Shown: piece by piece, positions 1 to 64,000 of the stretch
How positions within the stretch are numbered: the first letter of the stretch is position 1
How the letters are laid out: every line of letters starts with the position of its first letter
Assembly: GCF_018141405.1 (NCBI RefSeq)
Contig: NZ_CP058648.1
Location: 1,503,001 to 1,567,000, forward strand
DNA: 64,000 nt
Origin: Serpentinicella alkaliphila
GTDB taxonomy: Bacteria; Bacillota; Clostridia; Peptostreptococcales; Natronincolaceae
Reading direction: 5' to 3'
Position numbers and translations under genes: made by a program
Notes under the pieces: generated by a model
Databases searched by the model: none
Told to the model about the DNA's origin: nothing
Seen by the model: the letters and a program-made list of their open reading frames with translations, nothing else

Positions 1-1
1 T

Positions 2-460
2 ATTAAAGTAATATGTACATCTCCATTGAGTTCTATGGCACTAACTGCTATGCTTGGTCTTCAAGGCTTAGCCATGGGTATTGCTGCTATTGCCTGTGTA
101 GGTGGATCATTTACAAATGGTATAGTATTTCATAGATTAAAATTAGGAGATAAGAGCAAAGTTATAGCTGTGATGTTAGAACCATTAACACAGGCAGATA
201 TTGTAACACAAAATCCAGTACCTATTTACTCATCTAATTTTATTGGTGGTGGATTAGCTGGAATTGGGGCATCGTATTTCGGCATAATAAATAATGCGCC
301 GGGGACTGCAGCACCAATTCCTGGTTTGCTGGCACCCTTTGGTTTTAACCCTCCAATTAATGTTATAGGGGCTATTATCATAGCTGCCATAGGTGGGACA
401 GTGGCGGGGTTAATAGGGAGTGTAGTTTTTACAAATTATAGGGCTAGAATTGAAAAATAG
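2..460 (+). CDS. PTS sugar transporter subunit IIC, PfoR-type (5' partial)
   Basis: This is the C-terminal part of a polytopic membrane protein. The frame is open to the left edge, so the gene starts before the window; the TTG at base 26 is an internal codon. The visible residues are rich in Gly, Ala and Ile and form several membrane segments. They include a SPLSSMALTAMLGLQGLA stretch and a GTAAPIPGLLAPFGFNPPI stretch that resemble the PfoR/EIIC_2 group of sugar-phosphotransferase permeases (COG3641). The family is predicted to move a small substrate across the membrane; the substrate is not known here. A short hairpin follows the stop codon, so it is probably not co-transcribed with serA. 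Confidence 0.75.
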   Translation: MKVICTSPLSSMALTAMLGLQGLAMGIAAIACVGGSFTNGIVFHRLKLGDKSKVIAVMLEPLTQADIVTQNPVPIYSSNFIGGGLAGIGASYFGIINNAPGTAAPIPGLLAPFGFNPPINVIGAIIIAAIGGTVAGLIGSVVFTNYRARIEK

Positions 461-466
461 TAATTC

Positions 467-494
467 AAGGGGGATGCTCATGCATCCCTTTAAC
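467..494 (+). terminator. Probable terminator of the PfoR-type gene
   Basis: GGGATGC at 471-477 and GCATCCC at 82-88 of the same block (482-488) pair around a TCAT loop, with two flanking G-U pairs. Only a short T-rich tail (TTTAACTAT) follows, so it is a weak intrinsic terminator. Confidence 0.5.
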
Positions 495-649
495 TATGAA
501 TATAAAAAAATTTTCGCGAATAAAATAAGCTAGAATAACTGAATATATTAACATAAAAAACTTTAAAATAATTGTTGACTTTAATTAGAAGTCGTAGTAG
601 GATATATATTAATATTTAAAAGATTTCGACAATTTAAATAGCTAATGCT

Positions 650-878
650 ATGAAAGAGACAGTAAACAGTGTATAGTTTGTAGAGAGCCAATGGTAGGTG
701 GAAATTGGTACTAGAGGCTGTTGAATCCACTCTGAAGCAGGAGAGGGAATTAACTTCTCCCGGTTGAAGCCGTTATATTCAGTAAGGTCATTTAATATTA
801 ATGACGAATCAGGGTGGCACCGCGTAAGTATAACTTTCGTCCTTGGCTTTTTAGGCTAAGGGTGGGAGTTTTTTTATT
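650..878 (+). promoter_or_regulatory. T-box riboswitch (tRNA-Ser inferred) upstream of serA
   Basis: The canonical T-box sequence AGGGTGGCACCGCG is at 811-824. It is followed by a terminator hairpin (about 831-870) whose arms carry TCCTTGGC and GCTAAGGGTGGGAGT, then a run of seven Ts. Upstream, AGAGAGCC and GAGGCT form the Stem I core. The codon in the specifier loop position is TCC at 726-728, within GAATCCACTC. Uncharged tRNA-Ser would pair there and with the T-box bulge to stabilise the antiterminator, so the serA operon is read when serine is scarce. The T-box class is certain from sequence; serine specificity is inferred from TCC and from serA downstream. It fills most of the 448-base gap between the PfoR-type gene and serA. 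Confidence 0.93.
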
Positions 879-908
879 TATATTGATAAATTAAAGGAGG
901 TTTTATAA

Positions 909-2489
909 ATGAAAATTTTAGTTGCTGAAAAAATTGCTCAAAAAGGCATCGATACATTAATGGAATCAGGCATGGAAGTAGATGTAAAATTAGGAATTAC
1001 AAGAGAGGAATTACTAGCATCAATAAAAAATTATGATGCTATTATTGTAAGAAGTGTTACAAAAATTAATGAAGAATTTTATGAGCATGCTACAAATCTA
1101 AAAGTAGTCGGAAGAGCGGGAAATGGCGTTGATAATATTGAAATGGATGGGGCTACGAAGAGAGGTATTATAGTTGTAAACACTCCAGATGCAAACACTG
1201 TATCTGCTGCAGAACATACAATCGGTTTATTATTATCGTCAGGTAGAAATATACCACAAGCAAATGCACTTATTAAAGATAAAAAGTGGGATAGAAGTAA
1301 GTTTACTGGTGTAGAGTTATTAAATAAAACGGTTGGGATAGTAGGCTTAGGCAGAATAGGTTCATTAGTAGCAACTAGGCTACAATCTTTCGGAATGCAT
1401 GTAATTGCCTATGACCCATATATCACTGATGAGAGATTTAAAAAATTTGGAGCAGAAAAAAAGGAAACACTAGCAGAATTAGTTAAAGAATCAGACTTCA
1501 TAACTGTTCATACACCAAAAACAGATGAAACTTTTGGAATGATAGGTGACGAAGAATTTAAAATTGCTAAAAAAGGTGTAAGAGTTGTGAACTGTGCAAG
1601 AGGTGGTATTATCGATGAGGCTGCATTAGAAAGAGCATTAAAAAATGGTATTGTTGCAAGCGCAGGTATTGACGTGCTTGTTGACGAACCAAATCCTGTA
1701 TCACCTTTAATTGATCTTGATAATGTAGTAATTACCCCACATCTTGGGGCAGATACTTTCGAGGCTCAAGACAATGTTGGATTAACAGTTGCAAAGGAAG
1801 TAATACATGCCCTTAGGGGAGAAATGGTTCCAAATGCAGTTAACCTACCAACTCTTCAACATCAAGAGTTAGAAAGTATAAAGCCATACTTATCACTAGG
1901 AGAAATATTAGGCAAATTCTATCATCAGCTTAGAAAAGATTCTATTAATAAAATAGAAATAATATACAGTGGTGATGTAGCTAAGTATGAAACTTCAGTT
2001 ATTACACTATCTATATTAAAGGGTATTTTTGAGCCTATATTAAAGGAACAGGTAAATTACGTAAATGCTAGCCTAATAGCTAAGAACAGAGGTATTGACG
2101 TAATAGAGGCCAAAGGGTCTGATGCACTTAATTATTTAAATCTAGTTAGAATTATAATAACATCTAAGGAAAAACAATTTACTATTGCCGGAACTATTTC
2201 AGGTAAAGGTCAGGAAAGAGTTGTAGAAGTAAATGGATATGAGTTAGATCTTAGTCCAAGTAAATATATGATAGTTGCAAAAAATATTGATAGACCGGGT
2301 ATTATCGGTCAAGTAGGGACATTACTAGGAGTAAATAAAATAAATATTGCTACAATGCAGGTTAGTAGAAACTTCAAAGGGGAAACAGCATTAATGTTTT
2401 TAACTGTTGACTCTGATGTACCAAAGCATACTTTAGAAGTACTTACAAATATTGATGGAATAGTTAAAGTAAAATTCATTAGGCTATAG
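909..2489 (+). CDS. serA: D-3-phosphoglycerate dehydrogenase
   Basis: It oxidises 3-phosphoglycerate to 3-phosphohydroxypyruvate with NAD+, the first committed step of serine synthesis in the cytoplasm. The 526-residue length fits the long bacterial form. Residues 1 to about 315 are the D-2-hydroxyacid dehydrogenase catalytic and NAD-binding domains (GLGRIG nucleotide-binding motif; NCARGG and TPHLGADT near the active site). An intervening ASB domain follows, and a C-terminal ACT domain starts near residue 455 (YMIVAKNIDRPGIIGQVG), which in this family binds serine for feedback inhibition. An AAAGGAGG ribosome site lies 10 bases before the ATG. It is the first gene behind the T-box and is followed 28 bases later by the dehydrogenase gene at 2518. 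Confidence 0.97.
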   Translation: MKILVAEKIAQKGIDTLMESGMEVDVKLGITREELLASIKNYDAIIVRSVTKINEEFYEHATNLKVVGRAGNGVDNIEMDGATKRGIIVVNTPDANTVSAAEHTIGLLLSSGRNIPQANALIKDKKWDRSKFTGVELLNKTVGIVGLGRIGSLVATRLQSFGMHVIAYDPYITDERFKKFGAEKKETLAELVKESDFITVHTPKTDETFGMIGDEEFKIAKKGVRVVNCARGGIIDEAALERALKNGIVASAGIDVLVDEPNPVSPLIDLDNVVITPHLGADTFEAQDNVGLTVAKEVIHALRGEMVPNAVNLPTLQHQELESIKPYLSLGEILGKFYHQLRKDSINKIEIIYSGDVAKYETSVITLSILKGIFEPILKEQVNYVNASLIAKNRGIDVIEAKGSDALNYLNLVRIIITSKEKQFTIAGTISGKGQERVVEVNGYELDLSPSKYMIVAKNIDRPGIIGQVGTLLGVNKINIATMQVSRNFKGETALMFLTVDSDVPKHTLEVLTNIDGIVKVKFIRL

Positions 2490-2517
2490 GCATAGAGTTA
2501 ATAAGGAGGAGCAAGAG

Positions 2518-3597
2518 ATGAGAGAGTATAAAATTGCAGTTATCCCTGGGGACGGCATCGGAAATGAAGTTATGGATGAAGGTATAAAGGTTTTGAATTT
2601 ATTTGCAGAGCTTAAAGGGGATATTAAATTTACTTATGAGTATTTCCCATGGGGCTGTGAATATTATTTAAAAACTGGAAAAATGATGGACGATAATGGA
2701 CTTGATATATTAAAAGGATTTGACTCTATTCTATTAGGAGCCGTTGGATATCCAACTGTGCCAGATCATATTTCACTACATGGTCTTTTAATAAAAATAC
2801 GTCAAGGTTTCAATCAATGTGTAAATCTAAGACCAATAAAGCTACTTCCTGGTGCACCATGCCCACTTAAGGATAAGGCACCAGAGGATATAGATTTTGT
2901 AGTTATTAGAGAAAATGTTGAAGGTGAGTACTCTGGTGTTGGTGGAATTAGATTTGCGGATAAACCAGAGGAGATTGCTATACAAACCTCAGTATTCACT
3001 AGAAAGAATACTGAAAAAGTTATGAAATATGCTTATGATTTAGCTGAAAAGAGAAATAAAAAGAAAAAATTAACTAGTACAACTAAATCAAATGCTTTAA
3101 ATTATAGTATGGTATTTTGGGATAAGGTATTCGGTGAAATCGGTAAGCAATATCCAGAGGTTGAAACAGAATCAATCCATGTGGATGCAATATCAATGTT
3201 TTTTATACAAAAACCACAAAATTATGATGTAGTAGTTGCTTCAAACCTATTTGGAGATATAATTACAGATTTAGGTGCTGCACTACAAGGTGGTTTAGGA
3301 TTTGCTGCAAGTGGAAATCTTAACATTGAAAAGGAATTCCCATCAATGTTTGAGCCAGTTCACGGATCAGCTCCAGATATTGCAGGCAAAGGTTTGGCTA
3401 ATCCAATAGCAATGATTTGGACTGCTAAAATGATGCTTGATGATTTATTAGAAGATCCTAAAGCAGAAGAAATAATTAATGCCATAACAGATGTGCTAGT
3501 TGAGGGGAAAAGCCTAACACCTGATTTAGGTGGAAAAGCAACTACTCAGCAGGTCGGAGATGCAATCTGTCATAAGCTTAAAGCTAGATTAGTTTAA
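2518..3597 (+). CDS. Tartrate/D-malate dehydrogenase-like beta-decarboxylating dehydrogenase
   Basis: A 359-residue member of the isocitrate/isopropylmalate dehydrogenase fold. The N-terminus IAVIPGDGIGNEV, the RPIKLLPGAPCPL region, RENVEGEYSGVGG (catalytic Tyr) and the TTKSNALNY Lys segment are all present, as is the EPVHGSAPDIAGKG C-terminal block. The LGAVGYPTVPDHISLHGLL stretch and WGCEYYLKTGKMM point to the tartrate dehydrogenase/D-malate dehydrogenase (TtuC/DmlA) subgroup rather than LeuB or Icd. Such enzymes oxidise 2-hydroxyacids with NAD+ and can decarboxylate the product. A strong AAGGAGGAG site precedes the ATG. Its place between serA and an aminotransferase under a T-box is unusual and suggests a role in serine or hydroxypyruvate metabolism. 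The substrate cannot be read from sequence. Confidence 0.85.
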   Translation: MREYKIAVIPGDGIGNEVMDEGIKVLNLFAELKGDIKFTYEYFPWGCEYYLKTGKMMDDNGLDILKGFDSILLGAVGYPTVPDHISLHGLLIKIRQGFNQCVNLRPIKLLPGAPCPLKDKAPEDIDFVVIRENVEGEYSGVGGIRFADKPEEIAIQTSVFTRKNTEKVMKYAYDLAEKRNKKKKLTSTTKSNALNYSMVFWDKVFGEIGKQYPEVETESIHVDAISMFFIQKPQNYDVVVASNLFGDIITDLGAALQGGLGFAASGNLNIEKEFPSMFEPVHGSAPDIAGKGLANPIAMIWTAKMMLDDLLEDPKAEEIINAITDVLVEGKSLTPDLGGKATTQQVGDAICHKLKARLV

Positions 3598-3610
3598 AAA
3601 TATAATACTT

Positions 3611-3649
3611 TAATTAAATCCAGAAGCCTTTGGCTTTTGGATTTAATTA
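3611..3649 (+). other. Intergenic hairpin inside the serine operon
   Basis: An 18-base arm (3611-3628) pairs with 3632-3649 around a TTT loop, with 17 Watson-Crick pairs and one G-U. No T-run follows. It is therefore not a typical terminator and may be an mRNA stabiliser or processing site between the dehydrogenase and aminotransferase genes. Confidence 0.7.
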
Positions 3650-3672
3650 TCGGTTAATAAAGGAGGGTTACT

Positions 3673-4746
3673 ATGCATAAAAAATTGTTTATACCAGGTC
3701 CAGTAGAAGTTTCAGAGGACGTTCTTCAAAAGATGGCAACGCCAATGATAGGACATAGAAGTAAGGATGCTTCAATACTACAAAGAAGTATTTCAGATAA
3801 AATGAAAAAGTTAATGTATACAAAAGAGGAGATTCTATTGTCTACTTCCTCGGGTAGTGGACTAATGGAGGGTGCAATACGTTCGTGTACTAGAAAAAGA
3901 GCTGCAGTATTTTCAGTAGGGGCATTTGGTAATAGATGGTTTGAAATGGCAGAGGCTAACAATGTGCCAGCAGATTTATTTAAATCTGATTTAGGAGAAC
4001 CAACTACGGCTCAAATGGTGGATGAAGTACTTGCAACTGGAAAATATGATCTTGTTACAATAACCCATAATGAAACTTCTACGGGTATTACTAATCCAAT
4101 AGAAGAAATTGCAGAAGTTATAAAGAAGTATCCTGAAATTGTATTTTGTTTAGATACTGTTAGTTCATTAGGCGGAGTAAAAATAGAAGTCGATAAATTA
4201 GGTGTTGATATTTGTATTACATCAACACAAAAGGCATTAGGGCTACCTCCAGGGATGGCCATTTGTTCAATGTCTAAGAAGGCAGTTGAGGCAGCAAAAA
4301 ACGTAAAATTTAGAGGTGTTTATTTAGACTTATTAACTTTACACAAGTATATTCAAAAGAAAGATTATCAGTATCCGTCTACTCCCTCTTTATCACATAT
4401 GTTTGCTTTAGATTATCAGCTAGATAAAATATTAGAAGAAGGCTTAGATAACCGTTTTGCCCGTCATGAGGAGATGGCTAATATAGTTAGGGATTGGGCA
4501 AAGAAAAATTTTGAGCTTTTCTGTGAAGAAAAATATTCTTCTGCTACTTTGACTACAATCAAAAATACAAAAGAGATAAGTGTAGCAGATCTTAATAAAA
4601 AGTTAGGTGAACGCGGATATGCAATATCTAATGGGTATGGAGATCTAAAAGAGAAAACCTTTAGAATTGGTCATATGGCTGAGACTACTGTAGAAGAGGT
4701 CAAAGTACTTTTAGCTGAAATTGAAGATATTCTAGGTTTAAAATAA
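3673..4746 (+). CDS. Class V aminotransferase (serine-pyruvate/alanine-glyoxylate or phosphoserine type)
   Basis: A 357-residue PLP enzyme. The N-terminal FIPGPVEVSEDV and PMIGHRSKD are typical of the alanine-glyoxylate/serine-pyruvate aminotransferase family. STQKALGLPPGM carries the PLP-binding lysine at residue 187, and LDTVSSLGG has the cofactor Asp. In Clostridia and some other lineages such enzymes stand in for SerC and make phosphoserine from phosphohydroxypyruvate; its place in a serA operon supports that use, but transamination of hydroxypyruvate is equally possible. The start has GGAGGG 7 bases upstream. It is followed after 14 bases by the DUF1015 gene. Confidence 0.9.
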   Translation: MHKKLFIPGPVEVSEDVLQKMATPMIGHRSKDASILQRSISDKMKKLMYTKEEILLSTSSGSGLMEGAIRSCTRKRAAVFSVGAFGNRWFEMAEANNVPADLFKSDLGEPTTAQMVDEVLATGKYDLVTITHNETSTGITNPIEEIAEVIKKYPEIVFCLDTVSSLGGVKIEVDKLGVDICITSTQKALGLPPGMAICSMSKKAVEAAKNVKFRGVYLDLLTLHKYIQKKDYQYPSTPSLSHMFALDYQLDKILEEGLDNRFARHEEMANIVRDWAKKNFELFCEEKYSSATLTTIKNTKEISVADLNKKLGERGYAISNGYGDLKEKTFRIGHMAETTVEEVKVLLAEIEDILGLK

Positions 4747-4760
4747 AGGAAGTGAAATGT

Positions 4761-6017
4761 ATGATTACATTAAAGCCATTTAAGGCTATAAGACCTCAAA
4801 AAGAACTAGTTGAAAAAGTAGTTTCTCTTCCGTATGATGTAATGAACATTGAGGAAGCTAAGGAAATGGCAAAAGGCAACCCCTATAATTTTTTACATGT
4901 AACAAGGGCTGAAATAGACATAGAAGAATTGAAAAATCCTTACAGTGAAATTGTATATAAAAAATCTAAAGAGAATCTATATAAGATGGTAGATGAAAAT
5001 ATTTTATTTAAGGATAAAGAGCCAAGATTTTATATTTATCGTCAGACTATGAATGGTAGGGCTCAAACGGGGATAGTTGGCTGTGCATCAGTTGATGATT
5101 ATCTAAACGGAAAAATAAAAAAGCATGAGTTTACTCGTTATGAAAAAGAAATAGATAGGATAAACCATTTTGACTATTGTGATGCTAATACAGAACCAAT
5201 TTTTTTAACCTATAAAAAAGATGAAGTTATAAATAATATAATTAATAGATGGACAGAATTTCATTTACCAGAATATATGTTTAATACTAAGGATGGAGTT
5301 AAGCATATTTTGTGGTGTGTAACAGATAATTTAGTAATCGAACAAATTCAACTTCAGTTTAAAAAGGTAGATTCCCTTTATATTGCGGATGGTCATCATA
5401 GAACTGAGTCTGCTGTAAAGGTTGCATTGAAAAGAAGAGCGCAGTTTCCTAACTACACTGGTCAGGAGGAATATAACTATTTCATGACTGTAACCTTTCC
5501 TCATGAGGATTTGTACATTATGGATTATAACAGAGTGGTTAAGGATTTAAATGGTTTATCTGAAATGGACTTCATTGAAAAGGTGAAAGAAAACTTTTTG
5601 ATTGAAAAGGTTGAGGGACAATTTAAACCTGAAAAGCAGCATACTTTTGGAATGTTTTTAGAGGGTCAGTGGTGTAAGCTAGAAGCAAAGCCTGAAACAT
5701 ATATTAATAAAGATATCATATCTAGACTAGATGTAAGTATATTACAAAAATATTTATTGCACCCTATTTTGGGTATAGATGACCCTAGAAGTAATAAGAG
5801 AATTGATTTTGTTGGGGGAATTAGAGGTTTAGCTGAACTTGAACAGCGGACTATAAGTGATATGAAAGTAGCGTTTTCTATGTATCCTACAACAATTGAA
5901 GAATTAATAGAAATAGCAGATAAGGGTGAAGTAATGCCACCTAAATCCACTTGGTTCGAGCCAAAACTATTAAGCGGATTATTTATTCATACATTAGATA
6001 CAGAATATTTATTATAA
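4761..6017 (+). CDS. DUF1015 family protein
   Basis: A 418-residue soluble protein beginning MITLKPFKAIRPQKELVEKV, matching the DUF1015 family in N-terminus and in the YIADGHHRTESA motif (around residue 210), which looks like a metal or substrate site. No membrane segments are seen. The biochemical function is unknown to me. The family often sits next to serA and a class V aminotransferase in clostridia-like genomes, so a part in serine metabolism is likely by context. I chose ATG 4761 because AAAGGA ends at 4750, ten bases upstream; the in-frame GTG at 4752 is too close to it. A terminator follows, so this is the last gene of the operon. Confidence 0.88.
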   Translation: MITLKPFKAIRPQKELVEKVVSLPYDVMNIEEAKEMAKGNPYNFLHVTRAEIDIEELKNPYSEIVYKKSKENLYKMVDENILFKDKEPRFYIYRQTMNGRAQTGIVGCASVDDYLNGKIKKHEFTRYEKEIDRINHFDYCDANTEPIFLTYKKDEVINNIINRWTEFHLPEYMFNTKDGVKHILWCVTDNLVIEQIQLQFKKVDSLYIADGHHRTESAVKVALKRRAQFPNYTGQEEYNYFMTVTFPHEDLYIMDYNRVVKDLNGLSEMDFIEKVKENFLIEKVEGQFKPEKQHTFGMFLEGQWCKLEAKPETYINKDIISRLDVSILQKYLLHPILGIDDPRSNKRIDFVGGIRGLAELEQRTISDMKVAFSMYPTTIEELIEIADKGEVMPPKSTWFEPKLLSGLFIHTLDTEYLL

Positions 6018-6024
6018 CAATTTT

Positions 6025-6070
6025 AACTACTTGAATTCTATCAAATAGATGTTCAAGTAGTTTTTATTTT
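6025..6070 (+). terminator. Intrinsic terminator of the serine operon
   Basis: AACTACTTGAA (6025-6035) and TTCAAGTAGTT (6052-6062) form a perfect 11-bp stem. It is followed by TTTATTTTAT. Confidence 0.9.
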
Positions 6071-6140
6071 ATGAGGAATTAAGTGGAGTTTGATTACACA
6101 AAATATATATGTTTTTAACTTGAATTTAAGGAGTGTATAT

Positions 6141-6764
6141 ATGGAAGATAAAAAAACTCAAATAATTTTTACTAGTACTAGTCCATACTATATTGTTAAT
6201 GGAAAAAATATTATGTATCAAAATGAGAGTATTGGGGATTTGAAGTCAGTCATAGCTCTATGTCGTTGCGGGCAATCTAAATCTATGCCATATTGTGATG
6301 GCTATCATGAGAGAACTGGTTTAAAAACCGAAAAGTCAGAGGAAAGAGCTGAAAACAAATGGAAGGATTATACTGGAGAAGATATTACTGTTCATTTTAA
6401 TCTAGGCTTATGTAGTCATGGACAAACTTGCTTACATGGTCTCCCTGATGTTTTTAATATTAATGAGAAGCCTTGGATTAATGTTGATAAGGCTTCTGTA
6501 GATGAAGTAATTGATGCGGTCCGAAATTGTCCTTCAGGGGCATTAACATATACTAAGGATGGAGAATATGTAACGGAATTTGAATATGATGAAAAAATCA
6601 CCATAGTGGACAAAGGACCTTTAGTAGTAAAGGGCAACGTAGAGCTTGTGGATGATAGAAATAGCTTAGATGAACTAGTTTCTAAAAATAGATTTACTCT
6701 ATGTAGATGTGGTAAGTCTAAGAATAAACCATTCTGTGATGGAGGTCATAATAATAAAGAATAG
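6141..6764 (+). CDS. CDGSH iron-sulfur protein with central Fer4_19-like domain
   Basis: A 207-residue protein with two CDGSH-type iron-sulfur sites. The N-terminal site has C41, C43, C52 and H56 (CRCG...CDGYH); the C-terminal site has C188, C190, C199 and H203 (CRCG...CDGGH). Each should hold a 2Fe-2S cluster by three Cys and one His. Between them, CSHGQTCLHGLPDVF and NCPSGAL form a divergent 4Fe-4S domain of the Fer4_19/DUF1271 kind. This domain combination is known in bacteria; a redox or Fe-S handling role is probable but the partner is unknown. The start at 6141 is supported by AAGGAG at 6128-6133; upstream in-frame starts lack such a site. Confidence 0.88.
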   Translation: MEDKKTQIIFTSTSPYYIVNGKNIMYQNESIGDLKSVIALCRCGQSKSMPYCDGYHERTGLKTEKSEERAENKWKDYTGEDITVHFNLGLCSHGQTCLHGLPDVFNINEKPWINVDKASVDEVIDAVRNCPSGALTYTKDGEYVTEFEYDEKITIVDKGPLVVKGNVELVDDRNSLDELVSKNRFTLCRCGKSKNKPFCDGGHNNKE

Positions 6765-6850
6765 ACTTAGAATTTTAAGTTTTGTATATTATATATATAT
6801 AGTTAATACAAATTTAATTATATATTATAGATAAGAATGAGGTATTGATT

Positions 6851-7327
6851 ATGAATAAAATAAAAGTAGCGGTTATATCAGATACCCATGGTTTAGTTAG
6901 ACCACAATTGATTGAAGAGCTTGCAGGCTGTGATTTAATAATACACGCAGGAGATATTGGTAGTAATGAGGTTATTAACGAGCTAGAAAAAGTTGCACCT
7001 GTCAGGGCTGTAAGGGGAAATGTTGATAGGGAAGAATGGTGCCTTAAATTTCCCAAAAGTGATGTTATTGAACTGGGCGATAAGTATGTTTACTTAATAC
7101 ATAATATAGAGGATTTAGATATTGAACCAACAGCCGGGGGATTTGATATAGTTATTTATGGCCATTCCCATAAACCGTCGGTAGAAGAGAAAAAAGGTGT
7201 TATTTATTTAAATCCTGGGAGTGTAGGGCCTAGAAGATTTAATTTGCCAATTTCATATGCAATTTTAGAAGTCAAAAAGAATAGTATTAGCCAGAGTCTT
7301 ATCACAATTACAAATAAAAATATGTAA
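6851..7327 (+). CDS. YfcE/MJ0936-type metallophosphoesterase
   Basis: A 158-residue calcineurin-like phosphoesterase. The metal ligands are visible in order: SDTHG (about residue 11), HAGDIGS, RGNVDRE, and YGHSHKP with NPGSVGPRR near the end. Small stand-alone members of this family hydrolyse phosphodiesters in the cytoplasm, often with broad specificity. ATG 6851 has GAGG at 6839-6842. Its closest neighbours are unrelated single genes, so context does not define a substrate. Confidence 0.9.
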   Translation: MNKIKVAVISDTHGLVRPQLIEELAGCDLIIHAGDIGSNEVINELEKVAPVRAVRGNVDREEWCLKFPKSDVIELGDKYVYLIHNIEDLDIEPTAGGFDIVIYGHSHKPSVEEKKGVIYLNPGSVGPRRFNLPISYAILEVKKNSISQSLITITNKNM

Positions 7328-7406
7328 AGGTTTAGAAGGTATTTTTCTTTGCTCGTCGAATTGTTTTTTGTAGACTAAACTGCAAAAGGAAAGCGGGGGA
7401 GCTTAA

Positions 7407-7940
7407 ATGAAAGATAGTGTTACTATAGGTTTAATTGCTTTGTTATATGTAGGGATTATATTTATGTATTTAAGTAAGGTTAAAACATTTCAGAGGTTTT
7501 CAAAGGATGCATTACTAAAAGTTGAATCACAGAATTTCTTTTTTTCTAGAAAAATGCATAATATAACAACTATATTAATAGTTTCATTGTTTCTAGTCCA
7601 GCTTTACTTTGAAGTACAAAGAGGAAGAGGCATATATGGTAGTGTTGTATTTAGCCTATTATTAGTTTTTGTACTAACGGTACATTTTAAAAGTATGGCC
7701 TCAAGTATATGGCTAATCATGAAGGAAGGGGTTTTTCTATATGGACACAAACAACCTATAGAGTGGAAATATATAGAAAAATATAGTTGGAATATGAAGG
7801 CATCAACTAAATATAATGAAATATATCTAGCTGGTGAGAAAGATGCAAAGGCGAGAAATAAATTAAGATTAATAATAGATAAGGATTTGACTAAAGAAGC
7901 ACAGAAGCTTTTTAAAAGATATTCAGCAGAAAAGATATAG
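7407..7940 (+). CDS. Hypothetical membrane protein
   Basis: A 177-residue protein with hydrophobic segments at about residues 4-22, 48-66 and 74-92, then a soluble C-terminal half of about 80 residues containing VFLYGHKQPIEWKYIEKYSWN. That tail resembles small clostridial membrane proteins with a DUF5673-like end, though I cannot confirm it. The start follows GCGGGGGAGC. It stands alone between the phosphoesterase gene and a clear terminator. Function is not recognisable. Confidence 0.7.
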   Translation: MKDSVTIGLIALLYVGIIFMYLSKVKTFQRFSKDALLKVESQNFFFSRKMHNITTILIVSLFLVQLYFEVQRGRGIYGSVVFSLLLVFVLTVHFKSMASSIWLIMKEGVFLYGHKQPIEWKYIEKYSWNMKASTKYNEIYLAGEKDAKARNKLRLIIDKDLTKEAQKLFKRYSAEKI

Positions 7941-7948
7941 AATTACTT

Positions 7949-7984
7949 AACCCTAAAGAAATTAATGTTCTTTAGGGTTTTAAA
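7949..7984 (+). terminator. Intrinsic terminator
   Basis: AACCCTAAAGAA (7949-7960) pairs perfectly with TTCTTTAGGGTT (7968-7979) around a seven-base loop, followed by TTAAAA. Confidence 0.88.
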
Positions 7985-8136
7985 ATATAAGAAATGCCGA
8001 AAACAATAAAATATGTATGTTATAATATGAATAAAGTAGTAAAATGAGTAGTTTTGTAGAGATAAAATACATCGAAGCTAAAGAAAAGAATCTTTAAGAT
8101 ATATGTTTTAGATATATAAGATAGGAGGAATTTAAA

Positions 8137-8547
8137 ATGTTGTATGAATTAATTGAGCAGGGATTTGGTGAGAAAGAGGATTTTAACTGTGCTGAAAAAA
8201 TTTTATATGGGGCAAATCAAGTATATAATCTAGGCTTAGATAAAAAGGCATTAAAGCTATCAGCTGGATTCGGTGGCGGTATGGCAATTGGAACTGTTTG
8301 CGGTGCATTAACTTCATCAATTATGGTTTTAAGCCATCTATTTGTAGAAGAGATCGCCCATGAAAGTATTAGAATAAAAAAGTTATCGAAGGAGCTTCTA
8401 GATAGATATGCAGAAGAAATGGGAAGTGTAGACTGTAAGCCTTTAATGAAATCTCATAGAACAAAGGAACATAAGTGTTTACATGTAGTTTCAGCTGCTG
8501 CAAAAATACTAGATGATATAGTTTTAAGGGAACAGAAAAATAGTTAA
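8137..8547 (+). CDS. C_GCAxxG_C_C family protein
   Basis: A 136-residue protein with the Cys and Gly pattern of the C_GCAxxG_C_C family: DFNCAEKIL, then GFGGGMAIGTVCGALTSS, then VDCKPLM and HKCLHVV. The four cysteines are the family signature and are thought to hold a metal or act in redox chemistry; the true role is not known. A GGAGG site precedes the ATG at 8137. A TATAAT at 8021-8026 may belong to its promoter, but no good -35 box is seen. Confidence 0.85.
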   Translation: MLYELIEQGFGEKEDFNCAEKILYGANQVYNLGLDKKALKLSAGFGGGMAIGTVCGALTSSIMVLSHLFVEEIAHESIRIKKLSKELLDRYAEEMGSVDCKPLMKSHRTKEHKCLHVVSAAAKILDDIVLREQKNS

Positions 8548-8605
8548 TATAGTTAATATTATTAATAATAAGCGCTAAACAACATAGATATATTTTGGAG
8601 GAACT

Positions 8606-8935
8606 ATGGCTGAATTTAAGGATTTTGAAAAACTAGATATAAGGGTTGGAGAAATAATTAAAGTAGAAGAATTTCCTGAAGCTAGAAAACCAAGTTTAAA
8701 GCTATTGATTGATTTCGGGGATGAACTTGGAATAAAGAAGTCCAGTGCACAAATTACTGAACTTTATGATGAACAATCACTACTGGGAAATCAAGTGTTA
8801 GCTGTTATTAATTTTCCACCTAGGCAAGTTGCAAATTTTATGTCGGAGGTATTAGTTTTAGGGGTATATAATAAAGATGGTGTAGTTTTGATACAACCGG
8901 ATCGAAAGGTAGCAAAAGGAAGTAAATTAGGTTAA
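8606..8935 (+). CDS. csaA: tRNA-binding protein CsaA
   Basis: A 109-residue OB-fold protein that covers the whole tRNA-binding domain and nothing else. LDIRVGEIIKVEEFPEARKPSLKL, SSAQIT and VINFPPRQVANFMSEVLVLG are typical of CsaA, which was described as an export-related chaperone and binds tRNA. GGAGG lies eight bases before the ATG. The gene seems monocistronic; the pyr promoter follows just after it. Confidence 0.92.
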   Translation: MAEFKDFEKLDIRVGEIIKVEEFPEARKPSLKLLIDFGDELGIKKSSAQITELYDEQSLLGNQVLAVINFPPRQVANFMSEVLVLGVYNKDGVVLIQPDRKVAKGSKLG

Positions 8936-8952
8936 TTTTAATTATTCATTCG

Positions 8953-8982
8953 TTGACAAACTATTACGGGATATGATAAGAT
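8953..8982 (+). promoter_or_regulatory. Probable promoter of the pyr operon
   Basis: A perfect TTGACA -35 box is at 8953-8958. The -10 region falls in TATGATAAGAT (8972-8982), with TAAGAT at 18-bp spacing as the best fit. Transcription would begin near 8988, about 12 bases before the PyrR-binding hairpin. Confidence 0.65.
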
Positions 8983-9000
8983 TATAAAAATGCAAATAAA

Positions 9001-9031
9001 CCTTTAAATTAGTCCAGAGAGGCTAGAAAGG
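9001..9031 (+). promoter_or_regulatory. PyrR-binding RNA hairpin
   Basis: AGTCCAGAGAGGCT at 9011-9024 matches the conserved PyrR binding loop of Bacillus-type pyr leaders. CCTTT (9001-9005) pairs with AAAGG (9027-9031) as the lower stem. In known systems PyrR bound to UMP holds this hairpin. Here its 3' strand AAAGGAAG is also the best ribosome binding site for the leader ORF at 9043, so bound PyrR should block that translation. Confidence 0.85.
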
Positions 9032-9042
9032 AAGTGGAGAGC

Positions 9043-9171
9043 ATGACTATTGCTACGTGTTTTTGTTGTACTCAAATAAAAGTTAATAATTTAAATAACT
9101 TAGGCAAATGTACTTATTTAGTAGCTTTGTCTTTATTCCATTCCTTAAATAATAGGACAATAGGAGGATGA
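9043..9171 (+). CDS. Putative pyr leader peptide, 42 aa
   Basis: An ATG at 9043 opens a 42-codon frame that begins MTIATCFCCTQ and ends LNNRTIGG, with TGA at 9169-9171. AAAGGAAG (9027-9034) lies eight bases upstream. The peptide resembles no family and is rich in Cys, Asn, Leu and Thr. The coding region runs across the entire left arm of the attenuator, and the stop codon is its last three bases. A translating ribosome would thus keep the terminator open. Expression is an inference; the position of start, stop and hairpin is directly visible. Confidence 0.6.
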   Translation: MTIATCFCCTQIKVNNLNNLGKCTYLVALSLFHSLNNRTIGG

Positions 9172-9198
9172 TCGTTCATCTTTTTATTGTCCTTTTTG
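9154..9198 (+). terminator. pyr operon attenuator (intrinsic terminator)
   Basis: The left arm 9154-9171 pairs with 9176-9193 over 18 base pairs (15 Watson-Crick, 3 G-U) around a TCGT loop. A TTTTT run follows at 9193-9197. It sits 53 bases before pyrC and would stop transcription unless opposed. I see no convincing long antiterminator between the PyrR site and this hairpin. Confidence 0.9.
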
Positions 9199-9250
9199 TT
9201 TTATTAGTTAATAGCTTTATAAGAAGTACCTTAAAAGAGGAGGAAAAAAG

Positions 9251-10552
9251 ATGAAATTACTTATTAAAAATGGTAGGGTTATAGACCCAGCAACCAACTT
9301 AGATGAAATTATAGATATATTAGTAGAAAATGGGAAGATAATAAGTATAGAAAAAAATATAGAAGTACAAACGGATAGAATAATCAATGCGAATAGCCTT
9401 TGGGTTGTACCAGGATTTATAGACGTACATGTGCACTTGAGAGACCCAGGTTTTGAGTATAAGGAGACTATTGCAACTGGTGGTAGAAGTGCAGCAAAAG
9501 GTGGGTTTACTACAATCTGCTGTATGCCAAATACTAAGCCAGTTATAGATAATAAGGAAATCATAGAATATGTAAATATGAAAGCAAAAACAGAATCATT
9601 AGTACATGTATTACCAATAGGAGCTATAACTAAGGGACAGGCAGGAGTTGAGCTTGCAGATATAGAGGAAATGGTTAAGGCAGGAGTTTGCGCAATAAGT
9701 GAAGACGGAAAAACTGTAGTAAATTCAGGGTTAATGGAAGAAGCATTAAAAATCGCAGCGAAACTTAATATCCCTGTTTTATCACACTGCGAAGATCATA
9801 GCTTAATAAAAAAAGGTGGGGCAATGAACGAAGGTGACAGGTCCAGAAGACTTGGAATTACAGGGATTTCTGCAGAGTCAGAGGAAGTCATAGTTGCCCG
9901 AGATATGATACTAGCCAAAGGTACAGGGTCTAAGCTAAATATATGCCATATAAGTACAAAAGGTAGTGTGGAATTGGTTAGGGATGCAAAGAGAAGAGGC
10001 CAAAAGATTTGGGCAGAAGTATCTCCCCATCACTTCACCTTAACAGATAAGGATGTGGAGCCAAATAATACAAATACAAAAATGAATCCTCCCTTAAGAA
10101 CAGAAAAAGATGTTCAATGTATAATCGATGGATTAAGGGATGGAACTATAGATATAATCGCTACAGATCATGCACCACATCATGAAATGGACAAATATGT
10201 TTCCTATGAGCAGGCTGCCTTTGGCATAGTAGGCCTTGAAACATCGGTAGCTTTAGGCATAACTGAGTTAGTAAATAAAGGTGTGCTAAGTCCAAGTCAG
10301 CTGATAGCTAAAATGACCATTAATCCTGCTAAAATGTTAGGCATAAAAAAAGGGCAGCTAAAAGTGGGGTGTATGGCTGACATCACGATAATAGATACAA
10401 ACAAAGAATATGAGATAAATTGTAATGACTTTGAGTCCAAAAGTAAGAATTCTCCGTTCCATGGAAGAAAAGTTAAGGGTAAGGCCTTATACACCATAGT
10501 TAATGGCGAAATTGTAATGGATAACGGTAAGTTAAAAAGGGAGGATATTTAA
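9251..10552 (+). CDS. pyrC: Dihydroorotase
   Basis: It closes carbamoyl-aspartate to dihydroorotate, step three of pyrimidine synthesis. The 433-residue length and motifs fit class I dihydroorotases: DVHVHLRDPG with the zinc-binding His pair near residue 58, HCEDHS, and ATDHAPHH with the catalytic Asp near residue 305. GAGGAGG lies nine bases before ATG. It is the first full gene of the operon and its stop is one base before pyrF. No pyrB is found beside it, which is unusual; aspartate carbamoyltransferase must be encoded elsewhere. Confidence 0.97.
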   Translation: MKLLIKNGRVIDPATNLDEIIDILVENGKIISIEKNIEVQTDRIINANSLWVVPGFIDVHVHLRDPGFEYKETIATGGRSAAKGGFTTICCMPNTKPVIDNKEIIEYVNMKAKTESLVHVLPIGAITKGQAGVELADIEEMVKAGVCAISEDGKTVVNSGLMEEALKIAAKLNIPVLSHCEDHSLIKKGGAMNEGDRSRRLGITGISAESEEVIVARDMILAKGTGSKLNICHISTKGSVELVRDAKRRGQKIWAEVSPHHFTLTDKDVEPNNTNTKMNPPLRTEKDVQCIIDGLRDGTIDIIATDHAPHHEMDKYVSYEQAAFGIVGLETSVALGITELVNKGVLSPSQLIAKMTINPAKMLGIKKGQLKVGCMADITIIDTNKEYEINCNDFESKSKNSPFHGRKVKGKALYTIVNGEIVMDNGKLKREDI

Positions 10553-10553
10553 A

Positions 10554-11465
10554 ATGATAGATATATTGGTAAAGGAAATTCAGAAAAAAGATAATCCTAC
10601 AGTTGTAGGTTTAGATCCAAGATTAAACTTTGTACCAACATTTATAAAAGAAGAGGCCTTTGAAAAGTTTGGAAAAACACCAAAAGGTGCCTCGGAAGCC
10701 TTTCTAATGTTTAATAAAGGAATTATTGATGCAGTATCTGACCTAGTACCAGCGGTTAAGCCTCAAGTTGCTATGTATGAACAGTATGGAGCAGAGGGGA
10801 TAAATGCATATATTGAAACAATAAAATATGCAAAGAAAAAGGGTTTAGTAATAATAGGGGACATAAAAAGAGGAGATATTGCAACCACAGCAGAGGCATA
10901 TTCGGATGGTCATATTGGCAAGGTAGATATAGAAGATGAACAGTGTATAGTATATGATGAGGACTCAATAACAATAAACCCTTATTTAGGATACGATTCT
11001 GTAGAACCATATATTAATAACTGTAAAAACTTTAACAGAGGATTATTTATACTAGTTAAAACTTCAAACCCAAATAGTGGGGAGATACAAGATCTAATTG
11101 TAGAGGGAGAGGCACTATATAAAAGAGTTGGTCGCCTAGTTAATAAGTGGGGAGAGGAATTAATAGGAAATAGCGGATATAGTCAAATAGGTGCGGTAGT
11201 AGGGGCAACCCATTCTTCTCAGGCAGAAGAACTTAGGGAAATAATGCCTAACAACTACTTTTTAGTTCCAGGTTATGGGGCCCAAGGCGCAACAGCAAAA
11301 GACCTAAAAGTCTGTTTTAATAAAGATGGTTTAGGAGCAATTGTTAATTCTTCAAGAGGTATTATTGCTGCATATAAAAATGCAAAGTATACGGAACTAC
11401 AGTTTGCAGAAGCTGCTAGAGAAGCTGTTATAGAGATGCAAAAGGATTTAAAAAGTGTGTTATAA
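10554..11465 (+). CDS. pyrF: Orotidine 5'-phosphate decarboxylase (long type 2 form)
   Basis: It decarboxylates OMP to UMP, the last step of the pathway. At 303 residues it is the long subfamily rather than the 230-residue Bacillus type. GLDPRLNFVP, the GDIKRGDIATTAEAY active-site block with catalytic Lys and Asp, and LVPGYGAQGA are visible. The start follows the pyrC stop by one base and AGGGAGG lies upstream inside pyrC, so translation is likely coupled. Confidence 0.97.
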   Translation: MIDILVKEIQKKDNPTVVGLDPRLNFVPTFIKEEAFEKFGKTPKGASEAFLMFNKGIIDAVSDLVPAVKPQVAMYEQYGAEGINAYIETIKYAKKKGLVIIGDIKRGDIATTAEAYSDGHIGKVDIEDEQCIVYDEDSITINPYLGYDSVEPYINNCKNFNRGLFILVKTSNPNSGEIQDLIVEGEALYKRVGRLVNKWGEELIGNSGYSQIGAVVGATHSSQAEELREIMPNNYFLVPGYGAQGATAKDLKVCFNKDGLGAIVNSSRGIIAAYKNAKYTELQFAEAAREAVIEMQKDLKSVL

Positions 11466-11490
11466 CAATAAAATAGGAGAGGTGAGCTTA

Positions 11491-12552
11491 ATGAAAGCAG
11501 CGTTAATTTTAGAAAATGGAGTAAAATTTATAGGAAAAATATTTGGACACTATGAAGAGATAATAGGCGAAGTTGTTTTTAATACAGGGATGACAGGATA
11601 CCAAGAGGTATTAACAGACCCATCATATTGTGGACAAATTGTTACTATGACATATCCGCTAATCGGAAACTATGGAATAAACCTAGATGATATGGAGTCT
11701 ACAAAGCCTCAAGTTAGAGGATTCATAGTGAGAGAAAATGCTAAAGTACCGAGTAACTGGCGCTGTGAAATGACTCTAGACGGATTTTTAAAGGCTAATA
11801 AAATTGTTGCTCTTGAAGGTATAGATACTAGAGCCTTAACTAAAATAATAAGAAATGTTGGAACAATGAGAGGAATCATTACAACTAATATAGATATGCC
11901 AGCAGAAGAATTTAAGGAAAAAATTGAAGGCTTTAATAATAAAGAAGCAGTTAAGAAAGTAACGGTTAAAGAAAAATATGAAATTAATGGAAAAGGACCA
12001 CATGTAGCTATTATAGATTTCGGGATGAAACAAAATATTGTAAGATCATTTGTTAAAAGAGGTTGTAAAGTTACAGTAGTTCCTGCTTACACCAGTGCTG
12101 AGGAAATACTTGCACTAAATCCAAATGGGATATTTTTATCAAATGGACCTGGGGACCCAAAGGACCTACCAGAAGTTCTTGAAAACATAAAAAAACTAAT
12201 ACAAGAAAAACCAACTGTTGGAATATGCTTAGGACACCAGCTTCTAGTGCTAGCCCTAGGGGGAGATACTGAAAAATTAAAATATGGTCATAGAGGGAGT
12301 AACCATCCTGTAAAAGATATAATAAACGACAGAGTATATATAACATCCCAAAATCACGGTTATGTTGTAAAAGAGGATGGCTTACCAGATGAAATAGAAA
12401 TTACACATAGAAATTTAAATGATGGAACAGTAGAGGGAATGAAACATAAAAGTCTGCCTATATACAGTGTACAATTTCACCCAGAGGCTAGTCCAGGACC
12501 CCAGGATACTGCATACATTTTCGATCAATTCATGGAGATTTTGAGTCAATAG
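11491..12552 (+). CDS. carA: Carbamoyl-phosphate synthase small (glutaminase) subunit
   Basis: It releases ammonia from glutamine for carbamoyl phosphate made by CarB. The protein has 353 residues. The N-terminal CPSase domain has the NTGMTGYQEVLTDPSY motif. The C-terminal class I glutamine amidotransferase has GICLGHQLL with the nucleophilic Cys and FHPEASPGP with the His and Glu of the triad. ATG 11491 has GGAGAGGTG just upstream; the longer frame from 11455 overlaps pyrF and lacks a site. The stop codon lies inside a REP-like inverted repeat. Confidence 0.97.
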   Translation: MKAALILENGVKFIGKIFGHYEEIIGEVVFNTGMTGYQEVLTDPSYCGQIVTMTYPLIGNYGINLDDMESTKPQVRGFIVRENAKVPSNWRCEMTLDGFLKANKIVALEGIDTRALTKIIRNVGTMRGIITTNIDMPAEEFKEKIEGFNNKEAVKKVTVKEKYEINGKGPHVAIIDFGMKQNIVRSFVKRGCKVTVVPAYTSAEEILALNPNGIFLSNGPGDPKDLPEVLENIKKLIQEKPTVGICLGHQLLVLALGGDTEKLKYGHRGSNHPVKDIINDRVYITSQNHGYVVKEDGLPDEIEITHRNLNDGTVEGMKHKSLPIYSVQFHPEASPGPQDTAYIFDQFMEILSQ

Positions 12553-12572
12553 GGACGGTTCTTTTTGACTCA
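12542..12572. repeat. REP-like inverted repeat at the carA 3' end
   Basis: TGAGTCAA (12542-12549) and TTGACTCA (12565-12572) are perfect inverted copies around TAGGGACGGTTCTTT. The core GGGACGGTTCTTTTTGAC is like a family of short repeats I recall as common in Alkaliphilus and related genomes and linked to REP-associated transposases. The carA stop codon TAG (12550-12552) lies in the spacer. No other copy is seen in this window. Confidence 0.6.
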
Positions 12573-12591
12573 GTAAAAAGGAGGAAATAAC

Positions 12592-15500
12592 ATGCCAAGA
12601 GATAACAGTATAAAGAAAACATTAGTTATTGGTTCAGGACCAATTATAATAGGACAAGCAGCGGAATTTGATTATGCGGGTACTCAAGCCTGTCAGGCCT
12701 TAAAAGAAGAAGGAATAGAAGTAGTGTTGATCAATAGTAACCCTGCCACTATCATGACCGATAGAGAGATAGCAGATAAAATATATATAGAGCCTTTAAC
12801 TTTAGAGTTTGTTGAAAAGGTTATTGAAAAAGAGAGGCCAGATAGCTTAATTGCTGGAATGGGTGGGCAAACCGGATTAAATTTAGCAGTAGACCTTCAG
12901 GATAAGGGAATTCTTGAAAAATACAATGTAAGAATTATTGGAACCTCCGTAGAATCTATTAAAAAAGGTGAAGACAGAGATTTGTTTAAAAAGGTTATGG
13001 AGGAGATTAACCAGCCGTTGGTAGAAAGTCAAATAGTAACTAGCCTAGAAGAAGGACTGGCTTTTGTAGAAAAAATAGGCTATCCTGCTGTTGTAAGACC
13101 TGCCTATACTTTAGGGGGATCTGGGGGAGGAATAGCTGAAACTGAAGAGCAGCTTACAGAAATCTTACTTTCAGGTTTACAGTTAAGTAGGGTTGGACAA
13201 GTAATAATCGAGAGAAGTATAAAGGGTTGGAAGGAAATAGAATATGAAGTAATAAGGGACTCAAAGGGTAACTGTATCACAATATGTAACATGGAAAATG
13301 TTGATCCTGTAGGAGTTCATACTGGTGATAGTATTGTAGTTGCCCCGGTACAGACATTATCTGATAAAGAAAATCAATTATTAAGAACAGCTTCTATAGA
13401 TATAATTAATGCAATTAAAATAGAAGGCGGATGTAATGTACAGCTTGCTTTAAATCCAGAAAGCTTTGAATATGCAATCATTGAAATTAATCCTCGACTA
13501 AGTAGATCTTCAGCCTTAGCATCAAAAGCAACGGGATATCCAATTGCAAGAGTTGCTGCTAAAATAGCTATAGGTTATGGATTGGATGAAATAAAAAATG
13601 CAGTTACAGGAAAAACCTTTGCTTGTTTTGAACCTACACTAGACTATATAGTTGCAAAAATTCCTAAATGGCCCTTTGATAAATTCCATGAGGCAAATAG
13701 ATCATTAGGCACTAAAATGATGGCAACCGGTGAAGTTATGTCAATAGCTAATAACTTTGAAGCTGCTTTATTAAAAGGAATTAGGTCTTTAGAAATTGGT
13801 CAATATACATTAGATTTAAAGTCTGCTCATAGTAAATCTTTAGATGAGCTTAAGGCAAGAGTACAAATACCGGATGATGAAAGACTATTTTATGTAGCAG
13901 AGCTTTTAAGAAGAAATTATAGAGTTGAAAAAGTAAACCAAATAACTGGAATGGACCTATTCTTCTTAGATAAAATTAAAAATATTGTAGATGCTGAAGA
14001 AAAACTTAAAAATTCAAATATAGATGATTTAACGGAGGAATGGCTAAGAGAGCTTAAAGTGAGAGGATTTTCTGATAAAGGAATTGGCGATCTTTTAGGT
14101 TGTGGTCCGGAAATAATATATGAAAAAAGAAAACAATGGAACATAATGGCTGTTTATAAGATGGTAGATACATGTGCTGGGGAATTTGATGCAGTATCCC
14201 CGTACTACTACTCAACCTATGATGAGATTGATGAAGTAGAAGTAAGTAGTAAGAAAAAGGTAATGGTACTAGGTTCTGGGCCTATCAGAATAGGCCAAGG
14301 AATAGAATTCGACTACTGTTCAGTTCACTGTGTACTTGCACTTAAACAAGTAGGAATTGAAACTGTAATAGTAAATAATAATCCTGAGACCGTAAGTACA
14401 GATTTCAATATTTCAGACAAACTATATTTTGAGCCACTAACAGAAGAGGATGTATTAAATATAGTAGAAAAAGAAAGACCAGATGGTGTAATACTACAAT
14501 TTGGTGGACAGACTGCTATTAAGCTTTCTAAATTTTTAAGACAGATGAACATTCCAATACTTGGAACTAAGCCTGAACAAATAGATGCAGCAGAAGATAG
14601 GGAAAAGTTTGATGCTCTAATGGAAGAGTTAAACATTCCAAGACCAAAGGGGAAAGCAGTTTGGAACTTACAAGAAGGTATGGATGAAGCTAATAAAATA
14701 GGGTATCCGGTTTTAGTGAGACCATCTTACGTACTTGGTGGTCAAGGTATGGAGATCACTTACGAGAGAGAAGATTTACAAAGATATTTAAGTGAGGCTT
14801 TCCAAAGGGATGCAAAGAATCCGGTGCTTATAGATAGATATCTACTTGGTAGAGAAATTGAGGTAGATGCAATTTGTGACGGTGAGGACGTATTTATTCC
14901 AGGTATTATGGAGCACTTAGAAAGTGCAGGGGTACACTCTGGAGATAGCATTTCAATATATCCAAGTAAAAGGATCTCTGAAGAGATTAAGAAGAAAATA
15001 TTAGAGTATACTGAAAAAATAGCAGTTGCTTTAAAAGTAAGTGGTATGATTAACATACAGTTTATAGAATTTGAAAATGAACTCTATGTTATAGAGGTTA
15101 ACCCAAGGTCATCAAGAACAGTACCATTTATAAGTAAAGTAACAGGGATTCCGATGATTTTAATGGCTACTAAAGTGATGTTAGGTGAAAAGTTGAAGGA
15201 TTTAGGTTATGGAACAGGGATATTTAAGGAAACTGATTTAATATCTGTTAAGGTACCTGTGTTTTCAACACAAAAACTACCATTGGTGGAAGTAAGTCTA
15301 GGACCAGAAATGAGATCTACAGGGGAAGTATTAGGAGTTTCGGAGGTATTAGAAGAAGCTCTGTATAAAGGATTTTTAGCCGCTGGAATTAAAATACCAA
15401 AGGAAAATGGTACAATACTTGTAACCTTAAAGAACTATGACAAAGAAAGATTCCTACCTATTGCTAAATCATTGGTTAATAAAGGGTATACAATAATGGC

Positions 15501-15804
15501 AACTAGAGGTACAGCGGAGTATTTACAAAACAATGAAATCCAAGTTACAATGGTTAAAAAAATTGCTGAAGGAGTACCAAATATTCTAGATGTAATTAGA
15601 AGTGGTATGATTGACTTGGTGGTGAACACTCCAACAAGAGGTAGAGATTCTAAAAAAGATGGATTTAGAATAAGAAGGGCTGCAATTGAGTCTTCAGTTA
15701 ATGTTTTAACATCTTTAGATACAGTACAGGCTTTGATTGATATTTTGGATTCTAACGTTGACAAAAATGAACTAAGCGTAATAGATATAGGAGGTATAAA
15801 ATGA
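12592..15804 (+). CDS. carB: Carbamoyl-phosphate synthase large subunit
   Basis: It makes carbamoyl phosphate from bicarbonate, ammonia and two ATP. The full 1,070 residues match the family length. Two homologous ATP-grasp halves are clear: the first opens [19 protein letters not shown] and the second, near residue 558, [32 protein letters not shown] and [13 protein letters not shown] are equivalent loops. The C-terminal MGS-like allosteric domain ([19 protein letters not shown] onward) usually binds UMP or ornithine. AAGGAGG lies before the ATG. The stop overlaps pyrK by four bases. Confidence 0.98.
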
Positions 15805-16574
15805 TTAAATGGTTTGAGGGGACGGTCATAGAAAATATCGAAATCTCACCGGGAATATATAAACTTATATTATCCGCACAAGATATAGTAGGTATGGCAA
15901 AGTCTGGACAGTTTGTAAATGTATACAATAATTCTGAAAAACACTTGTTACCTCGTCCGATTAGCATTTGTGAAATAAATAAAGAAAAAGGCACTTTAAC
16001 TTTAGTTTATTCAGTTGTTGGAAGGGGAACAAATATTATCTCTCAAATACAACCTAGTGAAAGTATAAAGTTAATGGGACCCTTAGGAAACGGATTTGAA
16101 ATTACTGAAAATCATGGGGAAAGCATTTTAGTTGGTGGTGGAGTTGGAGTTCCACCACTGCTAGAATTAGCTAAACAGTTAAAGGGTAAAACAACTGTTT
16201 ATTTAGGCTTTAGGACGAGTACTTACTTAATTGAAGAATTTGAAAAATATTGTGATAAGGTATATATTTCAACAGAAGATGGTAGTAGGGGAATAAAAGG
16301 TAATGTTTTAGACTTATTAAATGATACTTTACCTAAAGGTAAAATGGTATTTAGTTGCGGACCAAAACCTATGTTAAGGGCAGTTTATAATTGGGCTAAA
16401 GATAAGTCTATTCCGACACAATTATCCTTTGAGGAAAGAATGGCTTGTGGTATTGGAGCCTGTTTAGTATGTACCTGTAAAACACAAAAGGAAAATGAAA
16501 ATGACTGGGAAAACAGACGGGTTTGCAAAGATGGTCCAGTATTTTTAGGGGATGAGGTGGTATGGGATGACTAA
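15801..16574 (+). CDS. pyrK: Dihydroorotate dehydrogenase electron-transfer subunit
   Basis: It passes electrons from PyrD to NAD+ through FAD and a 2Fe-2S cluster. The protein has 257 residues, with an N-terminal ferredoxin-reductase FAD domain ([11 protein letters not shown]), an NAD domain ([13 protein letters not shown]) and a C-terminal cluster domain with [15 protein letters not shown]...CKDGPVF. ATG overlaps the carB TGA as ATGA, a sign of coupled translation, with GGAGG just upstream. Confidence 0.97.
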
Positions 16575-17481
16575 TTTAAAAACTAAAGTAAATATTGCAG
16601 GAGTAGAATTAAAAAATCCAGTAATGACTGCTTCAGGTACCTTCGGCTCTGGAAAAGAGTATAGTGAATTTGTAGATTTAAATGAGTTGGGTGCTGTAGT
16701 TGTTAAAGGTGTAGCTAATGTACCTTGGAAAGGCAATGCAAGTCCTAGAGTAGCAGAGACTTACGGTGGAATGTTAAACAGTGTAGGTTTACAGAATCCT
16801 GGAGTACATGCTTTTGTAAAGGAGGACATCCTATTTTTAAGAAAATATGATACTAAAATTATCGTTAATATTGCAGGTAGAAGTGTCGAAGATTATTGTG
16901 AGGTTGCAGAGGTTTTATCAAATGCAGATATTGATATGATAGAATTAAATATATCTTGTCCTAACGTGAAAGAGGGATGTGTTTCATTTGGTGTAAATCC
17001 TCATACGGTTGAAGCTGTTACTAAGGAAGTAAAAAAATACTGTAAGCAGCCACTAATAGTAAAATTAAGCCCAAATGTAGCAGATATAGCTGAAATAGCA
17101 AAAGGTGCAGAAGCTGGTGGAGCGGATGCCATCTCTTTGATTAACACTTTATTAGGGATGGTAATTGATATTCATAAAAGAAGACCTGTACTAGCAAATA
17201 TTATGGGTGGTTTATCTGGACCAGCAATAAAGCCTGTTGCAGTTAGAATGGTTTACCAGGTAGCTCAGGCAGTTAAAGTACCTATAATTGGTATGGGTGG
17301 TATAAGTAACGGTGATGATGCCATAGAATTTATGCTAGCGGGAGCTAGTGCAGTAGCTGTAGGAACTGCAAATTTCTTCAATCCTAGGGCTACAATTGAC
17401 GTAAAAGAGGGCATTGAAAATTATATGAAAAAATATGGTATTAGCAATATAAAAGATATTGTCGGAAATATAACTGTTTAA
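16567..17481 (+). CDS. pyrD: Dihydroorotate dehydrogenase, NAD-dependent class 1B catalytic subunit
   Basis: It oxidises dihydroorotate to orotate on FMN and works as a PyrD2K2 complex. NPVMTASGTFGSG, NSVGLQNPG, ELNISCPNVKEG with the catalytic Cys loop, and VGTANFFNP at the C-terminus define class 1B. I chose ATG 16567, which gives 304 residues starting [12 protein letters not shown], because GAGGTGG (16554-16560) sits six bases upstream; the earlier ATG at 16552 precedes that site. It overlaps pyrK by eight bases. Confidence 0.96.
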   Translation: MTNLKTKVNIAGVELKNPVMTASGTFGSGKEYSEFVDLNELGAVVVKGVANVPWKGNASPRVAETYGGMLNSVGLQNPGVHAFVKEDILFLRKYDTKIIVNIAGRSVEDYCEVAEVLSNADIDMIELNISCPNVKEGCVSFGVNPHTVEAVTKEVKKYCKQPLIVKLSPNVADIAEIAKGAEAGGADAISLINTLLGMVIDIHKRRPVLANIMGGLSGPAIKPVAVRMVYQVAQAVKVPIIGMGGISNGDDAIEFMLAGASAVAVGTANFFNPRATIDVKEGIENYMKKYGISNIKDIVGNITV

Positions 17482-17504
17482 ATAATAATTTAGGAGGGCT
17501 AATT

Positions 17505-18083
17505 ATGTTAAATAAAGAGCGCGTTATAGAAATATTTGAAAAATCAGAGGTTTTATTACATGGACATTTTCTATTAACTTCTGGACGTCACAGTAATCAA
17601 TATATGCAATGTGCACAATTACTACAATACCCAGAATATGCAGAGGAAATTTCGAAAGGGTTAGCGGATAACTTTAGAGATGACAATATTGATATAGTAA
17701 TAGGGCCAGCTATGGGGGGTATAATAATATCTTATGAATTAGCTAGACAGCTTAAAGTTAAAAACCTTTTCGCTGAAAGAGAAAATGGGAAAATGGCTTT
17801 AAGAAGAGGATTCTTTATACCAGAGGGTGCGAGAGTTTTAGTAGCAGAGGATGTTATTACTACGGGTGGATCCGTTAGGGAAGTAATGGATATTGTTAAG
17901 GAGCAAGGTGGAGAAGTGGTAGGAGTAGCTGTTTTAGTAGATAGAAGCAATGGAACTATCGATTTTGGAACAAAACTTGCTGCAGCCCTTACAACAGAAG
18001 TAATATCATACGACCCAGAAGGTTGCCCACTATGTAAAGAAGGTAAGCAACCGGCTATTAAACCAGGTAGTAGAAAAATTTAA
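17505..18083 (+). CDS. pyrE: Orotate phosphoribosyltransferase
   Basis: It joins orotate and PRPP to make OMP. The 192 residues include the PRPP motif VLVAEDVITTGGSVREV near residue 108 and ERENGKMALRRGF upstream. The C-terminal PEGCPLCKEGKQPAIKPGSRK is typical of the longer PyrE group of Clostridia and archaea. GGAGGG lies before ATG. It is the last gene of the pyr operon, ended by a strong terminator. Confidence 0.97.
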   Translation: MLNKERVIEIFEKSEVLLHGHFLLTSGRHSNQYMQCAQLLQYPEYAEEISKGLADNFRDDNIDIVIGPAMGGIIISYELARQLKVKNLFAERENGKMALRRGFFIPEGARVLVAEDVITTGGSVREVMDIVKEQGGEVVGVAVLVDRSNGTIDFGTKLAAALTTEVISYDPEGCPLCKEGKQPAIKPGSRKI

Positions 18084-18100
18084 AATATAACTTTAATGAA

Positions 18101-18131
18101 AAACCGTCTTATTAAGATGGTTTTGTTTTTA
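18101..18131 (+). terminator. Intrinsic terminator of the pyr operon
   Basis: AAAACCGTCTT (18101-18111) pairs with AAGATGGTTTT (18115-18125) around an ATT loop, with one G-U pair. GTTTTTATT follows. Confidence 0.9.
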
Positions 18132-18209
18132 TTACTTGATTATAATAATTCACAAAATAATAATAATATAGTATGATTAATTTAAAAATTATAATATAAG
18201 GATGATAAG

Positions 18210-19109
18210 ATGGAAATCTACTATATTGATAGAAAAACTGGAGAAAAGAAAAACGAAATAGTAAAGGGTCACAAGTATCTAGAGTGGTCTTACGATACCA
18301 AAATGGGGAGATTTTTTCTAGAAATACTATTAAAAAGAAAGATAGCATCATACATATACGGTAAATTACAGGATTTACCAAGCAGTTCAAAAAACATAAA
18401 ATCCTTCGTAGAAGAGCTTTCTATAAATATGGAAGAAGCTATAGAAGTTGATCCACTAAAATATAAGACCTTTAACGATTTTTTCATAAGGGAGTTAAAA
18501 CAAGATTCCAGGCCTATAAACAACAATAAAAATATATTTATCTCCCCAGCGGATGGTAAGGTATTTGCATATGAAAATATAGATATTAATAAAGTAATTC
18601 AAGTAAAAGGTATGGAGTATAGTCTCGTAGAGTTATTTTCAAGTGATAATTTAGCTAAGCAATATGAGGGTGGAACTTGTATAGTAGTAAGATTGGCACC
18701 TAGTGATTACCATAGATTTCATTTTCCTGATAGTGGGATACCTAAACTTATTAATAAAATTAAAGGAAAGTTTTATTCAGTAAATCCTATTGCACTAAAA
18801 AGGGTTAGGAAGCTATACTGTCAAAATAAAAGGGAACTTACTTTATTAGAATCTGATAACTTCGGGAGAATAATAATGGTTGAGGTTGGAGCTACATGTG
18901 TTGGTACGATTATACAGACATATGAAGAAAACAAATGGGTTGAGCGTGGGGCTGAGAAGGGTTATTTTAAATTTGGTGGATCTACAGTTATTTTATTTTT
19001 GCAAAAGGGCCAAGTTAAAATTGATGAGGATATTATAAATAACACAGATGCAGGATATGAAACAAAAGTATATATGGGTGAAGCAATAGGTGTAAAAAAT
19101 AATGTATAA
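18210..19109 (+). CDS. psd: Phosphatidylserine decarboxylase
   Basis: It converts phosphatidylserine to phosphatidylethanolamine at the membrane. The protein has 299 residues. SPADGKVFAYENI, VRLAPSDYHRFHFPDSG with the catalytic His, and EVGATCVGTI are family blocks. The self-cleavage site is KFGGSTVILF near residue 255, a GGST version of the LGST motif; cleavage before the Ser makes the pyruvoyl cofactor. Expected length is seen and no membrane helix is evident. AAGGATG precedes the ATG. The gene seems to be transcribed alone; pssA is not in the window. Confidence 0.95.
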   Translation: MEIYYIDRKTGEKKNEIVKGHKYLEWSYDTKMGRFFLEILLKRKIASYIYGKLQDLPSSSKNIKSFVEELSINMEEAIEVDPLKYKTFNDFFIRELKQDSRPINNNKNIFISPADGKVFAYENIDINKVIQVKGMEYSLVELFSSDNLAKQYEGGTCIVVRLAPSDYHRFHFPDSGIPKLINKIKGKFYSVNPIALKRVRKLYCQNKRELTLLESDNFGRIIMVEVGATCVGTIIQTYEENKWVERGAEKGYFKFGGSTVILFLQKGQVKIDEDIINNTDAGYETKVYMGEAIGVKNNV

Positions 19110-19161
19110 AACTAAGGCGTCTTGAAAAAGTCTTAATATAAATATAAATACCTAGATTAAA

Positions 19162-19190
19162 AAAGAGCTCTTAGAATTCTAAGGCTCTTT
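19162..19190. terminator. Bidirectional terminator between psd and rubrerythrin
   Basis: A near-perfect palindrome, AAAGAGC...GCTCTTT, centred on AGAATTCT. It has A-rich sequence on its left and TTTAATTAAAT on its right, so it can end transcripts from both convergent genes. Confidence 0.8.
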
Positions 19191-19204
19191 AATTAAATGT
19201 ACTT

Positions 19205-19762
19205 TTATTTTTTAGTAACAAATGTTGTAAACAATTCTTTTTTCACGTGACAGACAGGACAGGTATCAACTAAGTGTTCTGCTACAGTATATCCACAAAC
19301 GTCACATACGTGGATTGTGTCTTGGTCATAGTCTTTTTGCGCATCTACAAAAACCTTAGCATTTGTAAATAATTCAGCATGAGTTTTCTCAGCTTCAATG
19401 GCATAATGGAAAGAACGCATACTGCCCTTTTCCCCTTGTAACTGGGCTACTGCCATGAATGCAGGATACATTTGACCTACTTCATAGTTTTCCCCATCAA
19501 TTGCGCCTTGAAGGTTTTCAGAGGTGTTTGTTAACCCAAAACCTGCTCCTGCAGTTACAGAGGCTTCTCCTACTTCATTTTTTAATTCTTTAAAATGATT
19601 GTGGGCATGGACTTGCTCAGCATATGCTACTGCTTCAAAAAGATTAGCTACATTTGGAAAGCCTTCTTTTTGAGCTGCCTTTCCCCAAATTAAATAACGC
19701 ATATGGGCCATACTTTCCCCACCAAAAGCAGATTTTAAATTACTAGCTGTCATATCATTCAT
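19205..19762 (-). CDS. rbr: Rubrerythrin
   Basis: A 185-residue non-heme diiron protein that reduces hydrogen peroxide in anaerobes. The N-terminal four-helix domain has the metal-binding Glu and His residues in GGESMAHMRYLIWGKAA, EAVAYAEQVHAHNHF and AIEAEKTHAELF. The C-terminal rubredoxin-like domain has CDVCGY and CPVCHV, four Cys for one iron. On the minus strand AAGGGGGAAG precedes the ATG. A 10-3-10 palindrome lies upstream and may be an operator. Confidence 0.96.
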   Translation of the reverse strand: MNDMTASNLKSAFGGESMAHMRYLIWGKAAQKEGFPNVANLFEAVAYAEQVHAHNHFKELKNEVGEASVTAGAGFGLTNTSENLQGAIDGENYEVGQMYPAFMAVAQLQGEKGSMRSFHYAIEAEKTHAELFTNAKVFVDAQKDYDQDTIHVCDVCGYTVAEHLVDTCPVCHVKKELFTTFVTKK

Positions 19763-19793
19763 ATATCTTCCCCCTTAAAATTTTTAATATAAG

Positions 19794-19816
19794 ACAATTT
19801 AAATGTTTTAAATTGT
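19794..19816. promoter_or_regulatory. Palindrome upstream of rubrerythrin, possible operator
   Basis: ACAATTTAAA and TTTAAATTGT are perfect inverted repeats separated by TGT, 31 to 54 bases upstream of the rubrerythrin start. The site has the size of a PerR, Fur or Rex-like operator but does not match the PerR (7-1-7) or Rex consensus that I know. Confidence 0.45.
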
Positions 19817-19966
19817 TATAAACTAATTTTTCAATGCAATATATTATTTACCCAATAAAAATAGCCTTAAACAATAATTTACTAAAGGAATCTTTTCATT
19901 TATGTAGAAAAATATATATATCAATATATGTTGGATAGGGACACATATATGTTGGGAGGGTAAAAA

Positions 19967-20929
19967 ATGTTTATTAGAAGTTTAAAAGAGATTGGAAAAG
20001 AGCATATCAATAGCAATATTGAGGCAAATGTTCTTTTGACTGATATGAAAATAAAGGTTAGCAAAAACGAAAAGAAATATGCAGATTTAATAATGCAAGA
20101 TAGAACCAAGGTTATGGAAGCTAAGCTTTGGGATTATGAAATATATGAAGGTCTTTTAACTAGTACTGGAGTCAATAATATCTTTAAGGTTAAAGCGTTA
20201 GTTGGGGAATACCAGGGGCAAGTTCAATTAAATATTAAAGAATTAAAGATCTTTAAAGGTGAGGAATTGTCGGTTAAAGACTTTATTCCAGTGAGTAGTT
20301 GGAATTATGATAGCATGATTAATGGACTTAAGACTTTTTATGAAAGAGTAGAAAGTCAACATCTAAAGGAATTACTTAACCGTATGGTATTTTGTGATGA
20401 TTATTTAGATAAATTTTCTACTTATCCTGCAGCAAGAAAGATTCACCATAATTTTTATCATGGCTTAATGCATCATACCTTAGAAATATTAACTTATGCC
20501 CAAACAGTAGGAAAGCTTAAAAAACTAACTCAACACCAAATGGATAGATTAATCGCAATGGGCATGCTTCATGATTGGGCTAAGATATTTGAGTATAAAA
20601 CATTACCTGAGTTAGGTTTCACTGATCAAGGAATTATGCTAGGACATATATTTATAGGGGCACATCATACATTTAATGTTATGAATGAAATAGAAGGCTT
20701 CCCATATGAAGATAAACTTGTGATATTAAATGGTATTTTAGGTCATCATGGAAATTTAGAATGGGGGTCCCCGGTATTACCTAAGACTGTTGAGGCCCAA
20801 ATACTACACCATTGTGATAAAATGTCAGGGGATGTGGAGAGCATTTTATCATTTATGGGTGAACAAACTGATGACGAGTTGTTTACTAATAAATTATGGA
20901 ATATGGGAACAGAGTATTATAGAAAATAG
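19967..20929 (+). CDS. yhaM: 3'-5' exoribonuclease YhaM family protein
   Basis: A 320-residue cytoplasmic nuclease. The N-terminal third is an OB-fold (residues about 15-95; YADLIMQDRTKVMEAKLWD). The remainder is an HD domain: KIHHNFYHGLMHHTLEIL, then MLHDWAKIFEY with the HD pair, and HHGNLEWGSP. YhaM digests RNA and single-stranded DNA from the 3' end with manganese or cobalt. GGGAGGG lies before ATG and a terminator closes the gene. Confidence 0.93.
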   Translation: MFIRSLKEIGKEHINSNIEANVLLTDMKIKVSKNEKKYADLIMQDRTKVMEAKLWDYEIYEGLLTSTGVNNIFKVKALVGEYQGQVQLNIKELKIFKGEELSVKDFIPVSSWNYDSMINGLKTFYERVESQHLKELLNRMVFCDDYLDKFSTYPAARKIHHNFYHGLMHHTLEILTYAQTVGKLKKLTQHQMDRLIAMGMLHDWAKIFEYKTLPELGFTDQGIMLGHIFIGAHHTFNVMNEIEGFPYEDKLVILNGILGHHGNLEWGSPVLPKTVEAQILHHCDKMSGDVESILSFMGEQTDDELFTNKLWNMGTEYYRK

Positions 20930-20941
20930 CTAGGTATATAA

Positions 20942-20985
20942 AAAGCCCTTCTAAGTTTTTGCTTTAGATGGGCTTTATATATTTT
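20942..20985 (+). terminator. Intrinsic terminator after yhaM
   Basis: AAAGCCCTTCTAAG pairs with CTTTAGATGGGCTTT around a TTTTTG loop, followed by a T-rich tail. The pairs include one mismatch. Confidence 0.8.
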
Positions 20986-21039
20986 ATCTATATACCTATG
21001 ATATAATTTAATAAGTATATATTATATGAGGTGAAAAAA

Positions 21040-24000
21040 TTGGGTGTTACATATATTATAGGTAGATCCGGGACTGGAAAGACGTTTCAAATTCTAAATG
21101 AACTCCAAAATAAATTAATAGAAAAAAATGAACGTAAACTTATATTGTTAGTTCCTGAACAATATACATTGCAAGCAGAAAGAGATTTGATTCAGCAATT
21201 AGATGTAGAAGGAATAATAAGTGCGGAAGTTTTAAGTTTCACACGTCTGGCCTACTATGTATTTAAAGAGGTTGGGGGGCTAACTAAGGTTAAAATAGAT
21301 AATCTTGGAAAAAGCATGGTATTAAAGAGGATAGTGAATGAATTAGAGAGGGATTTGACTATATATAAAAAGGCAATTAAACAAAATGGTTTTATAGATA
21401 AGCTTAATGATCTAATAAAAGAATTTAAACAATACGATATAGCACCCTATGATTTAATCAACAATATTGACCGATTAGATGAAAATACATTGAAGTTTAA
21501 ATTGCAGGATATGGCACTGATTTATAGCGCTTTTAATGGGTACCTAAAGGGAAAATACATTGATAATGAGGATCATATAAACTTATTGATTGAATCTATA
21601 GAAAAGGCGAGTTTTTTAGATGAGGCTGAAGTTTGGATTGATGGATTTCATCAATTTACGCCTCAAACCTTAAGGATAATCGAAAAACTAATATTAAAGT
21701 GTAAAAATGTAAGTGTAGCTCTTACGTATGATATAAAGAATGAGGCTAATCTATTTTTCCTTACTCAAAGAACTCTATTTAAGCTAAGGGATATAGCAAA
21801 ACAACATAATATTGACGAGAAGTTTGTAGATTTAAATCAGAATACTAATATAGTTGGTATTAGAAATCAGGAAATTGATCATTTAGAAAAAAATCTATAT
21901 AAATACCCGTATAAGCCCTATTTGAATAAGGTAAACAACATACATATTTTTGCAGGTAGTAATCTATATAGTGAAGTAGAAAAAGTAGCTACAGAAGTTA
22001 TACGCTTGTTAAGAGATCATCAGTATAGATATAAGGATATAGCAATTGTAGCTGCAAATATTAAAGGTTATGGTCCACTCATCAAGAGGGTTTTTGACGA
22101 ATATGATATACCATTTTTTATAGACGAAAAGCGAGATATAATGTCAAATCCGATAATTGAAGTGATTTTAGCATCACTAAGGATTGTATATAAAGGATAT
22201 CAATATGTGGATGTGATTAGTTTTTTGAAGACCGGTTTTTCAAGTCTTACTAAGAGTGAAATAGAAGAAATTGAAAACTATGTTTTACAGTTTGGTATTA
22301 AGGGGAGTCTGTGGTTTAAGGATTTTACTATTGATCTTAATAAAAATTTAGATGAAATTAATGTAATTCGTAAAAAGGTTGTTGAGCCTTTTATAGAACT
22401 AGAAAAAAGTATTAAAGGTAATAAAACCGTTACAGAAATAACAGAAGCTTTATTCTATTTTATTGATAGATTAAGGATTAAAGAACAACTTGAAATTTGG
22501 ATTAATAAACAAAAATCAATAGGTCAATATGATTCTGCCCATGAAAATTCTCAAATATGGAATATAGTAATGGAAGTCTTCAATCAATTATCTGAAATAC
22601 TAGGAAAAAATGAAATAAAATTAAAGGAATATTACAAAGTGCTTGAGTCAGGCTTTATGGCCTGTGAAGTAGGTGTTATTCCATCAACTATAGATCAAGT
22701 ATTAATTGGAAATATAGAAAGGTCAAGAAGCCAAAACATAAGGGCACTTTTTGTTTTGGGAATTAATGACGGAGTGCTACCTTCTGTTCAAGATGAGGAT
22801 GGAATACTACTAGATCATGAAAAACAATATCTACAAGATAATGGAGTTTTTCTTAGTTCTAATAGTGATTCTAAAATAGTTGAAGAAAGGTTTACTATAT
22901 ATACTGTTTTAACAAAGCCAACACAATATCTTCATATGAGTTATGCTATTGCAGATCAGGAGGGTAGAGCATTAAGACCTTCAATACTTATTGATCAATT
23001 TAAAAAGACATTTCCACTTTTAGAACCCAAAAGTGATCTTATCTTAAATAATGATCAAGAAATTCAACTAGTTAGTCGTGATAGAAGTACATTTAAATAC
23101 TTAGTTCATAATCTTAGAAAATATGCGGACATGGAGAGAATCCATGAAATATGGTGGGAAGTTTACAAATGGTATTGTAGCAGTGAGAAATGGAAGGAAA
23201 AGATAGATAAAACAATCGCTGCTTTGTTCCATGAAAACCAAGTATATTATTTAAAAGGCAATCAGTCGAAATTGATCTACGATAAGCCTATTAAAGCAAG
23301 TGTATCAAGATTGGAAACCTATATAAATTGCCCTTTTGCCCATTTTGTGCAATATGGACTGAAAGCAAAAGAACGTAGGGAATATCAACTTAGAATACCT
23401 GATATAGGAAAGCTATATCATGATGTCATTGATCATTTTGCTAAAAAAATTAAAGAAGATGGACTTGATTGGCATGAAATTACTGAGGAGCAATGTCATA
23501 ATAATATTGAACAAATTGTACAGGAAATATCTGTTAAATTTGAGAATGGTGTTTTATATAGTACTCACAAATATAGATATTTAATAACTAGATTAAATAG
23601 GATATGTAAACGTGCTATATGGACAATGATTGAACACATAAAAATGGGGGATTTCAAACCATGGGGCCATGAAGTGTATTTTGGAGAAACCGGTGAAATC
23701 TCAGCAGTTGAAATAGAATTAAATGATGAAGTGATATTCCTCGAAGGACGAATAGATAGAGTTGATTTCTTTGAAGATGAAACAGGAGTGTATTATAAGG
23801 TTGTAGATTATAAATCTGGAGAAAAGGAATTTAATCTATCGGATGTTTATTTCGGTTTCCAATTACAACTGATGATTTACTTAGAAGCAATGATTTCGGG
23901 AGCGAAATCCGCTAATTACGATATCAAGCCTGGGGGGATACTCTATTATAAAATTGATGACCCAATGATTAGTAGTAATGAAACAAATGCTGAGCAGATA

Positions 24001-24426
24001 ATTAAAGAAATAAATAAGAAGCTTAAAATGAAGGGTCTAGTCTTAAATGATCCAAAGATTATTAAAAGCCTGCACAAGGATATTGAAAAGCACTCTACTA
24101 TTATTCCAGTCTCACTCAATACCAATGGAGAAGTATCTAAAAACTCATCTGTGGCAACTGAGGAGGAATTTAAGGTATTACTTAAACATGTAAGAAATTT
24201 AGTTAAACAAGCAAGTCAGGAAATAGTAGATGGGCACATAAAAATCGATCCGTGTAAAAAGGGAAAAACCACAACATGCATCTATTGTAACTTTAAAACC
24301 ATTTGTCAGTTTGATAAATCCTTTAACGATAATAAATATAGAATTATAAAAGAACTTAAAAATGAAGAAGTAATTGAGAAACTTGTGCGTACGAAAGAAG
24401 GTGATGAGGATGTCCAATTGGACTAA
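21040..24426 (+). CDS. addB: ATP-dependent helicase/deoxyribonuclease subunit B
   Basis: One half of the AddAB nuclease-helicase that resects double-strand breaks for RecA. The protein is 1,128 residues from TTG 21040. IIGRSGTGKTFQIL near the N-terminus is the Walker A motif. The C-terminal nuclease has KVVDYKSGEKEF around residue 925. Cysteines for the AddB 4Fe-4S cluster are visible in YINCPFAHFVQYG (near residue 765) and CIYCNFKTIC near the end. I prefer TTG 21040 because GAGGTG lies seven bases upstream; the in-frame GTG at 21031 touches that site. It overlaps addA. Confidence 0.95.
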   Translation: MGVTYIIGRSGTGKTFQILNELQNKLIEKNERKLILLVPEQYTLQAERDLIQQLDVEGIISAEVLSFTRLAYYVFKEVGGLTKVKIDNLGKSMVLKRIVNELERDLTIYKKAIKQNGFIDKLNDLIKEFKQYDIAPYDLINNIDRLDENTLKFKLQDMALIYSAFNGYLKGKYIDNEDHINLLIESIEKASFLDEAEVWIDGFHQFTPQTLRIIEKLILKCKNVSVALTYDIKNEANLFFLTQRTLFKLRDIAKQHNIDEKFVDLNQNTNIVGIRNQEIDHLEKNLYKYPYKPYLNKVNNIHIFAGSNLYSEVEKVATEVIRLLRDHQYRYKDIAIVAANIKGYGPLIKRVFDEYDIPFFIDEKRDIMSNPIIEVILASLRIVYKGYQYVDVISFLKTGFSSLTKSEIEEIENYVLQFGIKGSLWFKDFTIDLNKNLDEINVIRKKVVEPFIELEKSIKGNKTVTEITEALFYFIDRLRIKEQLEIWINKQKSIGQYDSAHENSQIWNIVMEVFNQLSEILGKNEIKLKEYYKVLESGFMACEVGVIPSTIDQVLIGNIERSRSQNIRALFVLGINDGVLPSVQDEDGILLDHEKQYLQDNGVFLSSNSDSKIVEERFTIYTVLTKPTQYLHMSYAIADQEGRALRPSILIDQFKKTFPLLEPKSDLILNNDQEIQLVSRDRSTFKYLVHNLRKYADMERIHEIWWEVYKWYCSSEKWKEKIDKTIAALFHENQVYYLKGNQSKLIYDKPIKASVSRLETYINCPFAHFVQYGLKAKERREYQLRIPDIGKLYHDVIDHFAKKIKEDGLDWHEITEEQCHNNIEQIVQEISVKFENGVLYSTHKYRYLITRLNRICKRAIWTMIEHIKMGDFKPWGHEVYFGETGEISAVEIELNDEVIFLEGRIDRVDFFEDETGVYYKVVDYKSGEKEFNLSDVYFGFQLQLMIYLEAMISGAKSANYDIKPGGILYYKIDDPMISSNETNAEQIIKEINKKLKMKGLVLNDPKIIKSLHKDIEKHSTIIPVSLNTNGEVSKNSSVATEEEFKVLLKHVRNLVKQASQEIVDGHIKIDPCKKGKTTTCIYCNFKTICQFDKSFNDNKYRIIKELKNEEVIEKLVRTKEGDEDVQLD

Positions 24427-27400
24427 AGATCAACAATCGGCCATTGAAGATAGGGGAAGTAATTTATTAATTGCTGCGGCTGCGGGTTCAGGGAAAACAG
24501 CAGTTTTAGTAGAACGTATTATTCGGTTAATAACTGAGGACAAAATTGATATTGATAGTCTTCTTATTGTAACATTTACTAATGCTGCTGCTGGTGAAAT
24601 GAGGGAACGTATAGCAAATGCCATAATAAAAGAACTTGACAAGAAAAATGAAAATGAGGACCATTTAAGAAAGCAAATTACTCTGCTAAATAGGGCATCT
24701 ATTACTACAATTCACTCTTTCTGTATCGAGGTAGTTAAAAAGCATTTTCATCTAATAGATATAGATCCTTCTTTTAGAATTGGAGATGTTACAGAAACAA
24801 ATATTTTAAAGCAAGAATCGATGGAAGAAATTTTTGAAGAAGAATACAAAGAAGGAAATCAGGCCTTCTTTGACCTAGTGGAATCATATGGTAGTAATAG
24901 AGATGATATTCAGTTACAAGAATTAATCGAGAAGATCTATACTTTTATTCAAAGTCAGCCAAAACCTATGCAGTGGCTTATTGAAAAAATGGAAGTATTT
25001 AATGTTGATAATAATAGCTTTGGTAATGGAGCATGGATTGATGCCTTAAAGTCAAGCTTGGAAATTCAATTTTTTGGTGCAAAGGACTTATTAATGGAAG
25101 CAAAAAGGATTTGTTTAAAGCCAAATGGGCCAGAGGGTTATTTAAACGCAATTAATAGTGATATTGAAATAATTCATTCATTATTATCAAGTCTTAGTAA
25201 AGATTTGTCTCATATATACAGTGAGTTAAACAATATTGAATTTACACGATTAGGTCGTTTAGCTAAAGATGTTGATTCAAATCTAAAGGACCAGGCTAAA
25301 GACTTAAGGGATAAATCAAAAGATATTATAAAAAGTATAACGGAAAGTATATTTGCAAGAAGTCCTGAGGAACATCTTGAGGATTTAAAGAACTCCTATC
25401 CCTTAATGAATTATTTGTGCTCATTAATAAATAATTTCATAAACCTATACTCTGAAAAAAAATTGGAGAAGGGTATAGTTGATTTTAACGATTTAGAGCA
25501 TTATGCTTTGAGGATTTTGGAAAATGAAAATGTAGCACAAAACTATAGGGATAAATTTACTCACATTTTTATTGATGAATACCAGGATAGTAATATTGTT
25601 CAAGAAACATTAATCAACTATATTAGAAGGGAAAATAATCTATTTATGGTTGGTGATGTTAAACAAAGTATTTATAGATTTAGATTAGCAGACCCTAGCC
25701 TATTTATACAGAAATACGAATCTTTTAGTTCCTTAAAGGGTGAAATAAATAGGAGGATTGATCTTTCAAAAAACTTTAGAAGTAGAGAAGAAATCATTAA
25801 TGGTGCAAATTATATATTTAAAAACATTATGTCAAAACAGCTCGGCGAAATAGATTATAATGAAGATGCATACCTTTATGTTGGTGGTCAATTTGAGCCT
25901 AGTACAGATACGGCTATAGAATTAAATATAGTTGAAAAAAATAGTAATAACACAAATGATGAAATAGGAGAAGAGTTAGAGGAATTAAATGATATAGAGG
26001 TAGAAGCCGCATTAGTGGCTAAGCGTATTAAAAATATATTAAGTTCAGAAATATATGACCATAAACAACAGAAACATAGAAATATTGAATTTAGAGACAT
26101 AGTAATTCTAATGAGAACTACGCAAAATTGGGCACATATATTCCTTGAAACCTTATTAAAGGAAAACATACCTACCTATGCGGATATTGGAACCGGGTAT
26201 TTTGAATCTGTAGAGATAAGTATATTTATAAATCTATTAAAGATTATAGATAATAGAAGGCAAGATATACCATTATTAAGTGTAATGAGGTCACCAATAG
26301 GAGGCTTTACTGTAGAAGAATTAGTAGAGATAAGGTTAATAGACAAGAGACTTAGTTATATAGATGGGATTTATAAATATATTGAATATAACCAGGAAAA
26401 CAGGAATCTTAAAGAAAAACTTCTGAGCTTTATTGAAAAATTAAATAGTTGGGCAGAGATGGCCAGATATATGAAAATAAGCGAACTAATATGGGTTTTA
26501 TTTAGTGAGACCAACTATTACAATTATGTAGCTGCTATGCCCGGAGGATTTCAAAGACAAGCAAATTTAAGGGTATTACTAGACAGGGCAACACAATTTG
26601 AACAGACATCTATTAGAGGATTGTTTAACTTTATTAAATTTATTGAAAAGCTAAAAATGAGTAAAGGTGATATGGGTGATGCAAAAATTTTAGGTGAGAA
26701 TGACAATGTAGTACGTATTATGAGTATTCACAAAAGCAAAGGGCTTGAATTTCCAGTAGTTATTTTAGCGGGTACGGGAAAAAATTTTAATCTAAGAGAT
26801 ACTAACGCTAATGTTCTACTTCATAAGGACTTGGGCATTGGGCCGAAATATGTGGACTTAAATCTTAGAGTCTATAGGGATACAATAATTAAATTATCTA
26901 TGAAAGATAAGTTGAAGATCGAAAGTTTGTCTGAGGAAATGCGGATTTTGTACGTAGCGTTAACAAGACCTGTTGATAAATTAATTATCTTTGGATCAGT
27001 AAAAAATCTAGGAAAGCAAGTGGATAAATGGTGTAAGCCAATAAACAATTATTTAATTACATCTGCTAAGAGCTATATTGATTGGTTTGGAATGGTGTTG
27101 ACCAAACATCCGAAACTTGATAATTTAAGGAGCATAGCTGAAAGTCACTTCGATTCCTATGAGATAATAGATGACGCTTCTGAATGGGTGTGTAACGTTT
27201 TCAAAAGAAGCGATATTGCTTTAAACAGATTAGAAGAGAGAATTAAAGAACAAAAATTAAAAGAACAATTATATAATAGTATCAATTCTGAAGATACTGT
27301 TCATAAGCAAATTGTAGAGGATAGGCTCAATTGGAATTATTTATACAATGAATCAACGAAAATTCCATCAAAATTATCGGTTTCTGAAATAAAGAATTCC

Positions 27401-28009
27401 TCAATAAAAGATGTAGATAGTATGGGATATAGTATTCCACCCTTAATTATTAAGCCTAAGTTTCTACTAGGAAAAAAAGAATACACTAAGGCAGAGAAGG
27501 GGACAATACTCCATTTTGTCATGCAACATATAAATATGGAGGAAATTAGGAACGGACAAACTATAGAGCATCAAATACAACTTATGATTAATAAAGAGAT
27601 AATAACTGAGGAAGAGATAATGGAAATAGACATTAATAAAATCACTTTGTTCTTTAACAGCTATTTAGGAAAAAGGATGCTTAATTCTAATAAAATTTAC
27701 CGAGAGGTATCATTCAATATGAAGCGTAGTGCCCAAGAAGTAATAGAAGGACTAAAAAACTGCAATGAAAATTTATTAATTCAAGGAACTATAGACTGTT
27801 ATTTTGAAGAAAATAATGATTTAATATTAGTAGATTATAAAAGTGATGAAATAACAGAAGTTAATAATGTAGATGCTGTAATTAAAAGATATGAGATTCA
27901 ACTTCAATTATATAAGGAAGCATTAGAAAGAATTATTAATAGAAAAGTTAAAGAAAGTTATATTTACTTATTTGATATAAATAAAGAAGTACTAATTAAA
28001 AATTCCTAA
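24410..28009 (+). CDS. addA: ATP-dependent helicase/nuclease subunit A
   Basis: The 1,199-residue partner of AddB. The UvrD-type superfamily 1 helicase has LIAAAAGSGKTAVLVERI (Walker A), IDEYQDSN (Walker B), GDVKQSIYRFRLADP and MSIHKSKGLEFPVV (later helicase motifs), and RILYVALTRP. The C-terminal RecB-type nuclease has LVDYKSDEI near residue 1,140. ATG 24410 gives MSNWTKDQQSAI, the usual AddA start; an ATG two codons earlier is possible. It overlaps addB by 17 bases, the standard clostridial addBA order. Confidence 0.96.
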   Translation: MSNWTKDQQSAIEDRGSNLLIAAAAGSGKTAVLVERIIRLITEDKIDIDSLLIVTFTNAAAGEMRERIANAIIKELDKKNENEDHLRKQITLLNRASITTIHSFCIEVVKKHFHLIDIDPSFRIGDVTETNILKQESMEEIFEEEYKEGNQAFFDLVESYGSNRDDIQLQELIEKIYTFIQSQPKPMQWLIEKMEVFNVDNNSFGNGAWIDALKSSLEIQFFGAKDLLMEAKRICLKPNGPEGYLNAINSDIEIIHSLLSSLSKDLSHIYSELNNIEFTRLGRLAKDVDSNLKDQAKDLRDKSKDIIKSITESIFARSPEEHLEDLKNSYPLMNYLCSLINNFINLYSEKKLEKGIVDFNDLEHYALRILENENVAQNYRDKFTHIFIDEYQDSNIVQETLINYIRRENNLFMVGDVKQSIYRFRLADPSLFIQKYESFSSLKGEINRRIDLSKNFRSREEIINGANYIFKNIMSKQLGEIDYNEDAYLYVGGQFEPSTDTAIELNIVEKNSNNTNDEIGEELEELNDIEVEAALVAKRIKNILSSEIYDHKQQKHRNIEFRDIVILMRTTQNWAHIFLETLLKENIPTYADIGTGYFESVEISIFINLLKIIDNRRQDIPLLSVMRSPIGGFTVEELVEIRLIDKRLSYIDGIYKYIEYNQENRNLKEKLLSFIEKLNSWAEMARYMKISELIWVLFSETNYYNYVAAMPGGFQRQANLRVLLDRATQFEQTSIRGLFNFIKFIEKLKMSKGDMGDAKILGENDNVVRIMSIHKSKGLEFPVVILAGTGKNFNLRDTNANVLLHKDLGIGPKYVDLNLRVYRDTIIKLSMKDKLKIESLSEEMRILYVALTRPVDKLIIFGSVKNLGKQVDKWCKPINNYLITSAKSYIDWFGMVLTKHPKLDNLRSIAESHFDSYEIIDDASEWVCNVFKRSDIALNRLEERIKEQKLKEQLYNSINSEDTVHKQIVEDRLNWNYLYNESTKIPSKLSVSEIKNSSIKDVDSMGYSIPPLIIKPKFLLGKKEYTKAEKGTILHFVMQHINMEEIRNGQTIEHQIQLMINKEIITEEEIMEIDINKITLFFNSYLGKRMLNSNKIYREVSFNMKRSAQEVIEGLKNCNENLLIQGTIDCYFEENNDLILVDYKSDEITEVNNVDAVIKRYEIQLQLYKEALERIINRKVKESYIYLFDINKEVLIKNS

Positions 28010-28030
28010 CTAAAAATTGGGAATTTTTTT
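27998..28030 (+). terminator. Intrinsic terminator of addBA
   Basis: AAAATTCC (27998-28005) pairs with GGGAATTTT (28019-28027) around the stop codon region, then TTTTCTTTT follows. Confidence 0.75.
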
Positions 28031-28103
28031 CTTTTATGAAGGTTTGTGCAAAGATATGTAGAAATTAAACATAAATTAGTTTTTTATGGGGGTGTGTATT
28101 TAG

Positions 28104-29762
28104 TTGAGTATATCTTATTTGAAAAATTTAATTTGTAGCAAAGATTATATGCCTAGTGAACTAAAAGTTGACTATAGTGATGATTTTAAGCTTGAAAGAC
28201 TAAAGACAAATCTACAAATAGAAAAGAATTTTGCTATTATATTAACTATATTGAGCTCTATAATGTTTATTGTACAATTTAGTCGATTTAATCCAACGGA
28301 AAATGCAAATGCGATTACAAATGTATTCTACTTAAGAGCTTTTATTTTAGTATTTAATATTTTAGCTTTATTAATAATGAATAAAATTATTAAAAACAAT
28401 TTATTTGCAAAAGGGATAGCTAAATATATGCACTACTCATATATTGGTGTGACATTGATTTGGTCTATACTCTTAGTGATTAATGCACAGTATATTCATG
28501 GGCAAATTACTGCGTATATTATTACTCTTTTTTGCCTTTCAACTATTATTCATCTAGATAAAATAGAAAGATTTACTTTTATTGGGCTTTCCTATACGGC
28601 TTTAATATTCGGAATAACGAAAACTCCTATTACAACAACTCAACTGTATGGTCATATAATAAATGGTACACATCTTGTAGTATTGGCTTATTACATATCA
28701 TATAGAGTTTATAAGCAGTACGAAGATAATTATCAAAAAACTAAAAAGATAAAAGAGGATTCAGAGACGATATTAAAGCTAAATAATGAGCTAGAGAAAA
28801 CTATACGCAGAAGGACTACTGCTCTTATAAGAAAGCATAAAAGATTGGTCGAAGAAATACACAGGAGATACGATACAAGTCTAGAATTGTTAAAGGTTCA
28901 TAATAAATATACTACTGAGAAATATGAATTAGAAAAGGCTATAGAACAAGAAAAGGTAAAAATATTATTCTTAACAAATATGTCTCACGAGTTAAGAACG
29001 CCACTAAATATTATTTTTTCCGCTCAGCAAATGATAGACAGTTCATTAGAAGGTGAATTAGACAAAATAAAAAAAGATAAGATAATTAAATTTTCTAGAA
29101 TGATAAAACAAAACTCTTATAGGCTAATTAGATTGATTAATAATCTTATCGATATAACAAAAATCGATGCGGGGAATTATATAGTTAGAAAAAGAAATGT
29201 AGACATAGTTAAATTAATGGAGGACATTTATAATTCATTTTATGAATATATATCAAACAAGAAAATTAAAGCAACATTCAATTCTTATCTAACATCGAAA
29301 ATAATAGCCTGTGACCCGGAACAAATAGAAAGAATAGTGCTAAACCTACTGGCTAATGCTGCTAAATTTCTACCCAGTGACGGAGTAATATGCGTTGAAA
29401 TATATGAAAAAGACAATATGTTTATATTTAAAGTGGAGGACAATGGCATAGGCATACCAGCAGAATTACATGAGGCAATATTTGAAAGATTTATGCAAGT
29501 AGATAAAACTATAACTAGAAGTCATGAAGGAAGTGGAATAGGCCTTTCCATTGTAAAAAACTTTGTAGATATGCATGGGGGGAATGTATATGTTAAAAGT
29601 GAGGTCGGTAAAGGTAGCACATTCTTTGTAGAATTACCAATGGAACAGATGGTAGAAGATGATCAGGAGGTATTTAATAAGGATATAATAGCTAACAATA
29701 GGATAGAGAAAATAAATATTGAATTCTCCGATATATATTTTAGAGGGAAAGGTGTGAGTTAG
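28104..29762 (+). CDS. Membrane sensor histidine kinase (orphan)
   Basis: A 552-residue kinase. About six hydrophobic segments lie between residues 38 and 210, followed by a coiled linker to about residue 290. The HisKA domain has FLTNMSHELRTPLNII with the phospho-accepting His near residue 296. The HATPase domain has the N box (IVLNLLANAAKF), G1 (VEDNGIGIP), F (FERFMQVDK) and G2 (GSGIGLSIVKNF) motifs. The start is TTG 28104 with GGGGGTG upstream. No response regulator is adjacent. The membrane part is not a sensor type I recognise. Confidence 0.9.
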   Translation: MSISYLKNLICSKDYMPSELKVDYSDDFKLERLKTNLQIEKNFAIILTILSSIMFIVQFSRFNPTENANAITNVFYLRAFILVFNILALLIMNKIIKNNLFAKGIAKYMHYSYIGVTLIWSILLVINAQYIHGQITAYIITLFCLSTIIHLDKIERFTFIGLSYTALIFGITKTPITTTQLYGHIINGTHLVVLAYYISYRVYKQYEDNYQKTKKIKEDSETILKLNNELEKTIRRRTTALIRKHKRLVEEIHRRYDTSLELLKVHNKYTTEKYELEKAIEQEKVKILFLTNMSHELRTPLNIIFSAQQMIDSSLEGELDKIKKDKIIKFSRMIKQNSYRLIRLINNLIDITKIDAGNYIVRKRNVDIVKLMEDIYNSFYEYISNKKIKATFNSYLTSKIIACDPEQIERIVLNLLANAAKFLPSDGVICVEIYEKDNMFIFKVEDNGIGIPAELHEAIFERFMQVDKTITRSHEGSGIGLSIVKNFVDMHGGNVYVKSEVGKGSTFFVELPMEQMVEDDQEVFNKDIIANNRIEKINIEFSDIYFRGKGVS

Positions 29763-29874
29763 TGGGAAATAATTATTATTAAAATTTATTTTTAATATAT
29801 ACCTATTTAGGGTATAAATAAATATATATTAATAAATGGTAAAGAAAAATATTAATATGAAGGGTGGTTATCAA

Positions 29875-30324
29875 ATGTTAGTAAAAGAGATAATGAATAG
29901 AGATGTAATTACGGTTACAGAAGAGAATACGGTTGAAGATGTAATTAAATTATTATTAGAACACAATATTAGTGGGGTACCTGTAATTAATGAAGAAAAA
30001 AAAGTAGTAGGAATTGTTACAGAAGGAGATATTATATTTAGAAGCAAGAAATTACAGATACCTACATATTTCACCATTCTTGATAGCTATATTTTTCTAG
30101 AGAGCACTAAAAACTTTGAGAATGATTTGAAAAAAATGGTAGCATACAAAGTGACGGATATTATGACTAAAAAGGTATTTACTGTTGAACAAGAAGCAAC
30201 AATAGAAGATATTGCAACATTGATGACTACTAAAAAAATTAACCGTATACCAATTGTTGATAAGGGTGTATTGGTAGGAATTGTAAGTCGAAGAGATATT
30301 ATAAAGGCATACGCTAAGGAATAA
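29875..30324 (+). CDS. CBS-domain pair protein
   Basis: A 149-residue protein made of two CBS domains. The first is KEIMNRDVITVTEENTVEDV...GIVTEGDI and the second is VTDIMTKKVFTVEQEATIED...GIVSRRDI. Such proteins bind AMP, ATP or other adenosyl ligands and act as energy or ionic sensors. ATG 29875 has AAGGGTGG 9 bases upstream; the in-frame ATG at 29836 has no clear site. It sits between the orphan kinase and the Mrp operon but has its own spacing from both. Confidence 0.92.
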   Translation: MLVKEIMNRDVITVTEENTVEDVIKLLLEHNISGVPVINEEKKVVGIVTEGDIIFRSKKLQIPTYFTILDSYIFLESTKNFENDLKKMVAYKVTDIMTKKVFTVEQEATIEDIATLMTTKKINRIPIVDKGVLVGIVSRRDIIKAYAKE

Positions 30325-30429
30325 TTTTTATTGAAATTAGTGTTTTTTAAACTGATTAAAATTTATTATGAAAAAAATGTAAAAAACAAAAATTAGTACT
30401 TGACAAATAAATAACAATACTATGTATGG

Positions 30430-30465
30430 GATGAATGTTTTGATATAATAATAAAAACATTCATC
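30430..30465. promoter_or_regulatory. Inverted repeat with embedded extended -10 promoter upstream of the Mrp operon
   Basis: GATGAATGTTTT (30430-30441) and AAAACATTCATC (30454-30465) are perfect 12-base inverted repeats with a 12-base spacer. The spacer holds TATAAT at 30444-30449 preceded by TG one base earlier, an extended -10 motif. A repressor bound here would cover the promoter. A TTTATATTTTT tail after it also allows a terminator reading. A TTGACA at 30400-30405 is too far for this -10. Confidence 0.55.
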
Positions 30466-30513
30466 TTTATATTTTTACTAAAAGTTGAGAAAATATTGTT
30501 ATAGAGGTGTTAT

Positions 30514-31014
30514 ATGAAAAGTAAATATAATGTAATACTATTTATTTTACTAATTACATTTTGGATAATTTTGACTCCGATAATTAATTTTCTGTCAGTT
30601 TTAATTGGTGCGGTAATTTCCTTGCTTATTGTCTTATATTCTAGAGATATAGCTTTTAAGGATGAGGAAATGCCAGATTATACATTGATTAATTTAATTA
30701 CTTACTTAAAATTCATATTAATTTTAATAGTTGAAATTATTAAATCGAATATTAGTGTTGCTAAAATTGTTTTAAATCCATCATTACCTTTAAGTCCATG
30801 CTTTGTTAAGGTGCCAGTGAAGTTTAAAAATGATGTGCTTAACGTTATTTTCGCTAATGCGGTTACTTTAACTCCGGGTACAATAACTGTAGATATGCAA
30901 GAGGATGGATTTATTATTCATGCCTTAACTAAAGAAGCTGCTGAAGGAATGACTAACTCCGTTATAGAGCAGTATTGTCGTAGATTAGAAGATGGTGGTA
31001 TAAAGAATAATTAG
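30514..31014 (+). CDS. mnhE: Mrp antiporter subunit E (MrpE/MbhA-like)
   Basis: A 166-residue membrane protein of the MrpE family, with two or three N-terminal membrane helices (residues about 7-45 and 63-82) and a cytosolic tail. VKVPVKFKNDVLNVIFANAVTLTPGTITVD is the family signature. The start follows AGAGGTG. It is the first gene of a ten-gene operon; in known Mrp complexes E supports assembly and full cation exchange. Confidence 0.92.
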   Translation: MKSKYNVILFILLITFWIILTPIINFLSVLIGAVISLLIVLYSRDIAFKDEEMPDYTLINLITYLKFILILIVEIIKSNISVAKIVLNPSLPLSPCFVKVPVKFKNDVLNVIFANAVTLTPGTITVDMQEDGFIIHALTKEAAEGMTNSVIEQYCRRLEDGGIKNN

Positions 31015-31047
31015 CATCGATGTAATAATTACTAGGGAGGATAATTA

Positions 31048-31314
31048 ATGAGAGGTTTTGCTTTTATTGGAGCGACTATTTTTCTTTCAGTGTTAACACT
31101 GGCTTGTTTGTACAGAGCATATGCGGGCCCAACCCCTACAGATAGAGTAATCTCAATAAATGTTATAACTACAAAGATTACAACAATAATAGCGCTGTTA
31201 GCGACAATAACCTTAGATGACTCATTTGTTGATGTATCATTGGTCTATGCGATGACAGGATTTATAATGACAATCTGTGTAGCAAAATATGTAGAAAAAG
31301 GCAAATTGTTTTAA
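31048..31314 (+). CDS. mnhF: Mrp antiporter subunit F
   Basis: An 88-residue protein with three membrane helices. LYRAYAGPTPTDRVISINVITTK is the MrpF signature and includes the conserved Pro-Asp-Arg group. GGGAGG precedes the ATG. It is 33 bases after mnhE and 14 bases before mnhG. Confidence 0.93.
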   Translation: MRGFAFIGATIFLSVLTLACLYRAYAGPTPTDRVISINVITTKITTIIALLATITLDDSFVDVSLVYAMTGFIMTICVAKYVEKGKLF

Positions 31315-31328
31315 GGGAGTGAATAACT

Positions 31329-31616
31329 GTGGATGCATTTAAAGATATTATTATAGTAATATTAGTATTAGGTGGATTGTTTTTCTTTCTTGTAGGAACG
31401 ATTGGACTACTTAGAATGCCAGATGTGTTCTGTCGTATGCATGCAACTGCTAAAAGTGACACCCTGGGTCTAGGTTTGATTCTACTTGCTTTAGCAATTC
31501 ACCATGGTATTAGTTTAATCTCAATTAAGCTATTTATTATTATTACGTTTATTTGGTTAACAAATCCTACGGCTTCTCATATTATTGCAAAGTCTGAATG
31601 GAACGGAAAAGAATAA
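31329..31616 (+). CDS. mnhG: Mrp antiporter subunit G
   Basis: A 95-residue protein with three membrane helices. GLLRMPDVFCRMHATAKSDTLGLGL is the MrpG signature. The start is GTG 31329 with AAGGGAGTG upstream. Confidence 0.93.
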   Translation: MDAFKDIIIVILVLGGLFFFLVGTIGLLRMPDVFCRMHATAKSDTLGLGLILLALAIHHGISLISIKLFIIITFIWLTNPTASHIIAKSEWNGKE

Positions 31617-31646
31617 TTTAATGGTTGCAGGAAGAGGTGTGGCGAT

Positions 31647-31886
31647 ATGGAAATTTTAAATATAGTACTCATTATATTTTTAATTGTTTGTGCAGTAGCA
31701 GTAGAAAAAACAAAAGATTTACTAGGTTGCGTTATAATATTTGGTGCTTACGGTTTAACAATGGCTATACTATGGCTTATGCTAAAGGCACCGGACATAG
31801 CTTTAACTGAGGCAGCTATTGGAGCAGGCGCAACAACAGCTATCTTAATAGCGACTATAAGTAGGACTAGGAGGATAGAAAAGTGA
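31647..31886 (+). CDS. MbhD-like subunit (split MrpA C-terminal part)
   Basis: A 79-residue membrane protein with MLKAPDIALTEAAIGAGATTAILIATI, the conserved block found in the C-terminal part of MrpA and in MbhD of archaeal hydrogenases. It has about three helices. AAGAGGTG precedes ATG. In classical MrpA this segment is fused to the large antiporter domain; here it is a separate gene. Confidence 0.9.
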   Translation: MEILNIVLIIFLIVCAVAVEKTKDLLGCVIIFGAYGLTMAILWLMLKAPDIALTEAAIGAGATTAILIATISRTRRIEK

Positions 31887-32176
31887 AAAAGTTCTTCACT
31901 ATGTATGTATTAGTTTGTCTTTTAATTGTTATGATAGCTGGAATTCTAGAAATACCTGCTATAGGTGATCCAAATAATCCTAGTTATAACGAGGTGGCTT
32001 TGTATTATATAGAAAATGCTGTTGAAGATACAAAAAGTCCTAATGCTGTAACTGCAGTCTTAAAGTATTATAGAGGAACGGATACTTTATTAGAGGCTGG
32101 GGTTTTATTTACATCAATTGTTGCTGTGATGTCAGTTTTAAGAGGGAATAAGTCAGAGAGTAAAAAAGAGGTGTAG
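31883..32176 (+). CDS. MbhE-like subunit (split MrpA/MrpB segment)
   Basis: A 97-residue protein with an N-terminal helix, an external loop (GDPNNPSYNEVALYYIENAVEDT) and YRGTDTLLEAGVLFTSIVAVMSVL. The last block is conserved in MbhE and the MrpA tail. The GTG start overlaps the upstream stop by four bases and AGGAGG lies before it. No separate MrpA exists in the operon. Confidence 0.88.
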   Translation: MKKFFTMYVLVCLLIVMIAGILEIPAIGDPNNPSYNEVALYYIENAVEDTKSPNAVTAVLKYYRGTDTLLEAGVLFTSIVAVMSVLRGNKSESKKEV

Positions 32177-32180
32177 TGTA

Positions 32181-32639
32181 ATGGATGATATTATTGTAAG
32201 AATTATTTCTAGATTTGTAATTCCTTATATTTACCTTTATGGTATTTACGTTGTTATACATGGTAGTATTTCTCCCGGTGGAGGATTTGCAGGTGGGGCA
32301 ATCATCGGTTCTGCTTTTGTTTTATACACCTTGGTATTTGGTTTAAAACGGGCTCAGTTAAAGATACCATATAAATTTTTTAAAAGAAGAATAGAAGGAC
32401 TTATGTGTTTTATATTTATGGCGTTTATAGTTGTATTTATGGGATATGATGTGCAAAAAATTCGGGAATTAGGGGCTTATGCTTTAAGTGTTGGTGAAAG
32501 TGTCAAACCTGAACTTCTTTCAACAGTAACTATTGGAATTGGTATGATGGTTGCTGTAACATTGATAAGCTTATTTCATATATTTATTAAGGAGGATAAA
32601 TTCAGTGGAAATAGTACAGGCGATAGCGGGCAGAATTAA
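32181..32639 (+). CDS. mnhB: Mrp antiporter subunit B
   Basis: A 152-residue membrane protein with four helices. GSISPGGGFAGGAIIGSAFVLY is the MnhB signature. AAAGAGGTG lies upstream. It overlaps the mnhC start by 35 bases. Confidence 0.92.
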   Translation: MDDIIVRIISRFVIPYIYLYGIYVVIHGSISPGGGFAGGAIIGSAFVLYTLVFGLKRAQLKIPYKFFKRRIEGLMCFIFMAFIVVFMGYDVQKIRELGAYALSVGESVKPELLSTVTIGIGMMVAVTLISLFHIFIKEDKFSGNSTGDSGQN

Positions 32640-32991
32640 TTATATAGGTGCTGCAGTTTTATTTGTAATAGGCTTATATACTGTGCTAACTAACCACAAT
32701 TTAATAAAAAAAGTTATTGGTATAAACATTATGGAAACAGCAGTTTTCTTATTAATGGTTTCTGTTGGTTATGTTGCTGGGGCAAATTCACCAATACTTG
32801 GTTTAACTAAAGAGGCCTCACTGGGCCTATATGTGAACCCCTTGCCTACGTGTTTGATTTTAACAGGTATAGTTGTAGCAGTGAGTATAACAGCATATTC
32901 CCTTAGTTTAATTATTAAAATATACGAAGTATACGGTACTATAGAGTTAGATGAAATTATGGAGTTAAGGAGTGATCAGGCCATTGATTAG
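32605..32991 (+). CDS. mnhC: Mrp antiporter subunit C (NuoK-like)
   Basis: A 128-residue NuoK-like protein with three helices. LFVIGLYTVLTNHNLIKKVIGINIMETAVFLLMVSVGY carries the membrane Glu conserved in NuoK and MrpC, split here for brevity into helices one and two. The start is GTG 32605 with AAGGAGG at 32590-32596. It overlaps mnhB. Confidence 0.92.
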   Translation: MEIVQAIAGRINYIGAAVLFVIGLYTVLTNHNLIKKVIGINIMETAVFLLMVSVGYVAGANSPILGLTKEASLGLYVNPLPTCLILTGIVVAVSITAYSLSLIIKIYEVYGTIELDEIMELRSDQAID

Positions 32992-34468
32992 TATGCAGCT
33001 TCCACTATACATTTTACTTCTGCTATTGATGGCAGCAGTCATTATTCCGTTAATTACAAAAGAGCTTAATTTAAAGTCTAAAGTAGTTATTATAGGAACC
33101 TTGTTAATTACTGGATCCATGATGCTCTATACATTTGTTGGTGTATGGAGAAATGGGTCGTATCTTTACAATATAGGGAATTGGGGACAAAAGATAGGTA
33201 TACAGTTTAATATTGATATATTCTCAACATTTATGTCACTATTTATTATTATCCTATCTCTAATTATTATTATTTACTCTCTGAAGGACATTGAACACGA
33301 AATATCCGCTGATCAAATTTCACTTTATTATAGTTTGATTTTTCTTTTAATACTTGGGATGGTTGGCATTACGATTACTAACGATTTATTTAATACTTAT
33401 GTTTTTATGGAAATTTTAGCGATAACCTCATGTGCCATAATTTCTATTAAAAGATATAAGGAAAATTACATGGCATCCTTCAAATATTTGATGTTAAATA
33501 CTTTAGGTTCACTATCTTTTTTGTTCGGAGTAGCACTACTTTACATGGTTACTGGTTATTTGAATTTAGTAGAGATAAATATAATCATTAATGAAGTATG
33601 GCGGTTATACCCTACTAATTTATTGTTAGCCTTAGGATTGATGATAACAGGATTAGCAATTAAGGCAGCTGTTTTTCCATTGCACATTTGGCTACCAGAT
33701 GCACATTCATCTGCACCTACTCCGTCTAGTGCATTGTTATCAGGATTAGTAGTTAAAGTATATATATTTACAGCTATGAAACTGCTTTTTAGAGCTATAG
33801 GTTTACAAATTATTAATGAAATTGATATTCCAAGATTTATAACATATTTTGCGGCTCTAGGTATGATTTTAGGTTCTGTATTTGCTATTGGACAAAAGGA
33901 TATAAAAAGATTACTTGCTTATTCAAGTGTTGCTCAAATTGGATATATATTTTTGGGAATTGGAATTGGAACTGAACAAGGTTTAGCTGCAGGACTTTTT
34001 CATGTAATAACCCATGGATTAATGAAATCCTTATTATTCTTAAGTGCAGGGGCTATAATTTATAAGACCGGTAAGAGAGATATTAGAACCTTTCAGGGTA
34101 TAGGATATCAAATGCCTATAACTATGATTTTATTTACTATAGGCGCTTTGGGTATGATTGGAATACCAGGGCTTAATGGATTCATGAGTAAATGGTATTT
34201 AGGATTTGCAGTATTACAGATAAATCAACCAATTTTTTTAGTAATAATACTTATTAGTAGCTTCCTAAATGCAATGTATTATATGCCAATAATTATTACA
34301 GCCTTTTTAATGGGAAATGACGAGAAAAAAGAGGAAATGAGATTTGAGGAATTACCTAAATCTATGATTATACCTATGATTTTTATAGGGTTTCTATGTA
34401 TAGCAACTGGTTTCTTTCCTCAATTAATTATGAATGTAGTGCAAAGGGCAGTTCCAACGTTTTTATAA
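32984..34468 (+). CDS. mnhD: Mrp antiporter subunit D (NuoM/N-like)
   Basis: A proton-conducting antiporter-like subunit of about 494 residues and 14 helices. YVFMEIL has the key TM5 Glu (about residue 143), GLAIKAAVFPLHIWLPDAH the TM7 Lys (about 227) and the LPxAH motif, followed by SSAPTPSSALLSGLVVKV. IKRLLAYSSVAQIGYI and FHVITHGLMKSLLF are also family-typical. I prefer TTG 32984, nine bases after AAGGAGTG; GTG 32972 and ATG 32993 are alternatives. It overlaps mnhC by eight bases. Confidence 0.94.
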   Translation: MISMQLPLYILLLLLMAAVIIPLITKELNLKSKVVIIGTLLITGSMMLYTFVGVWRNGSYLYNIGNWGQKIGIQFNIDIFSTFMSLFIIILSLIIIIYSLKDIEHEISADQISLYYSLIFLLILGMVGITITNDLFNTYVFMEILAITSCAIISIKRYKENYMASFKYLMLNTLGSLSFLFGVALLYMVTGYLNLVEINIIINEVWRLYPTNLLLALGLMITGLAIKAAVFPLHIWLPDAHSSAPTPSSALLSGLVVKVYIFTAMKLLFRAIGLQIINEIDIPRFITYFAALGMILGSVFAIGQKDIKRLLAYSSVAQIGYIFLGIGIGTEQGLAAGLFHVITHGLMKSLLFLSAGAIIYKTGKRDIRTFQGIGYQMPITMILFTIGALGMIGIPGLNGFMSKWYLGFAVLQINQPIFLVIILISSFLNAMYYMPIIITAFLMGNDEKKEEMRFEELPKSMIIPMIFIGFLCIATGFFPQLIMNVVQRAVPTFL

Positions 34469-34496
34469 TGAAATTTAAAAAAAGGGAGAATAAAAA

Positions 34497-36530
34497 ATGT
34501 ATGCTTCAAAGGGAGTTGTAAAAGAGAGATCTAAAAAGGGGTTAGACTTATTTTCGATAAATTGTATTTTTGTCGTATTAGGTTTGATTGTGATGCTATC
34601 TTTAATTATAGTAGAAACTTTACCAAGGACGAATAATGCATTTCTAACTCAAGTAGCAATGCCTTTGCATAGTATAGCAGTTACATTCTTAAACTTTAAA
34701 TATAAACACTTACCTTTGTTTATAATTACGCTTCCATTTTTCGTAGGGCCTATAGAGGCAATTGTAGGAAGAAAGTCAGAGGACTTAAGGGATTTTACTG
34801 TTGTCGATTCTACATTTATTACTTTTATAGCTATTTTACTGATGTATCCACAGGTGGCTAGAGGTGGACTTAGCTACGTAATGCCATGGGTTTTCGGTCA
34901 TGGATTATCATTTAGAGTAGATATGTTTGGATTTATTATGTTAGTAACTTCTGGAATACTTTGGCTAGTAGTAACTATTTATGCCCATGACTATATGGGC
35001 ATTGAGAAGCATAGAAATAGATTCTATCTTTGGATGTCAATTACATTTGGTGGACTTTTAGGAACAATAATGGCGGGAGATATTTTAACGATGTTTTTAT
35101 TTTTCGAAATAATGACATTTAGTTCATATATGTTAGTTGCTCACAATCAGTCAAAGGAGTCCATTTTAGCTGGAGATAGTTATATTTATATGGGAGTTGT
35201 AGGCGGACTTTTATTATTACTAGGAATCATTTTATTGTTTTCATATACGGGTACAATTAGTTTTGTGCCTTTGGCATCTCAGCTTGCTACTTTAGGTTGG
35301 AAAAAATATTTGATAATAATGTTATTTATCTGTGGATTTGGAATAAAGGCAGGTATGCTACCACTGCATATTTGGCTACCAAGGGCACATCCAGTTGCAC
35401 CAACTCCTGCTAGTGCGTTACTATCTGGTATTTTAATAAAAGTAGGGGCATACGGTATGCTAAGAGTTGCTACAAGCTTCTTTGTTCCTGCGATGAATGA
35501 AATATCCGGTTACGGAGACCCACTCTGGGAAGTATCTGAGAAGCTAGGTATAATGATTATATGGGTTGGTATCATTACCATGGCTGTTGGGGTATTTATG
35601 GCTCTTCAACAAAGTAATATGAAAAAGATGCTTGCTTATCACAGTATAAGTCAGATGGGATATATTATTATGGGCATTGGTGTTGCATCATATTTGGGCT
35701 ATAAGGGGTCAATGGGTTTCACTGGAAGCATATATCATATAATTAATCATGCCCTATATAAGGGTTTACTATTTATGGTTGTAGGCCTAATTTATCTTCG
35801 AACAAAAGAGTTAAATATGTATAAATTAGGTGGATTGTGGAAAAAACTACCATTCACTGCGTTCGTTTGTTTTGTGGCTATTTTAGGTATTACAGGAATG
35901 CCTGGATTTAATGGGTTTGCTAGTAAGTCAATTTTGCACCATGCAATAATTGAGGCATATACCTATGGTCATCCTGTTTTTAAGTATGCAGAAATCACTT
36001 TTACAATAGTAAGTGCGGGGACAGTCTGCTCTTTTATAAAGCTATTTGTCTACGTATTTTTAGGGAAATTACCTGAAGAGCATAAGAATATTGATGGAGA
36101 AAAGGGCATGATGGATTTAGCTATGGGTGCTCTGGCATTGATGATAATATTAATTGGTCAGGCGCCAAATTATCTGTTAAATCAGTTTATCATTCCTGCT
36201 GCTAGAAACCTAATTTATGATGCTGCATTTATAGATAAATATATAGTAAACATGAATTTCTTCAATAATAAAGACTTAATAGGTATGGTTTGGGTATATT
36301 TACTAGGTGTTCTAATCTTTCTAGTTTGTAAAAAGTTCGGATTATTTCATTTACACTTACCAGAGTGGCTTAGTATTGAGAATACTATATACAAACCTAT
36401 GTTTAGAGGTGTAATGCTTGCATCTAAGGGTATTACTAAGCGTTATGAGGCAGAATTAATTAATAGTGATGTTATTATTTATACTGTAGTATTAACTTCA
36501 ATGCTATTCCTACTGCTAAAGATTGTATAG
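34497..36530 (+). CDS. Large NuoL/MrpA-like antiporter subunit (first of a tandem pair)
   Basis: A 677-residue polytopic protein. An N-terminal extension of about 60 residues with an added membrane helix precedes the antiporter domain. FLFFEIMTF holds the TM5 Glu, GIKAGMLPLHIWLPRAH the TM7 Lys and the LPxAH His (H298), then APTPASALLSGILIKVG. MKKMLAYHSISQMGYI and IYHIINHALYKGLLF follow, as does GMPGFNGFASKS. The C-terminal 100 residues carry an amphipathic stretch and a final helix. It takes the place of the MrpA large domain. ATG 34497 has AAGGGAG upstream. Confidence 0.9.
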   Translation: MYASKGVVKERSKKGLDLFSINCIFVVLGLIVMLSLIIVETLPRTNNAFLTQVAMPLHSIAVTFLNFKYKHLPLFIITLPFFVGPIEAIVGRKSEDLRDFTVVDSTFITFIAILLMYPQVARGGLSYVMPWVFGHGLSFRVDMFGFIMLVTSGILWLVVTIYAHDYMGIEKHRNRFYLWMSITFGGLLGTIMAGDILTMFLFFEIMTFSSYMLVAHNQSKESILAGDSYIYMGVVGGLLLLLGIILLFSYTGTISFVPLASQLATLGWKKYLIIMLFICGFGIKAGMLPLHIWLPRAHPVAPTPASALLSGILIKVGAYGMLRVATSFFVPAMNEISGYGDPLWEVSEKLGIMIIWVGIITMAVGVFMALQQSNMKKMLAYHSISQMGYIIMGIGVASYLGYKGSMGFTGSIYHIINHALYKGLLFMVVGLIYLRTKELNMYKLGGLWKKLPFTAFVCFVAILGITGMPGFNGFASKSILHHAIIEAYTYGHPVFKYAEITFTIVSAGTVCSFIKLFVYVFLGKLPEEHKNIDGEKGMMDLAMGALALMIILIGQAPNYLLNQFIIPAARNLIYDAAFIDKYIVNMNFFNNKDLIGMVWVYLLGVLIFLVCKKFGLFHLHLPEWLSIENTIYKPMFRGVMLASKGITKRYEAELINSDVIIYTVVLTSMLFLLLKIV

Positions 36531-36548
36531 GTTTAAGGGAGGAGAACA

Positions 36549-38381
36549 ATGAATTTAGCACAACTTGTAATTAGATTTGGATTGCCTTTTTTGGTATTAG
36601 GATTTATTGTTTTAGAAGTATTGATTCTTCCTCTGTTTGGAGATAGAAGTAGAGAAATTAGAAGGGCAGTAGTAAAAATATTTATTTTCCTGATGACTGT
36701 GTTTGTATTACTAACCTATAGTGAAGTTAAAAAAGCCCCTATAGTCTTTGAAATAGGGAGAGTCTTTTCTACAGGAATGATTTTTAGAATAGACTTATTA
36801 AATTATATATTAATTATTTTAGCAGGAGTATTATGGCTGACTATAGGTCTATATGACTTTGAAAAAATAAATTATTTCTTTTATACAATCACTTATATAG
36901 CTACTATTGGTACACTAATGGCTGGAGATTTAATAAGCTTTTTCCTATTCTTTGAAATAATGACCTTTAGCTCCTATGCGCTAATGGTATACCATAGAGG
37001 TAAGGAACAGCTTGAGGCCGGTTATGTATATATCTATATGGGAGTAATTGGTGGGCTTAGTATTTTGAGCGGTATATTAATGCTTTCCGTATATACAGGT
37101 ACCTTTAGTTGGACTAATTTGGCTGTTGAGTTTAGTCAAATGGGAGCAATCAAGTACTTTATTGCATTCTTTTTAATAGCTGGTTTTGGAGTAAAGGCCG
37201 GTATGGTTCCATTTCATTTTTGGGTAGCGAGAATTTATCAAAGAGCACCAATATCTATAATTGCGTTATCCTCCGGTATGCTAATGAAAATAGGGGCTTA
37301 TGGGATTCTAAAAGTTTTCTCTGTAATATTTTTTGTAGATGTTAGAAATATCGATAATGTCAATCAGTTATTATGGCAAGTGGGTAGCAGAGTTGGTGGT
37401 GTTCTAATTTGGATAGGCATATTAACTATGCTTATTGGAGTTTTTATGGCATTGTTACAGGGTAATATGAAGCGTATGCTGGCATACCATAGTGTTAGTC
37501 AAATGGGTTATATTATTATGGGAGTTGGAGTTGCTGGATACTTAGGACATCAAGGGGCTATGGGGTTTGTTGGAAGTGTATTTCATATGGTAAATCATGC
37601 CTTCTTTAAGGTGCTACTGTTTATGGTAGCGGGTGTGGTATATATGAGAACCGAGGAATCTAATATGTATGAGTTAGGTGGCTTATGGAGGAAGATGCCC
37701 ATTACTGCTCTCTTGTGCTTAATTGCTGTATTTGGCATTACAGGAATGCCAGGTTTTAATGGGTTCGCTAGTAAGTCAGTATTACATCATGCTATTATAG
37801 AGGCCTATGAATACGGTCACTACTCCTATAAGTATGCTGAATTATTTTTTAAATTAGTTAGTGCTGGTACAGTTTGTTCGTTTATTAAGTTTTTCGTTTT
37901 TATTTTCCTTGGGAAGTGCCCAGACAGGTTTAAATATATAAAAGGTGATTTCCATAGGATGTCAGTGGCTATGTCTGTTTTAGCAGTATTTATCATCGGT
38001 ATAGGGATATTTCCAAACTTATTTGTGGACAATCTACTTGCACCTGCAGCAATTGCATTTCAATATGATTTAAGCTTTATTAATAAATATATAATTGGAT
38101 TAGATTTTTGGGGTGCAAAGGATATGGTAGCTATGATAGGAATATATTTCTTTGGACTAGGAATGTTTATTATAGGGTCTAAATATCATTTATTCCATAT
38201 GCATCTTCCTAGATGGGTTAGTGCAGAAAGATATATATATACTCCTGTAACTACATTTTTTGGTAGACTATCAGATTATTGCATTCAAAGGTATGAGACA
38301 AGAATTATTTTTGGGGATGTATTTATATATACAATGATACTTACTGTAATTCTTACTATGTGGATGTTAACAAACGTCTAA
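36549..38381 (+). CDS. Large NuoL/MrpA-like antiporter subunit with degenerate LPxAH motif
   Basis: A 610-residue paralogue of the upstream gene; long blocks agree, for example GMPGFNGFASKS and VSAGTVCSFIKFFVF. FLFFEIMTF keeps the TM5 Glu and GFGVKAGMVPFHFW the TM7 Lys. But where the upstream gene has LPRAH, this one reads VARIY (residues 226-230), so the conserved Pro and His are lost, and APTPASALLSG has become APISIIALSSG. Other channel residues (NHAFFK, MKRMLAYHS) remain. GGGAGGAG precedes ATG. It is the last gene of the operon. Confidence 0.9.
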   Translation: MNLAQLVIRFGLPFLVLGFIVLEVLILPLFGDRSREIRRAVVKIFIFLMTVFVLLTYSEVKKAPIVFEIGRVFSTGMIFRIDLLNYILIILAGVLWLTIGLYDFEKINYFFYTITYIATIGTLMAGDLISFFLFFEIMTFSSYALMVYHRGKEQLEAGYVYIYMGVIGGLSILSGILMLSVYTGTFSWTNLAVEFSQMGAIKYFIAFFLIAGFGVKAGMVPFHFWVARIYQRAPISIIALSSGMLMKIGAYGILKVFSVIFFVDVRNIDNVNQLLWQVGSRVGGVLIWIGILTMLIGVFMALLQGNMKRMLAYHSVSQMGYIIMGVGVAGYLGHQGAMGFVGSVFHMVNHAFFKVLLFMVAGVVYMRTEESNMYELGGLWRKMPITALLCLIAVFGITGMPGFNGFASKSVLHHAIIEAYEYGHYSYKYAELFFKLVSAGTVCSFIKFFVFIFLGKCPDRFKYIKGDFHRMSVAMSVLAVFIIGIGIFPNLFVDNLLAPAAIAFQYDLSFINKYIIGLDFWGAKDMVAMIGIYFFGLGMFIIGSKYHLFHMHLPRWVSAERYIYTPVTTFFGRLSDYCIQRYETRIIFGDVFIYTMILTVILTMWMLTNV

Positions 38382-38428
38382 ATTATTTAGATCTGTAATT
38401 AAAGCTTAAAGGAAAGGAAAATCATTTT

Positions 38429-39295
38429 ATGAAATTAGGATCACATGTTTCTATGGCAGGTAAGGGATTACTTTCAGCGGCTCAGGAAGCACACTCTTAT
38501 GGAGCAAATACATTTATGGTGTATACCGGGGCTCCACAAAACACAATAAGAAAAAAGATTGAAGATTTATATATTGAGGAAGGCAAAGCATATATGCAAG
38601 AGCATGGTATTTCTGAAATTATTGTTCATGCACCATATATTATAAATCTTGCTTCTCCAGAGAAGCGTACCTTCAAATTGGCTGTAGATTTTCTGACTAG
38701 AGAAATTGAAAGAACAGAAGCAATAGGTTCAAAGCATATTATTCTTCATCCAGGGTCTCATGTAAAGACTGGAGAGGATGTAGGTTTAGCTAGGATAATT
38801 GAAGGATTGAATGAAGTCATTTACAAGGAGCAGAAGGTCAAAATAACGTTAGAGCTTATGGCTGGAAAAGGAACTGAATTAAACTATGATTTTAACCATA
38901 CTGCAGCTATTTTTAATGGTGTAATACATGGGGATAAGCTAGCAGTATGCTTTGATACTTGTCATGTACATGATGCTGGTTATGATATTATAAATAATTT
39001 TGATGGTGTTTTAGAGGAATTTGATAAAATCGTTGGTTTAGACCGATTAGAGGTATTCCATATAAATGGGTCATTAAATCCCAGGGGAGCAAGAAAGGAT
39101 CGTCATGCAAATATTGGGGCTGGTCTTGATAATCCAAAGGGCTTAGACCATATAGGATATGATGCTCTACATTATATAGTAAATCATGAATTTGTTAAAG
39201 ATAAACCATGTATTCTAGAAACACCTTGGATAGATAAAAATACGAATTTGTATAAAGAAGAGATTGCAATGCTTAAAGCAGAAAAAAGTAAGTGA
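38429..39295 (+). CDS. nfo: Endonuclease IV
   Basis: A 288-residue AP endonuclease that cuts DNA at abasic sites. The start [18 protein letters not shown] and [14 protein letters not shown] are typical, and the zinc ligands appear in [33 protein letters not shown], and [16 protein letters not shown] near the end carries the last family block. AAAGGAAAGG lies before ATG. It is 47 bases after the Mrp operon, probably by chance linkage. Confidence 0.96.
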
Positions 39296-39318
39296 TGTCA
39301 AGTAGTCACTTACTTTTT
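39286..39318. terminator. Terminator between nfo and the minus-strand lipoprotein
   Basis: AAGTAAGTGA (39286-39295, including the nfo stop) pairs with TCACTTACTT (39306-39315), followed by TTTTA. A-rich sequence on the left lets it serve the minus strand too. Confidence 0.82.
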
Positions 39319-39323
39319 TAATG

Positions 39324-40280
39324 CTATTCTTTAATAACTGATTCAAAAACTTCTTCCATCAACTTTGTATTTTTTATTACAATGGATCCCTTTAGCTGTG
39401 TTAGATAGAAATCCTGTTTGTTTAACTCACCCTCCAAATCTTCTATGGAAAGCTCCATTTTCTGTATTACATCTTCAGCATCTCTTTCTAGAAGCTGATT
39501 TCTAACAGCATTTAACAATTCTTTTATCTTTGCAGTTTCTTGTAATGCTTCCTCGTAGTTATCCTCGTATGCTAAAAGAACAACCTGTCGGTTATGGGCA
39601 GTAATTTTAATTACTTCACTAGGTACTTTGTCTTTAAAATATCTTCTAAATTCAGCTAGTCTATAAGTTAATTCGTTAATAAGATTTAGTCCTGTTATTC
39701 TGTCTCTTTGTTGAATTGCTATAGTAGCCTCATCAAAAACGCTTTCATATCCCTTTACTTTTTCTTGATCAGCGTTAACTTTTTTAAGTTCCCTTTCAAT
39801 TAAGTTCCATTTTGTATTTATTTCACTCATTCTTTTATTAATTTCAAACCATATGTCATCAATTGAGTTAGGAAGTACTTCGATATCAGCTGCATGACCT
39901 TCTATATCTTCAACAAATAAAGAGTGAACAAGAATACTATTTTGGAGGATATGCATATTAATATTTATATCTCTTTCGGCAGTTTCTTGTTTTTCATCAA
40001 GGGGCATATCTACATCAGATGTTTCTGTTACCTCAGCCTTTTTTTGCTCTTTTTCAGCTAAAGCTTTTTCAATACCAGGGACAGCATCTAAATCATAAAT
40101 TAATTCCCTGAGCATATCCTCCGTTTCAACGAAGGCATCTGGAACCTCTGACATTTGGTTTTGGCTATTAGATGGATTTTTCTTATTTTCATCTTCAGTA
40201 TTTCCTCTACAACCAAATAAACTGAAAACTAATAAAAACATAATTATAACTATTAATGTATTTGAATTGCTTTTTTTCAT
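39324..40280 (-). CDS. Hypothetical lipoprotein, helical
   Basis: A 318-residue exported protein. The first 24 residues are a lipoprotein signal ending in the lipobox LFGC, so Cys24 would be lipidated. A low-complexity linker with Asn, Ser and Glu follows. The rest is highly charged and mostly helical, with KAEVTETSDVDMPLDEK near residue 90. I do not recognise the family. A GGAGGTG site precedes the ATG on the minus strand. It faces the coiled-coil gene at 40435 across a 154-base divergent region. Confidence 0.8.
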   Translation of the reverse strand: MKKSNSNTLIVIIMFLLVFSLFGCRGNTEDENKKNPSNSQNQMSEVPDAFVETEDMLRELIYDLDAVPGIEKALAEKEQKKAEVTETSDVDMPLDEKQETAERDININMHILQNSILVHSLFVEDIEGHAADIEVLPNSIDDIWFEINKRMSEINTKWNLIERELKKVNADQEKVKGYESVFDEATIAIQQRDRITGLNLINELTYRLAEFRRYFKDKVPSEVIKITAHNRQVVLLAYEDNYEEALQETAKIKELLNAVRNQLLERDAEDVIQKMELSIEDLEGELNKQDFYLTQLKGSIVIKNTKLMEEVFESVIKE

Positions 40281-40434
40281 TTGTTATCACCTCCATTTTA
40301 TTTTTTCCAGAATTACAAAAAAACATTACAAATAAATATTTTTTGTTTAGGACAATATGGTACTTTTGTCTTGAAGGATTATTGTGTTTTTTAACGAATA
40401 TAATATGAATATTTTATGAACAGAGGAGATTATT

Positions 40435-41043
40435 ATGTTTTTTAGAAGATCAATAGATATAGAATTAGATGAAAATATTATAAAGAAGAAAAAAATACCT
40501 ATTTTGCTTAAAGATAAAACTTGGTTATATATACGAGACAATTGTAAAAATAGAGCTATGGATTCAATATCAAAGGAATTGGAAGTTATAATAAAGGAAG
40601 AGGCAAACCTTCAGAAACATATGAGAACAATGAAAGAAAAAAAGAGAGTTCTGATGAATAAGGTTATAAACCTATCAGACTTAGTAAATACCAAGGGTGA
40701 GGAACGATATATACCTGAGATAGAAAAGAGCAAAAGTGAAATTGAGCAAATCAATATAGAGATAGATCAAACATATGATATGCTTTTAGAGTTTCCAAAG
40801 AAAATTGAACAGGTAAATCTTCAGTTATTAAAGGAAACTGTAAAGGTTGCATATCAAAATGTTCAAACAAATCAAACTCAACTAAATAGCTTAGATAAGG
40901 AAATTTATGGTTTGAGAGAAAAACTAAATAAATTAAGAGAAGAAAAGGAAATAGTAGAAAAAAAAGTTGGAATTTTATATGGCTTCCTACATACTCTAGT
41001 AGGGGCTGATGAGATGGAGAAACTTGATATTAAAACCAAGTAA
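40435..41043 (+). CDS. Coiled-coil hypothetical protein
   Basis: A 202-residue soluble protein with long heptad-like Lys and Glu rich helices from about residue 40 to 185. The N-terminus FFRRSIDIELDENIIKKKKIPIL is a short globular segment. No catalytic motif or membrane helix is seen and I do not recognise a family. AGAGGAG lies upstream of ATG, and TATAAT at 40399-40404 may be its -10 box. Confidence 0.75.
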   Translation: MFFRRSIDIELDENIIKKKKIPILLKDKTWLYIRDNCKNRAMDSISKELEVIIKEEANLQKHMRTMKEKKRVLMNKVINLSDLVNTKGEERYIPEIEKSKSEIEQINIEIDQTYDMLLEFPKKIEQVNLQLLKETVKVAYQNVQTNQTQLNSLDKEIYGLREKLNKLREEKEIVEKKVGILYGFLHTLVGADEMEKLDIKTK

Positions 41044-41169
41044 GATAGAGAGGATCAGTTTTTTAAAATACGGATCCCTCTTTTATTTTGCATAATGATA
41101 CTATAAAAGAATAAAATAAAGTGGTATTATATAGTGAGATTTAACTTAAGGTTTAGAAGAGGTGGAATT

Positions 41170-41538
41170 GTGGTAAAGGGTTTAGGTGTTGATATTATAG
41201 AGATTAGAAGAATTGCAAATGCTATAGAAAAAAACCCCAAATTTCTAAAACGAGTGTTTAATGACACTGAATTAGAAAGTGTGTATAACAAAAGTGACAA
41301 ATCAACAAGTCTTGCGGGATATTTTGCGGCTAAGGAAGCTGTAGCCAAATCCTTAGGAATAGGAATTAAAAGTATAAAGTGGACTGATATAGAAATAAAG
41401 AAAGATATACATGGAAAACCATATGTTAAATTGCATAATAATGCAGAGAAAATTGCATATAGTAAACATATATGTGAAATATTAATATCCATATCACATA
41501 GTAAAGAAAATGCTATTGCTCAAGCTATAGCTATATAA
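41170..41538 (+). CDS. acpS: Holo-[acyl-carrier-protein] synthase
   Basis: It adds the phosphopantetheine arm of CoA to acyl carrier protein. The 122 residues show KGLGVDIIEIRRI with the metal-binding Asp and GYFAAKEAVAKSLG with Glu and Lys, plus SISHSKENAIAQA at the end. I chose GTG 41170 (VKGLGVDI) because AGAGGTGG lies just before it; the longer frame from 41134 adds residues not seen in the family. It heads a cluster with the GerS-like and alr genes. Confidence 0.95.
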   Translation: MVKGLGVDIIEIRRIANAIEKNPKFLKRVFNDTELESVYNKSDKSTSLAGYFAAKEAVAKSLGIGIKSIKWTDIEIKKDIHGKPYVKLHNNAEKIAYSKHICEILISISHSKENAIAQAIAI

Positions 41539-41561
41539 ATATTTATCGAAGGGGGATAAAT

Positions 41562-42200
41562 GTGAAAATCTGTAGAATGGTATTATGTGTTTTACTATGC
41601 TTAAGTCTATTAGTTGCATGCAATCAACCTACAGATAAAGAAGCTTATTATAAGATACAAAAGAAACTAGGAGAATTAGAGTCCTATGAATGTATTGCAA
41701 GAGTAAACGTAATTAATGATGATGAGGAAATTACAGAATACACGTATAAACAGATATTTAAGAAGCCGGATTCTTATCGATTAGAGGTTCTATACCCAGA
41801 TTCCATTAAAGGAAATTTGATGGTATCTAATGGGAAAATAGCTTGGGTATACTCACCTTCAATAAATCATACTTACAAGATAGACTTCACACAAAAACAG
41901 CAAAATGAGTTATTATTTATAGGATATTTTATGAAAAATTATATAACTTCTAAAGAGTCTGAAATTAATAGTGAAACAAATAATAAAAGGCAGCTTATAG
42001 TTATTTCTACAGATATTCCAGGTGGGAACCAACATTTTTCTAAGCAGAAACTATGGTTCGATAGAAAAAGTCTACTCCCAACACAATTACAAATTTTAGA
42101 CGGCCAAAACAAACCTGTTTTTAATGTCTATTATGAAGATTTTAATTACAATCCTAAACTAGAAGATAACATTTTTCATTTAAATACACAATCACAGTAA
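41562..42200 (+). CDS. GerS-like germination lipoprotein
   Basis: A 212-residue lipoprotein with a signal ending in the lipobox LVAC (Cys near residue 20). The mature part has the LolA/LppX-like pattern: ESYECIARVNVIND, YKQIFKKPDSYRLEV, LWFDRKSLLPTQLQ. In Clostridioides difficile gerS lies just upstream of alr2 and is needed for spore cortex breakdown. The same order and similar length here make GerS function likely but not proven. The start is GTG 41562 with GGGGG upstream. Confidence 0.75.
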   Translation: MKICRMVLCVLLCLSLLVACNQPTDKEAYYKIQKKLGELESYECIARVNVINDDEEITEYTYKQIFKKPDSYRLEVLYPDSIKGNLMVSNGKIAWVYSPSINHTYKIDFTQKQQNELLFIGYFMKNYITSKESEINSETNNKRQLIVISTDIPGGNQHFSKQKLWFDRKSLLPTQLQILDGQNKPVFNVYYEDFNYNPKLEDNIFHLNTQSQ

Positions 42201-42214
42201 TGGGGGATTAGAGA

Positions 42215-43384
42215 ATGTTCACAAATAAACACTATTTGAGGCCAACATGGGCTGAAATTAATTTAGATAATCTTAAATATAATATAAAAGCTTTAAAGAA
42301 ACTAATCGGAGATAAAACTGAAATATGTGCTGTCGTAAAAGCTGATGCATATGGACATGGTTCAACACATGTTGCAAAGGTTTTTGTTGAAAGTGGTATT
42401 AATATTCTTGCTGTTGCTACATTAACTGAAGCTATTGAGCTTAGAAAATCAGGCTGTGACGTTTCAATAATAATTTTAGGTTATACCCCTATAGATCAAG
42501 GGGATCTATTGCTAGAGTACGACATTATACAGACAATCTATAGCTATGATCAGGCCATTGCTTTCGCTAAAATAGCAAAGGAAATGAATAAAGAGCTGAC
42601 TATTCATATTAAAGTTGATACAGGTATGTCTAGATTGGGTTTTCAAATATCAGATAAGGATGCTATAAAAAGTATTTTCAATATGGAGAATTTAAAGGTA
42701 CAGGGCTTGTATACGCATTTTGCCCTTGCAGATGAAAGGGATAAGACCTTTACTTATGAGCAATTTAATCGCTTTAATAGTCTGGTAAATGAATTAGAAA
42801 GTGAAGGATATCAGATTCCTATTAAACATTGCTCAAATAGTGCTGCTGTTATTGATTTACCGGAGATGAATTTAGATATGGTTAGGGCAGGAATTATGCT
42901 ATATGGGCTATATCCTTCGGATGAAGTAAATAAAGAAAGGATTAATCTAAAACCCGTGATGGCCCTTAAAACTACAGTTTCTCATGTTAAAACTGTGCAG
43001 ATGAATCAAGGAGTTAGCTATGGACATAGATTTGTTACAAATAAGACTACTAAAATAGCAACTTTGCCTGTAGGCTATGCGGATGGGATATCAAGATTAT
43101 TAACAAATAAAATGACTGTAACTTATAAGGGCACAGAACTTCCAGTTATAGGTACAATCTGTATGGACCAATGCATGGTTGATGCTTCCTCCGTAGACAT
43201 TAAAGTAGGCGATGAAGTTATAATATTTAGTAATACTCAAAATGATGGACATATAGTAGATGATTTAGCTAAGCAGTTAGGGACAATTAACTATGAGATT
43301 ATATGTATGCTAGGTACTAGAGTTCCGAGAGTATACTTGGAAGATAATAACGTTGTACATATAAGAGATATTTTGTTAAAATAA
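42215..43384 (+). CDS. alr: Alanine racemase
   Basis: A 389-residue PLP enzyme that interconverts L- and D-alanine for peptidoglycan. AVVKADAYGHGSTHV holds the PLP Lys near residue 40; the catalytic Tyr lies in GVSYGHRF near residue 270. VDTGMSRLGF and GTICMDQCMVD are also family motifs. GGGGGATTAG precedes ATG. The order lipoprotein-alr-ndoAI-ndoA is conserved in many Firmicutes. Confidence 0.96.
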   Translation: MFTNKHYLRPTWAEINLDNLKYNIKALKKLIGDKTEICAVVKADAYGHGSTHVAKVFVESGINILAVATLTEAIELRKSGCDVSIIILGYTPIDQGDLLLEYDIIQTIYSYDQAIAFAKIAKEMNKELTIHIKVDTGMSRLGFQISDKDAIKSIFNMENLKVQGLYTHFALADERDKTFTYEQFNRFNSLVNELESEGYQIPIKHCSNSAAVIDLPEMNLDMVRAGIMLYGLYPSDEVNKERINLKPVMALKTTVSHVKTVQMNQGVSYGHRFVTNKTTKIATLPVGYADGISRLLTNKMTVTYKGTELPVIGTICMDQCMVDASSVDIKVGDEVIIFSNTQNDGHIVDDLAKQLGTINYEIICMLGTRVPRVYLEDNNVVHIRDILLK

Positions 43385-43557
43385 AATAAAGTTATATGTA
43401 CTTTTTTTGTATAATTTAATAGGGTTATAGACAAAATTATAATAACCAATATATAGATGTACTATATTTATATATATAAATGTATGGTGTGGATATATAG
43501 ACTATATATAGCAGATAATATAGCATTAAAATCATGAAATCATTTGGAGGTGCAAAT

Positions 43558-43833
43558 ATGGCTGACTCTAAGCGTATTATTATTAGTTTACCAGACGTAT
43601 TGTTAAAAGAAGTAGATTTTATTGTTTCAATGGAAAAAACCAATAGGAGTGAGTTTATAAGGGAGGCAATGAAGCTATACATTAGGGAGAAAAACAAGAT
43701 GAAATTAAGAGAGAAAATGAAAAAGGGCTATCAAGAAATGGCTGCTATTAATTTAACCTTGGCTGAAACTGGACTTAGTCTAGATGTTAACTCCTTAGAA
43801 AGCTACGAAGCTGAAATAGCGGAGTGTGAGTAA
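43558..43833 (+). CDS. ndoAI: NdoAI-like antitoxin (ribbon-helix-helix)
   Basis: A 91-residue ribbon-helix-helix DNA-binding protein. [19 protein letters not shown] is the ribbon and first helix, followed by [13 protein letters not shown]. It should neutralise the NdoA toxin and repress the operon. ATG 43558 has GGAGGTG upstream; starting earlier adds the untypical MKSFGGAN. The stop is one base before ndoA. Confidence 0.9.
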
Positions 43834-43834
43834 G

Positions 43835-44185
43835 GTGATTGTAAAAAGAGGAGATATTTTCTATGCTGATTTAAGTCCTGTTATTGGTTCTGAACAAGGT
43901 GGAGTAAGACCAGTATTGATAGTGCAAAATGACATTGGAAATAGGTATAGTCCTACTGTTATTATTACTGCAATAACCTCCCAAATTAACAAGGCAAAAT
44001 TGCCAACTCATGTTGAAATTTCTGCTTCTGAATATGGATTGGTTAAGGATTCAGTTATTTTACTAGAACAAATCCGAACTATCGATAAGAGGCGCTTAGA
44101 TGAAAAGATCGGTCACCTAGATGATGAAATGATGAAAAAGGTGAATGAGGCTTTATTAATTAGTTTTGGGCTAGTTGATGTTTAA
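43835..44185 (+). CDS. ndoA: mRNA interferase NdoA (MazF family toxin)
   Basis: A 116-residue endoribonuclease that cuts mRNA, usually at UACAU in this branch. [30 protein letters not shown] and [12 protein letters not shown] are typical, and the length equals that of the Bacillus enzyme. GTG 43835 gives the standard MIVKRGD start; GTG 43826 would overlap the antitoxin stop. Confidence 0.95.
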
Positions 44186-44188
44186 AAT

Positions 44189-44226
44189 GGGCTTAAGGTG
44201 TTACTTAGGTCTATTTTGTATTTTTT
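44189..44226 (+). terminator. Possible terminator after ndoA
   Basis: GGGCTTAAG (44189-44197) can pair with CTTAGGTCT (44204-44212), using three G-U pairs. ATTTTGTATTTTTT follows. Confidence 0.4.
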
Positions 44227-44330
44227 GAAAAATAGGAGTATTAATATGTTCTTTCTATAGTTAGATATATATGATATAATATTTGATAGTCAAAGTTAGA
44301 GGTACAACTATACTAATAGGGGGTTAACAT

Positions 44331-44804
44331 ATGGGCTTAAAAATGAAAAAGTCAGCGGTAATAGCTGTAATTACTACTAGTATTGTACTTGTTACACAAT
44401 TTGTATATGCAAATACTAGAGAGCCAGGGTCTAGTGACGATCCTATCGTAACTATGTCATATGTAGAGCAAAGAATTGAGCAATTAAAGTTTTATGTAGA
44501 CCAAAACAAATCAAATAATACAGGTGGTAGTTCAGCTCCAACTTTTGAAGTAGTTGAGCTTAAAGCTGGACAAAGTCTTATTGCCTCTGCTAGTACAGAA
44601 ATTATACTAAGGGGTGGGACAGCCTTAGCAATTGATAGTCAATTAGGAGGTTTGTCTAATGTAACTGCCGCAAGAGATATTAGAAGAAATGAACAAATTC
44701 CTGCAAATCACCTAATAATTGTTCCGAGGGATGACGGTAGAGGTGTAAGGGCGTCAACTAATACAATTTTAATGGTACGTGGTGGATATATAATAAGTAA
44801 TTAA
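44331..44804 (+). CDS. Secreted hypothetical protein
   Basis: A 157-residue protein with an N-terminal signal sequence (residues 1-27, ending FVYANT). The mature part has a short helix (TMSYVEQRIEQLKFYVDQ), a Ser/Gly linker and a beta-rich C-terminus (AGQSLIASASTEIILRGGTALAI, NTILMVRGGYII). I do not know the family name. GGGGG lies nine bases before ATG and a terminator follows, so it is monocistronic. A TATAAT at 44275-44280 may be its -10 box. Confidence 0.75.
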   Translation: MGLKMKKSAVIAVITTSIVLVTQFVYANTREPGSSDDPIVTMSYVEQRIEQLKFYVDQNKSNNTGGSSAPTFEVVELKAGQSLIASASTEIILRGGTALAIDSQLGGLSNVTAARDIRRNEQIPANHLIIVPRDDGRGVRASTNTILMVRGGYIISN

Positions 44805-44823
44805 TAAACTAGGCGATACATAT

Positions 44824-44855
44824 AGACTTCCAAACAATGAGGGAGTCTTTTATCT
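44824..44855 (+). terminator. Intrinsic terminator
   Basis: AGACTTCC (44824-44831) pairs with GGGAGTCT (44841-44848), one G-U pair, followed by TTTATCTTT. Confidence 0.75.
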
Positions 44856-44995
44856 TTATTCGAGGGTTTAAGTGGGATAATTATCAATAGCAATAATTGA
44901 TACCTATACAATTTATCAATAAAATAGTAAAATTTTATAGTAATACAAAAAATGAACTTAGACCATATAGAACTTCCAGTAAGGAGTGGGATTAG

Positions 44996-47152
44996 ATGAA
45001 AAAGAACATAGTTTTAATAGCATTTCTTGTTATAAGTATTATAGTGTCAGGTATTGTTCTGACAGATCGTATACAGGTTGAATCAGAAAATAAATATGTA
45101 GATATTATTCTGGATTATAGAGAAATAGATGAATTAGCAAAGCAATCATCATATGATATCAGTTGGTGGCTTCAAAGCTTTAAGGAACTGGGGATTGAGT
45201 ATGTAGCAATCAATGAGGAAACCATAGAATTATTAGAGCAACAAAATTACCCTATTGAATACATGTTAGGAAAAGATGCTATAAAAAATGCAAAGCTGGA
45301 TCATCCTAATTTCAATATCCTAAAGAAGCATTTGGAAGATAACGAAGTTGGAGAATATGACTTAGTTGTACTTACACGATCTCAAGATATGTATGATTTT
45401 ATTAAAGGTGGACTAGAAGGTAGATACACAGAGGATAAGTTTGATTTTGTAATAGGTGAGGGTAGCTACTTTGCGATATTGAAGGGTGGTATTAGTGAAG
45501 CCCTATATATAGAGAACATTCATTTAAAGGACGAGCAAGGCAAGGCTTATGCTGCTGGTACAAACTTCGAATCATCAAAATTAATTCGTGTTGGTTTAGG
45601 ATTCAGTCAAGATAAAATAGACAAAGTTGAAGAGAGTGGACTTAAAGTATTAGCTAGACCTTTTAGCTTTTACGGATGGGTTGGAGAAAAGTATTTAGAA
45701 GCAGTAATAAAAGATTTAACAGATAATAATATGGTTCCTTCTATGTTAATATTTGGAGGTTCTGAAGTATTAGGTTATTCTCATAATTTAGATGTTATGA
45801 AAGACTTTATGGTGGAAAATAACATTAAACTTGGATTGATTGAAACCCCAGTTCAAAGAGGGCATATAGAACAAAGGGGGTTAGATTTACTAACCAGATC
45901 CTTAAACTATGAAGCTGTACGTATTTTCTCAATATTGCCATGGATGCAGGAACGTTTCCAATTTGCGAACTACTCTGGTGCAGAGGAAATAGAAAATATG
46001 ATGTATAGAGCTGTTACTGAAAGGAATATTAGAACCATATATTTTAGACCATTTAAGAAAAATAAGGTGGAGTACGTAACTGATTTTAATGAATACGAGA
46101 AAATGTTTAATAGATTTGAGGGAAGAATAGGAACACATGGGATAGAATTAGGTATGACCCAAGCGATGAGACCAATTAGAGTAAGGCTCATCAAACAGAC
46201 ATTAATGGCCTGGGGAATTGTAGCAGCAGGAGTATTTCTTTTATCCTATTTATTTAAATTAAAGAATCGAGTAAAATATAGCCTATTTATATTGGGTATA
46301 TTAGGAACACCATTAGCTTTTGTTATTAGGCCTTATTTAATGGAAAAGGTTATGGCTCTAGGTGCAGCCATTATATTCCCTTCCCTAGGTATGCTTTACT
46401 TTTGTCATGCTTGTTACAATTATTATGTAAGTGACAAAGAAATGAATTTAGGCAAAAAAATAGTTACTGCCATAAAGGATCTAATTATAGTATCAGCTAT
46501 TTCAGGTATTGGAGCAATATTTGTTGCATCAATTTTATCAAATATTGAGTTTTTACTGGAGTTAGATATATTTAGAGGTGTAAAATTTAGTCAATTAACC
46601 CCTTTTCTAATATATGGCTTAATCTATTTTGCTTATTTTGGGTATAACTCAAAAGATATTAAAAATGAGCCATCTAAAGTTAAGATAAATGATATTAAGG
46701 CCCTGTTATTTGATAATATAAAGGTATTTCATGCAATAATTGGCGGTATTCTCTTAATTGTCGGATATATATATATTGCAAGAACAGGACATGAAACAAA
46801 TATTCAACCTTCTGAATTTGAGTTGGTTTTAAGAAATATTTTAGAAGAAAATCTTTTAGCAAGACCGAGAACTAAAGAATTTTTAATTGCATTCCCAATA
46901 TTGATGACAGGTATATTCTTTGCATTAGAGAAATATAAAGCTTTAATATTTATGACAGGGCTGTTAGCTGTTATAGGTCAAACCTCAATAGTAAACACTT
47001 TTAGTCACCTTAGAACCCCTGTATATTTATCTGTTATTAGGACTGTATATTCATTAGGTATTGGAATAGTTTTTGGTGCAATATATATTTTAGCATTTAT
47101 ACTTTTGTTAAAAATCGTAGACAAGATTAAAAAAATAAATCTATACGAATAG
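44996..47152 (+). CDS. DUF5693 family membrane protein
   Basis: A 718-residue membrane protein. An N-terminal helix (residues about 5-24) is followed by an outside domain of about 370 residues, which begins YVDIILDYREIDELAKQ and looks like a TIM-barrel-type fold. The C-terminal half has about eight membrane helices. It resembles the DUF5693 family; the function is unknown. The next genes are csaB and a TagA-type transferase, so a role in cell-wall polymer export or modification is suggested by position. The start follows AAGGAGTGGG. Confidence 0.82.
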   Translation: MKKNIVLIAFLVISIIVSGIVLTDRIQVESENKYVDIILDYREIDELAKQSSYDISWWLQSFKELGIEYVAINEETIELLEQQNYPIEYMLGKDAIKNAKLDHPNFNILKKHLEDNEVGEYDLVVLTRSQDMYDFIKGGLEGRYTEDKFDFVIGEGSYFAILKGGISEALYIENIHLKDEQGKAYAAGTNFESSKLIRVGLGFSQDKIDKVEESGLKVLARPFSFYGWVGEKYLEAVIKDLTDNNMVPSMLIFGGSEVLGYSHNLDVMKDFMVENNIKLGLIETPVQRGHIEQRGLDLLTRSLNYEAVRIFSILPWMQERFQFANYSGAEEIENMMYRAVTERNIRTIYFRPFKKNKVEYVTDFNEYEKMFNRFEGRIGTHGIELGMTQAMRPIRVRLIKQTLMAWGIVAAGVFLLSYLFKLKNRVKYSLFILGILGTPLAFVIRPYLMEKVMALGAAIIFPSLGMLYFCHACYNYYVSDKEMNLGKKIVTAIKDLIIVSAISGIGAIFVASILSNIEFLLELDIFRGVKFSQLTPFLIYGLIYFAYFGYNSKDIKNEPSKVKINDIKALLFDNIKVFHAIIGGILLIVGYIYIARTGHETNIQPSEFELVLRNILEENLLARPRTKEFLIAFPILMTGIFFALEKYKALIFMTGLLAVIGQTSIVNTFSHLRTPVYLSVIRTVYSLGIGIVFGAIYILAFILLLKIVDKIKKINLYE

Positions 47153-47177
47153 TTACTTGGTGAGCGAGGAGAACTAA

Positions 47178-48245
47178 ATGAAAAACATTTTTATTTTTGG
47201 ATACTATGGCTTTAAAAATACAGGGGATGAAGCAATATTAAGTGCACTTGTAGATAATATTAAAGATATTATGCCAGATGCAAACATCACTGCTTTAACC
47301 TACAATTCTGAACACACTGAGGAACTATTTCAAATTAGAGCGGTTAGTAGAAATCGTTTTACGGAAATAATTAATGCCATAAAAAATGCGGATGTTGTTA
47401 TAAGTGGTGGGGGGTCTATACTCCAAGATGTTACTAGTAGTAGATCCCTATTATACTATTTATGGATAATTTGGACTGCAAAAAGATACGGAAAGAAAGT
47501 AATGTTTTATGGAAATGGATTTGGTCCGATAAATAGATTAATAAATCGTAGAATTATAAGATATTTAATCAATCAAGTTGATGTAATTACTGTAAGGGAT
47601 TTCGAGTCCAAAGAGAGAATGCAGTCCTTAGGAATTAATAAAGAAATAACAGTTACAGCTGATGCGGTTTTTAGTTTAAGATTAGAGTTAGAATCCTTTC
47701 AAAAGCATGGGGATAAAAGAAAGATAGGAATTAGTTTAAGGGACTGGATGGGGAAGGAACGATACAAGGAGATTATTGCAAAAACTGCAGACTATCTAAT
47801 TAAAAGGAATTTTGAAGTTATATTTATACCAATGCAGTTCCCAACGGATTTAAATATTTCTAGTGAAATCGAGGCCCTAATGACAGAGGTGCCAATATTA
47901 ATACATGAAGAGATAAGTCCAAAAGAAATCCTTAAGATAATAAGTGAGTTAGACTTATTAATTGGAATGAGACTACATTCCCTAATTTTTGCAACCATAG
48001 TTGGAACCCCCGTAGTAGGCTTAGAATATGAGGCTAAAATTTCAAGTTATTTAAAGATTATTAACCAGCCTAGTGGTGGAAAAGTAGAAGAACTTGACCA
48101 AATACACTTATGGACAATTATTGACCAAGTTTTATTAAATGAAGATGAATATAAACAAAGGATATTATTAGCTAAAGAGCAACTAAAACAAAAAGCCTCA
48201 ATAAATATAAATATATTAAAGGACTTTTTGCAGAAGGAGATTTAA
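47178..48245 (+). CDS. csaB: Polysaccharide pyruvyl transferase CsaB
   Basis: A 355-residue enzyme that adds ketal pyruvate from PEP to a secondary cell-wall polymer. FIFGYYGFKNTGDEAIL, VISGGGSILQD, and GMRLHSLIFATIVGTPVVGLEYE are typical CsaB blocks. Pyruvylated polymer anchors proteins with SLH domains, so the organism likely has such a surface layer. It lies 25 bases after the DUF5693 gene and two bases before the next gene. Confidence 0.93.
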   Translation: MKNIFIFGYYGFKNTGDEAILSALVDNIKDIMPDANITALTYNSEHTEELFQIRAVSRNRFTEIINAIKNADVVISGGGSILQDVTSSRSLLYYLWIIWTAKRYGKKVMFYGNGFGPINRLINRRIIRYLINQVDVITVRDFESKERMQSLGINKEITVTADAVFSLRLELESFQKHGDKRKIGISLRDWMGKERYKEIIAKTADYLIKRNFEVIFIPMQFPTDLNISSEIEALMTEVPILIHEEISPKEILKIISELDLLIGMRLHSLIFATIVGTPVVGLEYEAKISSYLKIINQPSGGKVEELDQIHLWTIIDQVLLNEDEYKQRILLAKEQLKQKASININILKDFLQKEI

Positions 48246-48247
48246 GT

Positions 48248-48964
48248 ATGAAAAAACAAGTTGATATATTAGGGGTACCTGTAGATATGGTATCAAGAAG
48301 TGAGGCCATCGAGGAAATCAAGAAACTAATAGAAACACCAGGATTAAGTAGTGTATTTACACCTAATCCAGAGATGATAATGCTAGCTCAAGAAGATGAG
48401 GAATTTTTGAGCATTTTAAAAAATGCAGATTTAGTTCTACCGGATGGAATAGGTCTACTTATAGCCTCTAAAATAAAAGGCCTAGGGTTAACTGAAAGAG
48501 TAACGGGTATAGATACAATGAATAGTTTACTTGAATATTGTGGAAGAGAAAGTAAGACAATATATCTATTAGGTGGAAAGCCTGGGGTACCGGATTTAGC
48601 ATGCAAAAACATAGAAAATAGATTTACTGGTATAAAAATTGGCGGTTTTCATGACGGGTATTTCACCAAGGATGAAGAATCTGGAATTGTAAACGAAATT
48701 AATAGTATTAACCCAGATATTCTATTTGTCTGCTTAGGTGCACCAAAGCAAGAAAAGTGGATTTCTCAATACAAGCACTTATTGAAGTGTAATTTAGCAA
48801 TGGGCGTTGGTGGAAGTGTAGATATTTATGCTGGAACTGCTAAAAGGGCACCAAAAATCTTTCAAAAACTAGGAATGGAGTGGTTCTATAGATTAGCTAA
48901 AGAGCCATGGAGATATAAACGTATGATGAGTCTACCTAGATTTATTTTAAAAATTTTAAAATAG
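48248..48964 (+). CDS. tagA: WecG/TagA/CpsF family glycosyltransferase
   Basis: A 238-residue glycosyltransferase (GT26). LGVPVDMVSRSEAIEEI, FTPNPEMIMLAQ, LPDGIGLLIA, and APKQEKWI are family motifs. In wall teichoic acid assembly it adds N-acetylmannosamine to lipid-linked GlcNAc. Its place beside csaB suggests the same step for a secondary cell-wall polymer. AGAAGGAG lies before ATG. Confidence 0.93.
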   Translation: MKKQVDILGVPVDMVSRSEAIEEIKKLIETPGLSSVFTPNPEMIMLAQEDEEFLSILKNADLVLPDGIGLLIASKIKGLGLTERVTGIDTMNSLLEYCGRESKTIYLLGGKPGVPDLACKNIENRFTGIKIGGFHDGYFTKDEESGIVNEINSINPDILFVCLGAPKQEKWISQYKHLLKCNLAMGVGGSVDIYAGTAKRAPKIFQKLGMEWFYRLAKEPWRYKRMMSLPRFILKILK

Positions 48965-48987
48965 ATTTAGGGTAGGGAGGTTTAATC

Positions 48988-49854
48988 TTGAATAATAAAA
49001 AATATAATATTGTGGTGGATTATATTGGAATAACCTTTGGTTGTGCATTAATAGCTTTTGCATTAAACTTTTTTTTGAAGCCCCATACAATCGCTCCCGG
49101 TGGAGTTACTGGGCTAGCAATAATTATCGAAAAATTGACCGGTTTACCAATTGATATTACGAATTTAGTATTCAATATACCTTTATTTTTAATGGGTTCC
49201 GTAGTTTTAGGAAAGGCATTTGGATTTAAAACAGCCTTTGCTACAGTTACGCTATCAGGCTTTATTCGTCTTTTCATAATTATTTTTGGAAAAGGGGCAA
49301 TGATTACACACGATTTACTTTTAGCTACAATCTATGGGGGGATAGTCCTCGGACTAGGTCTAGGAATAGTCTTTAGGTTTGGTGCGACTACTGGTGGTAC
49401 AGATTTAGCAGGAGCAATTTTGAATAGACGTTTTCCATCTTTTAGTATAGCAAAAATAATGATGTTACTAGATTTAATGGTGGTTACTTTTGCTGGAATA
49501 GTAGATAGAAATATAGAAACTTCACTCTATTCTGTAATAGCCTTATACATATTAGTAAAACTTGCGGATTTTATAGTAGAAGGTCTTAATTATGCTAAAG
49601 CATTTTATATTATTTGTAATAATCCTCAGGAGGTTGGGGAAAAGATATTACAAGAACTAGGTAGAGGGGTTACTTCATTATATGGTCGTGGCCTTTATAC
49701 AGGTAATAAACGGGACGTATTACTCTGTGTAGTTAACCGAGTTGAGGTTGCAAAGCTTAAACAACTAGTTTATGATATGGATGATAAAGCTTTTATTATG
49801 GTTACAACTGTTCACGAGGTTTTAGGTGAAGGGTTTAAAGAAATAAAAAAGTAG
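48988..49854 (+). CDS. YitT family membrane protein
   Basis: A 288-residue protein with five to six helices in the first 200 residues (APGGVTGLAIIIEKLTG; FGATTGGTDLAGAILN) and a C-terminal DUF2179 domain (RGVTSLYGRGLYTGNKRDVLLCVV). Function is unknown; some are spore or stress linked. The start is TTG 48988 with GGGAGG upstream. It is close to the tag and transketolase genes but the link is likely loose. Confidence 0.9.
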   Translation: MNNKKYNIVVDYIGITFGCALIAFALNFFLKPHTIAPGGVTGLAIIIEKLTGLPIDITNLVFNIPLFLMGSVVLGKAFGFKTAFATVTLSGFIRLFIIIFGKGAMITHDLLLATIYGGIVLGLGLGIVFRFGATTGGTDLAGAILNRRFPSFSIAKIMMLLDLMVVTFAGIVDRNIETSLYSVIALYILVKLADFIVEGLNYAKAFYIICNNPQEVGEKILQELGRGVTSLYGRGLYTGNKRDVLLCVVNRVEVAKLKQLVYDMDDKAFIMVTTVHEVLGEGFKEIKK

Positions 49855-49866
49855 GAGGAGATAAGT

Positions 49867-50688
49867 TTGAACGAACAAGTAGTAGTACTACAAGAAAAGG
49901 CTAATATAATTAGAAAACATATTATTGAAATGCTACATGAGTCAGCCTCTGGGCATCCAGGAGGATCCCTTTCAGCTGCAGATATTTTAGCCGTACTTTA
50001 TTTTGATGAAATGAAAGTTGATTCTAATAATCCAAAATGGGAAGATAGAGACCGCTTTGTATTATCCAAAGGCCATGCTGCACCTGTATTATATGCTACT
50101 TTAGCAGAAAAAGGTTTTTTCCAAAAAGAAGAGTTAATGAGACTTAGAAAAATAGACTCTATGTTGCAAGGACATCCAGATATGAAAGGTACTCCAGGTG
50201 TTGAAATGTCTACGGGATCCTTAGGTCAAGGTTTTTCTGCATCGATTGGAATGGCTTTATCTGCTAAATTAGATAAAAAAGAATTTAGAGTGTATACACT
50301 ACTCGGTGACGGAGAATTACAAGAGGGAATAGTTTGGGAGGCCGCTATGGCTGCAGCTCACTATAAACTGGATAATCTTACAGCTATAGTAGACTATAAT
50401 CAGCTCCAAATTGATGGTTTTAATAAAGATATAATGGGTGTAGACCCAGTTGGAGATAAATTTAAAGCCTTTGGATGGAATGTAATAGAAGTTGATGGAC
50501 ATTCAATTGAAGACTTATTAAATGCTCTTAAAGAGGCAAAAAAAGTGCTAGGTATGCCTACTGTACTTGTAGCGAAAACCGTAAAGGGTAAAGGTGTTTC
50601 CTTTATGGAAAATGCTGTTGATTGGCACGGGACTGCCCCAACATTAGAACACAAAACAAAAGCACTTATAGAATTAGGAGGTGAGTAG
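49867..50688 (+). CDS. Transketolase, N-terminal subunit
   Basis: A 273-residue protein holding the thiamine diphosphate domain of transketolase: SASGHPGGSLSAADIL, KGHAAPVLYATLAE, and GDGELQEGIVWEAAMAA with the metal-binding motif. It needs the following gene for the full enzyme of the pentose phosphate pathway. The start is TTG 49867 with GGAGGAG upstream. Split transketolases are common in Clostridia. Confidence 0.95.
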   Translation: MNEQVVVLQEKANIIRKHIIEMLHESASGHPGGSLSAADILAVLYFDEMKVDSNNPKWEDRDRFVLSKGHAAPVLYATLAEKGFFQKEELMRLRKIDSMLQGHPDMKGTPGVEMSTGSLGQGFSASIGMALSAKLDKKEFRVYTLLGDGELQEGIVWEAAMAAAHYKLDNLTAIVDYNQLQIDGFNKDIMGVDPVGDKFKAFGWNVIEVDGHSIEDLLNALKEAKKVLGMPTVLVAKTVKGKGVSFMENAVDWHGTAPTLEHKTKALIELGGE

Positions 50689-50690
50689 CT

Positions 50691-51638
50691 ATGAGTAAAA
50701 TTGCAACAAGGGATGCTTATGGGGAGGCACTAGTAGAATTAGGTGAAAAAAATGAAAGTGTTGTTGTTTTAGATGCTGATTTATCTAAATCTACTAAAAC
50801 TGCAGGGTTTGCTAAAAAATATAAAGAGAGATTTTTTAATGTAGGGATAGCAGAGCAAAACTTAATCGGTATTTCTGCTGGTTTAGCTGCCGTCGGCAAG
50901 GTACCATTTGCTAGTACCTTTGCCATGTTTGCCACTGGTAGAGCCTTTGAAGTAATACGTAATTCTGTAGGCTACCCTAAACTAAATGTTAAAATATGTG
51001 CAACACATGCAGGTTTAACTGTTGGTGAAGACGGTGCGTCTCATCAATCTTTAGAGGATATTGCTTGTATGAGAGCTATACCAAATATGACAGTTATAGT
51101 ACCTGCAGATGGAGTAGAGACAAAAATGGCGATTCATGCAATAGCTGATTATAACGGACCAGTATATGTTAGACTTGGTAGATCCGCAGTGCCTGTAATA
51201 AATGATGAAAGTACATATAAGTTTGAAATTGGAAAAGGAAGCTTACTTAAAGAGGGTTCGGAGGTAACAATAATAGCAACAGGTATAATGGTTAGCGAGG
51301 CTTTAGAAGCGAGTAAAGAGCTTGAAAGCAAAGGTGTTTCAGTAAGAGTAATAAATATTCATACTATAAAGCCAATCGATAAAGATATTATTATAAAAGC
51401 TGCACAAGAAACAGGTGCGATAGTTACGGCTGAAGAACATAATATTATAGGTGGTCTTGGTTCTGCAGTAGCTGAAGTAATTTCAGAAAACTATCCTGCT
51501 CTGTTAAAAAGAATAGGTACAAATGATACATTTGGGGAGTCTGGTAGTCCAAATGATTTACTAAAAAAATATGGTTTAACAAAAGACAATATTGTTAAAG
51601 CAGTAGAAGAGATAATTGTCAAAAAAGGAGTTAAATAA
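50691..51638 (+). CDS. Transketolase, C-terminal subunit
   Basis: A 315-residue partner with the pyrimidine-binding domain (FNVGIAEQNLIGISAGLAA, CATHAGLTVGEDGASHQ) and the C-terminal transketolase domain (VTAEEHNIIGGLGSAVAEV). It starts two bases after the N-terminal subunit. A terminator closes the pair. Confidence 0.95.
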   Translation: MSKIATRDAYGEALVELGEKNESVVVLDADLSKSTKTAGFAKKYKERFFNVGIAEQNLIGISAGLAAVGKVPFASTFAMFATGRAFEVIRNSVGYPKLNVKICATHAGLTVGEDGASHQSLEDIACMRAIPNMTVIVPADGVETKMAIHAIADYNGPVYVRLGRSAVPVINDESTYKFEIGKGSLLKEGSEVTIIATGIMVSEALEASKELESKGVSVRVINIHTIKPIDKDIIIKAAQETGAIVTAEEHNIIGGLGSAVAEVISENYPALLKRIGTNDTFGESGSPNDLLKKYGLTKDNIVKAVEEIIVKKGVK

Positions 51639-51653
51639 TCAAATAAAAGAGGT

Positions 51654-51697
51654 AAAGCCTATATCCTTATCGTATATTAAGGATACAGGCTTTTTTA
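51654..51697 (+). terminator. Intrinsic terminator after transketolase
   Basis: AAAGCCT plus ATCCTTA pairs with AAGGAT plus AGGCTTT with a small internal loop, followed by TTTTATTT. Confidence 0.87.
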
Positions 51698-51771
51698 TTT
51701 GCACTTAGGAATAAACAACTTCTAAATATAAATAATATTTAATAAAATAAAACTAAAAGGGGATTCTTAAT

Positions 51772-52470
51772 ATGAAGGCGATTATTATTGGAGCTAGTTC
51801 TGGTATTGGTAGAGAATTAGCTAAAATTTTATCTAAAAATAACTGTAGCGTAGGTTTAGCTGCTAGAAATATAGAAAAACTTGTAGAATTACAAAAAGAG
51901 CTACCTGGGTATTCCTATGTTAGGGCTATTGATGTTACACATAATTCAGATGCCAGAGAAAAGCTACACGAGCTTATTGACGAGCTAGGAGGATTAGACT
52001 TAATTGTTATAGGTTCAGGTGTTGGATATACAAGTCCGATTCCCGATAGCTGGGAGTGTGATAAAAAAGCAGTTGAAGTAAATGTTTGTGGGTTTATGGT
52101 TATAGCCGATGAAGCCTTGAAATATTTTATAAAGCAAGGATTTGGACATATTGTTGGTGTATCTTCTGTCATAAATGAACGAAGAAATGGCACTGCACCA
52201 GCATTTAATGCTTCAAAAGTTTTTGTTGCTAATTATCTGGAAGGTATTAGGCAAAAAGTAAATAGTATTGGTGCAAAAATATTTGTAACAGATATAAGAC
52301 CTGGTTTGGTTAATAATGATGAAGTTGTAAAAAAAGATGGCCTGTTTTTAGGTATTCCACCTGAAAAAGCAGCTAGTCAGGTTTATAAAGCCATTGTTAA
52401 AAAGAAAAAGTATGTTTATATAACGAAAAGGTGGAGTTTTTTATCCTGGATGTTAAGACTATTTTCATAG
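51772..52470 (+). CDS. SDR family protein with Phe at the catalytic Tyr position
   Basis: A 232-residue short-chain dehydrogenase/reductase. AIIIGASSGIGRELA at the N-terminus binds NAD(P). The expected Ser-Tyr-Lys triad reads S132, F145, K149 (PAFNASK, where PAYNASK is expected), so the proton-donating Tyr is replaced by Phe. The C-terminus has a short hydrophobic basic end. The substrate is unknown. The gene appears single, with AAAGGGG upstream. Activity as a dehydrogenase is in doubt. Confidence 0.88.
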   Translation: MKAIIIGASSGIGRELAKILSKNNCSVGLAARNIEKLVELQKELPGYSYVRAIDVTHNSDAREKLHELIDELGGLDLIVIGSGVGYTSPIPDSWECDKKAVEVNVCGFMVIADEALKYFIKQGFGHIVGVSSVINERRNGTAPAFNASKVFVANYLEGIRQKVNSIGAKIFVTDIRPGLVNNDEVVKKDGLFLGIPPEKAASQVYKAIVKKKKYVYITKRWSFLSWMLRLFS

Positions 52471-52517
52471 ATTTAGTTACATTTAATATAATATACGATT
52501 ATTAAAAAGGAGAAAAT

Positions 52518-53348
52518 ATGAAGTTAAAGAGTGAAAAATTAACTATTGTACAAAAAGGGGAAGTAGTATACTTTACATTTCCTCATTTTGATAAGTATAA
52601 CTTTGTGAAACATGGTTTCACTAGTAAAAAAGGTGGAGTAAGTGATGGTATTTATGAGTCATTGAACCTGAATTTTTCTGTCGGAGATGAGCACCATAAT
52701 GTTATCGAAAATTATAAAATCATAGCTAAGGCTTTAAATATAAACTTTGAAAATCTGGTACTGTCCAATCAAATACATGAATCTGAAATTAAATGCGTTA
52801 ATAAAAGCGATAGGGGAAAAGGGATAACTCAGAGTCGAGATTATGAAGGTGTTGATGGTTTAATTACAAATGAACCAGAAGTGGCGCTAGTCACATTATA
52901 TGCAGACTGTGTTCCTTTATTTTTCTTAGACCCGGTTAAAAGAGTTGTTGGGTTAGCTCATGCAGGTTGGAAAGGTACTGTTAAGGAAATAGGACGAAAA
53001 ATGGTAGATAGGTTAGTTAACCAATATGGAAGCAATAAAGAAGATATACTGGTAGGTATAGGACCATCTATTGGTGATTGTTGCTATGAAGTAGGAGAAG
53101 AGGTTGCACAACAGTTTAAAAGAATAAAAGCAAGTGGTAATAATGTTTTTAAAAAAGGTAATCTCAAATATATGTTAGACCTATGGTCTATAAACAAAGA
53201 TATACTGATTCGATCTGGTATAAAAGAAAATAACATAGTTGTAACAGACATTTGTACTAATTGTAATAAAGACTATCTTTTTTCACATAGGGGTCATCAT
53301 GGTAAAAGAGGAGGTATGGCCGCTATTATTCAGTTGGAAGTAGAATAG
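52518..53348 (+). CDS. pgeF: PgeF/YlmD (polyphenol oxidase, purine nucleoside phosphorylase family)
   Basis: A 276-residue cytoplasmic protein of the Cu-oxidase_4 family. NQIHESEI, LYADCVPLFF, GLAHAGWKGTVKEIG, and GPSIGDCCYEVGEEV hold the conserved His and Cys zinc ligands. Members act on adenosine and inosine as phosphorylases or edit peptidoglycan precursors. AAAGGAG precedes ATG. Confidence 0.93.
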   Translation: MKLKSEKLTIVQKGEVVYFTFPHFDKYNFVKHGFTSKKGGVSDGIYESLNLNFSVGDEHHNVIENYKIIAKALNINFENLVLSNQIHESEIKCVNKSDRGKGITQSRDYEGVDGLITNEPEVALVTLYADCVPLFFLDPVKRVVGLAHAGWKGTVKEIGRKMVDRLVNQYGSNKEDILVGIGPSIGDCCYEVGEEVAQQFKRIKASGNNVFKKGNLKYMLDLWSINKDILIRSGIKENNIVVTDICTNCNKDYLFSHRGHHGKRGGMAAIIQLEVE

Positions 53349-53513
53349 CCTCGTACGAAAGTTAGTCACGTATTTAACTTATATGAATAAACTGTTATAA
53401 AACAAACTATTCCTTCAACAATTTTGAAGCCGTTAATTTGAATATTTTCCTTCTACGGTGAATAAATATAATTATACAGGTACAAAGCATGCTGTATAAG
53501 GAGGGAATGGTAA

Positions 53514-54005
53514 ATGAAAAAGAGATTTAATCATACAAAAAGATTGCCGACCTTACCTAAGATAAATTGGAAACTATTTGTCACATTCATAATACTTATT
53601 CTAACGGTTTCTTTGCTAATAAAATGTGTACCAAAGTATATTTCAGGTGGTGAAAGCAAAGTGGGCTATATAGTCTTAGATAAAAGTGAAGTACCTCAGA
53701 AAATTCAAGAAATACTGCCACGTTATAGAATGTTAGAAAGAGCCTTAGCAGCAAAAATCGAGGATGAAGTATATGTTATTGTAACAAGAGGGGAAAAATT
53801 AACAGCAGGCTACGCAGTAGATATAAAAAATATTCAAGTTCTTAAAGACAATGAAGATGAGAAACTTGTAGTTCAGGTATTATTTAAAGACCCTGACCCT
53901 GATGCATTAGTAGCGCAGGTACTGAGTTATCCATTTGTGGTAGCGAAAACAAACCTGAAAGATTTACCAAAAAAAATCGATTTAGAAGTTAAATATGGCG
54001 AATAG
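53514..54005 (+). CDS. Membrane-anchored PrcB-like C-terminal domain protein
   Basis: A 163-residue protein with one membrane helix at about residues 21-42 and an outside domain. EVYVIVTRGEKLTAGYAVDIKNI and VVQVLFKDPDPDALVAQVLSYPFVVAK fit the PrcB C-terminal (protease complex inhibitor-like) fold. The function is not known. GGAGGG lies before ATG. It is flanked by a terminator. Confidence 0.82.
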   Translation: MKKRFNHTKRLPTLPKINWKLFVTFIILILTVSLLIKCVPKYISGGESKVGYIVLDKSEVPQKIQEILPRYRMLERALAAKIEDEVYVIVTRGEKLTAGYAVDIKNIQVLKDNEDEKLVVQVLFKDPDPDALVAQVLSYPFVVAKTNLKDLPKKIDLEVKYGE

Positions 54006-54012
54006 TTCAAAT

Positions 54013-54040
54013 GAGCGGGATGGGAACCTGCTCTTTCTTT
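54013..54040 (+). terminator. Intrinsic terminator
   Basis: GAGCGGG (54013-54019) pairs with CCTGCTC (54027-54033), one G-U pair, followed by TTTCTTT. Confidence 0.75.
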
Positions 54041-54159
54041 ATGTGTTTTGTTAATTTTAAAATACCCATAATTTACTTAAAGGAAAACGAGTGTTGTCTC
54101 CGTATTATTTATATAAGGCTAATAGAAACTTAGTTGATAACTATAAGGAGGAGACAGAA

Positions 54160-55392
54160 ATGAACTCAAGGATAAAGAAAGTAATTATCGGTACCACTAT
54201 TGCTTCAAGTATATTTTCCTTTACAATAAGTAATTCATTTGCAAATTTTACACAACACAAGGTAGTGGCCGGTGACACCTTGTGGAAAATATCTCAACAA
54301 TATGAAACTTCACTAGATGAACTATACAAAATTAATCCAAAGTTTGTATCTAATAGCAGTTTACTAGTAGGAGATGTTGTAAATGTTCCATCAAAGGTTG
54401 TTACTTATACAGTAAAAACAGGGGATACACCATGGACTATTAGTAATAGCTTTGATATAACACTACAACAATTTATGTCATTTAATAACTTAAAAGATGG
54501 ACAACATATTTATCCAGGGGATAGGGTAATTATTCCTCAGAAGATTAGTAGTAATCAAAACAATAATTCAAATACCCAATCAAATATAAATTATACTGTA
54601 AAAAGTGGAGATACACCCTGGACTATTAGTAATGCTTATAAAATATCAATGAATGACCTATTGTCTTTTAATGGTTTAACACAAAAAGATTTTGTTTATC
54701 CAGGTCAGGTTTTGAAAATACCTTCACAAACTCAACAATCACAGGTCCAAAATCCACCTATACAACATAATCCTACTATGCCGCCACCAAATACCTCTAC
54801 ACCACAAAAGACTTTTATTACACATACGGTTGTAAGTGGGGATGATTTATGGAAAATTTCTATTCGATATGGGATACCTTTTTCTGAATTATTACAAGTG
54901 AACGGGTTTAAAGAAAATCATATAGTATACATTGGGGATAAAATAAATATACCTGTATATAATATACCAGTAAAACCTACAAAAGGTGCCCAGTTTGGAG
55001 AATTACTGGACTGGTGGACTGAAGCACAATATGTTGTTCCGATTAATAAAACATTCAAAATTATTGATTTTAACACAGGTAAAGAGTGGTTTGCAAAAAG
55101 GACTATAGGGGCTAACCATGCGGACTGTGAACCCCTAACAGCTAAGGACGCAGCAATAATGAAGGAAGTTTGGGGTGGAAACTTTAGTTGGGCAAGAAGA
55201 CCAGTCATTATAGAAGTTGACGGTAGAAGATTAGCAGCATCGGCTAGTTCTCTCCCTCATGATATACAATATATTACAAATAATAATTTCAATGGTCATT
55301 TTGACCTTTACTTCCTAAATAGCACAAGACACGTTGATGGAAAGGGAGACCCTGAGCATCAAAAAAATTTACTTATGGCTGCTGGGAATTAA
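54160..55392 (+). CDS. Secreted four-LysM protein with uncharacterised C-terminal domain
   Basis: A 410-residue exported protein. The signal (residues 1-28) is followed by LysM domains at about 33-77, 81-127, 143-190 and 220-266, which bind peptidoglycan. A Gln/Asn/Pro linker precedes the fourth. The last 135 residues (from GELLDWWTEAQYVV) form a separate domain with GANHADCEPLTAKD and WARRPVIIEVDGRRLAAS; the conserved His, Asp and Cys suggest an enzyme or metal site but I know no named activity. ATG 54160 has AAGGAGGAG upstream; earlier in-frame starts lack a site. Confidence 0.85.
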   Translation: MNSRIKKVIIGTTIASSIFSFTISNSFANFTQHKVVAGDTLWKISQQYETSLDELYKINPKFVSNSSLLVGDVVNVPSKVVTYTVKTGDTPWTISNSFDITLQQFMSFNNLKDGQHIYPGDRVIIPQKISSNQNNNSNTQSNINYTVKSGDTPWTISNAYKISMNDLLSFNGLTQKDFVYPGQVLKIPSQTQQSQVQNPPIQHNPTMPPPNTSTPQKTFITHTVVSGDDLWKISIRYGIPFSELLQVNGFKENHIVYIGDKINIPVYNIPVKPTKGAQFGELLDWWTEAQYVVPINKTFKIIDFNTGKEWFAKRTIGANHADCEPLTAKDAAIMKEVWGGNFSWARRPVIIEVDGRRLAASASSLPHDIQYITNNNFNGHFDLYFLNSTRHVDGKGDPEHQKNLLMAAGN

Positions 55393-55484
55393 AAAAAAGT
55401 AGAAAAATGCCAATAATTAATGGCATTTTTTTTATTTTTGAAATAGAATTGATATAAGGGAAAAAATTAAAAAGGCGGGATTAT

Positions 55485-57887
55485 ATGAATAAGTTTAGAC
55501 TAGAAGAAAACCAGTTAACAAGTTCTTGTCCAGTTAGTTCTTTTGATTTTAAAACAACAGCAGACTTAGAACCTCTAAATGGAATTATAGGTCAAGATAG
55601 GGCTGTAGATGCATTACAGTTTGGTTTGAGTATTGATAAAAAAGGATATAATATATACATTTCTGGATTAACTGGTACAGGTAGGAGTAGTTATGCAAAA
55701 TCAATTACCCAAAGTAGAGCAGAACAAGTTGAAATACCAAGTGATTACATTTATGTATGTAATTTCAAACAACCGGATAAACCCTATGCAATAAGAATGC
55801 GAACAGGTCAAGGGGCTTCCTTTAAGAACGATTTAGAATTAGCAATTGAACAACTTGGGGAAGAGATACCAGATAAATTTGAAGGTACAGAGTATGAAAC
55901 AAATAAAGCGAATATATTTAAGCACTATCAGTCTCAAATAATGGAGTTGAAGAGAAAACTTAATGAAATTGCAATGAGTTATAGATTTGTCTTTAAGGAA
56001 ACCGAACAAGGTCTAGTAACTTTACCTTTAAAAGATAACAAAATTATGACTCAAGAGGATTATAATAGCTTAACCCATGAAGAAATAGAAGAATTGAAAA
56101 GTAATTCTGAAAAATTAAATATCATTACAATAGATTTCCTAACTCAGTTAAGAAATATAGAAGAAGAGTCAAAGGCTACTATTCAAGCCTTAGATGAGAA
56201 CATAGGTAGAGATGTTGTTAATATAAAAATAGAACATTTAGTGAATAAGTATAAAGATAATGAATCGATTGTTAAATATTTACAAGAACTTACGGAAGAT
56301 ATAATTAATCATATTAATTACTTTAAATATGACAATGAAAAAACTGATGCTGAAAAGTTAATGCTACAAATAAAAAAAGAGGAAGAATTTTTTAGTAGAT
56401 ATAAAGTGAATTTATTTGTAAACAATGATGAGCTAAAGCATGCTCCAATTATTTATGAAACAAACCCTACGTACTATAATTTATTTGGATCAATAGAATA
56501 TAGAAATGAAATGGGTGTTCTTAGAACTGATTTTACTCAAATAAAGCCAGGATCTATCCATATGGCAAATGGAGGATTTTTAGTTATACAGATAAAGGAT
56601 ATTTTATCCCAGCCATATTCATGGGAAACTTTAAAGCGTGTATTAATAACAGGGATGTCAAATATTGAAAACATAAATAGTAAGGGAGGTTACGTTGTAA
56701 CCTCAACATTAAAGCCTCAGTCTATTCCTATTAAACTTAAAGTTATACTAGTCGGGGATGCCTATATTTATCAGATGCTATATAATTTAGATGAGGATTA
56801 TAGAAAGTTATTTAAAATAATGGCGGATTTCGATGTAGAAATGGACAGAAATGATGAGAATATATTGAAGATGGCTCAATTTATAGCTACCCATTGTAAG
56901 GAAGTTAATTTATTAGAATTCGATAAAAGTGCTATCTGTAAGGTCATAGAATTCAGTTCAAGATTAGCAGGTCATAAAAATAAATTAAGTTCACAATTTA
57001 ATCAAATTGTAGAAATTCTTTATGAAGCAGATGCTTGGGCAAAACTAGAAAATGCTAAAATAATAACAGAGAAATATGTACAGAAGGCAATAAAGCAAAA
57101 AGTATATAGAAATAGTAAATATGAAGAAAAATTAAACGAAATGTATGAAGAGGAAACTCTACTTATTGATGTGGAAGGCCAAAAAATTGGTCAAATAAAT
57201 GGTTTAGCGGTTATGGGAACTGGTCAACATCAATTTGGTAAACCAAACAGAATCACTGTATCTACCTACAAGGGTAAGGCGGGTATAATAAGTATTGAGC
57301 GAGAAGTAGAGAAAAGTGGTAGCATTCATGATAAGGGAGTATTAATTTTAAGTGGCTATTTAGGTCAAAAATATGCCCAGGAAGAGGCATTGTCTTTAAC
57401 TGTAAGTATTAGCTTTGAGCAAAATTATTCTTTAATTGACGGTGATAGTGCTTCAAGTACTGAACTTTATGCAATACTATCCAGTATAGCTCAGGTCCCT
57501 ATAGATCAAGGCATAGCTGTTACTGGTTCAATTAACCAAAAGGGGGAAATCCAACCGATTGGTGGAGTAAACGAAAAAATAGAGGGCTTCTTTGATATTT
57601 GCAAAATAAAGGGATTTAATGGTAAGCAGGGAGTTATTATACCTAAACAGAATGTAAGTAATTTAATGCTTAAGGAAGAGGTTATAGACGCCGTACGTAA
57701 GGGTGAGTTCCATATTTATGCTGTAGGGCATGTAGATGAAGGCATTGAGATATTAACAAAAATGCCAGCTGGAGAAAAGAATAAAAGAGGTCAATATCCA
57801 AAAGGTACATTAAATTATTTAATTCAAAAAAGATTAAAAAATCTTGTAAAAACAAATAAGAAAGAAGAAGAAAAAGAAATTGATTAA
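55485..57887 (+). CDS. Lon-related ATP-dependent protease (AAA_32 type)
   Basis: An 800-residue protease. An N-terminal AAA_32 segment has SGLTGTGRSSYAKSI, a variant P-loop that has Arg for Lys as is usual in this group. A central region is coiled (residues about 150-280). The ATPase continues with NGGFLVIQIKDILSQP and the lid. The C-terminal Lon protease domain has DGDSASSTELYAIL with the catalytic Ser and GGVNEKIEGFFDICK with the Lys. It lacks the Lon N-terminal substrate domain. AAGGCGGG lies upstream; a terminator follows. Confidence 0.93.
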   Translation: MNKFRLEENQLTSSCPVSSFDFKTTADLEPLNGIIGQDRAVDALQFGLSIDKKGYNIYISGLTGTGRSSYAKSITQSRAEQVEIPSDYIYVCNFKQPDKPYAIRMRTGQGASFKNDLELAIEQLGEEIPDKFEGTEYETNKANIFKHYQSQIMELKRKLNEIAMSYRFVFKETEQGLVTLPLKDNKIMTQEDYNSLTHEEIEELKSNSEKLNIITIDFLTQLRNIEEESKATIQALDENIGRDVVNIKIEHLVNKYKDNESIVKYLQELTEDIINHINYFKYDNEKTDAEKLMLQIKKEEEFFSRYKVNLFVNNDELKHAPIIYETNPTYYNLFGSIEYRNEMGVLRTDFTQIKPGSIHMANGGFLVIQIKDILSQPYSWETLKRVLITGMSNIENINSKGGYVVTSTLKPQSIPIKLKVILVGDAYIYQMLYNLDEDYRKLFKIMADFDVEMDRNDENILKMAQFIATHCKEVNLLEFDKSAICKVIEFSSRLAGHKNKLSSQFNQIVEILYEADAWAKLENAKIITEKYVQKAIKQKVYRNSKYEEKLNEMYEEETLLIDVEGQKIGQINGLAVMGTGQHQFGKPNRITVSTYKGKAGIISIEREVEKSGSIHDKGVLILSGYLGQKYAQEEALSLTVSISFEQNYSLIDGDSASSTELYAILSSIAQVPIDQGIAVTGSINQKGEIQPIGGVNEKIEGFFDICKIKGFNGKQGVIIPKQNVSNLMLKEEVIDAVRKGEFHIYAVGHVDEGIEILTKMPAGEKNKRGQYPKGTLNYLIQKRLKNLVKTNKKEEEKEID

Positions 57888-57896
57888 GAACTAAGA

Positions 57897-57945
57897 AATC
57901 CCCCTTCTGATTATTAATTCATTGTAGAAGGGGGATTAATATTTA
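57897..57945. terminator. Bidirectional terminator
   Basis: AATCCCCCTTCT (57897-57908) and AGAAGGGGGATT (57926-57937) form a perfect 12-bp stem between the convergent protease and FabK-like genes. Confidence 0.9.
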
Positions 57946-58881
57946 TAAAAATTTCACGGCATTTTTTAAGGTATCTTTAGTTTCTTGGATTAATTCATCG
58001 ACTATATCCTTTGAGGACTGTATCCTATTGAGAGGAACTACACTTTGGCCAACAATAACAAAACCATTTTCAATATCGCCTTCAACGACAGCTTTTTTAT
58101 AAGTACCCATGGCAATTTTATGAAGCTCATCGGCTGAGGCCCCAGAAAATTCATTTTTTATATACTCATCAGAGAAAGTATTTTTTAAACCCCTAACTCC
58201 ATGACCAGTAGAATATCCTGTTATAACACTGTCTGTATCTTGAGCCTCTATAATTCTATTTTTATAATTATTATGTATTTGACATTCTTCTGCAAGTAAA
58301 AATCTAGAGCCGATTTGTACTCCTTCAGCACCCATTAAAAGGGCCGCAGCAATTCCTCTTCCATCCGCAATGCCTCCTGCAATTATGACGGGGATACTTA
58401 TGTTTGGAATAACATTAGTCATATGAGCCATAGTCGCAATATGACCAATATGACCACCGGCTTCCATACCCTCTAGTATTACAGCATCAGCTCCGGCCTC
58501 CTCAACTCGTTTTGCGAGTTTAAGATTAGGTACTACAGGCAAAACTTTAATTCCGTATTCCTTCAACTTTTTAATATGGGGAACAGGATTACCGGCACCA
58601 AATGTAACGAAACTGATTTTTTCTCTGCAAACAAGATCTACCATTTCCTCATTAGTGCTATCTAATACCACGATATTTACCCCAAAAGGCTTATTGGTTA
58701 ATTCTCTAGTTTTTCTAATTTCATCATCTAGCCACGATGCATCTCTGCCACCGGTAGCAATGACTCCTGCCCCACCTGCATTTGAAACAGCACTTACTAA
58801 TTGACTTTCTGAAATCCAAGCCATAGCCCCTTGTAATATAGGTAAGTCTATATTTAATAACTTAGTTAATCTAGTTTTCAT
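57943..58881 (-). CDS. FabK-like/nitronate monooxygenase family flavoprotein
   Basis: A 312-residue FMN-dependent TIM barrel. LPILQGAMAWISESQLVSA, GVNIVVLDS, GMEAGGHIGHIATM and PVIIAGGIADGRGIAAALLMGA are typical of the family that includes enoyl-ACP reductase II and nitronate monooxygenase. The HGVRGLKN and C-terminal VPLNRIQSSKDIVDEL segments lean toward FabK. I chose ATG at 58881 (MKTRLTK) because AGGAGGGG is about 11 bases upstream; ATG at 58890 is too near. It is separate from other fatty acid genes. Confidence 0.87.
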   Translation of the reverse strand: MKTRLTKLLNIDLPILQGAMAWISESQLVSAVSNAGGAGVIATGGRDASWLDDEIRKTRELTNKPFGVNIVVLDSTNEEMVDLVCREKISFVTFGAGNPVPHIKKLKEYGIKVLPVVPNLKLAKRVEEAGADAVILEGMEAGGHIGHIATMAHMTNVIPNISIPVIIAGGIADGRGIAAALLMGAEGVQIGSRFLLAEECQIHNNYKNRIIEAQDTDSVITGYSTGHGVRGLKNTFSDEYIKNEFSGASADELHKIAMGTYKKAVVEGDIENGFVIVGQSVVPLNRIQSSKDIVDELIQETKDTLKNAVKFL

Positions 58882-58896
58882 TAGACCCATCCCCTC

Positions 58897-59475
58897 CTAA
58901 TTATCTAAATTACATTTAATAGTTCGATTCTCAGTTATTATATATTCAACTGGCATATCGTAAGTTTCGGAGGGAACAAAATCAATAATTTGTAAATCAA
59001 AGGCTATTGAAGCCTTAGGTACATTGTTTGGAACTTGAGGCAGGAACCTATCATAATATCCTGCACCATAGCCTATGCGATAGCCTCTAGGGTCGAAGGC
59101 TACGCCAGGAACAATAATTAAATCCAGTTCATGTGGTGAAAAAGGTCTTAAACAGTTCTTTTTAGGTTCTAGAACCCCAAAGTTACCAATTTCTAAATCC
59201 CCTTCTATGCTTAGTAATTCAGATACGATTAATTCCTTTGTTTCAGAAATAGTAACAGGTATAAACACCCGTTTGTTAGCCTGGAATAAATCTTCAATAA
59301 TTGGTTTAGTCAAAACTTCATTGTTAAATGAAATATAGAGCATAACATTACTAGCATTTTTATAAATGTCTATTTCCTTTAATTTGCGAAATATAATATT
59401 ACTCTTTTCGATGATTTCAATTTCTGTTAGATTACTTCTATTATTAATAATTTTATTTCTAATCTCCTTTTTCAA
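58897..59475 (-). CDS. 5-formyltetrahydrofolate cyclo-ligase
   Basis: A 192-residue enzyme that uses ATP to turn 5-formyl-THF into 5,10-methenyl-THF. KKEIRNKIINNR at the start, VPGVAFDPRGYRIGYGAGYYDRFL near residue 125 and SIAFDLQI define it. It lies just upstream of the FabK-like gene on the same strand, with a 15-base gap, so both are probably co-transcribed. Confidence 0.94.
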   Translation of the reverse strand: MKKEIRNKIINNRSNLTEIEIIEKSNIIFRKLKEIDIYKNASNVMLYISFNNEVLTKPIIEDLFQANKRVFIPVTISETKELIVSELLSIEGDLEIGNFGVLEPKKNCLRPFSPHELDLIIVPGVAFDPRGYRIGYGAGYYDRFLPQVPNNVPKASIAFDLQIIDFVPSETYDMPVEYIITENRTIKCNLDN

Positions 59476-59691
59476 AGTATCCCTCCATCTAAAAATTATT
59501 ACAAAAACATTTTAACAGAATTATGGAAATCATTCCAATTAGAATTAGTCATAATGTATTGCTATAATAAATAAAGAAGAGTTTTCAAGAAATGTCTATA
59601 CAAATAGGCACAAAATACTAATATTTTATAAACTTTTTTGCAGGAAATCTTGGTTTAGTGTCGAAATGTTAAAGGGCAGGAGTTGATTAAA

Positions 59692-60378
59692 TTGATAGAG
59701 TTTCAAAATGTAACGAAAATTTATGATAAGGGTGTACAAGCCTTAACTAATGTAAACTTAAAAATTGAAAAAGGTGAATTTATATTCTTAGTGGGTGCCA
59801 GTGGCGCTGGAAAATCTACATTTATAAAGCTATTATTAAAAGAACAGGATCCCACAAATGGAAAAATATATGTTGGGGGACAGGATATAAGTGAAATCTC
59901 AAGACGTAAAATACCATTCTTTAGAAGAAGTATAAGTGTCATTTTTCAGGACTTTAGACTGTTACCAAATAAAACAGTATTTGAAAATGTAGCCTTTGCT
60001 ATGGAAGTTATAGAGGCTTCTTCAAAAGAAATAAGACGACAGGTTCCAATGATATTGAGTATGGTTGGATTAAGTGAAAGGGCTTCGCAGTATCCCCACG
60101 AGCTTTCCGGTGGAGAAAGACAAAGGGTATCAATAGCAAGAGCAATAGTAAATAATCCATCAATCTTAATAGCAGATGAGCCTACTGGTAATTTGGATCC
60201 TGAGACTGCTTGGGAAATAATGAAAGTTCTTAAAAGCATCAGCCGTAGAGGAACAACCATTATAATGGCAACCCATGCTAAGGATATTGTAGATGTAATG
60301 CAACAGAGAGTTGTAGCCCTAGAAAAAGGACGAATCGTAAGAGACGAACAGAGAGGGGCATATGATTATGAAAATTAA
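59692..60378 (+). CDS. ftsE: Cell division ATP-binding protein FtsE
   Basis: A 228-residue ABC ATPase. GASGAGKST is Walker A, LSGGERQRVSIARA the signature and ILIADEPTGNLDP Walker B. With FtsX it drives peptidoglycan hydrolase activity at the septum. TTG 59692 (MIEFQNVTK) is chosen because GGAG lies nine bases upstream; TTG 59683 touches it. It overlaps ftsX. Confidence 0.95.
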   Translation: MIEFQNVTKIYDKGVQALTNVNLKIEKGEFIFLVGASGAGKSTFIKLLLKEQDPTNGKIYVGGQDISEISRRKIPFFRRSISVIFQDFRLLPNKTVFENVAFAMEVIEASSKEIRRQVPMILSMVGLSERASQYPHELSGGERQRVSIARAIVNNPSILIADEPTGNLDPETAWEIMKVLKSISRRGTTIIMATHAKDIVDVMQQRVVALEKGRIVRDEQRGAYDYEN

Positions 60379-61264
60379 AACCTTTAGGTATATGTTTAAG
60401 CAGGGTATTATTGGTATTTGGCGTAACCGTGGCATGAGCCTAGCCTCAGTTACTACTGTGGCAGCTTCATTAATGATTTTAGGGGTTATTATTACACTTG
60501 TACTTAATATTAACGGAGTAGCCTTTATGCTACAGAATCAATTTGATACTATTCAAGTATATCTGGAAGATGAGATACCTGTAGAACAGATTACAAGTAT
60601 TGGAGTCGAAATAGGAAAGATTGAAGGTATTGCGAATATTGAATTCGTTTCTAAGGAGCAGGCTTTACAAACCTTTAAAAATGGATGGGGTGAGCAGGGG
60701 TATCTTTTAGAATCCTTAGAAAGCAACCCACTTCCTAACTCATATGTAATTCATTTAGAAAAAATTGAAAATGCAGATATGGTGGTTAGTGAACTATCAA
60801 AGCTTTCTGGAATAGATGAAGTTAAGTATTACAAGGATATTATTGATAACCTTCTAAGGATAGCTCAGTATATTAGAAGATTTGGATGGGCTTTAATTTC
60901 TATTTTGATTGTAATTGCAATGTTTATTATTTCAAATACAATTAAATTAACGCTGAATGCTAGAAGGCAAGAAGTAAATATTATGAAGTATGTAGGTGCA
61001 ACAAACTGGTTTATACGTTGGCCATTTATAATTGAAGGAATAATATTAGGATTTATAGGTGCCTTAGTTTCTACAGTTATAATTAATTTTACTTATCAGT
61101 CAGCCTTTGAGCTAATTACTACGAGGGTTTATGTTATTTTAAGTAGCTATATGATTTTACCAACGGATATGTTACCAAGAGTTATAGTTATGTTTACAGT
61201 GATAGGCTGTGGTGTAGGTGCATTGGGCAGTATTATTTCTTTAAGAAAACATCTAAAGGTTTAA
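60368..61264 (+). CDS. ftsX: Cell division permease-like protein FtsX
   Basis: A 298-residue membrane protein with four helices (about residues 22-44, 170-190, 220-240 and 265-290) and an outside domain between the first two. NRGMSLASVTTVAAS and EVNIMKYVGATNWFIRWPF are typical. ATG 60368 has AGAGGGG upstream and overlaps ftsE by 11 bases. The downstream hydrolase is its likely partner. Confidence 0.94.
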   Translation: MKIKTFRYMFKQGIIGIWRNRGMSLASVTTVAASLMILGVIITLVLNINGVAFMLQNQFDTIQVYLEDEIPVEQITSIGVEIGKIEGIANIEFVSKEQALQTFKNGWGEQGYLLESLESNPLPNSYVIHLEKIENADMVVSELSKLSGIDEVKYYKDIIDNLLRIAQYIRRFGWALISILIVIAMFIISNTIKLTLNARRQEVNIMKYVGATNWFIRWPFIIEGIILGFIGALVSTVIINFTYQSAFELITTRVYVILSSYMILPTDMLPRVIVMFTVIGCGVGALGSIISLRKHLKV

Positions 61265-61286
61265 AAGTGTACTTGGGGGGGCGCAA

Positions 61287-62414
61287 ATGAAGAAAAAATC
61301 AATATTAATTTTATTAGTTCTATTTATGGCAATGTCTACATTCTCTGTTTTTGGAAATTCTGATGCAAACAGAATTAATAATCAATTAAGAGATATTGGT
61401 TCTCAACAGAAAAATTTAAATAACGCTTTAAATCAAAATAAAAAGAAAGAACAAAGTGTTGCCCAACAGCTACAAGCTATAGAGAATCAAATTTTAAGGA
61501 CAGAAGACGAAATATCAAAAATACAAATTGATATTAAGACAACGGAGAGAAATGTTCAACAGACTCTTGAAAAACTCATTGCAGCAGAGTCTCATATTGA
61601 CAATAAAAACGATTTGTTAGGTGATAGAATAAATGTTATGTACAGAAATGGTAATATAGGTTATGCAGAAGTAGTTTTAAGCTCAAAGGACTTCACAGAA
61701 TTACTTACAAACCTAGATATGGTAAAAAGAATTGTACAACATGATGTTGATTTATTAAAGCAGTTAAAAGAACAGAGAGATGCAATAGAGGATAAAAAGA
61801 CTCAGCTTGAAAACCATAGAAGTAAGTTGGTAATTTTAAAAAGTAGTGTAGAAGAAAAAAGAAAAAGCCTTCAGGTTAGCCGTGGTGAACAAGAACGGTT
61901 AAGAAAAGCACTACAAAATGATAGAGCAGAAATTACTAGACAACTTGATGCTTTAGAGAGAGAAGCGAAACTACTAGAGGATCAATTAAGAAAGCTTCAG
62001 TCTAGTGGTGCTTATGTTGGGGGACAAATGCAATGGCCTGTTCCTGGCTACTCAAGAATATCTTCTCCATATGGTAACAGAATTCATCCGATTTTACGTG
62101 TAAGCAGATTCCACTCAGGTATAGACGTACCTGCTCCATCAGGAGTTACTGTGGTAGCTGCGGCCCAAGGTAGAGTAGTATTAGCCGGAGACCAGGGTGG
62201 ATATGGAAGAACAGTAATTATAGACCATGGGGGTGGAATTATGACTCTATATGCCCATAACTCCAGATTAAATGTTTCTGTAGGACAACAAGTAACTAGA
62301 GGGCAAAAGATTGCTGCCATAGGTAGTACTGGAATGTCAACAGGGCCACATCTGCATTTTGAAGTTAGGGTTAACGGAAAAACCGTAGATCCATTATCGC
62401 GTGTAAGACGATAA
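61287..62414 (+). CDS. PcsB/EnvC-like murein hydrolase with M23 peptidase domain
   Basis: A 375-residue exported protein. The signal is residues 1-23. A long coiled coil (about 25-240) is the FtsX contact region in the family. The C-terminal M23 zinc peptidase (about 265-370) has HPILRVSRFHSGIDVPAP and HLHFEVRVNG, with all zinc ligands, so unlike some EnvC copies it should be active. It follows ftsX by 22 bases, a complete FtsEX-hydrolase unit. Confidence 0.93.
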   Translation: MKKKSILILLVLFMAMSTFSVFGNSDANRINNQLRDIGSQQKNLNNALNQNKKKEQSVAQQLQAIENQILRTEDEISKIQIDIKTTERNVQQTLEKLIAAESHIDNKNDLLGDRINVMYRNGNIGYAEVVLSSKDFTELLTNLDMVKRIVQHDVDLLKQLKEQRDAIEDKKTQLENHRSKLVILKSSVEEKRKSLQVSRGEQERLRKALQNDRAEITRQLDALEREAKLLEDQLRKLQSSGAYVGGQMQWPVPGYSRISSPYGNRIHPILRVSRFHSGIDVPAPSGVTVVAAAQGRVVLAGDQGGYGRTVIIDHGGGIMTLYAHNSRLNVSVGQQVTRGQKIAAIGSTGMSTGPHLHFEVRVNGKTVDPLSRVRR

Positions 62415-62431
62415 AATAGTATGTATAAAAT

Positions 62432-62464
62432 AACCAAGAAAGAGTTATCTTTCTTGGTTTTATC
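62432..62464 (+). terminator. Intrinsic terminator of ftsEX-hydrolase
   Basis: AACCAAGAAAGA (62432-62443) pairs perfectly with TCTTTCTTGGTT (62448-62459), loop GTTA, then TTATC. Confidence 0.9.
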
Positions 62465-62655
62465 TTTAAGCAATAATAAAAAAACTAATAGTAAATTGCT
62501 TAAGGTAATATTGGTAACAAATTGAGTGCTAATTATTAGAAATATATAATATTCTACTTGTTTTTTAAAATAAAGAAATATAAAATAAAATGAAGGCTTT
62601 AGGGTTTACTTTAATGTAGCGGCTAAGTATTAATTTTATAGAGGGGGGCATTAAA

Positions 62656-63177
62656 ATGTCTTGTTGCAGAGAAAATGACGACAAAATTGACAGAATAGTT
62701 AAAAAATTTGCCAATAAACCTGGTAGCACCATAAGTATACTACAGGAAATTCAAGAACTTTATAATTATTTACCTAAGGATGTATTAGCCAAAGTGGCAG
62801 AAAAGACAAATATCAATCCTGCTAAAATATATGGTGTAGCAACATTCTACAAGCAATTTCGTTTAAATCCGATTGGTAAGTATCTTATCCTTCTTTGTCA
62901 GGGAACTGCCTGCCATGTAAATGGTTCAAAGAAAATAGAGGCAGGAATATATGAAGAACTTAAGATAAAAGATGGGGAAACAACAGAAGATGGTATATTT
63001 ACTTTAAATAACGTTGCATGTCTTGGATGTTGTAGTTTATCACCTGTAATGATGATTAATGATGAAACATTTGGAAACTTAACTACAGAGAGACTTGTTG
63101 AAATTATAAATGAAATAAAAGCTAAGGAATTAAAGACTGAGGTAGTAAAAAGTGAAGAAAGTAGACAGGTGGTGTAA
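62656..63177 (+). CDS. NuoE-like 2Fe-2S subunit (hydrogenase or NADH-linked complex)
   Basis: A 173-residue thioredoxin-like ferredoxin. VATFYKQFRLNP, CQGTACHVNGS and CLGCCSLSPV hold the four Cys for one 2Fe-2S cluster. The family is the small subunit of NADH dehydrogenase, formate dehydrogenase and [FeFe]-hydrogenase (HydC/HndA). GAGGGGGG precedes ATG. The next gene starts three bases after its stop codon and encodes a NuoF-like partner. Confidence 0.93.
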   Translation: MSCCRENDDKIDRIVKKFANKPGSTISILQEIQELYNYLPKDVLAKVAEKTNINPAKIYGVATFYKQFRLNPIGKYLILLCQGTACHVNGSKKIEAGIYEELKIKDGETTEDGIFTLNNVACLGCCSLSPVMMINDETFGNLTTERLVEIINEIKAKELKTEVVKSEESRQVV

Positions 63178-63180
63178 AGA

Positions 63181-64000
63181 ATGAAGATAGTTGTTGGACT
63201 AGGTAGCTGTGGTATTGCAGCTGGGGCACAAAAGGTTTACGATGAAATTAAAAATCAACTGAAGGCACGAGGCGTTGACAATAAAATCGAGCCTGTAGGA
63301 TGTAATGGTATGTGCTATTTAGAGCCTATTGTAGAGTTTATACATGAGGATGGAAAAAAACATACCTATACAAAAGTTACTACAAGTGCTATTGAAGAAA
63401 TTTTAGATGGAATTTTTCAAGGACAGCCCTGTGAGAAGCATCTTATAGATGCTAAACAAGGGGATAAATTATATAAGCAAAATAGGATTGCATTAAAGAA
63501 TTGTGGTGTAATTAATCCAGAAAATATTAATGAATATATAGAAAATAAGGGATATGAGGCTATAAAAAAATGCGTAAAGGAATTAACACCTATACAAGTA
63601 ATTGAGGAAATTAAAACTTCTAATATTAGGGGTAGAGGTGGGGCAGGTTTCCCAACATGGTTTAAATGGAACGTTGCTATGAAAAATAAAGAGGATCAAA
63701 AATATATAATATGTAACGCGGATGAGGGGGACCCAGGTGCATTTATGGATAGAAGTATACTAGAAGGTGACCCCCACGCTGTTATAGAGGGAATGATGAT
63801 TGCTGGTTATGCCATTGGGGCACAAGAAGGAGTTATATACGTAAGGGCAGAGTACCCTTTAGCTATTGTAAGACTTCAGAAAGCTATTGATCAGGCGAGA
63901 GAGTTAAATTTACTTGGTGTAAATATTTTTAATAGCAGCTTTAAATTTGATCTAAAGATTAAGGCTGGAGCTGGGGCATTTGTATGTGGAGAGGAAACAG
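63181..64000 (+). CDS. NuoF-like NADH-binding subunit (3' partial)
   Basis: An open frame from ATG 63181 runs to the right edge (273 codons seen). The first 90 residues are a thioredoxin-like ferredoxin domain (VVGLGSCGIAAGA, CNGMCYLEPI). The rest begins the NuoF 51-kDa domain with RGRGGAGFPTWFKW (FMN/NADH site), CNADEGDPGAFMDRS and GAGAFVCGEET. This two-domain form is usual for HydB/HndC of electron-bifurcating or NADP-reducing [FeFe]-hydrogenases. The catalytic subunit would lie outside the window. Confidence 0.93.
   Translation, partial: MKIVVGLGSCGIAAGAQKVYDEIKNQLKARGVDNKIEPVGCNGMCYLEPIVEFIHEDGKKHTYTKVTTSAIEEILDGIFQGQPCEKHLIDAKQGDKLYKQNRIALKNCGVINPENINEYIENKGYEAIKKCVKELTPIQVIEEIKTSNIRGRGGAGFPTWFKWNVAMKNKEDQKYIICNADEGDPGAFMDRSILEGDPHAVIEGMMIAGYAIGAQEGVIYVRAEYPLAIVRLQKAIDQARELNLLGVNIFNSSFKFDLKIKAGAGAFVCGEET

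Follow-up and report, generated by a model that had tools for sequence, protein, structure and literature searches.

How is the pyrC operon of Serpentinicella alkaliphila regulated, given a leader that places a PyrR site ahead of an intrinsic terminator with no antiterminator to link the two? The leader spans 8953-9250 of the window (the whole 64,000-nt stretch analysed here), which is part of a complete genome of 3.26 Mb. Comparative sequence evidence makes it very probable that PyrR-gated translation of a short leader ORF controls transcription attenuation of this operon.

The features of the locus are collected in Table 1. The original prediction had named a TTGACA promoter, a PyrR binding loop, and a 42-codon ORF whose TGA ends the left arm of an 18-bp terminator, and each of these was recovered; the TGA forms the final three bases of the arm. 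The promoter has an extended -10 region, which reads TG-A-TAAGAT, and relatives show a similar TATGATAA[CG]AT element. A terminator search of the leader returned one terminator, compared with 0.1 expected in shuffles. It had also been claimed that AAAGG of the hairpin belongs to the ribosome site of the ORF. The overlap stands: AAAGGAAGTGGAG begins with the five bases that form the 3′ side of the PyrR lower stem. Pairing by itself would mask the site only in part, however, because a weaker GGAG at 9036-9039 falls outside the stem. The start of pyrC lies ~220 nt 3′ of the PyrR hairpin and has its own ribosome site. Direct PyrR repression of the enzyme gene is thus not the arrangement at pyrC, where the masked ribosome site is not the gene's own.

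Table 1. Features of the pyrC leader and operon, in positions of the window.
Feature	Position	Strand	Details
Promoter	8953-8982	+	TTGACA 8953-8958, 18-nt spacer, TAAGAT 8977-8982, extended -10 TG; 10/12 matches
PyrR-binding hairpin (predicted)	9001-9031	+	Lower stem CCTTT 9001-9005 / AAAGG 9027-9031; core AGTCCAGAGAGGCT 9011-9024
Shine-Dalgarno region of leader ORF	9027-9039	+	AAAGGAAGTGGAG; duplex with 16S tail -14.3 kcal/mol
Leader ORF	9043-9171	+	42 codons plus TGA; MTIATCFCCTQIKVNNLNNLGKCTYLVALSLFHSLNNRTIGG
U-run then G, within leader ORF	9060-9065	+	Candidate RNA polymerase pause
Intrinsic terminator	9154-9193	+	18 pairs, 4-nt loop, T tail; left arm 9154-9171, loop 9172-9175, right arm 9176-9193
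Ribosome site of pyrC	9237-9243	+	GAGGAGG; read from sequence
pyrC (dihydroorotase), first gene of operon	9251-10552	+	Family scan of translation
pyrF, carA, carB, pyrK-like gene	3′ of pyrC		Downstream operon genes; names judged from translations

Searched with the 115-nt Rfam model RF00515, the leader scored 41.1 bits (E 2e-4), with the gathering score of 54 bits not reached. The stem-loop part of the model aligns over its entire length, and its terminator half found no fit downstream of the PyrR hairpin. The genome contains just three exact copies of the 14-mer core, one each upstream of pyrB, pyrC and uraA. Moreover, the genome has an intact pyrR (NCBIfam equivalog, E 3e-76), directly 5′ of uraA. 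Folding of the nascent RNA gave the PyrR hairpin in the window and in all 17 relatives folded, in each case with the AAGG of the ribosome site within the lower stem. Elsewhere in the window, a T-box leader is found at 641-847 (Rfam RF00230, 119.8 bits).

The frame of the leader ORF is kept throughout the family. We found pyrC in 17/20 family genomes, counting that of the window, and a PyrR loop precedes it at 16 of these 17 loci. All 16 leaders (15/15 relatives plus the window) have an ATG 16-18 nt downstream of the 14-base core, in a frame that is open to the end of the terminator left arm; the other two frames contain 2-11 stops each. In dinucleotide shuffles of the stretch from the start to the left-arm end, an open frame arose with a probability of 0.002-0.10 per leader, and the combined log10 P of -28.7, calculated with kinship ignored, overstates the independent evidence as the genomes are related. 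The 16 leaders come from about a dozen genera and differ in length and sequence. An earlier ATG (+7/+8, inside AAGGATGA) was rejected as the start, since it yields spurious short ORFs in some relatives and the position at +16 to +18 is the common one. The original prediction looked to related pyrC leaders for a conserved start, frame and stop, and was open to refutation by relatives that keep the PyrR site and terminator and have lost the frame. No such case occurs among the 16: start distance and frame are conserved in all, and it is the stop position that varies. The base of the terminator stem is conserved in sequence (GGACAATA / TATTGTCC or GAGCAAT / ATTGCTC; 9154-9193 and L117-L132), and often encodes R-T-I or R-A-I in one and the same frame.

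Of 32 leaders, 14 have their stop in the loop or the right arm and 11 have it past the terminator; in 4 it falls within the left arm, and in 3 it precedes that arm by 1-3 nt, which makes 3 nt before the arm the earliest position. Judged by these sequences, the coincidence of the TGA with the arm end is the window species' own and not a conserved rule. What is conserved is that a ribosome cannot reach the end of the ORF without covering or crossing the left arm. Such an ORF might instead mainly supply the first gene with ribosomes, through translational coupling or reinitiation. In three leaders from two families (L162, L230 and L321) the ORF crosses the terminator, and its stop shares an ATGA with the start of carA, which suggests added translational coupling there. 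As a general account this is improbable, with a stop inside the terminator in most leaders, 79 nt between the stop and pyrC in the window, and a strong ribosome site belonging to pyrC itself. Ribosome feeding could add to attenuation, not replace it.

Slightly less probable again is a classical Bacillus PyrR attenuator, with an anti-antiterminator stabilised by PyrR and an ORF that is there by accident. Both the PyrR hairpin and the terminator are there, and in the full-length minimum-energy fold the ribosome site finds a partner at roughly 9130-9147. This distal pairing stops before the left arm, however, and we rejected it as it is not conserved in relatives. A long antiterminator, reported missing in the original prediction, is indeed absent from the window: pairing of the left arm with the PyrR 3′ strand yields only -1.0 kcal/mol (z +1.4). 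The same complementarity is missing from leaders of the window's type, 24 of which have a median of -3.2 kcal/mol (z +0.26), no better than shuffled arms, and the median in the 52 other PyrR-terminator leaders is -9.95 kcal/mol. Moreover, when all PyrR-terminator leaders are tabulated, with an ORF counted if its ATG lies at +15 to +22, an ORF enters the terminator in 24/29 leaders without an antiterminator compared with 4/59 with one (Fisher 7e-13); it is missing in 5/29 of the former. The classical scheme also has no place for conservation of the frame. Rather, in leaders of the window's type it seems that the ribosome takes the place of the antiterminator. The 16/16 family frames and the missing antiterminator thus lend support to PyrR-gated leader translation as originally predicted.

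What is translated seems to be of little consequence. In eight pairs of relatives with the frame intact, dN/dS is about 0.3-1.8, and the leader ORFs range from 18 to 76 codons. Since the stop position is variable and the peptide hardly conserved, it is translation itself, not the peptide, that appears to be under selection. A functional small protein gene that chances to sit in the leader would explain the conserved frame and a start with a good ribosome site, but near-free drift, the wide range of lengths and the many stops within the terminator leave it with very little probability.

The leader ORFs share a second feature. In 20/32 leaders the opening 45 nt of the ORF contain a run of at least five U, about 35-57 nt after the PyrR core and in most cases starting at 35-52 nt. 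The 36 leaders of the direct-masking type, in which the PyrR hairpin covers the ribosome site of the gene itself, have no U-run at that distance. At ORF nt 10-40 the run is enriched, being present in 18/28 leaders where codon shuffles give 4.2 +/- 1.8; at nt 40-70 it is scarce, with 1 observed compared with 4.5 expected. All three codon phases are used (9, 7 and 4) and the base that follows is G in 13/20 cases compared with 5.3 expected; the run is therefore a nucleotide feature. An F-F/C-C protein motif near the ORF start was considered and rejected on account of the three phases. For the same reason an amino-acid-sensing attenuator, in which stalling at early Phe or Cys codons controls the terminator, is scarcely credible despite Phe/Cys codons near codons 6-10 in many leaders, and it would, in addition, have to accommodate leaders that lack such a run and leave the PyrR site unexplained. 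The U-run is a new element of these leaders. It resembles an RNA polymerase pause site at which a ribosome could load. RNA polymerase covers about 15 nt of nascent RNA, and pausing at the U-run would leave the ribosome site and start codon accessible at the right moment.

The case for PyrR-gated translation of the leader ORF is built on what is observed, namely the anatomy, the start distance and frame, the absence of an antiterminator, the positioned U-run and an intact pyrR. From these we infer PyrR binding, the action of the ribosome, the efficiency of termination and the pause. At low UMP/UTP the hairpin would not be held by PyrR, and a ribosome could load on AAAGGAAGTGGAG and trail RNA polymerase through the ORF. 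It would then sit on the left arm as the U-tract is made, blocking the terminator, and pyrC and the genes after it would be transcribed. At high UMP, PyrR would clamp the hairpin over the ribosome site and leave the ORF untranslated, in which case the terminator would form and transcription would stop. With the ribosome site only partly paired, much of the blocking would have to come from bound PyrR itself. Codons and peptide would matter little in such a scheme; translation of the arm would count. With the U-run ~20-30 nt into the ORF, polymerase probably pauses just as the ribosome site emerges, and this may let either the ribosome or PyrR bind before the terminator is reached.

Lastly, we followed the layout beyond the pyrC leaders of the family. 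We scanned 391 genomes of the class, 247 of the order and 299 of the phylum with a covariance model of the PyrR loop and retrieved 120 sites; genes 3′ of the leaders listed next were named from translations. The ORF-terminator layout is found before carA in the family itself (L176, L202), in other families (L162, L230, L231, L232, L249, L257, L309, L320, L321) and in one genome of another class (L327), before pyrB (L281, L282), and before pyrC in a Vallitaleaceae genome (L037). The leaders outside the family show spread and are not an independent test, because they were recognised by their ORFs. The tests proper are the family set and the two-by-two table, and all counts share ancestry. Five leaders (L193, L208, L226, L233, L287) have an ORF together with a strong antiterminator, and these ORFs were judged to be due to chance. 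The same judgement was reached for four phylum sites flagged by the ORF test (L332, L335, L341, L343), which have strong antiterminators.

PyrR leaders of other kinds were seen as well. In the window's own genome, the pyrB leader (L001 1484-1560, G000:C1:403385) and the uraA leader (L003 1490-1575, G000:C1:2075894) each carry an anti-Shine-Dalgarno strand after the PyrR hairpin, with two alternative pairing partners, the hairpin 3′ strand and the gene's own ribosome site. By sequence, both are candidates for a PyrR-controlled translational switch. Roughly 40 leaders of the pyrB/uraA type in the order and class show a similar trio of hairpin, anti-Shine-Dalgarno strand and ribosome site. Tandem PyrR sites precede uraA in L024, L027, L028, L029, L033 and L035 (around 1501-1760), with a classical terminator/antiterminator unit first and an anti-Shine-Dalgarno switch unit after it. 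In 36 Clostridia leaders (for example L149, L157, L159, L163, L172, L242) the 3′ hairpin strand doubles as the ribosome site of uraA, pyrB or another first gene, which is the direct-masking type.

Several known systems share parts of this arrangement. A PyrR-controlled leader peptide was reportedly proposed for the Thermus pyr cluster. That anatomy is also the one found in the window, with the PyrR site over the leader ribosome site and the ORF across the terminator, and in both cases high pyrimidines would block leader translation. The leaders described here differ from that proposal in being from Clostridia, before pyrC, carA or pyrB, and in having comparative support for the frame together with a positioned U-run. 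In mycobacteria, direct masking by PyrR (translational repression) is said to have been shown. There, as here, the PyrR hairpin would overlap a ribosome site, but in our case the masked site is that of the leader ORF, not the enzyme gene, and the output would be transcription termination. Comparative evidence for a PyrR-gated leader ORF was not found in the literature searched.

E. coli pyrBI is not known to involve PyrR, and its gate is UTP-dependent polymerase pausing alone; the window leader differs in having a PyrR site. What the window shares with leaders of this kind is a leader ORF with its ribosome site and a frame entering the terminator. Translating ribosomes suppress the pyrBI terminator via translation of pyrL (PMC5021804), and a U-rich leader and coupled leader-ORF translation across a terminator, here predicted, to prevent termination are common to both. 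The Bacillus standard, as given in PMC4347634 (citing Lu et al. 1996), is PyrR attenuation by an anti-antiterminator. From that account, the B. subtilis PyrR attenuators share with the window a PyrR hairpin, an intrinsic terminator and a pyrimidine nucleotide signal, and differ in the antiterminator, in whose place we propose the ribosome. The B. subtilis vmlR leader is likewise a Firmicute leader with pausing (here a candidate) and a terminator, but responds to translation inhibitors and, as far as the account in PMC9226507 goes, without PyrR.

PyrR and its hairpin would thus feed at least four outputs in one class of bacteria: an antiterminator switch, direct ribosome-site masking, an anti-Shine-Dalgarno switch and a leader-ORF attenuator. 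Leader-peptide attenuation has rarely been shown in Firmicutes (attenuator survey, PMC2965389). Moreover, coupling in clostridia is not a given, because RNA polymerase outruns ribosomes in B. subtilis, which is held to be functionally uncoupled (PMC7858274). The logic of the leader needs a ribosome close behind RNA polymerase, and such leaders may therefore be natural reporters of coupling in clostridia. Polymerase may pause at the U-run, and the pause may respond to UTP as at pyrBI. A two-sensor attenuator is a tentative extension that we hold to be possible but on balance doubtful: PyrR would control whether ribosomes enter, and a pause at the U-run, sensitive to UTP and located where the polymerase has just released the ribosome site, would time their loading. 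If true, it would combine the pyrimidine sensing of Bacillus and of E. coli in one leader, and would enforce transcription-translation coupling in a phylum where coupling is doubted.
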